From NCBI GenBank assembly GCA_015492495.1, contig WGEY01000021.1:1-41630 (forward strand): 41,630 nucleotides of DNA, written 5' to 3'. The notes beneath the pieces were generated by a model. The model saw nothing but the letters and a program-made list of their open reading frames with translations. It was not told where the DNA came from and did not search any database. The DNA is from Deltaproteobacteria bacterium. GTDB taxonomy: Bacteria; Desulfobacterota; GWC2-55-46; DRQE01. This document shows positions 1-41,630 of the stretch, one piece after another. Numbering within the stretch: position 1 is the stretch's first letter; every line of letters starts with the position of its first letter. The translations under genes were made by a program, and so were the position numbers.

Positions 1-35
1 TGTGAGAAGTTCTCTATCGTGGCTCTCTGGGCCAT
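1..35 (-). CDS. start of a divergent gene of unknown function (partial, runs off the window)
   Basis: Read on the minus strand, an ATG at 35 follows a perfect Shine-Dalgarno AAGGAGGT (49 to 42) at a 6-base spacing. The frame is open to the window edge and gives M-A-Q-R-A-T-I-E-N-F-S. Only 11 residues are visible, so no function can be assigned. The AGA and ATA codons match the rest of the window. The gene is divergent from the icd-acl operon and shares the upstream region with it. The start is well supported by the ribosome binding site. What follows cannot be judged here. Confidence 0.6.
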   Translation of the reverse strand, partial: MAQRATIENFS

Positions 36-87
36 AGGGGTACCTCCTTATAGTTGGTATAGTTGAACCGCTATAAATGGTACCCCT
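36..87 (-). promoter_or_regulatory. hairpin enclosing the ribosome binding site of the divergent gene
   Basis: AGGGGTACC (36-44) and GGTACCCCT (79-87) are perfect 9-base inverted arms. Inside them TTATAG (48-53) and CTATAA (71-76) form a second 6-bp stem, separated by a small 3/2 internal loop. In the minus-strand mRNA the Shine-Dalgarno (49 to 42) lies in the 3' side of this structure and the ATG (35) follows the last paired base. The fold would therefore hide the ribosome binding site. Alternatives are a palindromic DNA operator or an RNA thermometer. It is not a terminator, since no T-run follows on either side. Confidence 0.6.
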
Positions 88-136
88 TCCTCTTTACTGA
101 CACAAGATAAGATACATTACCCATCAAAAAAACAGC

Positions 137-166
137 TTGACAAACCACGAACGCCTGTTGTATAAG
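137..166 (+). promoter_or_regulatory. promoter P1 of the riboswitch leader
   Basis: TTGACA (137-142) is followed after 18 bases by TATAAG (161-166), a near-consensus sigma70-type promoter. Transcription would begin near 173, about 13 bases before the first paired helix of the ZTP riboswitch. This is the expected geometry for a riboswitch-controlled leader. Confidence 0.7.
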
Positions 167-185
167 ATGGTCTCTAAAAATTAAA

Positions 186-267
186 CTATCTGCGCGACTG
201 ACGGAATCAAGGTGGGTTACCACCGTGGAGCGGAGATAGCGGATACACACTGTCGACCGTCTGGGCA
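186..267 (+). promoter_or_regulatory. ZTP (pfl-motif) riboswitch aptamer
   Basis: The conserved parts of the ZTP/ZMP aptamer are present in order. P1 is CTATCT-g-CG (186-194) with CG-g-AGATAG (231-239). The invariant CTGACGGAA is at 198-206. P2 is GGTGG (211-215) with CCACC (220-224) and is followed by GTGGAG. The 3' domain has CCGTCTGGGCA (257-267), a small P3 of TGTC (251-254) with GGCA (264-267), and the diagnostic pseudoknot GACGG (200-204) with CCGTC (257-261). The class senses ZTP/ZMP (AICAR phosphates), which rise when 10-formyl-tetrahydrofolate runs short, and it usually controls purine and folate genes. Here it precedes icd-aclB-aclA. The 3' half of the aptamer also forms one arm of a terminator (256-303), so ligand binding should turn expression on. 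Confidence 0.93.
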
Positions 268-303
268 ACTACTTGGCTTTACATTGCTCCGGCGGTTTTT
301 TTT
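256..303 (+). terminator. riboswitch-controlled intrinsic terminator
   Basis: ACCGTCTGGGCA (256-267) pairs with TGCTCCGGCGGT (285-296): 11 of 12 positions pair, counting two G-T wobbles, across a 17-base loop. An uninterrupted run of T follows (296-303). The 5' arm is the conserved 3' element of the ZTP aptamer, so pseudoknot/P3 and terminator exclude each other. This fits an ON switch in which ligand prevents termination. Confidence 0.9.
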
Positions 304-353
304 GTTTAACGACCCGCGCGGGGCGGGCTCGGGAGGCGCCCGTAACAAGGACC

Positions 354-385
354 AATTTGCTTGACAAAGTTGCAAAAATTTGCTT
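354..385 (+). repeat. 9-bp direct repeats around promoter P2
   Basis: AATTTGCTT occurs at 354-362 and again at 377-385. The copies are 23 bases apart start to start, about two helical turns. The first runs into the -35 hexamer and the second into the -10 hexamer of P2. They could be operator half-sites for a regulator of the rTCA genes, or chance in an AT-rich promoter. Confidence 0.35.
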
Positions 386-389
386 AACT
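361..389 (+). promoter_or_regulatory. promoter P2, downstream of the riboswitch terminator
   Basis: TTGACA (361-366) is followed after 17 bases by TTAACT (384-389), with an extended -10 TG at 381-382. The transcript would start near 396 and bypass the riboswitch. Its short leader contains a hairpin, GAGCAGG (402-408) with CCTGCTC (418-424), upstream of the AGGAGGT ribosome binding site of icd. Confidence 0.6.
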
Positions 390-456
390 TCCTTGTCCCT
401 GGAGCAGGCACCCCAGTCCTGCTCAAAAAAAACGTAACCATGTGAACAGGAGGTAA

Positions 457-2685
<2,229 letters not shown>

Positions 2686-2752
2686 CGGACCGCATCCCGG
2701 GCCGGCACAGCGATATACCGATTCACTCGTAAATAAACGGAGGTAAAAGGCT

Positions 2753-4045
2753 ATGCAGCTTACAGGGCTTCTCTGGGGGCGAAAGCTCCTCAAGAGGGTG
2801 GAATTTCCGGTAGCCGAGGTCCTTGGGCCCGAGGCGAGTGTAGACGAGATCAAGTGCCTTATAAAGAGGTGCGGCGAGGTCTTCATCAAGCCGATCTTCA
2901 AGGGCGGGGTCGGCAAAAAGGGCAAGGCCGGCCTTATCGGCAGGGCGTCTGACATAACCGAGGCCCTCAGGCACAAGGAACGCCTTTACTTTGCCGAGCA
3001 CAAGTTCGGCAGCACCGTAGCCAAGGCCGACGGTGTGACTTTCGAAGGCGCCGTTCCGGCGGAGCACGAGGTGTACTTTTCCATCACCGACTCCACCGTC
3101 TATCGCGCCCCCACCATGACCATAACGCACCATGGCGGGGTGGATATAGAGGAGTTGCCGAAGGACAAGATAAAGGAGGTCCCGTTCGACCCCCTCACTG
3201 GCCTGAAGAGCTACCATGTATCCAATGCGCTCGAGGATCTCGGGGCGCCCAAGGAGATCATAAGTCCGCTGGTACAGAACCTTCCAAAGCTCTGGACGCT
3301 GTACAACAACTACGGTATGAGCCTTGTCGAGCTCAATCCCATAAGGATGTCTCCGAATGCCAAGGGAAGGCTCGTGCCGGTCGCCTGTGACTTCAAGGGC
3401 ACCTTTGATATAGATGATCCGGCATGGAAGAGGCTCGATCTGCCCCCGCACCTTTTCGCCTCGGACTACTCGGAGTTCGAGCAGGAGATAAACCAGTTGA
3501 GGACGTACCAGGGGCAGAGTGATGTCTTCGTCATCAACCCCAACGGGACAATAACGGCCCCGACATTCGGCGGCGGTGCAAACGCGCTCGTCACCGAGCT
3601 CCTCGGCGAGAAGGCCACCATATCCTCGGACTTCGGCGGCAACCCCCCGTACGAGAAGATGTTCCAGATCTCACAGATAGTCTTCAAGTACTGGCTCAAG
3701 CAGTCGAACGTGCTCTTCATCATCGGTGGAAAGGCCAACAATACCGACATATACGAGACCTTCAGGGCGATGGCGGACGCCTTGAGGGAGTACTTCCACA
3801 AGTACGGTCCGACACCGCTCTTCGTGGTCGTGGGCAGGGGCGGACCTAACCTGGTGAGGGGTATGGCGTACATGAAGGATACCCTCGATCAGCTCAAGCT
3901 CCCTTACAGGATCTTCGGCCATGACAGCGCGATGAGCGAGGTCGTCAACTTCGCCCTGAAGGCCGATGAATGGATGGAAAGGGAAGGCAGGAGGCAGATA
4001 GGCGAGAGGATGTTCGGTAAGGAACCGGAACTGTTAACAACATAA
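2753..4045 (+). CDS. aclB: ATP-citrate lyase small (ATP-grasp) subunit
   Basis: One half of the enzyme that cleaves citrate with ATP and CoA into acetyl-CoA and oxaloacetate, the step that closes the reductive TCA cycle. The 430-residue protein resembles succinyl-CoA synthetase beta. It has an N-terminal ATP-grasp region with KPIFKGGVGKKGKAGL from residue 46 and a C-terminal CoA-ligase region with GGGANALVTELLGE (about 272-285) and VVVGRGGPNLVRG (about 357-369). The usual Chlorobium AclB is about 400 residues. A GGAGGT ribosome binding site precedes the ATG. It is 67 bases after icd and 20 bases before aclA, in the aclB-aclA order known from green sulfur bacteria. The subunit lengths suggest the variant ('type II') form reported in some Nitrospirae-like and symbiotic autotrophs. 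That assignment is from memory. Confidence 0.92.
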   Translation: MQLTGLLWGRKLLKRVEFPVAEVLGPEASVDEIKCLIKRCGEVFIKPIFKGGVGKKGKAGLIGRASDITEALRHKERLYFAEHKFGSTVAKADGVTFEGAVPAEHEVYFSITDSTVYRAPTMTITHHGGVDIEELPKDKIKEVPFDPLTGLKSYHVSNALEDLGAPKEIISPLVQNLPKLWTLYNNYGMSLVELNPIRMSPNAKGRLVPVACDFKGTFDIDDPAWKRLDLPPHLFASDYSEFEQEINQLRTYQGQSDVFVINPNGTITAPTFGGGANALVTELLGEKATISSDFGGNPPYEKMFQISQIVFKYWLKQSNVLFIIGGKANNTDIYETFRAMADALREYFHKYGPTPLFVVVGRGGPNLVRGMAYMKDTLDQLKLPYRIFGHDSAMSEVVNFALKADEWMEREGRRQIGERMFGKEPELLTT

Positions 4046-4065
4046 AAACCAGAGGATGAGGCGCT

Positions 4066-6777
4066 ATGCATAAAGAAGGTGTAACGGCATTTCCTTATTA
4101 TGTAGGGGTGAGTTCCCTCTCTGAGATAGCCACCAGGGAAGACAGGGTGTGCGTTCTGAACATACTAGGCACAGAAAGCCGCACCGTTACCCCGGTAAGC
4201 CACGCATTCTCCGGCGGTAACGTGGTCTTCGGGACGAGCCCCGGCAGATCCGGGCAGGTCCTGGAGACGAAAATAGGTGACATCCCGGTCTACAACTCGG
4301 TGAAGGAGGGGTTGAGCGCCGGCCACAAGTTCAACACCCTTGTGGTCTACCTGCCGCCGGCCGGCGTAAAGGACGGTGTCGCCGAGGCGGTGAAGTTCAA
4401 CCAGGACCTGAAGAAGGTCATAATCCTTACAGAAAAGGTCTCGGTGCGTGACTCGAGGACCATAAGGGCCATATGCCAGGCGAACGGCGTCGATGTGTTC
4501 GGGGCCAACTGCCTCGGCGTGGCCGACGCGTGGAACAGGGTGAGGATAGGTGGAGCGCTCGGGGGCAGCAGGCCGGAGGAGTCCCTCGTAAAGGGCTCTG
4601 TGGCCATATACTCCAACTCCGGAAACTTCACAACCACTATAGCCGTGTATCTTCTCACGCAGGGCTGGGGTACCACGACCAGCATATCCAGCGGAAAGGA
4701 CGTCTACATCCATTACGCACCGGCTGAGTTCTTCTACGCCTTGGGGAACGACGAAAGGTCGAAGGCCGCGGTCATATACGTGGAGCCGGGCGGCTACTAC
4801 GAGCACGGTCTGAACATAACCAAACCGACGGTGGCATGCGTGGTGGGCAGGTGGAAGGCAAGGCTTACGAAGGCATGCGGACACGCCGGAAGCCTCGCCG
4901 GTTCAGGGGATGACGCAAGGGCGAAGGAGAAGTGGTTCATGGACTACTTCGGGGTGGACTCCATATACACGCCGGAAAACCCTGTCTGCACCGAGAAGGG
5001 CGCGGTCGTCACCAACATCGCCTACATACCCGAGGCGTTGACAAAGGTGATGGAGCTCAACGGCATAAAGCCCGACTTCGAGCCTAAGGGGGATCTGTCT
5101 CTCAAGTGCTGGTTTGCAGGGAACGCCGGCTACACACTGCCCGAAGAGCTCGACATAAAGCCTGTACGCGCCGTATCGCCTTACGGCGAGCAGATAGAGG
5201 CCATACTCCGGCAGGTCGGCGCCCAGTATCCGCGCCAGTCCATGAAGGATGCAAGCGGCGCATCCATGATGGATCCGAAGACCCAGGTCACCAAGATACA
5301 CAACATATCCATACTGGACGCCTCCAAGCGCTCGCTGGAAGAGAACCTCGTGATGTCGCTCCTCAAGGGTTATCCTGACGAGTACGGGCGGGCGATCGCA
5401 AACCTGGCCTTCAACGCATTCGTCAACCACCACAATGATCCGGCGCTTGCGGCGGCGGACGCTTCGCGGGAAAACGGCAACTCCCCCAACACATCCCTTA
5501 CCGCGGCGGTCTCCATCATGGGCAAGGGCAAGGTGAGGGACGCCGTGGCGACGTCTGAGCTGCTCGTCGAGAAGTTCCAGCACTCAGGGTTGCAGGATCC
5601 GACCGGTGAGTTCGACTATTCGTCCATACTGTGCTCGCTTACGGATGAAGAGAAGGCTCTTTTGAGCCATGCAAGTCCGTGCGCGCGCGGCGTGGCTCTC
5701 AAGGAGGCCCTGGGCGCGCTCGACAAGAAGTCGGTCTTCATTGAGTTCGTGAACGAGGCCTCGGGCGGCAAGCCCTCCAGTGCGGCGCTCCTCGGAGCGG
5801 TGTGGACCACACTGGGCTGGCAGCCGCTTCTTACAAAGTCGATATCCAAGTCGACCATAACGACGCTGCCGTGGTATTCAAGGGTCTTTTCGACGATGGT
5901 CGGCTGCAGCGTGCCCGCAAGCAAACACACTGACACCTCATTCTGCGGTGTCGACAATGCCGAGCTCCTGAAGGAGTGGTCCTTCACGGAGACGGCCTTC
6001 CTGGCCCTCATAGGAAGAAGGCCGACGAAAGAGGAGCTCTTCGAGTTCTCCATGCTGCTCGGGCTTATCATATCCAACGGGCCTGGAACCATATCCGCGC
6101 AGGGGTGCAAGGGCGCGGTGAGCGCCGACGGACCGCAGGAGCCGTTGAGGGTTCAGGTGAACAAGGCCTTCGCAGGCTTCCTTACCCACACCGGCTTTGC
6201 ACACGGCGGAAATGGGTACGAGGCGATAGAGTTCCTCATCGACAGGTTCAAGGACACGGGACTCAAGGATGCAGGCAGCAAGGAGCACGGTGTGGACCTT
6301 AAAAAGATCGCCGATGAATATGCGCAGCGGTACAGCCAGTACAAGGCCGAGCAGAAGTCCATCGGCAACCTTGAGTACAAGAAGATACCGTGCATAAACC
6401 ACCCGGTCTTCAAGGGCAAGCCCGTGAACTATGATCCCAGGGAGCGGTTTGTGAGCGGGCTCTTTGAGGAGAAGGGGATATACAATGTCTTTCTCGACTT
6501 CTACGGAAACCTTGTCAAATCCCTCTACGAGGCAAAGGTGACCCGCAACGTATACTGCGTAAACGTCGATGCGGTCATAGCCGTCATACTGCTCAAGATG
6601 GTATGGCAGCCGTTCATGGAGGGCAAGATCTCCGACGGCGAGATAGAGAATGCAGCCTTTACCACATTCCTCTTCGGCAGGATGATAGGATGCGCTGCAG
6701 AGATAGACGACCATATAAACCGGGGAAGGAACATGGACACAAGAACACCCGCAAGCCAGTGCAGATATGTGGGGTGA
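4066..6777 (+). CDS. aclA: ATP-citrate lyase large subunit (CoA-binding, phospho-His and citrate synthase-like domains)
   Basis: The second subunit of ATP-citrate lyase. Residues 1-330 resemble succinyl-CoA synthetase alpha: a Rossmann CoA-binding part, NSGNFTTTIAVYL near 184 and the phospho-accepting His273 in GHAGSLAG. Residues about 590-890 form a citrate synthase-like lyase domain with NGPGTISAQ (671-679), FAHGGNGYEA (about 711-720), INHPVFKG with His779, and NVDA with Asp835. At 903 residues it is far longer than the roughly 600-residue Chlorobium AclA; the extra sequence lies between the two domains (about 330-590). Aligned by eye with other lyases, the second His and the Asp are kept, but the first catalytic His position reads Gln679. 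It is the last gene of the operon and is followed by a strong terminator. Confidence 0.93.
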   Translation: MHKEGVTAFPYYVGVSSLSEIATREDRVCVLNILGTESRTVTPVSHAFSGGNVVFGTSPGRSGQVLETKIGDIPVYNSVKEGLSAGHKFNTLVVYLPPAGVKDGVAEAVKFNQDLKKVIILTEKVSVRDSRTIRAICQANGVDVFGANCLGVADAWNRVRIGGALGGSRPEESLVKGSVAIYSNSGNFTTTIAVYLLTQGWGTTTSISSGKDVYIHYAPAEFFYALGNDERSKAAVIYVEPGGYYEHGLNITKPTVACVVGRWKARLTKACGHAGSLAGSGDDARAKEKWFMDYFGVDSIYTPENPVCTEKGAVVTNIAYIPEALTKVMELNGIKPDFEPKGDLSLKCWFAGNAGYTLPEELDIKPVRAVSPYGEQIEAILRQVGAQYPRQSMKDASGASMMDPKTQVTKIHNISILDASKRSLEENLVMSLLKGYPDEYGRAIANLAFNAFVNHHNDPALAAADASRENGNSPNTSLTAAVSIMGKGKVRDAVATSELLVEKFQHSGLQDPTGEFDYSSILCSLTDEEKALLSHASPCARGVALKEALGALDKKSVFIEFVNEASGGKPSSAALLGAVWTTLGWQPLLTKSISKSTITTLPWYSRVFSTMVGCSVPASKHTDTSFCGVDNAELLKEWSFTETAFLALIGRRPTKEELFEFSMLLGLIISNGPGTISAQGCKGAVSADGPQEPLRVQVNKAFAGFLTHTGFAHGGNGYEAIEFLIDRFKDTGLKDAGSKEHGVDLKKIADEYAQRYSQYKAEQKSIGNLEYKKIPCINHPVFKGKPVNYDPRERFVSGLFEEKGIYNVFLDFYGNLVKSLYEAKVTRNVYCVNVDAVIAVILLKMVWQPFMEGKISDGEIENAAFTTFLFGRMIGCAAEIDDHINRGRNMDTRTPASQCRYVG

Positions 6778-6820
6778 CAGCCGTCCTGCCAAAAAACCCC
6801 GTAATTTCAAATAGATACAG

Positions 6821-6848
6821 CCCCGGGAGGCAATCCCGGGGTTTTTTT
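6821..6848 (+). terminator. intrinsic terminator of the icd-acl operon
   Basis: CCCCGGGA (6821-6828) and TCCCGGGG (6834-6841) form a perfect 8-bp stem around a 5-base loop, followed by seven T (6842-6848). It lies 44 bases after the aclA stop codon. Confidence 0.95.
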
Positions 6849-6938
6849 CGTTTGACAAGGTCCTTACCTTGATATAGCTTATTGTAAAAGGGCCCATCTT
6901 TTGCAAGGAAGCTTGCATTATATTCGCTCGCTAACCCA

Positions 6939-7006
6939 GCAGCAAGCTGCGAGCAGTGTCTGCCTGTCCCGGAACGGCAGCAGGCAGCTCGCCATGCATT
7001 TTCAAG
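6939..7006 (+). repeat. diverged REP-like element, copy 1
   Basis: A GCAGC-AA-GCTGC palindrome (6939-6950) is followed by another hairpin, CTGCCTG (6960-6966) with CAGGCAG (6981-6987). Then comes GCTCGCC-ATGCATTTTCAAG (6987-7006). The same order, palindrome then a near-identical 20-mer with one mismatch, recurs at 29586-29630. The element fills most of the space between the acl terminator and the SPOR gene and ends next to that gene's ribosome binding site. A TTGACA at 6852-6857 upstream has no convincing -10 partner. Confidence 0.6.
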
Positions 7007-7016
7007 GAGGTGCTCA

Positions 7017-7640
7017 TTGGATCGCTCGGCCAATTCAGGCAACAATAAGGTGTTCTTTCTGGTGCTGCTTGTCGTGGTCCTCGGCGGTATCGCTTTTCTT
7101 TTCTATCTCTTTCAGGGACACGAAGAGCCTTCTGAAGAGCAGAGGATAGTTTCGGGGAGCATAAAGATAGAGCTTCCGGAGGAGCCGCAAAAGACGAGGC
7201 ACGATAAAGCGGGTCAGGCCGCCGAGAAGAAGGCGAAGGCCGCCCGAACGGTCACCGCACCGAAGGTCGAACCATCCCCTGCACCCCCGGCCACAGCAAA
7301 GGCGGTGGCCGCAAAGGTTAAGAAGGAGGAGAGAGGGCCGCAAAGGGCAAGGGCTTCAAAGACGCCTCCCATATTGAAGCCTTGGGCCGTCCACATAGCC
7401 TCTTTCAGGAACGAGAATGACGCAAGAAGGCTCGAGAAGGTGCTGGACAGGGCCGGTTATAATGCGTATGTCACAGTGTTTACCAGCAACGGCGTGAGGT
7501 GGTACAGGGTGAGGATCGGCTTCTACAGCACAAAGGAGGAAGGGGCAAAGGTGGCCGACGAGCTTGCCAGAAGGTTCAAGAAGCCGGGCGCGTGGACCGT
7601 CAGACCCGCCCACAGCGAAGTCCTTGCGCACATGAAATGA
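7017..7640 (+). CDS. SPOR-domain membrane protein
   Basis: A peptidoglycan-associated envelope protein of 207 residues. A short cytoplasmic tail is followed by one membrane segment (about residues 12-32). Next comes a long Lys/Ala/Pro-rich linker (about 40-115), then a C-terminal SPOR domain (about 120-205) beginning WAVHIASF and containing VRWYRVRIGFY. SPOR domains bind glycan strands lacking stem peptides, often at division sites. The TTG start is chosen because AGGAGG (7005-7010) stands 6 bases upstream and no better in-frame start precedes the membrane segment. The gene stands alone between the acl terminator and the miaB promoter. Its partner is unknown; it could act with the amidase at 18962. 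Confidence 0.85.
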   Translation: MDRSANSGNNKVFFLVLLVVVLGGIAFLFYLFQGHEEPSEEQRIVSGSIKIELPEEPQKTRHDKAGQAAEKKAKAARTVTAPKVEPSPAPPATAKAVAAKVKKEERGPQRARASKTPPILKPWAVHIASFRNENDARRLEKVLDRAGYNAYVTVFTSNGVRWYRVRIGFYSTKEEGAKVADELARRFKKPGAWTVRPAHSEVLAHMK

Positions 7641-7641
7641 C

Positions 7642-7670
7642 TTGACGCACAGGGGCTCAGGACCTACAAT
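7642..7670 (+). promoter_or_regulatory. promoter of miaB
   Basis: TTGACG (7642-7647) is followed after exactly 17 bases by TACAAT (7665-7670). The predicted start of transcription, about 7677-7680, coincides with the miaB ATG at 7680. The mRNA would be leaderless or nearly so, which agrees with the absence of a Shine-Dalgarno there. Confidence 0.65.
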
Positions 7671-7679
7671 ATTTTATAT

Positions 7680-9011
7680 ATGGAAAGCACCTCTTCTCGG
7701 GACAGGTACGTCTTTATAGAAACCTTCGGCTGCCAGATGAATGACAACGACTCCATCCGGATGATGGCGCTGCTTGAGGCCAACAGTTACCGCAAGACAG
7801 ACAGACCGGAGGAGGCGGATCTCATACTGGTCAATACCTGCAGTGTGAGGGACAAGGCCGAGCAGAAGGTTTACAGCACCGTGGGCCGCTACAAGAGCCT
7901 GAAGGAGGCGAAGCCTGAGCTCGTCATAGGGATAAGCGGATGCGTAGCACAGCAGGCCGGGGCCTCGCTGTTGAAGAGGATGCCTCATGTAGACATGGTG
8001 GTGGGCACCCACAACATACACCGCATCCCGGCCCTTGTAAACGAGGTTCTAGCTGGTCAGGGAAGGGTAGCGTCGACCGAGTTTGATGAGGCGATTCATA
8101 CCGAAAAATATTCTGTAAATTCAACAGCATTAAAAGGAAAGGTAAAGTGTTTTGTCAACATAATGAGGGGCTGCGACAACTTCTGTACCTATTGCATAGT
8201 GCCCTACGTGCGTGGACGTGAGGTGAGCAGGCCCGCGGGCGATATCCTTGGCGAGGTAAGGGCCCTGGCTGAAAACGGCATAAGAGAGGTGACGCTTCTC
8301 GGGCAAAACGTAAACTCATATGACGGAGAGGTTACCTTTCCCGAACTCCTGAGAAGGGTTTCTGCAATAGACGGCATAGACAGGGTAAGGTTCGTGACCT
8401 CACACCCAAAGGACCTGTCCGAAGAGCTCATTCATCTCTTCGGCGAGGTGCCCGAACTCGCCCGCAGCATGCACCTTCCGGTTCAATCGGGTTCGGACAG
8501 GGTGCTGGAGCGCATGAGGAGGGGATACACCGTCAGCGATTACGTCGCAAAGGTGCGGATGTTGAGGGACCTCTATCCTGATATGGCCATAACGACTGAT
8601 GTCATCGTGGGTTTTCCCGGTGAATCCGATGATGACTTTGAAGACACGCTCTCCCTCGTTAGCGAGGTTGAGTACGACGGCATGTTTTCATTCAAGTATT
8701 CGCCGCGCCCGGAAACCGAGGCCGCAGGCTACCCGGACCAGGTCCCAGATGAGACGAGGCAAGAGAGGCTTGAGCGCCTTCAATCGATACAGAAGGATAT
8801 CACCTTGAAAAAGAATACTGCCATGGTGGGAAGGACCGTGAAGGTGCTCGCAGAGGGCCCAAGCAAGGCGGATGCTTCGGAGCTTACCGGGCGGACGTCG
8901 TGCAACAGGGTGGTGAACTTCCCTGGTGATGCAGCTCTTAAGGGAAGCATGGTGGATGTCTTAATAACCGAGGCCTATGCAAATTCCCTCAGAGGGATAT
9001 GTCGGGCATAA
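7680..9011 (+). CDS. miaB: tRNA-2-methylthio-N6-dimethylallyladenosine synthase
   Basis: A radical SAM methylthiotransferase that adds the 2-methylthio group to i6A37 of tRNAs reading UNN codons. At 443 residues it has the family length. The N-terminal UPF0004 domain holds the three auxiliary-cluster cysteines C18 (FGCQMN), C54 (NTCSVR) and C88 (SGCVAQ). The radical SAM motif GCDNFCTYC gives C165, C169 and C172. A C-terminal TRAM domain covers about 375-443. The ATG at 7680 is retained because the first cysteine lies only 17 residues in. No Shine-Dalgarno is present, and a promoter placed at 7642-7670 makes a leaderless message likely. The nuclease-domain gene starts 19 bases after the stop. 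Confidence 0.95.
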   Translation: MESTSSRDRYVFIETFGCQMNDNDSIRMMALLEANSYRKTDRPEEADLILVNTCSVRDKAEQKVYSTVGRYKSLKEAKPELVIGISGCVAQQAGASLLKRMPHVDMVVGTHNIHRIPALVNEVLAGQGRVASTEFDEAIHTEKYSVNSTALKGKVKCFVNIMRGCDNFCTYCIVPYVRGREVSRPAGDILGEVRALAENGIREVTLLGQNVNSYDGEVTFPELLRRVSAIDGIDRVRFVTSHPKDLSEELIHLFGEVPELARSMHLPVQSGSDRVLERMRRGYTVSDYVAKVRMLRDLYPDMAITTDVIVGFPGESDDDFEDTLSLVSEVEYDGMFSFKYSPRPETEAAGYPDQVPDETRQERLERLQSIQKDITLKKNTAMVGRTVKVLAEGPSKADASELTGRTSCNRVVNFPGDAALKGSMVDVLITEAYANSLRGICRA

Positions 9012-9030
9012 CAAAGGAAAGGAGTCTGCT

Positions 9031-9531
9031 ATGCTGTTGGAGATGAGAGTCGCCGGACTCACCATAGACCCTTTTACAAATGCCCCTATCGTTATATTGA
9101 AGGATCTCGAGGAAAAAAACGCCCTTCCCATCTGGATCGGGATACTCGAGGCCAGTGCAATAGCCGCTGAGATAGAAAAACTCAAGTTCTCGCGGCCCAT
9201 GACGCATGACCTCCTCAAGGAGATCCTCGATCGCAGCGAAATCAGCGTCAAGAAGATAACCGTCAACGACCTCAAGGATAACGTATACTACGCTACGATC
9301 TACATGGAGAAGGACGGGGATTCCTACGAGGTGGATGCCCGGCCGAGTGACGCGATTGCGATAGCGCTGCGCATGAACTCGGCGATCTTCGTCGACACCA
9401 AGGTGCTGGACAAATCGAGGAGCATAGACCTGCGCAAGATGGATACCGGGGAGAAAGGAGGAGGGTCCCGCAACTGGCTGGAGCTCCTCGAGGAACTATC
9501 TCCGGAAGCCTTTGGCAAGTACAAGATGTAA
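9031..9531 (+). CDS. bifunctional nuclease (BFN/DUF151) domain protein
   Basis: A 166-residue protein of the BFN/DUF151 family. It begins MLLEMRVAGLTIDP and continues with NALPIWIG, then the conserved RPMTHDLL and a late EVDARPSDAIAIALR block, typical over the whole family length. Plant and Thermotoga homologues have been linked to nuclease activity; the role in most bacteria is unsettled. The reading frame extends upstream to 8977, but the ATG at 9031 is preferred because AAAGGAG stands just before it and the family starts there. The longer form would overlap miaB. It is co-transcribed with miaB, and this pairing is common in several phyla. Confidence 0.88.
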   Translation: MLLEMRVAGLTIDPFTNAPIVILKDLEEKNALPIWIGILEASAIAAEIEKLKFSRPMTHDLLKEILDRSEISVKKITVNDLKDNVYYATIYMEKDGDSYEVDARPSDAIAIALRMNSAIFVDTKVLDKSRSIDLRKMDTGEKGGGSRNWLELLEELSPEAFGKYKM

Positions 9532-9603
9532 GACCCCTGCCACCAGCCGAGAGGCCTGTCTGCAGCCATCCGTGTTAACCAGTTACGCGCTCAGGTAATC
9601 GAC

Positions 9604-10629
9604 ATGAACTCTGCGAATGACGGAACAGAGACCGCAAGGTTCTCGTTGCTTCAGGAATCTGACAGGACAGGCAAGGGCCGTTTCTACGACTCCTCCTTCA
9701 TCTCTGAGTACGGCAGGCTCGAGGCCGTCCGTTCCGAAAGATACGGCATACCCTTCTCGATCGTGGTCCTGCATGTCGAGTCATTCCACGGCGGCAAGGT
9801 GCCAGACAAAAAGACACTTATAGCCTTTCTCAAGACCCTTGTAAGGTCGGTTCACAAGGTCATAAGGAGCTGCGACATCACCGGCATACTCGGGGACAAG
9901 AGCATAATCATCCTGCTGCCCCATACAGACTACTTCGGCTCCCTGATAACCATCAAGAAGCTCTCCAGGGCACTGGAGTTTCTTACGAAAGAAGAGCCCC
10001 ATGCATCCTTGTTTCTTTCACAGGCGACATTCCCCAAGGACGCAAGCGGGTTCGGGGAGCTGGTAAGCACAGCCACGGCGAGGATCTCCGAGAGGATACA
10101 GTCGCAGTGGGAGAAGCTCGAGCTGAGAAGTAAGCTCTTCTGGGAGACCGTTGCCGTTCTGACCGGCACGAACCTCGATCAGTCCGATCTATCCACCTTC
10201 GACGTCGGTCCTGACCACGATCTCGGCAACTACTTCCTCCAAAGGATCAACGAAACCGTCCTCCAGGAGATAAGAAGAAAACCGGAAAAGAAGGGGATAC
10301 TCTACATCGGCGCAAAGAAGATTTCAAAAGACCTTCCCATCGTGGACTCCCTGAACTCCCTCGGCAGGACCTCTACCAAGATATTTCTTGTAGGTGAGGG
10401 CAGACAGGCAGGGTGTGACGTAAAGAACGCCACCGCAATATACCTTGCGGACCACCGCCTCCTTACTACATACTTCACCCTCTTTCTCAGCGAGGACATG
10501 GCATACGGGCTGATTTGCAGGGAAAGCTGGGGGGATGCGCACAACTGTTTTCATACATCTGACCCGTATGTCGTGGAGTCTCTCATAACCAAATTCCAGA
10601 GAGACTATACCCTCCAGGAGCAGCTTTGA
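9604..10629 (+). CDS. degenerate GGDEF-type protein with an unknown C-terminal domain
   Basis: A 341-residue soluble protein. Residues about 25-165 look like a diguanylate cyclase fold: an FxxxFxxEYxRLEAVRSERYG start, then a strand with IVVLHVES and a helix-strand core. The signature loop reads GDKSIIILLPHTD from about residue 97 in place of GGDEF, so cyclase activity is unlikely. The C-terminal part (about 190-341) matches no family I recognise; it contains alternating strands and helices. The start is the first ATG after a weak AGGTAA. The stop overlaps the next gene's ATG (TGATG), implying translational coupling to the receiver-DUF4388 protein, so the two probably act together. The C-terminal half could be a receiver-like or flavodoxin-like fold. 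Confidence 0.6.
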   Translation: MNSANDGTETARFSLLQESDRTGKGRFYDSSFISEYGRLEAVRSERYGIPFSIVVLHVESFHGGKVPDKKTLIAFLKTLVRSVHKVIRSCDITGILGDKSIIILLPHTDYFGSLITIKKLSRALEFLTKEEPHASLFLSQATFPKDASGFGELVSTATARISERIQSQWEKLELRSKLFWETVAVLTGTNLDQSDLSTFDVGPDHDLGNYFLQRINETVLQEIRRKPEKKGILYIGAKKISKDLPIVDSLNSLGRTSTKIFLVGEGRQAGCDVKNATAIYLADHRLLTTYFTLFLSEDMAYGLICRESWGDAHNCFHTSDPYVVESLITKFQRDYTLQEQL

Positions 10630-12200
10630 TGAAGGACGCAAAGAAGATACTCCTGGCCCTGAAGGACAAGGAGGCCGTCGAGGAATTTAAGGGCATCCTT
10701 GAGAAAGGTGGTTGGCGGGCCCTTACCGCCCAGAACGGGGTCAAGGCCATGGAGACGGCCCTCAAGGAAGACCTCGCCCTGATAGTAGCGGATCTCGATC
10801 TGCCGCTCATAGGCGGTGAACGCCTGTTCAGGATACTGAGGAACAACCCCCACACCTCAAGGCTGCCCTTTCTCTTCGTCTCCGACCCCCCGGCCTTGGA
10901 GATCAGGGGGTTCAGGCCCGGCACAGACGTCTACATCACCAGGCCGTTTCTGCGTGACGAAGTATACGGCAACATAAAAGAGATCCTGCTTGCAACCGAT
11001 GAGCCGCACGACGACAAGGTGATACAGGGGAGGCTCTCGCAGGTCCCGCTCGTGGACATCATCCAGATGCTACACATGAACAAAAAGGAGGGCGTGCTTG
11101 TCGTCCGGTCGGACCGCGGAACCGCGAGCGTGTTCATCAAAGAAGGGCGGATATACGACGCCAAATGCGCAGGTACTGAAAAGGAAAAGGCGCTATTCAG
11201 GATACTTACATGGAACGACGGCACATTCGAGTTCCGTCCCGTCCCGGTGGCGGTGCCGCCCAGGATACGCGGCACGACGGGACAGCTATTGATGGAGGCG
11301 ATGCGCCAGCAGGATGAGTTCGAGAACTCCAAGGCCGCATTTCCGCCGGAGACATCCCTTCTCAAGACAGCCGTCGACACCTCCAAGCTTCCCGACGGGC
11401 TCAAGCCCATAATGTACGAAATACTAAGCCTCGTCAGGTACTATCCCAGAGTCAAGGACATAGTGGACCGCTCGTCCTTCACGGACTACGAGACATACAG
11501 GACGGTATCGAGCCTCCTCGATAGGGGAATACTTAAAGAGGTCGAGTCTGCGACACCGGACGCCGAAGGGGCTGGCGGGCCGATTTCGCCGACGCAGGCG
11601 CTCAGAATAAAGGAGAAGGTCGTCTCGCGCTGGTCCGATATGCTCGGCGTGGACTTCGGCAGGATATTCGTTGCCGCATCCTCCGGCTCACTCCTTGACG
11701 AGCTTCTTCTCGCCACGGGTGATATCCCGGGGTTCACGCAAGGCTCACCATCTTACATCAATCCGGGAACGGAAGAGGATACCGCCGGGGGAAAGGCCAT
11801 TGGAGAGATCGGGACCTTGAAACTCTACGGCGGCATGGATATAATATTCTTCGCCGTCCCGCTCGCCGACAAGATGGCCCCGCTTCTGAATGCCTTCTCG
11901 TCCAACCTGATCGGACTGATGCTTTTATGGGACGAGGACGACGAGGACGTGTTGAACGCTCTTGCGGCGATCAAGGACGAGGTCCTTTCAAGAAGGAGGG
12001 TTCCCGTCGTGCACATATACGGCGGAAAAGAGCAGCCTGACAAAACCGCTGCAAAACATTACAGGGATGCGCTTAAGATGAAGCAGGATGAAACGCTATT
12101 TTCCCTGGCGCCCAAGGGCAGCGTCTTCAGAATCTTCAAGTCCTACTTCAACATGCTTCTGAAGGAGGACTACATCTCTTCCAGGGTCAGCTCCGCATGA
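10629..12200 (+). CDS. receiver domain-DUF4388 (PATAN-like) regulatory protein
   Basis: A 523-residue protein. Residues 1-120 form a response-regulator receiver fold with the phospho-acceptor candidate Asp55 (VADLDLP). The usual acidic pair after strand 1 is weakened (ALKDKEA), and the conserved Lys is Arg105 (ITRPF). Residues about 130-245 match DUF4388: RLSQVPLVDIIQML, then VVRSDRGTASVFIKEGRIYDA and a tail with GTFEFRP. About 255-310 could be a winged helix (VRYYPRVKDIVDRSSF). The rest is of unknown fold. DUF4388 proteins are common in surface-motility and gliding regulation. The ATG at 10629 overlaps the previous stop and has AGGAG upstream; a TTG one codon earlier is less likely. It overlaps the PHP gene by ATGA. 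Confidence 0.78.
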   Translation: MKDAKKILLALKDKEAVEEFKGILEKGGWRALTAQNGVKAMETALKEDLALIVADLDLPLIGGERLFRILRNNPHTSRLPFLFVSDPPALEIRGFRPGTDVYITRPFLRDEVYGNIKEILLATDEPHDDKVIQGRLSQVPLVDIIQMLHMNKKEGVLVVRSDRGTASVFIKEGRIYDAKCAGTEKEKALFRILTWNDGTFEFRPVPVAVPPRIRGTTGQLLMEAMRQQDEFENSKAAFPPETSLLKTAVDTSKLPDGLKPIMYEILSLVRYYPRVKDIVDRSSFTDYETYRTVSSLLDRGILKEVESATPDAEGAGGPISPTQALRIKEKVVSRWSDMLGVDFGRIFVAASSGSLLDELLLATGDIPGFTQGSPSYINPGTEEDTAGGKAIGEIGTLKLYGGMDIIFFAVPLADKMAPLLNAFSSNLIGLMLLWDEDDEDVLNALAAIKDEVLSRRRVPVVHIYGGKEQPDKTAAKHYRDALKMKQDETLFSLAPKGSVFRIFKSYFNMLLKEDYISSRVSSA

Positions 12201-12847
12201 TAGACATGCACACCCATACGCTGCTTTCCGACGGAGTGCTCCTTCCATCGGAGCTTGTGGCAAGGGCTGGGGCCTGTGGATACAGGGCCGTTGCGGTCAC
12301 CGACCATGCGGACCGTTCGAATATCAACGACGTCGTAAAAAAGACGATCGAGTTCGCCGAATCCATGAACCGGACCGGCACGGTGATCGTCGTAGCCGGC
12401 GTCGAACTCACCCATATCCCGCCATCGGATATAGGTCCGATGGTCGAAGAGGCGAGGGGACTCGGGGCAGGACTCGTTGTCTTCCACGGCGAAACCATCG
12501 TCGAGCCTGTGGCCAAGGGGACAAACCTTGCCGCGATAGAGGCAGGCGTGGACATACTGGCGCATCCGGGACTCGTGACCGAGGCGGAGTGCCGGCTTGC
12601 CGCGCGTAACAACGTGCGCTTCGAGATAACCTCCCGCAAGGGACACGGCCTTACAAACGGACATGTGGCGCTGATGGCTAAACGGTTCGGCGTCAAGCTG
12701 GTCCTGAACACGGACGCCCACGGGCCGTCGGATCTTATAACAGAGGACCATGCGCTCAAGGTCGTACGCGGTGCCGGCCTTGATGAAGACGATTACGAGG
12801 TGATGAGAAAAAATGCCGAAGAACTCCTTGAAAAGGTGCGGGCTTAG
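12197..12847 (+). CDS. PHP-domain metal-dependent phosphoesterase
   Basis: A 216-residue protein made of one PHP domain, the fold shared by histidinol phosphatases and the nuclease part of DNA polymerases. Metal-binding positions are visible: His5 and His7 in DMHTHTLLSDG, Asp36-His37 in AVTDHADRSN, Glu in GVELTH, His in VFHGE, His in LAHPGL, and the closing NTDAHGPSD. The order matches the trinuclear site of the family. The substrate is not evident; histidinol phosphate or a cyclic or short nucleotide are possible. It starts inside the stop of the receiver gene (ATGA) and its 3' end overlaps the beta-propeller gene by 35 bases, so it is part of a tightly coupled unit. Confidence 0.88.
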   Translation: MIDMHTHTLLSDGVLLPSELVARAGACGYRAVAVTDHADRSNINDVVKKTIEFAESMNRTGTVIVVAGVELTHIPPSDIGPMVEEARGLGAGLVVFHGETIVEPVAKGTNLAAIEAGVDILAHPGLVTEAECRLAARNNVRFEITSRKGHGLTNGHVALMAKRFGVKLVLNTDAHGPSDLITEDHALKVVRGAGLDEDDYEVMRKNAEELLEKVRA

Positions 12848-14066
12848 GGTCGCGGCGTCGCTGCTCTTCCTGTTCCTTGCGGCCGCATGGACAGACGCCG
12901 TCTGGGCGCAGCAGGACCGGAGGTGGGGCACATACCTCCACGACCCCCAGAGGACGAACGTAACGCCGCAGAGGATAAAGCTTCCGCCGGAAGAATCATG
13001 GACCGCAAGGCTTGCACCGCTTTTCAGGTTTCCAAAAAGGCGCGCAACCGAGGTCATTAGCCCGCCCATGATATACGACGGTGCGGTATACGTCGGATCG
13101 ACCCGCGGAAGATTCTACTCCTTTGACATCTCCACCGGCAGGCCCTTGTGGGAGTTCAAGCTCCCTTCCAATGTGGACGGACCCGCAACCGTCGTTGAAA
13201 AAATGGTCTGCTTCGGCACGATAGAGGGCGTTCTATACTGCCTTGAGCGCGCAACCGGCAAGGAATTATGGCACTTCAATTCTCGCTCCGAGGTGCTTTC
13301 GGCCCCGGTGATAACCCCTGACACGGTCTACTTCACCTCCATGGACAACAGGGTGTACGCCCTGGACAGGTATACCGGCAAAAAACTCTGGACGTACACC
13401 CATAGATCGTCTCATTATGTCATGCCGAGGCTTTACACATCACCAGCCGTCTCGCATTCAGATTCCGGTACGCGCATCTACGTACAGTTTGCCGACGGCT
13501 ACCTCGTCTCGCTCGATCCGGCCACCGGAAGGGAATTGTGGGCGAAGGACGTACTTGGCGGAAAACTCGACATCGATCATGCCAGAAGGACCCCGCTCGT
13601 GTACGGGGAGATGGTCTACGCCATAGACAGCAAGGGCTACATCCGGGCCTTCGACGCGAAAAGCGGCGCAGAAAGGATGAGGTTCGACATCATAAAGGCG
13701 GTCGATTTTGCCATACGCGGAAGGAATATCTACATAGTCGGCAGGAAACGGCTCGTAGCGCTCAACCGGAGGACGGGAAGGATACTCTGGACAAGCACGA
13801 ACGAACACGGCACCCCCTATTCCATACTATCCTCCGGCCGGCATCTTTTCGTTCTCTCGAACCTGAGCTATGCCCCTTTCGGCATCGAACACCTCGAAAG
13901 GACATACGGATACATCACGGCCTATTCGATCACCGACGGCGAGGAGGTATGGGGAAGGAGGCTGGGGTCCGAGCTCTGGAGCAATGCCGCCGTCTCTGAG
14001 GGCTACATAGCCCTCGTGACCACAAGGGGGAGGTTGAAGGTGTACGGTATGGACCAGGCTGACTGA
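12813..14066 (+). CDS. secreted PQQ-type beta-propeller repeat protein (BamB-like)
   Basis: A 417-residue exported protein. A Sec signal peptide covers about residues 1-32, with an Arg/Lys n-region, a hydrophobic AASLLFLFLAAAW core and an AQQ cleavage zone. It is followed by at least six WD-like PQQ repeats, each with a xVYxGSTxGxxYxFDxxTGxxLWxF pattern: STGRPLWEF, ATGKELWHF, YTGKKLWTY, ATGRELWAK, RTGRILWTS and DGEEVWGR. Such propellers act in outer-membrane assembly (BamB) or as uncharacterised periplasmic scaffolds. No lipobox Cys is seen, unlike BamB of proteobacteria. Its start lies inside the PHP gene and its stop is 5 bases before the GH57 gene. The role within this set is unknown. Confidence 0.8.
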   Translation: MPKNSLKRCGLRVAASLLFLFLAAAWTDAVWAQQDRRWGTYLHDPQRTNVTPQRIKLPPEESWTARLAPLFRFPKRRATEVISPPMIYDGAVYVGSTRGRFYSFDISTGRPLWEFKLPSNVDGPATVVEKMVCFGTIEGVLYCLERATGKELWHFNSRSEVLSAPVITPDTVYFTSMDNRVYALDRYTGKKLWTYTHRSSHYVMPRLYTSPAVSHSDSGTRIYVQFADGYLVSLDPATGRELWAKDVLGGKLDIDHARRTPLVYGEMVYAIDSKGYIRAFDAKSGAERMRFDIIKAVDFAIRGRNIYIVGRKRLVALNRRTGRILWTSTNEHGTPYSILSSGRHLFVLSNLSYAPFGIEHLERTYGYITAYSITDGEEVWGRRLGSELWSNAAVSEGYIALVTTRGRLKVYGMDQAD

Positions 14067-14071
14067 GATCC

Positions 14072-16300
14072 ATGGAAAAAAGACTGAATATAGCCTTTTT
14101 CTGGCATATGCATCAGCCAGTGTACAAGGATCCGCTGACAGATGAATACGTACTGCCATGGGTGCTCCTTCACGGCACCAAGGACTACTATGACATGGCC
14201 GCGATACTCGAGGAGTTCCCCTCCATACACCAGACATTCAACCTGGTCCCCTCGCTCATCAGGCAGCTCGAAGACTATACGTCCGAGGACGTAAAGGACA
14301 GGTACAGGGCCGTAAGCCTCAAGGACGCGGAATCGCTGACCAGGGATGAGAGGCTCTTCATGCTGGAGCGTTTCTTTCAGTCCAACTGGGACACTATGAT
14401 AAGGCCCTTGGGGAGGTACTGGGAGCTTCTGAAAAAACGCGGCTTCTCCACGACAGCTGGGGAACTGGAGACCGCGTTGAGGTACTTCTCGGACCAGGAC
14501 TTCCGCGATCTTCAGGTGCTCTTCAACCTCGCGTGGATCGACCCGATGCTGAAGGATAGGGACCCTTTCCTGGCCTCCCTGGTGGCAAAGGGGAAGGGGT
14601 TCAGCGAGGATGAGAAAAGGCGTCTTCTGGCCAAGCAGATCGAGATAATAAGGATGATAATCCCGGAATACAGGAAGCTCAGGGATCAGGGCACGATAGA
14701 GCTCACGACATCCCCCTTCTACCACCCCATCCTGCCTCTCCTGTGCGACCACCGCTCCGCCAGAGAGGCCATGCCCGGGGTTAAGCTGCCTTCAAAGGGG
14801 TTTTCCCACCCAGAGGACGCCCTCGAGCAGATAAGAAAGGGGATACGGCTCCACAGCGAGACCTTCGGCGATAGGCCGCGCGGCATGTGGCCGCCCGAGG
14901 GCTCGGTGTCGACTGATATCCTTCCCATGATCAGGGAACAGGGAATAGAGTGGATAGCCACGGATGAAGAGATACTCTCGCATTCGCTCGGAATACCGGT
15001 AAGGCGGGACCCCGAGGGGCACTCAATGGATACCACCCTCTACAGGGCCTACTCGATCGAAGCGGACGGGGGGCCGCTTCGTGTGATATTCAGGGACAAG
15101 GTTCTCTCGGACCTGATCGGGTTCGAGTACGCAAGGTGGGGGGCCGAAAGCGCGGTGGATGACTTCATAAGCAGGCTCTCTGTCATATACGATCTCACGG
15201 CCGGTGATCCGGACTCCCATCTCGTAAGCATAATACTCGACGGAGAGAACGCATGGGAGTATTACAGGAACGACGGCAGGGACTTCCTTTCAGCGCTCTA
15301 CTCAAGGCTCGAAGATGACGGGAGGTTTCGCTGCGTGACCGTAAGCGAGTTTCTCTCGGACCTCAACCCTTCCGCCGTGGGAAACCTCAAGAGACTTTAC
15401 AGCGGCTCCTGGATAAACCACAACTTCAAGATATGGATCGGTCACGTGGAGGACAATACCGCATGGGACCACATAAGCGAGACACGGGAGGTCCTTTGCG
15501 AGTACCAGCTGACCGCCGGTTCAACACACGTGGATGAACAGAGGCTCAGGGAGGCATGGGATGCCATATACGCGTCTGAGGGAAGTGACTGGTTCTGGTG
15601 GTACGGTGACGAACACGCCACCATGAGCGAGCACGACTTCGACAACCTCTTCAGATCGCACCTCAAGAAGGTATATACCCTTATAGGCAGGGATTATCCG
15701 CCCGTGCTGGACATACCGATAATATCCGAAGAGAGGGGGTACAGGCCGGCAAGGATACCGACGGGCTTCATAACCCCCGTCTTCGACGGCGAGATAACAA
15801 ACTACTTCGAGTGGCTCGGGGCGGGCAGGCTTGAGCGTATCAACATAAGCGGTGCGATGCACGGGGAAGGCGAGCCCAAGGGGCTCCTCGACGGCATCTC
15901 GTACGGCTTCAACCTCGAAAGGATCTTTTTCCGCCTCGACTATCTCAAGGAGCTCACCCCTTACCCAGAAAGATGGAGCTTCACCATAAACTTTCTTCAT
16001 CCCAGGCCAATGAAGGCAGTAATTCATGTGGAGGGCAGGAACTCGAGCGGCAGGCTCCTTGAGAGGACGAACGGCGGGACGGGGTGGACCGAGAAGGGGG
16101 CCATCGAGGAGCTCGCATCAAACGATGTGGTGGAGATAGGTATACCCTTCGAGTCCCTCGGGGCAAAGGGCGGCGACGAGTTGAGGCTCTTCATAGACGT
16201 GGATGCCATCGAGAAGGGGTTCGAGAGGTGGCCCGCCCGCGGCTTCCTGATCGTTGACGTGCCCACCGAGGACTTTGAGCTCCACCATTGGATGGTGTGA
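14072..16300 (+). CDS. glycoside hydrolase family 57 (alpha-amylase/glucanotransferase type)
   Basis: A 742-residue protein that opens with the GH57 signature FFWHMHQPVYKD and continues with IHQTFNLVPSLI. The likely catalytic nucleophile is Glu276 in GMWPPEGSVS and the acid/base is Asp390 in IILDGENAWEYY, both in standard context. A beta-sandwich-like C-terminal part (about 570-742) follows. No signal peptide is visible, so it probably acts on cytoplasmic alpha-glucan such as glycogen. GH57 covers amylases, branching enzymes and 4-alpha-glucanotransferases; this subtype with a PPEG motif is mostly uncharacterised. It starts 5 bases after the beta-propeller stop. The exact substrate is not determined here. 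Confidence 0.88.
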   Translation: MEKRLNIAFFWHMHQPVYKDPLTDEYVLPWVLLHGTKDYYDMAAILEEFPSIHQTFNLVPSLIRQLEDYTSEDVKDRYRAVSLKDAESLTRDERLFMLERFFQSNWDTMIRPLGRYWELLKKRGFSTTAGELETALRYFSDQDFRDLQVLFNLAWIDPMLKDRDPFLASLVAKGKGFSEDEKRRLLAKQIEIIRMIIPEYRKLRDQGTIELTTSPFYHPILPLLCDHRSAREAMPGVKLPSKGFSHPEDALEQIRKGIRLHSETFGDRPRGMWPPEGSVSTDILPMIREQGIEWIATDEEILSHSLGIPVRRDPEGHSMDTTLYRAYSIEADGGPLRVIFRDKVLSDLIGFEYARWGAESAVDDFISRLSVIYDLTAGDPDSHLVSIILDGENAWEYYRNDGRDFLSALYSRLEDDGRFRCVTVSEFLSDLNPSAVGNLKRLYSGSWINHNFKIWIGHVEDNTAWDHISETREVLCEYQLTAGSTHVDEQRLREAWDAIYASEGSDWFWWYGDEHATMSEHDFDNLFRSHLKKVYTLIGRDYPPVLDIPIISEERGYRPARIPTGFITPVFDGEITNYFEWLGAGRLERINISGAMHGEGEPKGLLDGISYGFNLERIFFRLDYLKELTPYPERWSFTINFLHPRPMKAVIHVEGRNSSGRLLERTNGGTGWTEKGAIEELASNDVVEIGIPFESLGAKGGDELRLFIDVDAIEKGFERWPARGFLIVDVPTEDFELHHWMV

Positions 16301-16302
16301 CC

Positions 16303-18960
16303 ATGGAAAGACTTACGCCGGCCATGAGGCAGTACTTCGAGATAAAGGCAGAGCACGAGGACGCCATACTCTTTTTCAGGATGGGCGACTTCTACGAGAT
16401 GTTCTATGAAGACGCCAAGCTCGCCTCAGGGATCCTCGGCATCGCGCTCACCTCGCGCGACAAGCAGCGCAGGATCCCCATGTGCGGGGTGCCTTACCAC
16501 TCCGCATCGTCGTACATATCCAAGCTCGTCAGGGAAGGCCACAAGGTCGCGATCTGCGAGCAGGTCGAAGACGCCTCTGCTGCAAAGGGCATAGTCCGGC
16601 GGGCCGTAACCAGGATCATAACCCCCGGCACAGCGGTAGAGGATGAACTTCTGGAATCAAAGAGCAACAACTACATTGCAGCAGCCTCGGTAGCGCAGGG
16701 AGCCTCTGCGAGGGCAAGTACTTGCTGCGGTTTCGCTTACATGGATGTCACCACGGGCGAGTTCAGGGTGACGGACCTCGAAGGGATCGACGCTTTGATG
16801 GACGAGCTCAAGAGGGTTCAGCCGTCGGAGCTCGTCCTGCCGGAGTCGCTCTCCAGGCTTCCACTGCTCAACGGCTATCTTTCCAACTCGAACAATTCTT
16901 CCATAAAGAACACGACCTCTCTCGGGGACTATGACTTTCTTCACGGGGTGGCGCTCGACCGTCTCCTCGAGCACTTCGGCGTCACATCGCTCGACGGCTT
17001 CGGCTGCGGGGGGATGAAAGAGGGGATAAAGGCCGCCGGGGCCCTTCTTCACTACGTAAGGGAGGTCCAGAAGGCCGGCCTGCAGCACGTAAAGAGGTGC
17101 ATCCCTTACTACCCGAAGAGTTTCCTCGTCATCGACCACTCGACGAGAAGAAACCTCGAGATCCTGGAGAATGCCAGAACGCTCGAAAGGAAGGGAAGCC
17201 TCCTCGATCTACTCGACAGGACCCGCACATCCATGGGGGCAAGAATGCTCAGGAACTGGCTCACCTATCCGCTCGTCGATGTGGAGCAGATACGGGGACG
17301 GCTCGATTCTGTGGAGGAGCTGCTCTGTGACAGGATGAAGCGCGAGGAGATCAAAAGGGTGCTTGCTGGCATATACGACCTCGAAAGGCTTACCGGCAAG
17401 GTCTCCATAGGGGTGGCGGGACCAAGGGACCTGGTCTCCCTTGCCGAATCCCTGGAGTCGGTCGCCGTGCTGAAGGCCTGCATGGAGGGGTTCCTCTCCC
17501 AGCGGCTCTCACACATAGCGCATTCACTCGATGCGGTCCCGGAGGTTACGGATCTCATAAAGAGGTCCATAAGCGACTCGCCACCGGCGGTCACGAGGGA
17601 CGGGGGCTTCATAAGAAAGGGGTACTCGAAGGAACTCGACGAGCTCCGCGCCGTAAGCTCCGGCGGCAAGGACTGGCTTGCCCGCCTGGAGGCCGACGAG
17701 AGGAGGAGGAGCGGAATACAGAACCTGAAGGTCAGGTACAACAAGGTCTTCGGCTACTACATAGAGGTGACCAAGACGAACCTCGCCAACATCCCCTCCG
17801 ACTACATAAGGAAACAGACCCTCGTCAACGCCGAGCGCTTCATAACCCCGGAGCTCAAGGAGTGGGAGGCAAGGATACTCAACGCCGAGGAGAAGTCCCG
17901 TGAGCTCGAGTTGAGGCTCTTCGGAGAGATAACGGCCGAGGTCTCGAGTTACATATCCAGGATACAAAGGACGGCCGAGCTTATAGCCACGCTCGACGTG
18001 CTCACATCATTCGCAGACGTTTCGGAGGAGATGAATTACACTAGGCCCGAGATAAACGACGGCGACGCCATCGTCATAGAAGAAGGAAGACACCCGGTGA
18101 TAGAGAAAAACTCAACCGACGGCTTCGTCTCCAACGATCTGAGGCTCGACACGGGAAACGAGCAGATACTCATACTCACAGGGCCCAATATGGCCGGCAA
18201 GTCCACCTACATAAGGCAGGTGGCCCTCATAGTGCTGATGGCCCAGCTCGGATGTTTCGTCCCGGCAAGGAGGGCCGTGGTGGGTGTCGTGGACAGGATA
18301 TTCACCAGGGTCGGGGCCTCGGACGACATATCGAGGGGACAGAGCACCTTCATGGTCGAGATGAACGAGACCGCGAACATACTCAACAACGCCACCTCCA
18401 AGAGCCTCATAATCCTCGACGAGATAGGACGTGGTACTTCGACCTTCGACGGACTCAGCATCGCATGGGCCGTGGTGGAGTATATCCACGACCATCCCGG
18501 GCTGCGCGCCAAGACACTCTTTGCAACCCACTACCATGAGCTCACGGAGCTCTCCTTGACAAAGGAAAGGGTCAAAAATTATAATATGTCAGTAAAGGAA
18601 TGGGAGGACAGGATAATATTCCTGAGGAAGATCCTGCCCGGAGGGGCGAACCGAAGCTATGGCATACAGGTGGCAAGGCTCGCGGGCATGCCCGAGCCTG
18701 TCATAGACAGGGCCAGGGAGGTCCTGGCCAACCTGGAGAAGACGGAGCTGAACGAGGCCGGGCTGCCGAGGATCGCCAGATGCGGCAACCGGGCTGGAGA
18801 CAACGGCGGGCAGATGAACCTCCCGCGTCTTCTCGGCTCGGTCGAGGGCGCCCAGGACGACCCTGTAAAGGATGAGCTGACAGGACTCGACCTCGACAGG
18901 ATCACCCCGCTGGAGGCCCTAAACATACTGAACAAGCTAAAAGGGATGCTCAACGATTAA
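16303..18960 (+). CDS. mutS: DNA mismatch repair protein MutS
   Basis: Recognises base mismatches and small loops and starts mismatch repair. The protein is about 885 residues and complete. The mismatch-binding domain has GDFYEMF with Phe30 and Glu32, the wedge pair. The C-terminal ATPase has Walker A GPNMAGKST (627-635), Walker B ILDEIG with Asp706 and Glu707, and the following GRGTSTFDG and ATHYHEL signature. The ATG at 16303 is chosen over an in-frame ATG at 16288, because the family starts with MERLTPAMRQYFEIK just ahead of the conserved block and this leaves only 2 bases after the previous stop. No mutL is in view. Confidence 0.97.
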   Translation: MERLTPAMRQYFEIKAEHEDAILFFRMGDFYEMFYEDAKLASGILGIALTSRDKQRRIPMCGVPYHSASSYISKLVREGHKVAICEQVEDASAAKGIVRRAVTRIITPGTAVEDELLESKSNNYIAAASVAQGASARASTCCGFAYMDVTTGEFRVTDLEGIDALMDELKRVQPSELVLPESLSRLPLLNGYLSNSNNSSIKNTTSLGDYDFLHGVALDRLLEHFGVTSLDGFGCGGMKEGIKAAGALLHYVREVQKAGLQHVKRCIPYYPKSFLVIDHSTRRNLEILENARTLERKGSLLDLLDRTRTSMGARMLRNWLTYPLVDVEQIRGRLDSVEELLCDRMKREEIKRVLAGIYDLERLTGKVSIGVAGPRDLVSLAESLESVAVLKACMEGFLSQRLSHIAHSLDAVPEVTDLIKRSISDSPPAVTRDGGFIRKGYSKELDELRAVSSGGKDWLARLEADERRRSGIQNLKVRYNKVFGYYIEVTKTNLANIPSDYIRKQTLVNAERFITPELKEWEARILNAEEKSRELELRLFGEITAEVSSYISRIQRTAELIATLDVLTSFADVSEEMNYTRPEINDGDAIVIEEGRHPVIEKNSTDGFVSNDLRLDTGNEQILILTGPNMAGKSTYIRQVALIVLMAQLGCFVPARRAVVGVVDRIFTRVGASDDISRGQSTFMVEMNETANILNNATSKSLIILDEIGRGTSTFDGLSIAWAVVEYIHDHPGLRAKTLFATHYHELTELSLTKERVKNYNMSVKEWEDRIIFLRKILPGGANRSYGIQVARLAGMPEPVIDRAREVLANLEKTELNEAGLPRIARCGNRAGDNGGQMNLPRLLGSVEGAQDDPVKDELTGLDLDRITPLEALNILNKLKGMLND

Positions 18961-18961
18961 G

Positions 18962-20161
18962 GTGTCTTCTTTCTCAAACATAAGGCTCTTCGGTAAACCC
19001 CTCTTTCTGGTCCCTCTCCTGCTCTTCACAATCTTACAGACCCATGCCGGCGCCGGAACCGGCATGAACCGCGTCAACAGCATACGTCACTGGTCCGCCG
19101 AGAACTACACAAGGGTCGTCATCAACCTCGACCGGAAGGCCGAATACTCGTACCGTCTCCTCAGAAAGGACCCTTCCATAAACAAACCGCGGCGGTTCTA
19201 CGTCGACATAAAGGACGCCCAGATGGGCAAGGACCTCAAAAGGTCCGTTCCCATTGACGACGGTCTCCTCAGGATGGTACGGGCCGGGCAGTACGACAAG
19301 AGGACCGTCCGGGTCGTCCTCGACATAAAGACCATAGAGGACTACAAGATATTCCCCCTGACGGGACCGGACAGGATAGTTATAGACATACTGGGGAAGG
19401 GGGCGAGGCATGGTGGAAAAGGGCCGGCGTCCGTTCACGGCGCAAAGAAAGAGGGGAGGCGTTCCGGTAAGAAAGGCTACGAGATCAGGACCATAGTCAT
19501 AGATCCCGGACACGGTGGAAAGGATCCCGGGGCCATAGGGAAAAAGGGGCTCAAGGAAAAGGTCGTAACGCTCAAGGTGGCCAAGATGCTTAAAAAGGAG
19601 CTTTCAAAGAGGCTCGATGCGAAGGTGCTCCTTACGAGGAAAAAGGACGTCTACCTGTCCCTTGACGAAAGGACGGCGATAGCGAACACCAAGGAGGCCG
19701 ATCTCTTCGTGTCCATCCACGCAAATGCGAGTCCAAGGAGGTCGGCTTCGGGGATTGAGACGTACTACCTCGGCTCCACCCAGGACAAGGAGGCCATGCG
19801 GGTTGCGGCAAGGGAGAACTCCTCCACCACCGAGGAAATGAACGATATACTCCAGTTCATACTGAGAGACCTGGAACGCTCAGGCAACCAGAAAGAGTCG
19901 ATCAGGCTCGCCACAAGCGTGCAGGAGGAGCTCTCCAGGAACCTCAAGAAAAAGTACAAGGGTGTAAAGAGCAACGGTGTGAAGGGCGCGCTCTTCTATG
20001 TGCTCGTAAACTGCAACATGCCGAGCATACTCGTGGAGGTCTCTTTCGTAAGCAACCCCAAGGAGGAGAAGCGGCTGAGGAGCGACAAATACCTGAGGGC
20101 GATCTCAAAGGGGATCGCCGCGGGCATCGTGAAGTATATAAACGGCAACGGGCCTGTATAA
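18962..20161 (+). CDS. N-acetylmuramoyl-L-alanine amidase with AMIN domain
   Basis: A periplasmic zinc amidase that removes stem peptides from peptidoglycan during cell separation (AmiC-like), 399 residues. A signal peptide covers about 1-32. An AMIN localisation domain covers about 38-135, starting IRHWSAENYTRVVINLD. A charged linker follows, and the Amidase_3 domain covers about 178-395. Zinc ligands are His184 (DPGHGGKDPG), Glu199 (GLKEKVV) and His253 (SIHANA); the catalytic Glu is 359 (LVEVSFVSN). The product, denuded glycan, is what SPOR domains bind, linking it in function to the protein at 7017. The GTG start lies one base after the mutS stop and has no clear Shine-Dalgarno, suggesting coupling. 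Confidence 0.93.
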   Translation: MSSFSNIRLFGKPLFLVPLLLFTILQTHAGAGTGMNRVNSIRHWSAENYTRVVINLDRKAEYSYRLLRKDPSINKPRRFYVDIKDAQMGKDLKRSVPIDDGLLRMVRAGQYDKRTVRVVLDIKTIEDYKIFPLTGPDRIVIDILGKGARHGGKGPASVHGAKKEGRRSGKKGYEIRTIVIDPGHGGKDPGAIGKKGLKEKVVTLKVAKMLKKELSKRLDAKVLLTRKKDVYLSLDERTAIANTKEADLFVSIHANASPRRSASGIETYYLGSTQDKEAMRVAARENSSTTEEMNDILQFILRDLERSGNQKESIRLATSVQEELSRNLKKKYKGVKSNGVKGALFYVLVNCNMPSILVEVSFVSNPKEEKRLRSDKYLRAISKGIAAGIVKYINGNGPV

Positions 20162-20176
20162 GGGGCGGAACGATCC

Positions 20177-22804
20177 ATGAACGAACCGTTACAGATGATA
20201 AGCGCCTGTGCGGGCGACCGCTCCGGGCTGGCGGACAGGGTAAAGGAATGCATCCGGCTCAAGGAGGATGAGCTGAAAAAAAGGCACCGCACCCCTGCCC
20301 CAGGCATGGAGATAACGCACGCCTACACGGCCTTCATGGACGATCTCCTGAGGGCCCTTTTCCACTCCCTTTCCGCAGAGTTCGGCACGGGTAGCGACAC
20401 CGCGCTTGTAGCCCTTGGAGGCTACGGCAGGGGAGAGCTCAACATCCGTTCCGATATCGATCTGATGCACCTTTACCCAAGGCGTATAACCCCGCGGATC
20501 GAAGAGCTCACACAGAAGATGCTCTATGTCCTCTGGGATGCCGGGCTGGACGTGGGGTTCAGCATAAGGAGCGTAAACGAGTGCATAGACCTGGCCATGG
20601 TGGATCTGAAGACCAAGACCTCGCTCCTTGACGCGCGCTATCTGACGGGCGACGAGGGACTCTTTGCTAAACTGATCGACATGGTGGACAAGAGGCTTTT
20701 CTCCGGCAAAGAGCTCAGGAGGTTCATAGATGAGAAGCTCGAGGAGAAAAGGCTCAGGCATGAAAAATACGGCGGATCGGTCTACCTCCTTGAGCCGAAT
20801 GTCAAGGAAGGCGAGGGGGGGCTCAGGGATCTGCATGCTGCAAGCTGGATAGTAAGGGCAAAGAACCGCTGCCGGTTCGAGCCGGTGGAGATGGGGCTCC
20901 TCGGCGAGGTGGAAAGGATGTCGCTCGACCGATCGGTCGACTTCCTCCACTGGGTGCGAAACGATCTTCACCTCGAGACCAGGACAAAAAAGGACCAGCT
21001 CACCTTCGACCACCAGGAGAGGATCGCACGGCTTATGGGGTACAAAGACATAGGGGACGAACTGGGTGTGGAGACGTTCATGCGCCAGTACTACCTGCAC
21101 GCCTCGAACATAAACAACCTCTCCTCGCTCATCATCTCCAGGTGCCTCGATGTCCGGAAGGCGGGACCGCCCTCCGGACGACGCAAGGAGGTGGACCGGA
21201 ACTTCTACGTCGAGGACGGACACCTTTCGGCCGCCTCGGACGCTGTCTTTGAAAGGGAGCCTGAGGCGATCATGAAGGCATTTGAGTACGCGCAGGCCCT
21301 GAAGGTGGAGATCGACAGGCACACGAAGGACCTCATACTCGCAAACCTACACATGATAGACGACCGGTTCAGGACCTCCGCTCAGGTGAATGAATCCTTC
21401 CTCAGGATACTGGCCGGAAGCGGCATATACAGGGTGCTGTCCGAGATGCACCGCCTCAAGGTGCTTGAAAGGTACATACCCGAGTTCGGAGCCATAACCT
21501 GCAAGGTGCAGCACGACCTTTATCACATCTACACGGTCGACGTTCACTCGCTCTTCGCCGTAAGGGAACTGGACAGGCTCAGGGAGGAAAACCGCGAGAG
21601 GTTCGGTCTCCTTGCGCAGATCCTTGACGAGATGGGCTCACCGGAGATCCTCGTCCTCGGCGTACTTCTGCACGATATCGGCAAGGCCATGGGCAAGGGA
21701 CACGCCGAGAAGGGCGCAAAGCTTGTACCTGAGATATGCAGCCGTCTCGGGTTGAGCGAAGACGACAGCGCCCTTCTGCGCTTCCTCGTAAAGCACCACC
21801 TGATCCTCGCCGACACTGCGCAGTACCGTGATCTTCACGATGAAAGGCTTATAATAGAGTTTGCACGAAAGGTCGGTGACATAGAGAGGCTCCAGATGCT
21901 CTATCTCCTTACCTTCGCCGATGTGAGGGCCGTGGGGGCGGAGGTGTGGAGCGACTGGAAGGCAGCGCTCTTTCAGGAGCTGTACTTCAAGGCCATGACA
22001 GTCCTTGAAAGGGGAAGCTTCGAGGTGGAGGACGCAGGGGCCAAGATAGAGAGGATGAAGCATAAGGTCAAGGGGCTTGTAAGGGACGAGGTAAGCGAGG
22101 AAGAGGTCGACATATACTTCGGCCTGCTGCCGCGGAGGTACTTTCTTTCAAACGACCCCGAATCCGTTGCGAGACACCTCAAGACCGTGAGAGGACTCGG
22201 CTCCAGGCCATGTATAATGGAGGTTAGGCAGGTGCCTGAAAGGGACTATACGGAGATCATAGTCTGCACCCTCGATGTCTATGGGCTTTTTTCCACCATC
22301 ACCGGCGTTATGACGGCGAACTCCGTAAACATCCTCGGCGCGCAGATAAATACGCTCTCAAACGGCATGGCCCTCGACATCCTTCAGGTCAAGAACCTCT
22401 ACGGCGGCCTTCTGACCGATGAATCGAAGCTGAGAAAGATCGAGAAGGACCTTACGGACACGCTGACCGGGAGGGTGCGCGTCAAGGATCTCGTCGGCAG
22501 GATCAGGCCCTCCATCCTCGACATGAAGATGAAGCCCGAGGTGCCTACGAGGGTCGCGGTGGACAACGAGGTATCAGAGGTATTTACGGTGCTCGATATA
22601 CACACGCAGGACAGGATCGGCCTCCTCTACAAGATAACCTCGACCCTCACCGAGATGGGTATATACATATACATTGCGAAGATATCGACGAAGGGCGACA
22701 GCGCGGCGGACATATTCTACATCAAGGACATCTTCAGCCAGAAGATAAGGGATCCGCAGGCAGTAAAGAAGATCAAAGACGCGCTCTACAAGGCGCTGGG
22801 CTGA
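20177..22804 (+). CDS. glnD: [protein-PII] uridylyltransferase/uridylyl-removing enzyme
   Basis: The nitrogen sensor that uridylylates PII proteins when glutamine is low and deuridylylates them when it is high. All four parts are present in 875 residues. The nucleotidyltransferase domain has GGYGRGEL from residue 81 and SDID (92-95). The linker PII-uridylyltransferase domain has the typical KEGEGGLRDLHAA. An HD hydrolase domain has His499-Asp500 (LLHDIGKAMGKGH). Two C-terminal ACT domains, about 690-770 and 800-875, sense glutamine. The length equals the family norm. It begins 15 bases after the amidase stop and is followed 6 bases later by xerD. No glnB or amtB is in view. Confidence 0.96.
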   Translation: MNEPLQMISACAGDRSGLADRVKECIRLKEDELKKRHRTPAPGMEITHAYTAFMDDLLRALFHSLSAEFGTGSDTALVALGGYGRGELNIRSDIDLMHLYPRRITPRIEELTQKMLYVLWDAGLDVGFSIRSVNECIDLAMVDLKTKTSLLDARYLTGDEGLFAKLIDMVDKRLFSGKELRRFIDEKLEEKRLRHEKYGGSVYLLEPNVKEGEGGLRDLHAASWIVRAKNRCRFEPVEMGLLGEVERMSLDRSVDFLHWVRNDLHLETRTKKDQLTFDHQERIARLMGYKDIGDELGVETFMRQYYLHASNINNLSSLIISRCLDVRKAGPPSGRRKEVDRNFYVEDGHLSAASDAVFEREPEAIMKAFEYAQALKVEIDRHTKDLILANLHMIDDRFRTSAQVNESFLRILAGSGIYRVLSEMHRLKVLERYIPEFGAITCKVQHDLYHIYTVDVHSLFAVRELDRLREENRERFGLLAQILDEMGSPEILVLGVLLHDIGKAMGKGHAEKGAKLVPEICSRLGLSEDDSALLRFLVKHHLILADTAQYRDLHDERLIIEFARKVGDIERLQMLYLLTFADVRAVGAEVWSDWKAALFQELYFKAMTVLERGSFEVEDAGAKIERMKHKVKGLVRDEVSEEEVDIYFGLLPRRYFLSNDPESVARHLKTVRGLGSRPCIMEVRQVPERDYTEIIVCTLDVYGLFSTITGVMTANSVNILGAQINTLSNGMALDILQVKNLYGGLLTDESKLRKIEKDLTDTLTGRVRVKDLVGRIRPSILDMKMKPEVPTRVAVDNEVSEVFTVLDIHTQDRIGLLYKITSTLTEMGIYIYIAKISTKGDSAADIFYIKDIFSQKIRDPQAVKKIKDALYKALG

Positions 22805-22810
22805 TCCGCA

Positions 22811-23731
22811 ATGGCCTTTCCAAGAGACAGAGAGAGGACGACAGGCAGGCAGCTCCTTACGGAGTACCTCGACGCCATCGTGGCGGGAAGAGGCCTTTCT
22901 GAAAACACCCGTACCGCCTATGGCCGCGACATTTCAAGGTATCTCGACTACATTGAAAAGATAGGCAAAGGGCCTGAGGCGGCTTCGCCCGAGGATGTGA
23001 GCGGATTCATGCTGTACCTCAAGAAGAGCGGCCTGTCTAGTCGTTCTTATACGAGGGCCATGGTGGCCGTAAGGGGGTTCTACAGGTTTCTCCAGAAAAG
23101 GGGGTTGATCGAGGCGTCGCCGTGCGATCTCATAGAGCTTCCGAGAGCGTCAACGAGGCTGCCGCAGTACCTTTCGATCGAGGAGGTGGACCGCCTTCTC
23201 GAAAGCGTCGACACCGCCACCGGGACCGGACTCAGGGACAAGGCCATGCTGGAGCTGCTCTACGCCGCCGGACTCAGGGTAAGCGAGCTCGTCGGGCTCG
23301 GGCTGAACGACCTCAACCTCCAGACGGGCTGCATAAGCGCATTCGGAAAGGGCGGAAAGACAAGGCTTGTGCCCATCGGACAGGCGGCCATGATGTGGCT
23401 CAAACGTTACATCGACGAGGGCAGGCCGCGGATATTGAAGGGCCGGAGCTCCACGCGGCTCTTCGTCACCAACCGCGGCGGCGCAATGACCAGGAAGCAC
23501 TTCTGGCACATAATCAAGAAGTACGCGTTCCTTGCCGGCATCGACCGGGAACGGGTCAAACCGCACATAATAAGGCATTCATTCGCCACACACCTGCTCG
23601 AAAGGGGCGCCGACCTGAGGGCCGTCCAGGAGATGCTCGGGCACGCCGATATCTCCACCACGCAGGTATATACCCACGTGAGGACGGAGAGGCTCAGGTT
23701 GCTGCACAAAAAGCACCACCCGAGGGGATAG
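22811..23731 (+). CDS. xerD: site-specific tyrosine recombinase XerD-like
   Basis: Resolves chromosome dimers at dif together with a partner recombinase. At 306 residues it has the usual XerC/XerD length. The SAM-like N-terminal DNA-binding domain covers about 12-110. The catalytic domain has Arg156 (AAGLRVSEL), Lys in GKGGKTR, His252 and Arg255 (HIIRHSFATH), His278 (LGHADISTTQ) and the nucleophile Tyr287 (VYTHV). All active-site residues are intact. It starts 6 bases after glnD and closes the plus-strand run. XerC and XerD are hard to tell apart without phylogeny; housekeeping position and intact length argue against a phage integrase. No terminator is seen in the 119 bases that follow. Confidence 0.92.
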   Translation: MAFPRDRERTTGRQLLTEYLDAIVAGRGLSENTRTAYGRDISRYLDYIEKIGKGPEAASPEDVSGFMLYLKKSGLSSRSYTRAMVAVRGFYRFLQKRGLIEASPCDLIELPRASTRLPQYLSIEEVDRLLESVDTATGTGLRDKAMLELLYAAGLRVSELVGLGLNDLNLQTGCISAFGKGGKTRLVPIGQAAMMWLKRYIDEGRPRILKGRSSTRLFVTNRGGAMTRKHFWHIIKKYAFLAGIDRERVKPHIIRHSFATHLLERGADLRAVQEMLGHADISTTQVYTHVRTERLRLLHKKHHPRG

Positions 23732-23850
23732 GGAGGCACGGCCGCCGCCACCACACCGCACGGCCCAGAACCGGAAATGTAACATAACATCCATTATGCG
23801 ACATAGAGATGGGGTGTTTATGGGGGGGTACAACTGTGAGGCACGTGCGC

Positions 23851-24084
23851 TTACTCTATTATTACGTTCGTAAGTGTCCTCTTTACCCCTTCAACGGACT
23901 GAATCTTCTTGATCACCACGTCACCAAGAACCTTGAAGCTCGATGCGGCCACGAGCACTATCACATCATACGGACCGGTCACCATCTTTGCGTCAGTCAC
24001 TCCGCCGATCTTCATGATCCTTTCAGCCACGTCCGCTGACTTGCCGTGTTCGCATTCGACGAACACGTATGCTTGAACCGACAT
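23851..24084 (-). CDS. stand-alone Lrp/AsnC-type ligand-binding (RAM) domain protein
   Basis: A 77-residue protein consisting only of the effector-binding domain of Lrp/AsnC regulators: MSVQAYVFVECEHG, then a helix with VAERIMKIGGVTDAKMVTGPYDVIVLV and a final RTLTNVIIE. There is no helix-turn-helix. Such stand-alone domains form oligomers and may bind amino acids or modulate full-length regulators. The ATG at 24084 is chosen because GGAGGT (24095 to 24090) lies 5 bases upstream. The frame also opens farther upstream to 24183, but that stretch lacks family similarity and contains the promoter. It is monocistronic and convergent with xerD. Confidence 0.85.
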   Translation of the reverse strand: MSVQAYVFVECEHGKSADVAERIMKIGGVTDAKMVTGPYDVIVLVAASSFKVLGDVVIKKIQSVEGVKRTLTNVIIE

Positions 24085-24182
24085 CACATACCTCCGTGTG
24101 GTTGAAGATGCAAGGGCCGCACGCCCGACCGGCGCCCCGGCGCGACAGGCGTTGCCCGGAAAGTGCATGGGTCGACTCAGCA

Positions 24183-24191
24183 ATTATACCA
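24183..24191 (-). promoter_or_regulatory. extended -10 promoter of the AsnC-type gene
   Basis: On the minus strand TGG-TATAAT (24191 to 24183) is a perfect extended -10 element. No good -35 is present, as is usual for this type. It would give a leader of about 90 bases, GC-rich and able to form hairpins, before the ATG at 24084. Confidence 0.6.
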
Positions 24192-24375
24192 CAGAAAGGC
24201 GACTCGTGGCTCCCAAAGGAAGATCAAAGCCGTTATCGCCGGCAGGTTGCCTGTTCGAGCACCGCATGGCGCACGGATTCCTAATACGTGTGCCGGATCT
24301 TCAGATTACCCCGAGTGTTATCAAGGTATTACTTGAGATATTCGAGCTAATATTTCGAAACAAAAGGTATTTGCA

Positions 24376-25746
24376 TCACCTGGAACCCTTGCCGAAGATT
24401 GCGACCTTTATGGTTCTCACCAGGATGTGAAAGTCAAGCACCGGTGTGACGTTCTTGATATAGTAAAAGTCGTACTTGAGCTTTTCCAGGGCGTCCTTCT
24501 CCGAGGAGCCGTAAGGATAATTCACCTGGGCCCACCCGGTTATACCCGGCTTCACCGAATCACGTAGTGAATAATACGGTATCTTTGTCTTCAGCCGCTT
24601 GATGAACTCGGGGCGCTCCGGTCTCGGCCCGATAAAGCTCATTTCGCCTTTCAGCACGTTCCATACCTGTGGTATCTCGTCCAGCCTGAGTTTCCTTATT
24701 ATCCTCCCTACACGCGTCACGCGCGGGTCATTTTCAACAGCCCAGACGGCTCCCTCCTTCTCGGCATCCTGCCTCATTGAACGGAATTTTACGAGATCAA
24801 ATGTTTTCCCGTACAGCCCCTCGCGCTTCTGCCTGTAAAAGACAGGCCCCCTTGATTCGAGTTTTATTGCGGCTGCAATGATAACCATGACAGGGAGTGT
24901 AGCAATGATGCACATGAGTGAACAGGTGATATCCAGCATCCTCTTTACCCTGTGATTGTAGAAGCTCCTCTTCACACCGAGTATGGGGGTGTTGACGAAC
25001 CAGAGGTCGCTCAAAAACTCCACCGGCACCTTCCCTGTCACCTCCTCGTAGAAGCCCGGCATGTCGTAGACCTGGACGCCTTCCATCTTGGAGTGGAGCA
25101 CGCACTTGAGAAGCTCCGGATCCCTCGGGTGGGTGATCGTTATGACGATCGCGTCCACCTTGTGGTGTGTCACCATCTCATCCAGCACGGAGAAGTCACC
25201 CAGGATCTCGGGGGAGTTCACGACACCGCTTGTGCGCTCGTCGTCTATGAACCCCACAACATCGAACCCCTTGTTATCCTTTATCAATCTGTAGATCGTC
25301 ATGCCGGCGCGTCCGGCCCCGACTATGAGGATCTTCCTCGGCCTTTCGAAAAAACTCCTGAAGGCCCATTCAAGGCCTATCCTCCATGCATATGTGAAGA
25401 CGACTATCTTGGCCGCGGTCATAGCAAAGACCACCCTGCCCGTCTTGAGCGACGGAAGGAAGTAGAAGGCGATGACCACGGCAGTGGTTGCTACTGAGAA
25501 GCCAATAAAGTATCTGAACAGATAGCGCGCAGAGCTGAACGGGATATCGAAGTCGTAGAGGTCGGTCATGTAGAAGGTGAAGATGTATATGAAGGTGAAG
25601 ACCAGTGTGCCGAGCAATGTCGGCTGTATGTATTCTTCGATAAAAAGCCCGAATCTCAGGTACGGTGATGCGAAATAGGCTATGGAGATGAGCAGGGCAT
25701 CACCCATTGCCAGGAGTATCTTTTTTCTGGGCAGGTGTTTCAACAT
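24376..25746 (-). CDS. polyprenyl-phosphate sugar-1-phosphate transferase (WbaP/EpsL type)
   Basis: Transfers a sugar-1-phosphate from a nucleotide sugar to undecaprenyl phosphate, the first step of building a surface glycan repeat. The protein has 456 residues. N-terminal membrane helices cover about residues 10-120, then a Rossmann-like cytoplasmic domain (GAGRAGMTIYRLI, about 145-260). A further membrane segment follows KRMLDITCSL, then the bacterial sugar transferase domain with GPVFYRQKREGLYG, VKFRSMR, LRLDEIPQVWNVLKGEMSFIGPRP and PGITGWAQVNYPYG, all characteristic. The sugar cannot be read from sequence. It is the last gene of the minus-strand glycan region, 86 bases after the histidine phosphatase. 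No clear Shine-Dalgarno precedes the ATG. Confidence 0.93.
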   Translation of the reverse strand: MLKHLPRKKILLAMGDALLISIAYFASPYLRFGLFIEEYIQPTLLGTLVFTFIYIFTFYMTDLYDFDIPFSSARYLFRYFIGFSVATTAVVIAFYFLPSLKTGRVVFAMTAAKIVVFTYAWRIGLEWAFRSFFERPRKILIVGAGRAGMTIYRLIKDNKGFDVVGFIDDERTSGVVNSPEILGDFSVLDEMVTHHKVDAIVITITHPRDPELLKCVLHSKMEGVQVYDMPGFYEEVTGKVPVEFLSDLWFVNTPILGVKRSFYNHRVKRMLDITCSLMCIIATLPVMVIIAAAIKLESRGPVFYRQKREGLYGKTFDLVKFRSMRQDAEKEGAVWAVENDPRVTRVGRIIRKLRLDEIPQVWNVLKGEMSFIGPRPERPEFIKRLKTKIPYYSLRDSVKPGITGWAQVNYPYGSSEKDALEKLKYDFYYIKNVTPVLDFHILVRTIKVAIFGKGSR

Positions 25747-25832
25747 GTAATAGATACCCGGTTGTCAGTATGCGGTGTCCGGTTTCAGGTCGGGGCGGAA
25801 GACACGATGAACGGGAAGATTCTCTCAGCCAG

Positions 25833-26453
25833 CTATTTTATTCTCACCATCTTCCTGCATCCATCCGTGGACGTCAACCTGAAGACCGAGAGGTTCGGGA
25901 CCTCGATGGTTTTATAGAGGTTCAAAGGGAGATCATTGAAGTGCAGGTACAGGCATCTTATGACCGCGACATGTGTCACGGCCAGACACGGTACGCCGGG
26001 CGTGCGGGCGAGTATCCTCTCCACCCCCTCAAGCGCCCTCCTCCGGAGCTCATCCAGGGTCTCCCTGCCCTCCAGTCTCAGGTCCGCGGGTGTCTTCAGC
26101 CATGTATTATACTCCTCGGGGAAGCTCTTCGCAACTTCGTCCTCACTCATCCCCTCCCACGGTCCCATCCTGATCTCGGTGAGGCGCTCTTCTACCACGA
26201 TCTCCTTTTTGATACGGCTGTTCAGTATGCGGGCCGTCTGCACGGCCCTCCGGATGGGGCTCGTGTACACGGTGGATACGCCCCAGCCGCATACAGCCTC
26301 GGCCATCTCTTCGGCCTGCCTGCGCCCCTCTGCGGTCAACCCCTCATCGCTCCGTCCGGCGTATATCCTCATCGCATTTGAATGTGTCTGGCCGTGGCGC
26401 ACGAAGTATATCGTCCCCTCACCCATGGCATTCTCTTTGCTGCAGCCGCGCAT
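25833..26453 (-). CDS. histidine phosphatase (phosphoglycerate mutase-like) family protein
   Basis: A phosphatase of the branch-1 histidine family, about 200 residues. The catalytic motif IYFVRHGQTHSN supplies the phospho-accepting His and its Arg. The second Arg is in SPIRRAVQTA, the acid Glu in LTEIRMGPWEGM, and the second His in VTHVAVIRCL. The start is either the ATG at 26453 or the one at 26426 (MGEGTIYF); neither has a strong ribosome binding site and the shorter form fits the family well. It follows a sugar kinase and a nucleotidyltransferase, so by position it could remove a phosphate from the sugar bisphosphate between those two steps. That would replace the HAD phosphatase GmhB. The substrate is inferred only from context. 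Confidence 0.85.
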   Translation of the reverse strand: MRGCSKENAMGEGTIYFVRHGQTHSNAMRIYAGRSDEGLTAEGRRQAEEMAEAVCGWGVSTVYTSPIRRAVQTARILNSRIKKEIVVEERLTEIRMGPWEGMSEDEVAKSFPEEYNTWLKTPADLRLEGRETLDELRRRALEGVERILARTPGVPCLAVTHVAVIRCLYLHFNDLPLNLYKTIEVPNLSVFRLTSTDGCRKMVRIK

Positions 26454-26474
26454 GATTTCCCGGCAGAGTCCTCG

Positions 26475-27167
26475 TCACAGCCCGGGCCACTCCCTGTTCG
26501 CCTTTGCGTAGTTTTCGAGCGTTCCTATGTCCAGAAGGTACTCCTTGATTTCATAGCCGTACATCCTGCCCACGAGCCCGGGCAGTACGTCGAAGCCGAA
26601 GTCAACCGGATCCTTTCCGGGGATGTGGTCGAAGATCTCTTCAGAGGCGACGTATATGCCCGCATTGGCAAGGTCCGACCGAGGCTCCGCCGGCTTTTCG
26701 ACGAAGGAGCCTATAAGGCCGTCTTTCCCGAGCTCCGCGATACCGCACTCCCGCGGCCGGTTCGTTCTGAAAAGCCCCATGGTCAGCACCCCCTTGTGCC
26801 CGAGATGGAACTCCACCATCCTGCCGAGGTCCACGTTCGTGAGGTTGTCGGCGTAGGCTATGATAAAGCACCTCTGGTCCGCAACGAACTCCCTGTTTGC
26901 GAGCACCGTGCCGGCGCTCCCGAGCAGTCTCCGCTCGTAGGAGATGGTTATGTTCAGGCCCGTGGTATCGTCGGCTATGAACCCCTCTACCTTTGGTGCA
27001 AGGTGGTGGGTGTTGATGAGGACATCCGTCACACCATGCATCTTGAAGAGGTTGAGCCATATGGCAAGAAGCGGGGTGCCTTTTACAGGCACGAGGCATT
27101 TAGGTATGTCGTCGGTCAGCGGCCTCAGCCTCGTCCCCATGCCGGCTGCAAGCAGAAAGGCCTTCAT
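26475..27167 (-). CDS. sugar-1-phosphate nucleotidyltransferase (HddC-like)
   Basis: Activates a sugar-1-phosphate with an NTP. About 230 residues with the nucleotidyltransferase signature LLAAGMGTRLRPLT followed by PKCLVPVKGTPLL, then the metal site YADNLTNVD and the sugar-binding VEKPAEP. Size and motifs resemble HddC, which makes GDP-D-glycero-alpha-D-manno-heptose, and related glucose- or mannose-1-phosphate enzymes. The ATG at 27167 overlaps the stop of the kinase gene (ATGA); a GTG two codons earlier is possible. The coupling to a GHMP kinase supports a heptose-type assignment. The base used (GTP, CTP or UTP) is not certain. Confidence 0.82.
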   Translation of the reverse strand: MKAFLLAAGMGTRLRPLTDDIPKCLVPVKGTPLLAIWLNLFKMHGVTDVLINTHHLAPKVEGFIADDTTGLNITISYERRLLGSAGTVLANREFVADQRCFIIAYADNLTNVDLGRMVEFHLGHKGVLTMGLFRTNRPRECGIAELGKDGLIGSFVEKPAEPRSDLANAGIYVASEEIFDHIPGKDPVDFGFDVLPGLVGRMYGYEIKEYLLDIGTLENYAKANREWPGL

Positions 27168-28153
27168 TTCCACTCATAACCCCTCACGTTGAAGATCACC
27201 TTGCTGCCGTCCCTGCTCAAAAGGAAGGGAAGCTCCCTGTACCCCTCGAGGGCCTCGCGCACGGCGTTCTGCCGCTCCCTGGGACAGTAAAGGAGGAGAA
27301 ATCCGCCCGAACCGGCTCCGGCGATCTTTCCCCCAAGGGCGCCGGCCTCGATGGCCCTGTCGTAGAGTGCGTCTATGTCCGGGGTGGTCACGTTGGATGC
27401 GAGCTTCTTCTTCGCCTCCCAGCCGCGGTGCATGAGGTGACCTATTTCGTCGAGCGAACCATTCAGTATGTGTTCCCTGGCCTCGTAGGCCAGGTCACGG
27501 AGCACCTCCAGTTCCGTGGTCCTTTCCGAGATGTTGTTCTTCTGTTCAGTCAGGACCTCCGAGGAGCTGCGCGTCCTGCCCGTAAAGAAGACGAGCAGGT
27601 TGGAGACGAGCCTGCGTTTCTCCTCGTCGCTCAGATCGAGCCTTTCTGTCCCGATCGAGCCGTCCTTGCGGAACTCGAAGAACCTCAGCCCGCCGAAGGC
27701 GGCGATGTACTGGTCCTGCACGCCTATGGGTTTTCCGAGGATGTCGATCTCGATCTCGCAGGCCTCCCGGGCGAGCCTTTCGAGGGGGACCTGCTCGCCC
27801 TGGTACGCGTAAAGGGCGTTCAGGAGCCCCACCGTCACGCTGCTCGAAGAGCCGAGCCCGCTGCCTTCGGACGGCACATCGGCAAGGGTGGTGATCTCCA
27901 CGCCCTCCCCCACTCCGGTCCGTCTCATGGCCTCGCGAACGAGTTCGTGGTGTATCTCGTCCACCTTGTCCACGATCTCTTTTCTGGAGTAGTTTATGTA
28001 GATCTTCTCGTCGAACCTCTCCTTTACGATGACGTATATGTATTTGTCGATGGCGAGGCTCAACACCGCGCCGCCGCGTTCCAGGTAGAACTCCCTGAAG
28101 TCGGTCCCGCCTCCGAAGAGGCTGATCCTCAAAGGTGTCTGCGTGATGATCAT
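27164..28153 (-). CDS. GHMP-family sugar kinase (HddA-like heptose 7-phosphate kinase)
   Basis: A 329-residue sugar kinase. The N-terminus TPLRISLFGGGTDF is typical of the D-glycero-alpha-D-manno-heptose-7-phosphate kinase group. The GHMP phosphate-binding motif PSEGSGLGSSSSV is at 94-106 and the third motif GGKIAGAGSGGFLLL lies near the C-terminus. In the GDP-heptose route it would phosphorylate C1 of heptose 7-phosphate before a phosphatase and the nucleotidyltransferase act. Its ATG overlaps the stop of the epimerase gene and its stop overlaps the next start, so four genes are translationally linked. Fucose kinase-like activity is an alternative. No gmhA isomerase is in the window. Confidence 0.85.
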   Translation of the reverse strand: MIITQTPLRISLFGGGTDFREFYLERGGAVLSLAIDKYIYVIVKERFDEKIYINYSRKEIVDKVDEIHHELVREAMRRTGVGEGVEITTLADVPSEGSGLGSSSSVTVGLLNALYAYQGEQVPLERLAREACEIEIDILGKPIGVQDQYIAAFGGLRFFEFRKDGSIGTERLDLSDEEKRRLVSNLLVFFTGRTRSSSEVLTEQKNNISERTTELEVLRDLAYEAREHILNGSLDEIGHLMHRGWEAKKKLASNVTTPDIDALYDRAIEAGALGGKIAGAGSGGFLLLYCPRERQNAVREALEGYRELPFLLSRDGSKVIFNVRGYEWK

Positions 28154-29319
28154 TTATCCTCCTTCACACCCGCGGCCCTTCTCACAACCCCCATCTCCTT
28201 CATCTTCCGTTCCGCGCAATCAAGGACGTCGTCTATGTCGACCTGCCTCATGAGCCAGTCCCTGTAATCCCTCACACTCTTTTCAGGGGTGTACCTCGGC
28301 TCCCAGCCGAGCGCCTTGAGGCTTGTGATATCGGATATGATGTGGCGGGTGTCGCCGAACCTGTATTCATGGGCCATCCTGGGCTCCATCTCCTCTTTTC
28401 CGAAGACCTTTCTGACGATGCGGTCGAACTCCTTTACCGTATACGGCCTCCCTCCCCCGACGTTGAAGACACGGTAGTCCGCCTCATCCTTTTCGAGGAC
28501 CAGCAGGTTCGCCGCAACGACATCGTTTATGTTGACGAAGTCCCTTATCTGGTTGCCGTCCTCGTAGATCGAGGGCTGACTGTCGAAAAAGTAGCTGAGA
28601 GAGAATATCCGGCAGGCACCGGAGTATGCGTTGTAGAAGGACTGCCTCGGTCCCTGCACGATCGAGTACCTCATAGCCACCGTGGGGATGTCGTAACGCC
28701 GCCCTATGTTCAGTGCTATCAGCTCCTGCGTGTACTTTGAAAGCGCGTACTGGTTCTGGGGGTTGACCCTCGATTCGTCGGTGGGCTGTGGTTCGAGCAC
28801 ACCGCCGCATTCGGGGCAGCGGTGGTCCCACTCCCCCCTGCTCAACGCCTCGGCCGAGCGGATGTCCGGGTAGTGGATGGAGCGGTCCTTCGGGCACCTG
28901 TACCTTCCCTCCCCGTAGACGGCCTGGGAGGATGCGACGACTACCTTTTTAAGGGGGATCTTCCGCTCCACCGCCACCTCGTAGAGGAGCGCCGTACCCA
29001 CGCTGTTTACGTGGAAAAATTTTGAAAAATCGGGGAGGTAGTCCTGATAGGCGGCGAGGTGGAAGACCGCGTCGACCCCGGCAAGCGATCTTTCCCAGGC
29101 GGCCTTGTCCCGTACGTCCCCCTCTATCACCTCGGCCTCGTCCGGGATGTAGTCAGGCCTGCCCTTCAAGTGGACGGGCTTTGAAAAGTTGTCAAGTATC
29201 CTGACCGAGCATCCTTCTCTTATCAACGCGTCGACCGTATGCGACCCTATGAAGCCCGCGCCTCCTGTGACGAGGACGGTCTGAGGTTTGAGGCTTGAGG
29301 TTTGAGGTTTATCAGCCAT
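28150..29319 (-). CDS. NAD-dependent epimerase/dehydratase (extended SDR) with a Cys-rich insertion
   Basis: A 389-residue nucleotide-sugar-modifying SDR. NAD binding is by TGGAGFIGSHT (about 18-28). The active site has SSQAVYGEG followed later by YALSK (Tyr-x3-Lys). Between them lies an insertion (about residues 140-185) with CPKD and CPECGG, resembling a zinc knuckle. The first 13 residues are encoded by a four-fold heptamer repeat and appear dispensable. The ATG has an AAGGTGG about 10 bases upstream. It heads the overlapping kinase-nucleotidyltransferase-phosphatase set and probably acts on the same nucleotide sugar. Which epimerisation or dehydration it performs cannot be read from sequence. 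Confidence 0.85.
   Translation of the reverse strand: MADKPQTSSLKPQTVLVTGGAGFIGSHTVDALIREGCSVRILDNFSKPVHLKGRPDYIPDEAEVIEGDVRDKAAWERSLAGVDAVFHLAAYQDYLPDFSKFFHVNSVGTALLYEVAVERKIPLKKVVVASSQAVYGEGRYRCPKDRSIHYPDIRSAEALSRGEWDHRCPECGGVLEPQPTDESRVNPQNQYALSKYTQELIALNIGRRYDIPTVAMRYSIVQGPRQSFYNAYSGACRIFSLSYFFDSQPSIYEDGNQIRDFVNINDVVAANLLVLEKDEADYRVFNVGGGRPYTVKEFDRIVRKVFGKEEMEPRMAHEYRFGDTRHIISDITSLKALGWEPRYTPEKSVRDYRDWLMRQVDIDDVLDCAERKMKEMGVVRRAAGVKEDK
29282..29309 (-). repeat. four tandem heptamers within the epimerase start
   Basis: AACCTCA is repeated four times on the minus strand (third unit AGCCTCA), giving a 28-base tract that encodes K-P-Q-T-S-S-L-K-P-Q in the N-terminus of the epimerase. Related heptamers, CCTCYAA, occur in the opposite orientation at 29723-29784, on the far side of the degraded intergenic stretch. 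Confidence 0.75.
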
Positions 29320-29398
29320 CTTTTATACACCACCTTCTTTTTCTCTTAAAGAACTTCTCAGTCAATTCAGTTTTCTAAGGAAACTCTGATTAGTTCGT

Positions 29399-29729
29399 CT
29401 AACAGAATTCGCAATGAGATCGCAAGTCCTTATAATCCGTCTCTGCAAACAATCCTTTTCTCCTAAATATTTCTAAAAGGGTTACTGTTTCGTACAACGA
29501 ACCCTCTGCGACGTACAGGAACTGGATAAACCCCTTTATATTGTCTTACCTTGCCTTCAGCAATATACGGGTCATGATCGAAGCTCCCTGCAGCAAGCTG
29601 CGGGGAATGCGCTCGCTATGCATTTTCAAGCATATCCAAAACCTTCTCAGCCGGATCAACCGCCATATTCCAGGCGTCAAGCTTCTCAAAAGGAAAAACG
29701 AAGTCTTTTCTTTTGCCTCTATCCTCCAC
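29399..29729 (-). pseudogene. broken four-helix-bundle (S23/23S rRNA intervening-sequence type) protein gene
   Basis: On the minus strand a GTG at 29729 opens a frame M-E-D-R-G-K-R-K-D followed by FVFPFEKLDAWNMAVDPAEK, which matches the N-terminus of the small four-helix-bundle proteins found beside or inside rRNA and in many environmental genomes. It ends after 37 codons at a TAG (29618-29616) created at a REP-like hairpin. Beyond the hairpin the family's second half is recognisable in two frames: YIAEGKVRQYK, then after a frameshift GFIQFLYVAEGSLYETVTLL, ending at a TAG at 29401-29399. The middle helix is missing. The gene is dead through insertion/replacement plus a frameshift. It occupies most of the 470 bases without intact genes between the epimerase and the next glycosyltransferase. 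Confidence 0.75.
29586..29630 (+). repeat. REP-like hairpin element, copy 2
   Basis: CCCTGCAGC (29586-29594) and GCTGCGGGG (29597-29605) form a 9-bp stem with one wobble around AA. After a 5-base gap comes GCTCGCT-ATGCATTTTCAAG (29611-29630), a 20-mer that differs at one base from 6987-7006. It interrupts the four-helix-bundle pseudogene and supplies its premature stop codon. Confidence 0.65.
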
Positions 29730-29784
29730 CCTTAAACCTCCAACCTTTTCTGGTATTCTTTCCCCTCCAACCTCTAACCTCCAA
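29723..29784 (+). repeat. CCTCCAA-type heptamer repeats
   Basis: Heptamers in register: CCTCCAC, CCTTAAA, CCTCCAA at 29723-29743, and CCTCCAA, CCTCTAA, CCTCCAA at 29764-29784. They lie just upstream of the start of the four-helix-bundle pseudogene and overlap its GTG. They are inverted relative to the heptamers at 29282-29309. Confidence 0.65.
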
Positions 29785-29789
29785 CGTCT

Positions 29790-30848
29790 TCAATACCCCC
29801 AGTACTCGCCCGGCCTGGGCCTCTGTAAGAGCCTTCGCCAGAAGCCCATGGCCCATGAAAAGTGCATGGTCGGGAAGGCTGCGAAGAGGTGCAGGAAGAG
29901 CGCCGGCCTGGAAAAACCATTGACTCGTCCCCCGTACCTTGACGACAGGTACAGCGAGACCAGGAGGTCGGCGCTGAAATAGGCACCAGCCATTACCAGC
30001 CAGAGATAGAAAAACGGCTCAAAAAAAAATCCGGCTACAGGTAGAAGTATAAGTCCCAGCAGGAACAGCGGCGGCACATACTGCCTCCATGCGGTAAGCC
30101 TCCTGTTCTTGATGAGGTTTCCGGCCCTGCATCCACCGTAACGGAAGTAAAGCCGCCACAAGTCAGATATTTTATCACGCGGTATATAATATGCAATGAT
30201 ATCTTTGTCGAGATATACCTTGCCGCCCGCGGCCCGTATCCGCTGGTTCATGTCCGAGTCCTCGCTTATGACCGGCGCCTCCTCGTCAAAGAGCCCCACC
30301 CTGTCGAAGACCTCTCTCCTGAAGCAGCCGAGATAGACGGTGTCCACGTAGCCGCTTCTTTTTCCGAGCCTGAACAGCGCGTTCCCCACGCCGAAGGGAT
30401 GGCTCATGGCGATCCCGATCGCGTGCTGGGCCGTCGTGTAATCGCCGGCAGAGGCTGCCTCAAAGGTTACAGGCCTCTGAACCCCGCCCACATTGTCCGC
30501 ACCCGTCCGCAGGAGCGTGGCGACGCATCTCTCTATGTAATCCGGCCCGATTATCGTCCTGGCGTCCACTCTGAGGATTATATCTCCCCTGGCCTCTCTG
30601 ACCCCTATGTTGAGCGCCGAGGCACGCTGCCCCTTTGGGTTGTCGATGAGCCTTATACTCACCGGTGCATCTTCAATGATACGGCCGACGAGCCGCCTCG
30701 TCCCGTCGGTGGACATGCCGTCTATAACGAGGATCTCGAGCCTGTCGGAGGGATAGGTCTGGTTCAGAATCCGGGTGAGGCAACTCTCGATGTTCCTTTC
30801 TTCGTTGCGGATGGGGATGATGACTGAGACAAATTCTTTTCTATGCAT
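29790..30848 (-). CDS. family 2 glycosyltransferase, membrane-anchored
   Basis: Adds a sugar to a lipid-linked or growing glycan at the inner membrane. 352 residues: the GT-A fold begins VSVIIPIRNEERNI and has VIDGMSTDGT (UDP-sugar binding), RVDARTII as the DxD-like metal site, and VISEDSDMNQRI as the catalytic ED region. C-terminal membrane helices lie at about 260-310 and near 325-340. The ATG at 30848 is preferred; a GTG directly before it is also possible. Sequence features resemble succinoglycan-type ExoA transferases. It is the last intact gene of the polysaccharide cluster before the degraded stretch. The sugar and acceptor are unknown. Confidence 0.88.
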   Translation of the reverse strand: MHRKEFVSVIIPIRNEERNIESCLTRILNQTYPSDRLEILVIDGMSTDGTRRLVGRIIEDAPVSIRLIDNPKGQRASALNIGVREARGDIILRVDARTIIGPDYIERCVATLLRTGADNVGGVQRPVTFEAASAGDYTTAQHAIGIAMSHPFGVGNALFRLGKRSGYVDTVYLGCFRREVFDRVGLFDEEAPVISEDSDMNQRIRAAGGKVYLDKDIIAYYIPRDKISDLWRLYFRYGGCRAGNLIKNRRLTAWRQYVPPLFLLGLILLPVAGFFFEPFFYLWLVMAGAYFSADLLVSLYLSSRYGGRVNGFSRPALFLHLFAAFPTMHFSWAMGFWRRLLQRPRPGEYWGY

Positions 30849-30894
30849 CACTGCCTGGAACCTCTCCTGACCATCTTCATCTTCTCCTCATTCA

Positions 30895-31830
30895 TCACTT
30901 CTTTGCGCTCAGCAAATTGTCACGAACAGGATACCCTTCGATGTGCTCTATTAAGAGAGCAAGGAAGACACCCATTATAACGCTGACAAGACCACCAAGG
31001 ATGAACGTCTCCTTGATCCTCGGCCTGACAGGCCTGTCATCTATGACAGGCGAACCGACCACCACCAGCGGCTCCAGCCCACCGATCTTATATTCCTCCA
31101 ACTTCGACCGCAGGACCTCTATCTTCTTCTTGTACTCTATCAGCATCTCTTCGCTTTTAAACTTGTCTCTGACTAGGTCCAAGTAGTACCTTTGTACAGG
31201 TGGAGCATTATTCCTTTTTGCGTATAAACTATTAAGAGGCACCCCTCTATTAATACCGGACCCTATGTCTAGGTGGCCATAATCTCCCAACAGGGTAAGC
31301 GCAGCCCTAATCTTCCCCGTTTCCATCAGGGCATATTCTTCCTTCCTTTTAAGAACCTCAATCTCTTTCTCCAGCAGCTCTTTTTTCACTCTGATTCTTC
31401 TACGATAGTTGTCCGTACCGTTTCCCAGATCGAGTATAATACCGTTTACATACTCCATGGCCTTTTGGCAAGCTGGCCTTATATACCTTCGCTCCTTGGC
31501 CTCTATCGTCATGTAAAGCTTTCCACGGGTCTCACCTATGATTTCTGCCCTCAAGCCAGTAACAGCATCTGAAAAACCGGTGAAGACCTCGCGTTTATTA
31601 CCGTAGATGTCGTTGATGATGTTCTTGACGTCAACCAATGAAAGTCCGCCGCCTATTGCATCTTGTTTATAATAAAGCATGACTTTTCCGCGGTATGCCT
31701 TGGGAGTCATGACCGTGGTGACCGCTATTACAGTAATTGAGACTGAAACAAAGAGAAGTATCATCCTTTTTCTCTTCAGTAAGACCTCGATGTAATAATA
31801 AAGACTTGCCTCTTGATGACGTGATGACAT
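30895..31830 (-). CDS. Wzz-type polysaccharide chain-length determinant protein
   Basis: Controls the length of a polymerised surface polysaccharide. About 311 residues with two membrane segments, near 25-45 (ILLFVSVSITVIAV) and near 275-300 (FILGGLVSVIMGVFLALLI). Between them is a periplasmic part containing a Wzz-type start (YRGKVMLYY) and a coiled region rich in Lys/Glu. A Pro-rich VIDDRPVRPRIKE precedes the second helix, as in the family. No tyrosine kinase domain follows. The ATG at 31830 is chosen because GGAGAGG lies directly upstream; a GTG four codons earlier overlaps that site. It neighbours the polymerase/ligase gene, the usual functional partner. Base composition is already AT-richer than the housekeeping region. 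Confidence 0.85.
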   Translation of the reverse strand: MSSRHQEASLYYYIEVLLKRKRMILLFVSVSITVIAVTTVMTPKAYRGKVMLYYKQDAIGGGLSLVDVKNIINDIYGNKREVFTGFSDAVTGLRAEIIGETRGKLYMTIEAKERRYIRPACQKAMEYVNGIILDLGNGTDNYRRRIRVKKELLEKEIEVLKRKEEYALMETGKIRAALTLLGDYGHLDIGSGINRGVPLNSLYAKRNNAPPVQRYYLDLVRDKFKSEEMLIEYKKKIEVLRSKLEEYKIGGLEPLVVVGSPVIDDRPVRPRIKETFILGGLVSVIMGVFLALLIEHIEGYPVRDNLLSAKK

Positions 31831-31883
31831 TTGCCTCTCCACAGCAGAGAACTTTTATGACTCTTACAGGTATAAATTGATTT

Positions 31884-33140
31884 TCATATTAAACACATTG
31901 CCAGCAGCACCCAGAACCCCATAAAGGTTATAGGAGATCCAGTGAACAGACTACTTATCCAGAGTCCAAAGAATGCGCCCAAGCTCCCTATGTAACAGGA
32001 CACGAATGAGTCATCGAGAGATTCAAGGTTCAGCCGTACCCTTTTGATTATCCTGTATATTAGATATCCCACCGCACAAAAGGCAAAGATCCCACCCAGC
32101 ATCCACAGATCCAGTACCGAATGCGGACCAAGTCGCCAGACCTCCATCTTTTCAGGGAAGTACCACTCTACGAAAAAAGTTTGCTCATAATTCAAGCCGA
32201 TGCCTATCGGATTCCAAGGCAGGAGACCCAAGAAATACTTCCAAAGAACAAAGCGTGGCTCGGTCTCGGGTGAATGCAAGAATGTCTGGATTCTTGAAGT
32301 GTAACCATCTCTTATGCTGCTTGGAAGTGCAAAAAAGATAGCCGGAACGCTTAGTGTCATGGTGCTTAGAACAACAAGCAGTTTCTTAATACTTTTTTCA
32401 AAGCGCATATTCACGAGCACGGTGCCAAAAATCATTATCGCCGTACAGGAGATGAGATAAGTCCTTGTCAGTGTCCAAAATATCAGCCCTACCATACCTG
32501 CGGAGAAAAGAAAGTACACCCCTGCAAGCAGCAATTTTTTTCTGTAAAAATCAAACAATGCAGAGGTGAAAACAAAAGAAAAGGCGATCATGCATAACTG
32601 TGCTGCAAGGGCAGGGTTAGATGTAAACCCCTGAAATCGCCCCTTGAACCCGGGGTAACCGGACACTACAGAGGGAAAATATTCTGTAAGTTTCGGGTAA
32701 ATAAAAAACACAAGTAGTAGCAGCGAAGGTATATAAAAAGCCAAAGCAAGCTTTTTGTAGAAATGGGTATCTTCTTTTAAATGTTCACGTACAACAAGAA
32801 ACAAGCATATTCCAAGGACTATTTTCACAAAGATTACTAGCCCCTTCAAGTCAAACCACAGGCCATATCGCACTAGTGATAACAGTGTGGCAAGCAGAAT
32901 TGACAGTGGAAGGAAGATCAAGACCAGATGCAACCCCTGCTCACTTCCGGCGCTTAAATCTGTTTTGTTTTCTCGGAACGGATCAGCCAAGAAATAAAGT
33001 ATTGCAGACAGCACAGCGGCAGCAAAGAACGTTTCGAAACGTATTAAAGACAACCTGCCGCTGTGTAAAATTTTGGGCCAGTAATGGAGAGAGGCCACCC
33101 CCAAGAGTATAAAAACCTTGCTGGCTTTATTCAGCTTCAT
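31884..33140 (-). CDS. O-antigen ligase/polymerase family membrane protein (Wzy/WaaL-like)
   Basis: A 418-residue polytopic inner-membrane protein with about ten to twelve predicted helices. The family features are a large periplasmic loop after RFQGFTSNPALAAQL and a second loop with IGIGLNYEQTFF and GPHSVLDLW, close to the Wzy_C pattern containing the functional Arg and His. The enzyme either polymerises glycan repeat units or joins the finished chain to its carrier. Polymerases and ligases cannot be separated from this view, but the Wzz-type gene next to it favours a polymerase. Its ATG overlaps the stop of the glycosyltransferase gene by 4 bases. The codon use is AT-rich. Confidence 0.82.
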   Translation of the reverse strand: MKLNKASKVFILLGVASLHYWPKILHSGRLSLIRFETFFAAAVLSAILYFLADPFRENKTDLSAGSEQGLHLVLIFLPLSILLATLLSLVRYGLWFDLKGLVIFVKIVLGICLFLVVREHLKEDTHFYKKLALAFYIPSLLLLVFFIYPKLTEYFPSVVSGYPGFKGRFQGFTSNPALAAQLCMIAFSFVFTSALFDFYRKKLLLAGVYFLFSAGMVGLIFWTLTRTYLISCTAIMIFGTVLVNMRFEKSIKKLLVVLSTMTLSVPAIFFALPSSIRDGYTSRIQTFLHSPETEPRFVLWKYFLGLLPWNPIGIGLNYEQTFFVEWYFPEKMEVWRLGPHSVLDLWMLGGIFAFCAVGYLIYRIIKRVRLNLESLDDSFVSCYIGSLGAFFGLWISSLFTGSPITFMGFWVLLAMCLI

Positions 33141-34138
33141 CCGAGAAGAAAAGAAATATCCCTGAAGATGTCATTAGATCGCGGAACCACATAAAATGTT
33201 AGCCTTTGCTTCCGCTTCCACAAATTTATGAGGCTCCGCTTGATGATAAAAGATGGGACCAGAAATAAAGCCGCTCTCAGAAAAAGTATCGCTCCACCGG
33301 AGCACAACTCATCCATTATTTCAAGGAATTCTCTTTTTTTGTCATTGATCAGATGCGTAATCGCCAATTGAAATTTGTACTTGTTGATGATCTTTTTTGT
33401 ATCGATAGTTTCCCTTTCTCGCGGATCCATTTTGGAGAAGAGATTTTCAAACATTACGATGGTGTTTTTTTTATAAATCCATTGGGCTTCCCAAGTTGTA
33501 GTCAAACTACCGTCTCTGATCTCCACTACCGCCAGGTCCTCATCCAGGAAACCGAACTTGAATCCAGCTTGAGCTATCCTCAAAAATAGATCCCAGTCTT
33601 CTGGATACTTCTCCTTACCATCCCAAAACATCAAATCCTTCTCAAAGACCTCTCGGCGAAACATCGGCGCATTGGGGTTCATAATCGGCCATTCCAGCAA
33701 CTCCCTGAAGATATTGCCTGTAGGATACGAAGAAACCCTTTTTTTCAAAAACCTGCTTGGTCTCTCAGTATAAAAGTGTAAAACACTGCAGTAGACAATA
33801 TCGTATTCCGGCTTCTTTTCCAGGAAGTCGACCTGTCTTTGAACTTTCTCGGGTAAAAAAAAGTCGTCGGCATCCAAAAATGTAATGTACCTTCCCTTGC
33901 TCTTTCTAATACCGGCGTTCCTGGCGGCCCCCAGCCATTGATTTTCCTGATAGGAGTACTTGATTCTTGGATCTTGATATGACCTTACGATCTCCCCTGT
34001 TTTATCGGTCGAGCCGTCATCAATGACGATGACCTCTATATTCTCATATGTTTGCCTTAACGCGCTCTTAAGGGAACGAGCAATGAAGTTTTGAGCATTG
34101 TACGCAGGGATTACTATTGATACCAAGGGAGAGTTCAT
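33137..34138 (-). CDS. family 2 glycosyltransferase
   Basis: A 333-residue GT-A glycosyltransferase. It starts MNSPLVSIVIPAYNA and has VIDDGSTDKT, LGAARNAGIRKSKG, FLDADDFFL as the DxD metal site, and EDWDLFLRIAQ as the catalytic base region. The last 90 residues carry a hydrophobic amphipathic stretch (GGAILFLRAALFLVPSFII) likely to touch the membrane. The ATG at 34138 has AGGA at a suitable distance and sits directly before the domain; the frame extends to a TTG at 34201, whose extra 21 residues look unlike the family. The gene is just downstream of an FkbM methyltransferase gene and overlaps the polymerase gene. Donor and acceptor are unknown. Confidence 0.86.
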   Translation of the reverse strand: MNSPLVSIVIPAYNAQNFIARSLKSALRQTYENIEVIVIDDGSTDKTGEIVRSYQDPRIKYSYQENQWLGAARNAGIRKSKGRYITFLDADDFFLPEKVQRQVDFLEKKPEYDIVYCSVLHFYTERPSRFLKKRVSSYPTGNIFRELLEWPIMNPNAPMFRREVFEKDLMFWDGKEKYPEDWDLFLRIAQAGFKFGFLDEDLAVVEIRDGSLTTTWEAQWIYKKNTIVMFENLFSKMDPRERETIDTKKIINKYKFQLAITHLINDKKREFLEIMDELCSGGAILFLRAALFLVPSFIIKRSLINLWKRKQRLTFYVVPRSNDIFRDISFLLG

Positions 34139-34204
34139 AGTTCCTGTCGACATCTTATTAATGCAACTGTTCTCGTGGGCATCCTTTGAAGATAGATCCA
34201 AAAG

Positions 34205-35116
34205 TCACAGACTAAAACTATGGGATGTCAAGGCTTCTTTTGAAAAAAGTATTTGCCCCTCCTTGATATCCTCCAATGATTCGACAAAGGCTTTGCTGTC
34301 ATCTATAAAGTAAAATTTGCTGTAACCCATCTCGTTCATAAATCTTTTCAAGTCCATCAGGCTGTACCCGTACCTCTCCGCATGATCTTCTTCAGCTTCG
34401 ATAATCACGTAAGGATCCCTTTCTGCCAACAATTGTCGTGCCCCTTTCACTATCTGTAATTCAGCCCCTTCGGCATCAACCTTGACAAGCCTTACAGAAG
34501 GCTTGTTGAGCTGATTGTAGACGGCATCCAGTGTTATGCTACTGACGCCTTCGCCCTCTACAAAATAGCTTGACGTTGTCTGCCTGTAGAAAGCCTTTTT
34601 CAGCTGAAATGACTTTCCGCTGACATCGGAGCAGACGTGATTGAGAGCAACGCTGTTGGACAGCTTGCGTTCAAGAAGAGAATGGAAGGCTTCTTTGTTC
34701 GGTTCTATAGATACGACCAATCCGGAATCTCCCACCTTTTGTGCGGCCACTGCACTGATATATCCGCTGTTTGCGCCTACATCAAAAAAGGTGTCGCTTT
34801 CACGCAAAAGGGAGTAAATTGTAAGAGCAGTTCCAAGATCGTACCTTCTTTTTTTGACCATAGTAAACTGTGGTGGGTCCAGGATATCAAAATCCACAGC
34901 TAACAGCGGCTTACCGTTCTTGGAAACTTCCAACCTTGTTGTTCTTAATTTCTTTGGAAAAAGATGTATTATGTGGCGGTAGATCAACCAACTGCCTTTG
35001 AAATCCGGAAGAACCCGCAGCAAAACACCTATCAGATTATTTGCGAAACTCTCCTTCGTTGTAGCGGAATATTGTACTCTGAATTTGTTCTTATCCCTTT
35101 TCACGATGTCGTTCAT
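34205..35116 (-). CDS. FkbM-family SAM-dependent methyltransferase
   Basis: A 303-residue methyltransferase probably methylating a hydroxyl of a glycan sugar. SAM binding is seen in FFDVGANSGYISAVAA, then SIEPNKEAFHSLLE, and the FkbM block VRLVKVDAEGAELQIVKGA with PYVIIEAEE. The first 100 residues are variable. A FkbM enzyme inside an O-antigen-type cluster usually decorates or caps the chain; capping can control length. It lies 93 bases after the next upstream methyltransferase gene, a gap that holds no feature I can support. The AT-rich composition agrees with its neighbours. Confidence 0.88.
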   Translation of the reverse strand: MNDIVKRDKNKFRVQYSATTKESFANNLIGVLLRVLPDFKGSWLIYRHIIHLFPKKLRTTRLEVSKNGKPLLAVDFDILDPPQFTMVKKRRYDLGTALTIYSLLRESDTFFDVGANSGYISAVAAQKVGDSGLVVSIEPNKEAFHSLLERKLSNSVALNHVCSDVSGKSFQLKKAFYRQTTSSYFVEGEGVSSITLDAVYNQLNKPSVRLVKVDAEGAELQIVKGARQLLAERDPYVIIEAEEDHAERYGYSLMDLKRFMNEMGYSKFYFIDDSKAFVESLEDIKEGQILFSKEALTSHSFSL

Positions 35117-35209
35117 TGAGCCTTCTTATGGTGCGGACAACCCTAACCCCTAAGGATGTTTTATGAAATATTGCTACCGGCAATCCCCATCACTTGACAA
35201 TAATGTATC

Positions 35210-36136
35210 TTATTTATGAGCTCTTATATAAAAAATATCAGCAAATGGCATAGCCCCGAATACGCGCATCCTCATCAAGTGAAAAAAAAACTTTCCTAAA
35301 AAATCATAACGTTGAAAGATAGTTTGGTTATAATCATAATGATCTACCTCAATATTCCTGAAACCTGCGTCACCAAATATCTCCTGCAACATCTTTTTAG
35401 AAAAAGACTCTTCATAGCCGTACTTCATGAATCTACTCCTAAAAAGGGTTACATGAAAAAACTTAATTACATCTTCTATAAGCGGAATATTAGGAATCGT
35501 ACCGTATCTGATGGATTGAGTAATAATTGTAAGTAAAGATAGGCATGGAACAGTTTGAAAAGTATAGCCTCCATCCCGGGTAACTCTCCTCAACTCCTTA
35601 ATCGACTGGCGGATGTTTTTCGAATGCTCCAACACCCCGATACCCGCAGAAAAGTCAAAGACGTTCTCCCTGAACGGCAGGCGGTTTATGTTGGCACATA
35701 TAAAGTATGCCGAACGTTTATGTCTGTCAAAGTTTTTTTTTGCCAACCTCAAGATCCCAAGGTCGAAATCTACGCTAACAACCCTAATGTTATTGGAGGC
35801 CAGATTAAATGACAGGTAAGAAGGTCCTCCGCCAATTTCCAGAAATGAATCCCCTGTGTTTATCGGAAGAAGATGGTTGTAAATATAGGGTATATTTGTT
35901 TGATCATATGCCGCTCTTTGCTTCTCCCAGTCAAAGTCTTTGTAAAGCTCATACCACTTTTCCATGGCCAGATGTATGTCCCAGTTTTCGCTACCAGTCC
36001 CGCAAAGCACAGGAATGCCGTCAATAACATCATATAGTCTTTTGCACAAACAACAAATCAATGAATCGGCTTTAAGACTTAAGTTCCCTCTACATTCGGG
36101 GCAACAAATTATATTTAGCAATCCTCTATCAATCAA
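35210..36136 (-). CDS. class I SAM methyltransferase with an N-terminal zinc ribbon
   Basis: A 308-residue protein. Residues 1-45 form a Trm112-like zinc ribbon (CCPECRGNLSL, then CCLCKRLYDVIDGIPVL). Residues about 90-200 form a Rossmann methyltransferase with FLEIGGGPSYLSFNLA as motif I, VVSVDFDLGIL, and a post-motif GIGVLEHSKNI, as in Methyltransf_11. The zinc ribbon fused to this domain is common in uncharacterised methyltransferases of polysaccharide loci. Its ATG is 4 bases from the stop of the preceding glycosyltransferase. The substrate is probably a sugar or its lipid-linked form, inferred from position only. Confidence 0.86.
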   Translation of the reverse strand: MIDRGLLNIICCPECRGNLSLKADSLICCLCKRLYDVIDGIPVLCGTGSENWDIHLAMEKWYELYKDFDWEKQRAAYDQTNIPYIYNHLLPINTGDSFLEIGGGPSYLSFNLASNNIRVVSVDFDLGILRLAKKNFDRHKRSAYFICANINRLPFRENVFDFSAGIGVLEHSKNIRQSIKELRRVTRDGGYTFQTVPCLSLLTIITQSIRYGTIPNIPLIEDVIKFFHVTLFRSRFMKYGYEESFSKKMLQEIFGDAGFRNIEVDHYDYNQTIFQRYDFLGKFFFHLMRMRVFGAMPFADIFYIRAHK

Positions 36137-36140
36137 GTTT

Positions 36141-37163
36141 TCATCCTAAGTTCGAAAATAACTCCAAGATCTGTTTTACTCTGTTATGGCACGTATGATC
36201 CTTCAGGGCTCTCTTTGTACCTCTTTTCCGGATTTCTTCTCTTTCCTTGTCGTGCTTTAAAAAATAATCAATCTTTTCGAACCAATCGTTTTTGTTAATC
36301 TTGGCCATTACAACCTCATCAGTAGCGAAATATTTTCTCATGGCAGGAATATAATCGCATATCTGAAACCCACCGCAGGCCGGGATCTTGAAGGTCCTCT
36401 GGTTCAGTATGTAATGGGGCTGGCTACCGTCTTCTTCCCTTTCATGAAAGTTGAGACATATCTTCGCAGAAGAGTATAACATATTTTCCTCCTCCGGGGG
36501 TATCTGTATCCTAAGGCGGTTCAAAAAGCTTACACCGGCGTTCAGACCTATCTCCCTGCACAGTTTCACCCCGGCCCTCAACAAATTATCCTTTAGAGTC
36601 CAATAGGGTCCAAAAATACCGACCTTATATCTCTTTGTAAGGGGAATAAGGACTTGATCGAAAAACCACTTCTTTTTTGGAAGCTTGGCCCCGAGATAAA
36701 CGATGTCATACCTGTACTTGTCTACCGATTTTCCTGGAAAATGTTTTCGTTTGTTGGCCGCATTCGGGATAACATGGTACTTTTTACCGGTCCTTTTCTC
36801 AAAATCTCCCATGCCCTCTGGTTCCCTTTCCCCAAAATAGATGTCGGCAACATCATCGTGAAGCAGACACGGCTCCAACCTCTCCAACCCTCTGTCAAGA
36901 GGCCAATGTACCCATATGAAGACCTTGGTTCCGCCTTTACGCATTTCTTTTAATATTCTCAAGTCCTTGCGAGGGTCTATAAGATTAATCGCCGTCATGA
37001 ATATATGTGGTCTTATAACTTTGGCCTTTGTGTCCAAGTCATCAACAGCGGTTAGTTCATAAAATTCATGTCCCAAATCGTTGAACGCATCCCTCCAGCC
37101 TTCATAAATCCAGCGGTCTGCCCCGGTGCCTTCAGGGTATGGAATGTGATACAGGATTTTCAA
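36141..37163 (-). CDS. glycosyltransferase, CgeB/DUF3880-like GT-B type
   Basis: A 340-residue protein without membrane segments. The N-terminal half begins MKILYHIPYPEGTGADRWIY and has FIWVHWPLDR, typical of a GT-B acceptor domain. The C-terminal half has YHVIPNAANK, then VYLGAKLPKKKWFFD, and the conserved CgeB-family signature RTFKIPACGGFQICDY followed by YFATDEVV. These features mark the Glyco_trans_1_2 domain. The start is a TTG with AGGTT upstream; no ATG lies nearer to the conserved beginning. It follows the radical SAM gene by about 60 bases and abuts the methyltransferase gene. The donor is unknown. Confidence 0.8.
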   Translation of the reverse strand: MKILYHIPYPEGTGADRWIYEGWRDAFNDLGHEFYELTAVDDLDTKAKVIRPHIFMTAINLIDPRKDLRILKEMRKGGTKVFIWVHWPLDRGLERLEPCLLHDDVADIYFGEREPEGMGDFEKRTGKKYHVIPNAANKRKHFPGKSVDKYRYDIVYLGAKLPKKKWFFDQVLIPLTKRYKVGIFGPYWTLKDNLLRAGVKLCREIGLNAGVSFLNRLRIQIPPEEENMLYSSAKICLNFHEREEDGSQPHYILNQRTFKIPACGGFQICDYIPAMRKYFATDEVVMAKINKNDWFEKIDYFLKHDKEREEIRKRGTKRALKDHTCHNRVKQILELFSNLG

Positions 37164-37223
37164 TGTTGAACCTCGGAGAAGCTAATCACCTTGATATGTC
37201 AGCGTAAATTCTATTTTTAACCG

Positions 37224-38714
37224 TTACTTGCCGGTTAATATATTTATACCCTTCCGTATACTTTTACGCAGCCCCAACTCTTGTATCCTCCAGATGGTAT
37301 TGGGAGAGAAGGCCCGTTTTACTCTGTTCCTCGTATTTTTTTGATCAACGAGCTTCTCGACCTTTCCGACAAGTTTACGGAATCTCTCTGGCGGTATATT
37401 CAAACAAAAACAGTTGAGCGGACTTTGATGGTTGTACAAAGAAACATCAAAATCATCACCTATCAAACCATTCTTCTTGCAAAACTCAAATGCCTCCGTA
37501 CCAGGATAAGGTGTGAATATGCTATAAAGTAAAACATCGCAGTCGATCCTTTTTATGGCATCCATTGTAGCTTTCAAAGTTTCTTCTGTCTCCTGAGGAA
37601 ACCCCACCATAAAAAAGGCTTGCAGTTCGATTCCGTACCGTTTGATGGTATCGCACGCAGCGAGCGCCTCCTCTATTGTGGTATCCTTTTTCATCTCCCT
37701 CAATATCTCATTGCTGCCCGACTCTATACCGATTTGGATAGAGTAACAACCAGCCTCCTTCATGTGGGATATGGTCCTATCATCAACCAACTTCACATGA
37801 ATCTCACAGCTCCACTTCAGCCCCGGACACTCTGCAATCAAAATATCGCACAGTTTGTGTATATAACTCCTGTTTATGCCAAAGGTATCATCGTCGAAAT
37901 GAACCGACTTCAACCCTAACTTTTGCAGGCCCTGTATCTCTCTCACAACATTTTCAGGGGAACGAAACCTTGCGCGCCTACTCCATATGTTACGTGATCC
38001 GCAATAAAAGCAGTTGAACGGACATCCTCTTATCGCAAAGATATTTTTAAAGGCAGTCAGTGGATACCGGTCATAATCTTTCAGAACCTCTGCCACGCCT
38101 TCGTGAGGGAATGGTAGAGAGTCCAGATCATCGATGAATTTTCTTTGAGGGTTCTGCACATGCCGTGAGTCTTCTCTGTATATAATACCGTTAACATTAC
38201 CAAAAAATTTTTTATGTTCTATCGCATTTAACAATTCAACAATAGTGACCTCTCCTTCCCCTCTTACACACACATCAATGTCAGGAGACTCCAACACAGT
38301 CTGCCCTGCCATCGTAGGATGTGGCCCGCCGACGACAACGACTATATCCTTGTTTATTTGCTTAGCTATCTTGGCAACCACTCTGGCCGATGCAAAATTC
38401 TGTGATTTGGAGGTTATCCCTACGACTGTGGGACCGTATTCAGATATAGCCATCCTAACCTCTCTCCAGACATTCCCTGACAGGTCTTTGAGATTATTCA
38501 AATAATTTTTGAATCCTTCCCCTGCCAAATAACTGAATTTACCCACCTCACTCACGGGGCAAAAGTCTGCGTTGTAAACTCGTACATCCCAGTCAGTTTG
38601 CTTCCGTATGGACGACGCCAAGTAAGCCAGTGACAGCGGATACCTGTCTAGGGAATACGTTTCCTTGTGCAGCCTGTAAAAAGGAGGCTCAATAAGAAGG
38701 ATTCTATTTTTCAT
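37224..38714 (-). CDS. B12-binding radical SAM enzyme
   Basis: A 496-residue protein of the cobalamin-dependent radical SAM class. An N-terminal B12-binding domain covers about 1-180, with VVVVGGPHPTMAGQTVLE and VCVRGEGE. The radical SAM core follows, with Cys231, Cys235 and Cys238 in RGCPFNCFYCGS, then HFDDDTFGINR and IQIGIESGSNEILREMKK. Relatives include BchE-like cyclases and C- or P-methylases. In a glycan locus it could methylate a sugar carbon. The ATG at 38714 is chosen because MKNRILLIEPPFYRLH is the family start; the frame opens farther upstream but overlaps the neighbouring gene more heavily. It overlaps that gene by 11 bases. Confidence 0.87.
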   Translation of the reverse strand: MKNRILLIEPPFYRLHKETYSLDRYPLSLAYLASSIRKQTDWDVRVYNADFCPVSEVGKFSYLAGEGFKNYLNNLKDLSGNVWREVRMAISEYGPTVVGITSKSQNFASARVVAKIAKQINKDIVVVVGGPHPTMAGQTVLESPDIDVCVRGEGEVTIVELLNAIEHKKFFGNVNGIIYREDSRHVQNPQRKFIDDLDSLPFPHEGVAEVLKDYDRYPLTAFKNIFAIRGCPFNCFYCGSRNIWSRRARFRSPENVVREIQGLQKLGLKSVHFDDDTFGINRSYIHKLCDILIAECPGLKWSCEIHVKLVDDRTISHMKEAGCYSIQIGIESGSNEILREMKKDTTIEEALAACDTIKRYGIELQAFFMVGFPQETEETLKATMDAIKRIDCDVLLYSIFTPYPGTEAFEFCKKNGLIGDDFDVSLYNHQSPLNCFCLNIPPERFRKLVGKVEKLVDQKNTRNRVKRAFSPNTIWRIQELGLRKSIRKGINILTGK

Positions 38715-39633
38715 GTGAGTTGCATCCCCTTTTTTTATAAGACAAATAGTTCTTGTGGAAGCGAAGATAGAGTTCCTGCCCGAGGAAAGACAACAAAAAC
38801 TGAGCCCATGCAACATAGTTTGACGGGTTGGCCTTTATGGCCTGAGCGATATAGCCCCTGCCGGTCTCAGCCTTTCCAACCCTCACAAACTTTCCTCCGA
38901 TTTTTTGCAGATAAAAACTCTTAAGCCTCTTGTCTTCCTCGAAGATATCGCGATACCTCGCCATGGTATCAATCTCGAGTCTGGCCGTATCGAGCAACTT
39001 GTCGCCGAGTCTTGGCCCCTCGTGAGAGCGAATCCTTACAACAGGATCAAGCGTAAAATCCACACGGTATTTATCGGCAATCCTTAGATACAATTCCCAA
39101 TCCTCTCCTGACACCACTTTTTCGTCATAGCCCCCCAATTCCATAACAACGGATCTGCGTATCATGGGATTCGAGGCAGAACCAGTGAAATCATCCTGGT
39201 AGATCAAACCCTTCAGGACCTTTCCCCGCAATGTGGGTCGGCGTACACCGAGTTCATTACCTTCCGAATCTATCTTTATAAAAGCGCCGTAAACCAGTGC
39301 TATATCCTCAGCAGCCCTTTCGAAGAAATTCACTTGAACCTCTATCTTGTGAGGCAGCCACTCATCGTCATCATCGAGAAAGGCAATGTACTCGCCCCTT
39401 GCCTCCCTCACCCCGAGGTTCCTTGCCTGTGATATGTTCATCGGCTCATGCCTTATGTGCCTTATCCTCTTATCTCCAAAGCCCTTGATGACCTCTTCGG
39501 TATCATCGGTCGAGCTGTTGTCGAGTATTATGAGCTCAAAGTCCCTGAAGGTCTGTGCGAGCACACTCTCAATAGCCTTTTTCAAGAAGGCGGAACGGTT
39601 GAATGTTGTTATCAATGCAGTCACAAGCGGCAT
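38704..39633 (-). CDS. family 2 glycosyltransferase
   Basis: A 309-residue GT-A glycosyltransferase: MPLVTALITTFNRSAFLKKA, LDNSSTDDT, ISQARNLGVREARG, FLDDDDEWLP as the metal site and SGEDWELYLRIAD as the catalytic region. The C-terminal 80 residues are helical (GRGYIAQAIKANPSNY resembles a TPR-like tail). The ATG at 39633 has GAGGAG upstream; an ATG at 39648 overlapping the epimerase stop (ATGA) is the alternative. It is placed between the epimerase and the radical SAM gene and overlaps the latter. Composition is closer to the GC-rich flank than that of the next genes. Confidence 0.88.
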   Translation of the reverse strand: MPLVTALITTFNRSAFLKKAIESVLAQTFRDFELIILDNSSTDDTEEVIKGFGDKRIRHIRHEPMNISQARNLGVREARGEYIAFLDDDDEWLPHKIEVQVNFFERAAEDIALVYGAFIKIDSEGNELGVRRPTLRGKVLKGLIYQDDFTGSASNPMIRRSVVMELGGYDEKVVSGEDWELYLRIADKYRVDFTLDPVVRIRSHEGPRLGDKLLDTARLEIDTMARYRDIFEEDKRLKSFYLQKIGGKFVRVGKAETGRGYIAQAIKANPSNYVAWAQFLLSFLGQELYLRFHKNYLSYKKRGCNSHEK

Positions 39634-39644
39634 GATTCGGCTCC

Positions 39645-40586
39645 TCATATCCTGAAGTCCTTTGACCTTGCGAAGTCTATTGTTTCCTTAAGCCCTTCGT
39701 CAAGCGAATACCGCGGCTCCCAGCCGAGTTCCTTCCTTATCTTCGTATTGTCGAGGCAGTAACGTACCTGCTCGCCGGCCCTGTCCGGGTAATATATGGG
39801 GGCCGGTTCCTTTCCCAGTATTCCGGCTATCTTCCGGTAAAGGTCGTTAAGCGTGGTCTCGATTCCGGTACCTATGTTGAAGACCGGGTCCGGATGGTCG
39901 TCGGCCACGTCCAGGGCCATGAGATTGGCCCTTACGACATCTCTTATGAAGACGTAATCCCTTGTCTTGGTGCCGTCGCCCCACATCTCAGCCTGCTTCC
40001 CGGCGGCGAGCTTTCTTATGTAGTCGGCCATCGCGCCGGTTACCTGGCGTGGACCGTATACGGCGGCATAGCGTAATATGACATGTGGTACCCCGAACGC
40101 CTTCTTGAAAAACCTCAGGTAGTTCTCTGCCGTGGACTTGGAGACGGTATAAGCGGATACGTAATCAAAAGGCTCGGTCTCCTTCACCGGCAGGTTGGGG
40201 TTATTGCCGTACACGAAACCGGATGATGAGTATACTATCTTTTTCACCTCTTGATCCCTCGCCTTCTTGAGTATCCGCAGAAGCCCTGTAAGACAGTCCA
40301 TGTCGAGAAGCGGGTCATCCACGGACTTGGGAACAAAGACGTAAAAGGCGAAGTTGTAGATGACTTCAGGTCTTTCGTCATCAATGATCCGCTCTACCTC
40401 GGGATCGGCTATATTCGTTTCATAAAACCTGGCCTTCGGATTGATGTTTTCCCTCTGGCCGCTCGAAAGGTCGTCAACCACCGCCACGTCGGCCCCCTTC
40501 TCAATCAGTGCGTCCACGGTATGCGAGCCTATGAACCCGGCCCCTCCTGCGACCAGAACCTTGCGTCCTTTCAAGTCGTATGCCAT
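39645..40586 (-). CDS. NAD-dependent nucleotide-sugar epimerase (GalE-like SDR)
   Basis: A 313-residue extended SDR. NAD binding is by VAGGAGFIGSHTVD. The active site has YSSSGFVYG and SAYTVSKSTAE (Tyr-x3-Lys). The conserved LRYAAVYGPRQ, RDYVFIRDVVRANL and ELGWEPRYSLDEGL complete the family. It resembles UDP-glucose 4-epimerases and UDP-glucuronate/N-acetylglucosamine epimerases; the exact substrate is unresolved. An AAAGGAGC ribosome binding site precedes the ATG. It lies directly downstream of the broken flippase gene and starts the run of glycan genes. It shares the typical SDR start with the other epimerase at 28150 but lacks that protein's Cys-rich insertion. Confidence 0.9.
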   Translation of the reverse strand: MAYDLKGRKVLVAGGAGFIGSHTVDALIEKGADVAVVDDLSSGQRENINPKARFYETNIADPEVERIIDDERPEVIYNFAFYVFVPKSVDDPLLDMDCLTGLLRILKKARDQEVKKIVYSSSGFVYGNNPNLPVKETEPFDYVSAYTVSKSTAENYLRFFKKAFGVPHVILRYAAVYGPRQVTGAMADYIRKLAAGKQAEMWGDGTKTRDYVFIRDVVRANLMALDVADDHPDPVFNIGTGIETTLNDLYRKIAGILGKEPAPIYYPDRAGEQVRYCLDNTKIRKELGWEPRYSLDEGLKETIDFARSKDFRI

Positions 40587-40599
40587 CGTAAAGCTCCTT

Positions 40600-40818
40600 T
40601 TAGATTTTTTCGGTGCTGAAATAAGGAAGACTGCCCAGCAATTTATTAAAAAATATCAAAAAAAGACCATACATTACAAAACCACCTAACAGGGAAAGCA
40701 AAAGGTTCAATCCAAGTGTACTATCCAGTATAGACAACCCTCCGAACATCAGCATGCCCGCTCCTCCGGCAGAGGCAACGGAAAGGATGAACTCCGCCCC
40801 CAACGGCCTAATGACCAC
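40600..40818 (-). pseudogene. 3' part of a polysaccharide flippase gene, cut off by a REP-like element
   Basis: A 72-codon frame beginning GTG-V-I-R-P-L-G-A-E-F and carrying two strongly hydrophobic helices (FILSVASAGGAGMLMF and LLLSLLGGFVMYGLFLIFF). It matches the last two membrane helices expected of a Wzx-type flippase. It lies in the same reading frame as the 5' part (40852-41630); only the repeat element with in-frame stops separates them. Whether it is translated on its own is doubtful: the GTG falls inside the hairpin arm and no ribosome binding site is visible. Confidence 0.7.
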
Positions 40819-40935
40819 CCTGGGCTAAAGCCCAGGGTATCCTGAAAACTATTAAGGCGATATGGCCTCCGCTACGCCAGCTAAAGCTGGCTTCGCTCCG
40901 GGCGGCCATTCCTCCCCGAGCTTAAAAGCTCGGGG
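40817..40935 (+). repeat. REP-like triple-hairpin element inside the flippase gene
   Basis: Three palindromes in about 120 bases: ACCCTGGGCT/AGCCCAGGGT (40817-40838), GCCAGCT/AGCTGGC (40876-40891) enclosed by ATGGCC/GGCCAT (40862-40909), and CCCCGAGCTT/AAGCTCGGGG (40914-40935). Each has a short AA-containing loop. The structure resembles REP/BIME or the palindromic ends of IS200/IS605-type elements; no transposase is present. It introduces stop codons into the flippase frame, so it probably arrived after the gene was intact. Confidence 0.85.
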
Positions 40936-41630
40936 TTTCCTGGCCGATTTGATGAATGTGTATTTGGTTGTCCACGCAATGTACAAGCAGAGAATCGTAA
41001 TATGTGAACACACGGTAGCAAGTGCCGCTCCGTTTATACCAAATCGAGGGATCAGGAGCAAGTTCAGTATCACGTTCATGGCCGCCCCGCATGCCATCGC
41101 GTAAAATATCCTCTTCTGCTGATTGAATATAAGCAGGATATGATGATACAGATTATGTATATAAACAAGGGTTGCCATGAAAATCAATATCTTCAAGACC
41201 GTGACAGACGGGAGGAAATCCTCGGAATACAGAAGAGCTATGATCTTGTCCGCCTTTGCAAGCACGAGAAAAAACAACAATACTGAAAAAAACACCGTCC
41301 CCTTCATCCAGAAGGTCCAGTACCTCACAAACCTCTCGTTAGACTCCTTCAAAACCCCTATAAGCGCCGGAAAGAGAGCCGACGAGACGAGGGCCATGGG
41401 GAAGAGGACCAGCCTGTTCAGTTTCAGCGCAGCGTTATACCACCCGGTCTCGGTTATCATCCCCCAATAACCGAGCAACACGGAATCCGTATACATGGTG
41501 AGGTCCCCGACCCCCTTGGCGAGGGCCAGGTACCAGCCTATGGCGAGAAACACCTTCCACACGGGCCAGTTGAAGGAGGGGCGTATAGAGAGGCCGGAAC
41601 CTTCCATCAAAACGAAGAAACCGAAGATAA
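40852..41630 (-). CDS. polysaccharide flippase (Wzx-type MATE/MVF family), interrupted and partial
   Basis: Moves undecaprenyl-linked glycan units across the inner membrane. The frame is open to the window edge on its 5' side (residues I-F-G-F-F-V-L precede the first in-window ATG at 41607), so the N-terminal half lies outside. Visible are several membrane helices and the family blocks TETGWYNAALKLNRLVLFP, VSSALFPAL, LYSEDFLPSVTVLKIL and MNVILNLLLIPRFGINGAALATV. After FIKSARKP the frame runs into a REP-like element, which adds about 22 foreign residues and then a TAA at 40854-40852. The last two helices follow as a separate fragment (40600-40818). The protein is probably impaired, although flippases can tolerate some C-terminal loss. 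Confidence 0.82.
   Translation of the reverse strand, partial: IFGFFVLMEGSGLSIRPSFNWPVWKVFLAIGWYLALAKGVGDLTMYTDSVLLGYWGMITETGWYNAALKLNRLVLFPMALVSSALFPALIGVLKESNERFVRYWTFWMKGTVFFSVLLFFLVLAKADKIIALLYSEDFLPSVTVLKILIFMATLVYIHNLYHHILLIFNQQKRIFYAMACGAAMNVILNLLLIPRFGINGAALATVCSHITILCLYIAWTTKYTFIKSARKPRAFKLGEEWPPGAKPALAGVAEAISP

Follow-up and report, generated by a model that had tools for sequence, protein, structure and literature searches.

Interruption of a flippase gene

The window analysed here is the whole stretch of 41,630 nt of contig WGEY01000021.1 (positions 1 to 41,630, forward strand). Near its end, a 141-bp element (40815-40955) interrupts a minus-strand Wzx/polysaccharide-flippase gene and leaves on either side of it two fragments, A and B, that share one reading frame. 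Fragment A (40956-41628, minus strand) was identified as a Wzx/Polysacc_synt_3 flippase by its match to Pfam PF13440 (26.5 bits, above the cut-off of 23), and homologues of it were present in 20 of 38 relatives. Fragment B (40600-40814, minus strand) comprises the final ~71 codons and the stop of the gene, and is open in the same frame as fragment A. The neighbours in the cluster encode glycosyltransferases, methyltransferases, a radical-SAM protein and a sugar epimerase. Two predicted genes in the window (37224-38816 and 38704-39648) overlap by 113 bases; the true start of the radical SAM gene (37224-38816) is probably a later ATG.

Both fragments were placed on a profile of 27 flippase homologues of 413-527 aa, taken from relatives and with the genome's own paralogue included. 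Fragment A occupied profile positions 212-419 and fragment B positions 428-470, of 487. Because these positions are consecutive, we regard A and B as consecutive parts of one flippase, in agreement with an earlier note on this DNA that had assigned them to a single gene. Taken alone, fragment B gave a weak match to the profile (8.8 bits), and its assignment to the same flippase is based on its position, frame and order. The match to PF13440 and the consecutive profile matches place the host gene among the Wzx-type polysaccharide flippases. The contig ends at 41630, within the gene, so that the N-terminal half is missing from this sequence, and a search with the genome's own paralogue as the query found no contig carrying the absent half.

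Read from fragment A, the insert adds a foreign tail of ~33 codons that ends in TAA (40852-40955, minus strand). In-frame stops occur at 40852-40854 (TAA), at the adjacent 40849-40851 (TAG) and at 40825-40827. The earlier note had described a flippase split, in one frame, by about 120 bases with three palindromes, the first part ending in a foreign tail and stop. The split, the shared frame, the palindromes and the tail were all found, although the insert is 141 bp long. Its suggestion that read-through might restore the protein is implausible, as three in-frame stops, of which two are adjacent, would have to be passed. When the flanks were joined on paper without the 141 bp, an open flippase frame resulted in the window. 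The empty site at the flippase is reconstructed from the frame, the homologues and the other two copies of the element.

Architecture of the 141-bp element

The element (40815-40955, plus strand) is bordered on the left by the pentanucleotide AATGA (40810-40814, plus strand), its target, which is not duplicated, and its right end reads GATGA. All three palindromes are given on the plus strand. The left-end (LE) palindrome, CCCTGGGC-TAAA-GCCCAGGG, spans 40818-40837. The middle palindrome, GCCAGC-TAAA-GCTGGC (40876-40891), belongs to the right-end region, and the right-end (RE) hairpin (40904-40945) consists of an outer stem, GGCCA/TGGCC, and an inner stem, CCCCGAGCT-TAAA-AGCTCGGGG. The insert region folded better than shuffled sequences (z -4.3 and -5.0), and none of 200 shuffles matched it. 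Subterminal palindromes at both ends, in the absence of terminal inverted repeats, give the element the form of a PATE/MITE. An Rfam search with the element returned chance-level matches only.

Copies in the genome and their insertion sites

The whole genome holds exactly three copies of the element. They are 100% identical over a stretch of 147 bp that takes in AATGA and GATGAA, and their flanks are unrelated to one another. Three copies at this identity exclude chance for the element; weaker matches on two further contigs, C61 and C43 (E 0.28), were set aside as chance. All three copies follow AATGA directly, and in all three the target A comes next after the right end. The inserted length is 141 bp, the target is fixed, and no copy shows a target duplication.

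The second copy (contig C95, 13969-14115; loci L002/L008) lies exactly at a gene junction, with the stop codon of a rhodanese-like gene on one side and the start ATG of a maf-like gene on the other. When its flanks are joined, the final codon and stop TAA of the rhodanese-like gene directly meet the maf-like ATG (TAAATGAAA). In the occupied site, the element's own right end rebuilds this ATG and opens an upstream in-frame extension. The third copy (contig C15, 12824-12970; L003/L025) lies downstream of a phosphoglycerate-mutase-like gene, and no clear gene occupies that stretch. The element boundaries are supported by the agreement of two independent loci, the flippase gene and the C95 site.

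The preserved flippase frame had been taken in the earlier note as a sign of a recent event. The frame, however, is kept because the insert is 141 = 3 x 47 bases long, and it carries no information on age. The insertion is nonetheless probably recent, for which the three identical copies are a better sign.

Related elements and tnpA-bearing parents

Similar short elements occur in 9 of the 38 relatives, about 71-82% identical over their full length and in up to ten copies per genome. They follow a common plan, in which TGA is followed by an ACYACC-hairpin on the left and GGCGGCCATTCATCCC-hairpin-TTTCTGGCCG forms the right. One relative (G038) carries, at locus L043, these ends on either side of a gene for a 132-aa TnpA, which is read towards the left end. 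With the NCBIfam IS200/IS605 transposase model NF033573 (cut-off 55) this protein reached 146 bits, as against 31 bits with the REP-associated model NF047646 (cut-off 80), and it matched the solved ISHp608 transposase (1.2e-21).

When the GTDB genome collection was scanned, 37 loci were recovered, from records whose titles name Deltaproteobacteria, Nitrospirae/Nitrospiraceae, Bacillota, Planctomycetota, Omnitrophota, Acidobacteriota and Syntrophaceae. Among them, L091 and L097 are further tnpA-bearing IS200-type elements, of ~570 bp. Between the right end of L091 and the window element, 76 of 82 positions are identical, middle palindrome included; the left hairpin region of L097 is identical to that of the window element at 23 of 24, and AATGA precedes that element also. 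In both parents, the region of the middle palindrome adjoins the tnpA start, upstream of the gene. By the L091 and L097 matches, the three palindromes are a left-end hairpin and a pair of right-end hairpins, all from an IS200-type element whose middle has been lost. The 141-bp element therefore has its ends in common with three tnpA-bearing elements, L043, L091 and L097. An IS200/IS605 source, which the earlier note had proposed looking for together with a genome copy count, was thus found as tnpA-bearing relatives with nearly the same ends, alongside the count of three.

Conservation of the hairpins was apparent across 14 family members for each end. In the left stem, 96% of cells were paired and 15 cells were changed on both sides; the corresponding values for the right stems were 96% and 16. 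For left and right stems alike, 0 of 500 shuffles reached the observed pairing or covariation scores. Both terminal hairpins keep their pairing through compensatory changes across the family.

Two further observations were made among the scanned loci. At L097 (Syntrophaceae UBA6078; about 310-950, reverse strand), the element appears inserted, after AATGA, in a related tnpA copy. The Bacillota genome LSA3.bin48 contains at least nine near-identical right ends (L087, L088, L096, L098, L105-L107, L110 and L117); all are within ~300 bases of where a contig or locus ends, which suggests that the element breaks that assembly.

Candidate transposases

The genome encodes two intact IS200-type TnpA proteins (L006 on contig C68 and L007 on C9), 89% identical to each other and 30% identical to the parent-type TnpA. 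Their elements have a layout like that of the 141-bp element, with TGA followed by ACC on the left, a TATTCATC-hairpin on the right and tnpA read towards the left end, but the hairpins are different (AGGA-loop) and of a different subgroup. These copies were rejected as the direct source, since the terminal hairpins differ despite the shared layout. At L007, AAAAATACTAAAGGGATA is found on both flanks.

A parent-type tnpA was not found in this assembly. The element would have been moved either by a parent that is unassembled or lost, or by one of the genome's own enzymes tolerating the element's hairpins. A search with PF07282 found no tnpB in this genome and only two matches above the cut-off in the 38 relatives. 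The parent elements carry tnpA only, which sets them apart from IS605/IS1341-type elements with TnpB. An origin from TnpB/omega-RNA, prompted by the conserved GGCCATTCATCCC-hairpin right end, was rejected, as the genome has no TnpB and the parents are tnpA-only.

Discussion

With its boundaries, its three identical copies, its fixed and unduplicated target and its tnpA-bearing relatives established, we read the 141-bp sequence as a non-autonomous, ends-only IS200/IS605 element that was inserted in trans, 3' of AATGA in the flippase gene, by a Y1 (HUH) single-strand transposase (probability about 0.94). The internal part of an IS200-type parent would have been lost by deletion. A Y1 (HUH) transposase, supplied in trans, would then have placed the remaining 141 bp immediately 3' of AATGA, with single-strand movement presumably following the IS608 mechanism.

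PATEs lack inverted termini, have near-terminal palindromes and cause no target duplication, and they derive in part from IS605-type elements by core deletion (PMC3119063); they are often moved by a trans-acting transposase (PMC7290912). Like the 141-bp element, the PATEs of Haloquadratum (PMC3119063) and Halanaerobium (PMC7290912) are ends-only IS200/IS605 derivatives with subterminal palindromes. The 141-bp element shares with them the absence of inverted termini and of target duplication and a length too short for a transposase, and some PATE types are also nearly identical between copies. It differs from the described PATEs in its sequence family, its tnpA-only (IS200-type) parents and its AATGA target; one of the described sets belongs to a haloarchaeon, the other to a Halanaerobium, where tnpB remnants occur. 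IS608 inserts 3' of TTAC, with the left-flank TTAC kept and guide sequences lying 5' of the hairpins (PMC5934647). The element resembles IS608 and ISDra2 in its insertion 3' of a fixed short target that is kept at the left, in its hairpins at both ends, and in a right end that resembles the target (AATGA and GATGA here). It differs from them in carrying neither tnpA nor tnpB and in its target, AATGA as against TTAC (IS608) and TTGAT (ISDra2).

The earlier note had called the element REP-like. REP/BIME-type palindromic repeats, which a REP-associated tyrosine transposase (RAYT) spreads, would share its palindromes, its short size and a related transposase superfamily (REP_Tyr_transpos was listed, below the cut-off). 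In REP elements, however, the palindrome is preceded by a tetranucleotide, in most cases GTAG, and copies are very numerous, although REP elements too are short palindromes tied through TnpA-REP to the same transposase superfamily (PMC8266576). Here no GTAG stands 5' of any palindrome; the only one adjoining a palindrome lies 3' of the middle one, on the minus strand. The genome has just three copies, identical over their full length and with fixed ends, and the LE hairpin differs from the RE hairpin, which is the arrangement of an IS. There are also tnpA-bearing elements that share both ends, and the parent-type transposase and those of the genome itself all score above the IS200 cut-off but below the REP-associated one (28-31 bits vs 80). 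The REP-like label was thus dropped, and the REP/BIME reading is very improbable. We give still less credence to a repeat-induced mis-join that placed the element in the flippase gene. The assembly is a draft of 112 contigs, and short repeats are prone to mis-joining, but a mis-join would bring different genes together, whereas here a single gene continues, in the same frame, from one flank to the other. The joined flanks at C95 are also exact neighbours.

The ends-only insertion would inactivate the flippase, as the last part of its membrane domain is replaced by ~33 foreign residues and stops. Continued function of the truncated protein, alone or with fragment B translated separately, seems improbable. 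Over half of the visible protein remains, and fragment B is free of in-frame stops, with a candidate TTG start close to where it begins; it nevertheless lacks an evident start or ribosome-binding site, and a very recent insertion would account for its open frame without selection. Moreover, the genome has one other full-length flippase of this kind (contig C33, 495 aa), and so loss of the interrupted gene need not abolish export generally.

Disruption of the flippase is of an ordinary kind, involves no new system, and its mechanism is clear in outline. It changes neither the understanding of transposition nor that of polysaccharide export. The locus serves as an example of the recent disruption of a surface-polysaccharide gene by a transposase-free IS200/IS605 derivative, and it ties short ends-only elements to tnpA-bearing parents in a little-studied bacterial lineage. 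A wider reading, which we find rather doubtful, is that the elements form an uncatalogued ends-only IS200 family across several phyla, as the titles of the records (Deltaproteobacteria, Nitrospirae, Bacillota, Planctomycetota, Omnitrophota and Acidobacteriota) might suggest. Some insertions of such a family would be tolerated because the right end, through AATGA/GATGA, can rebuild a start codon, as it does for the maf-like gene on C95.
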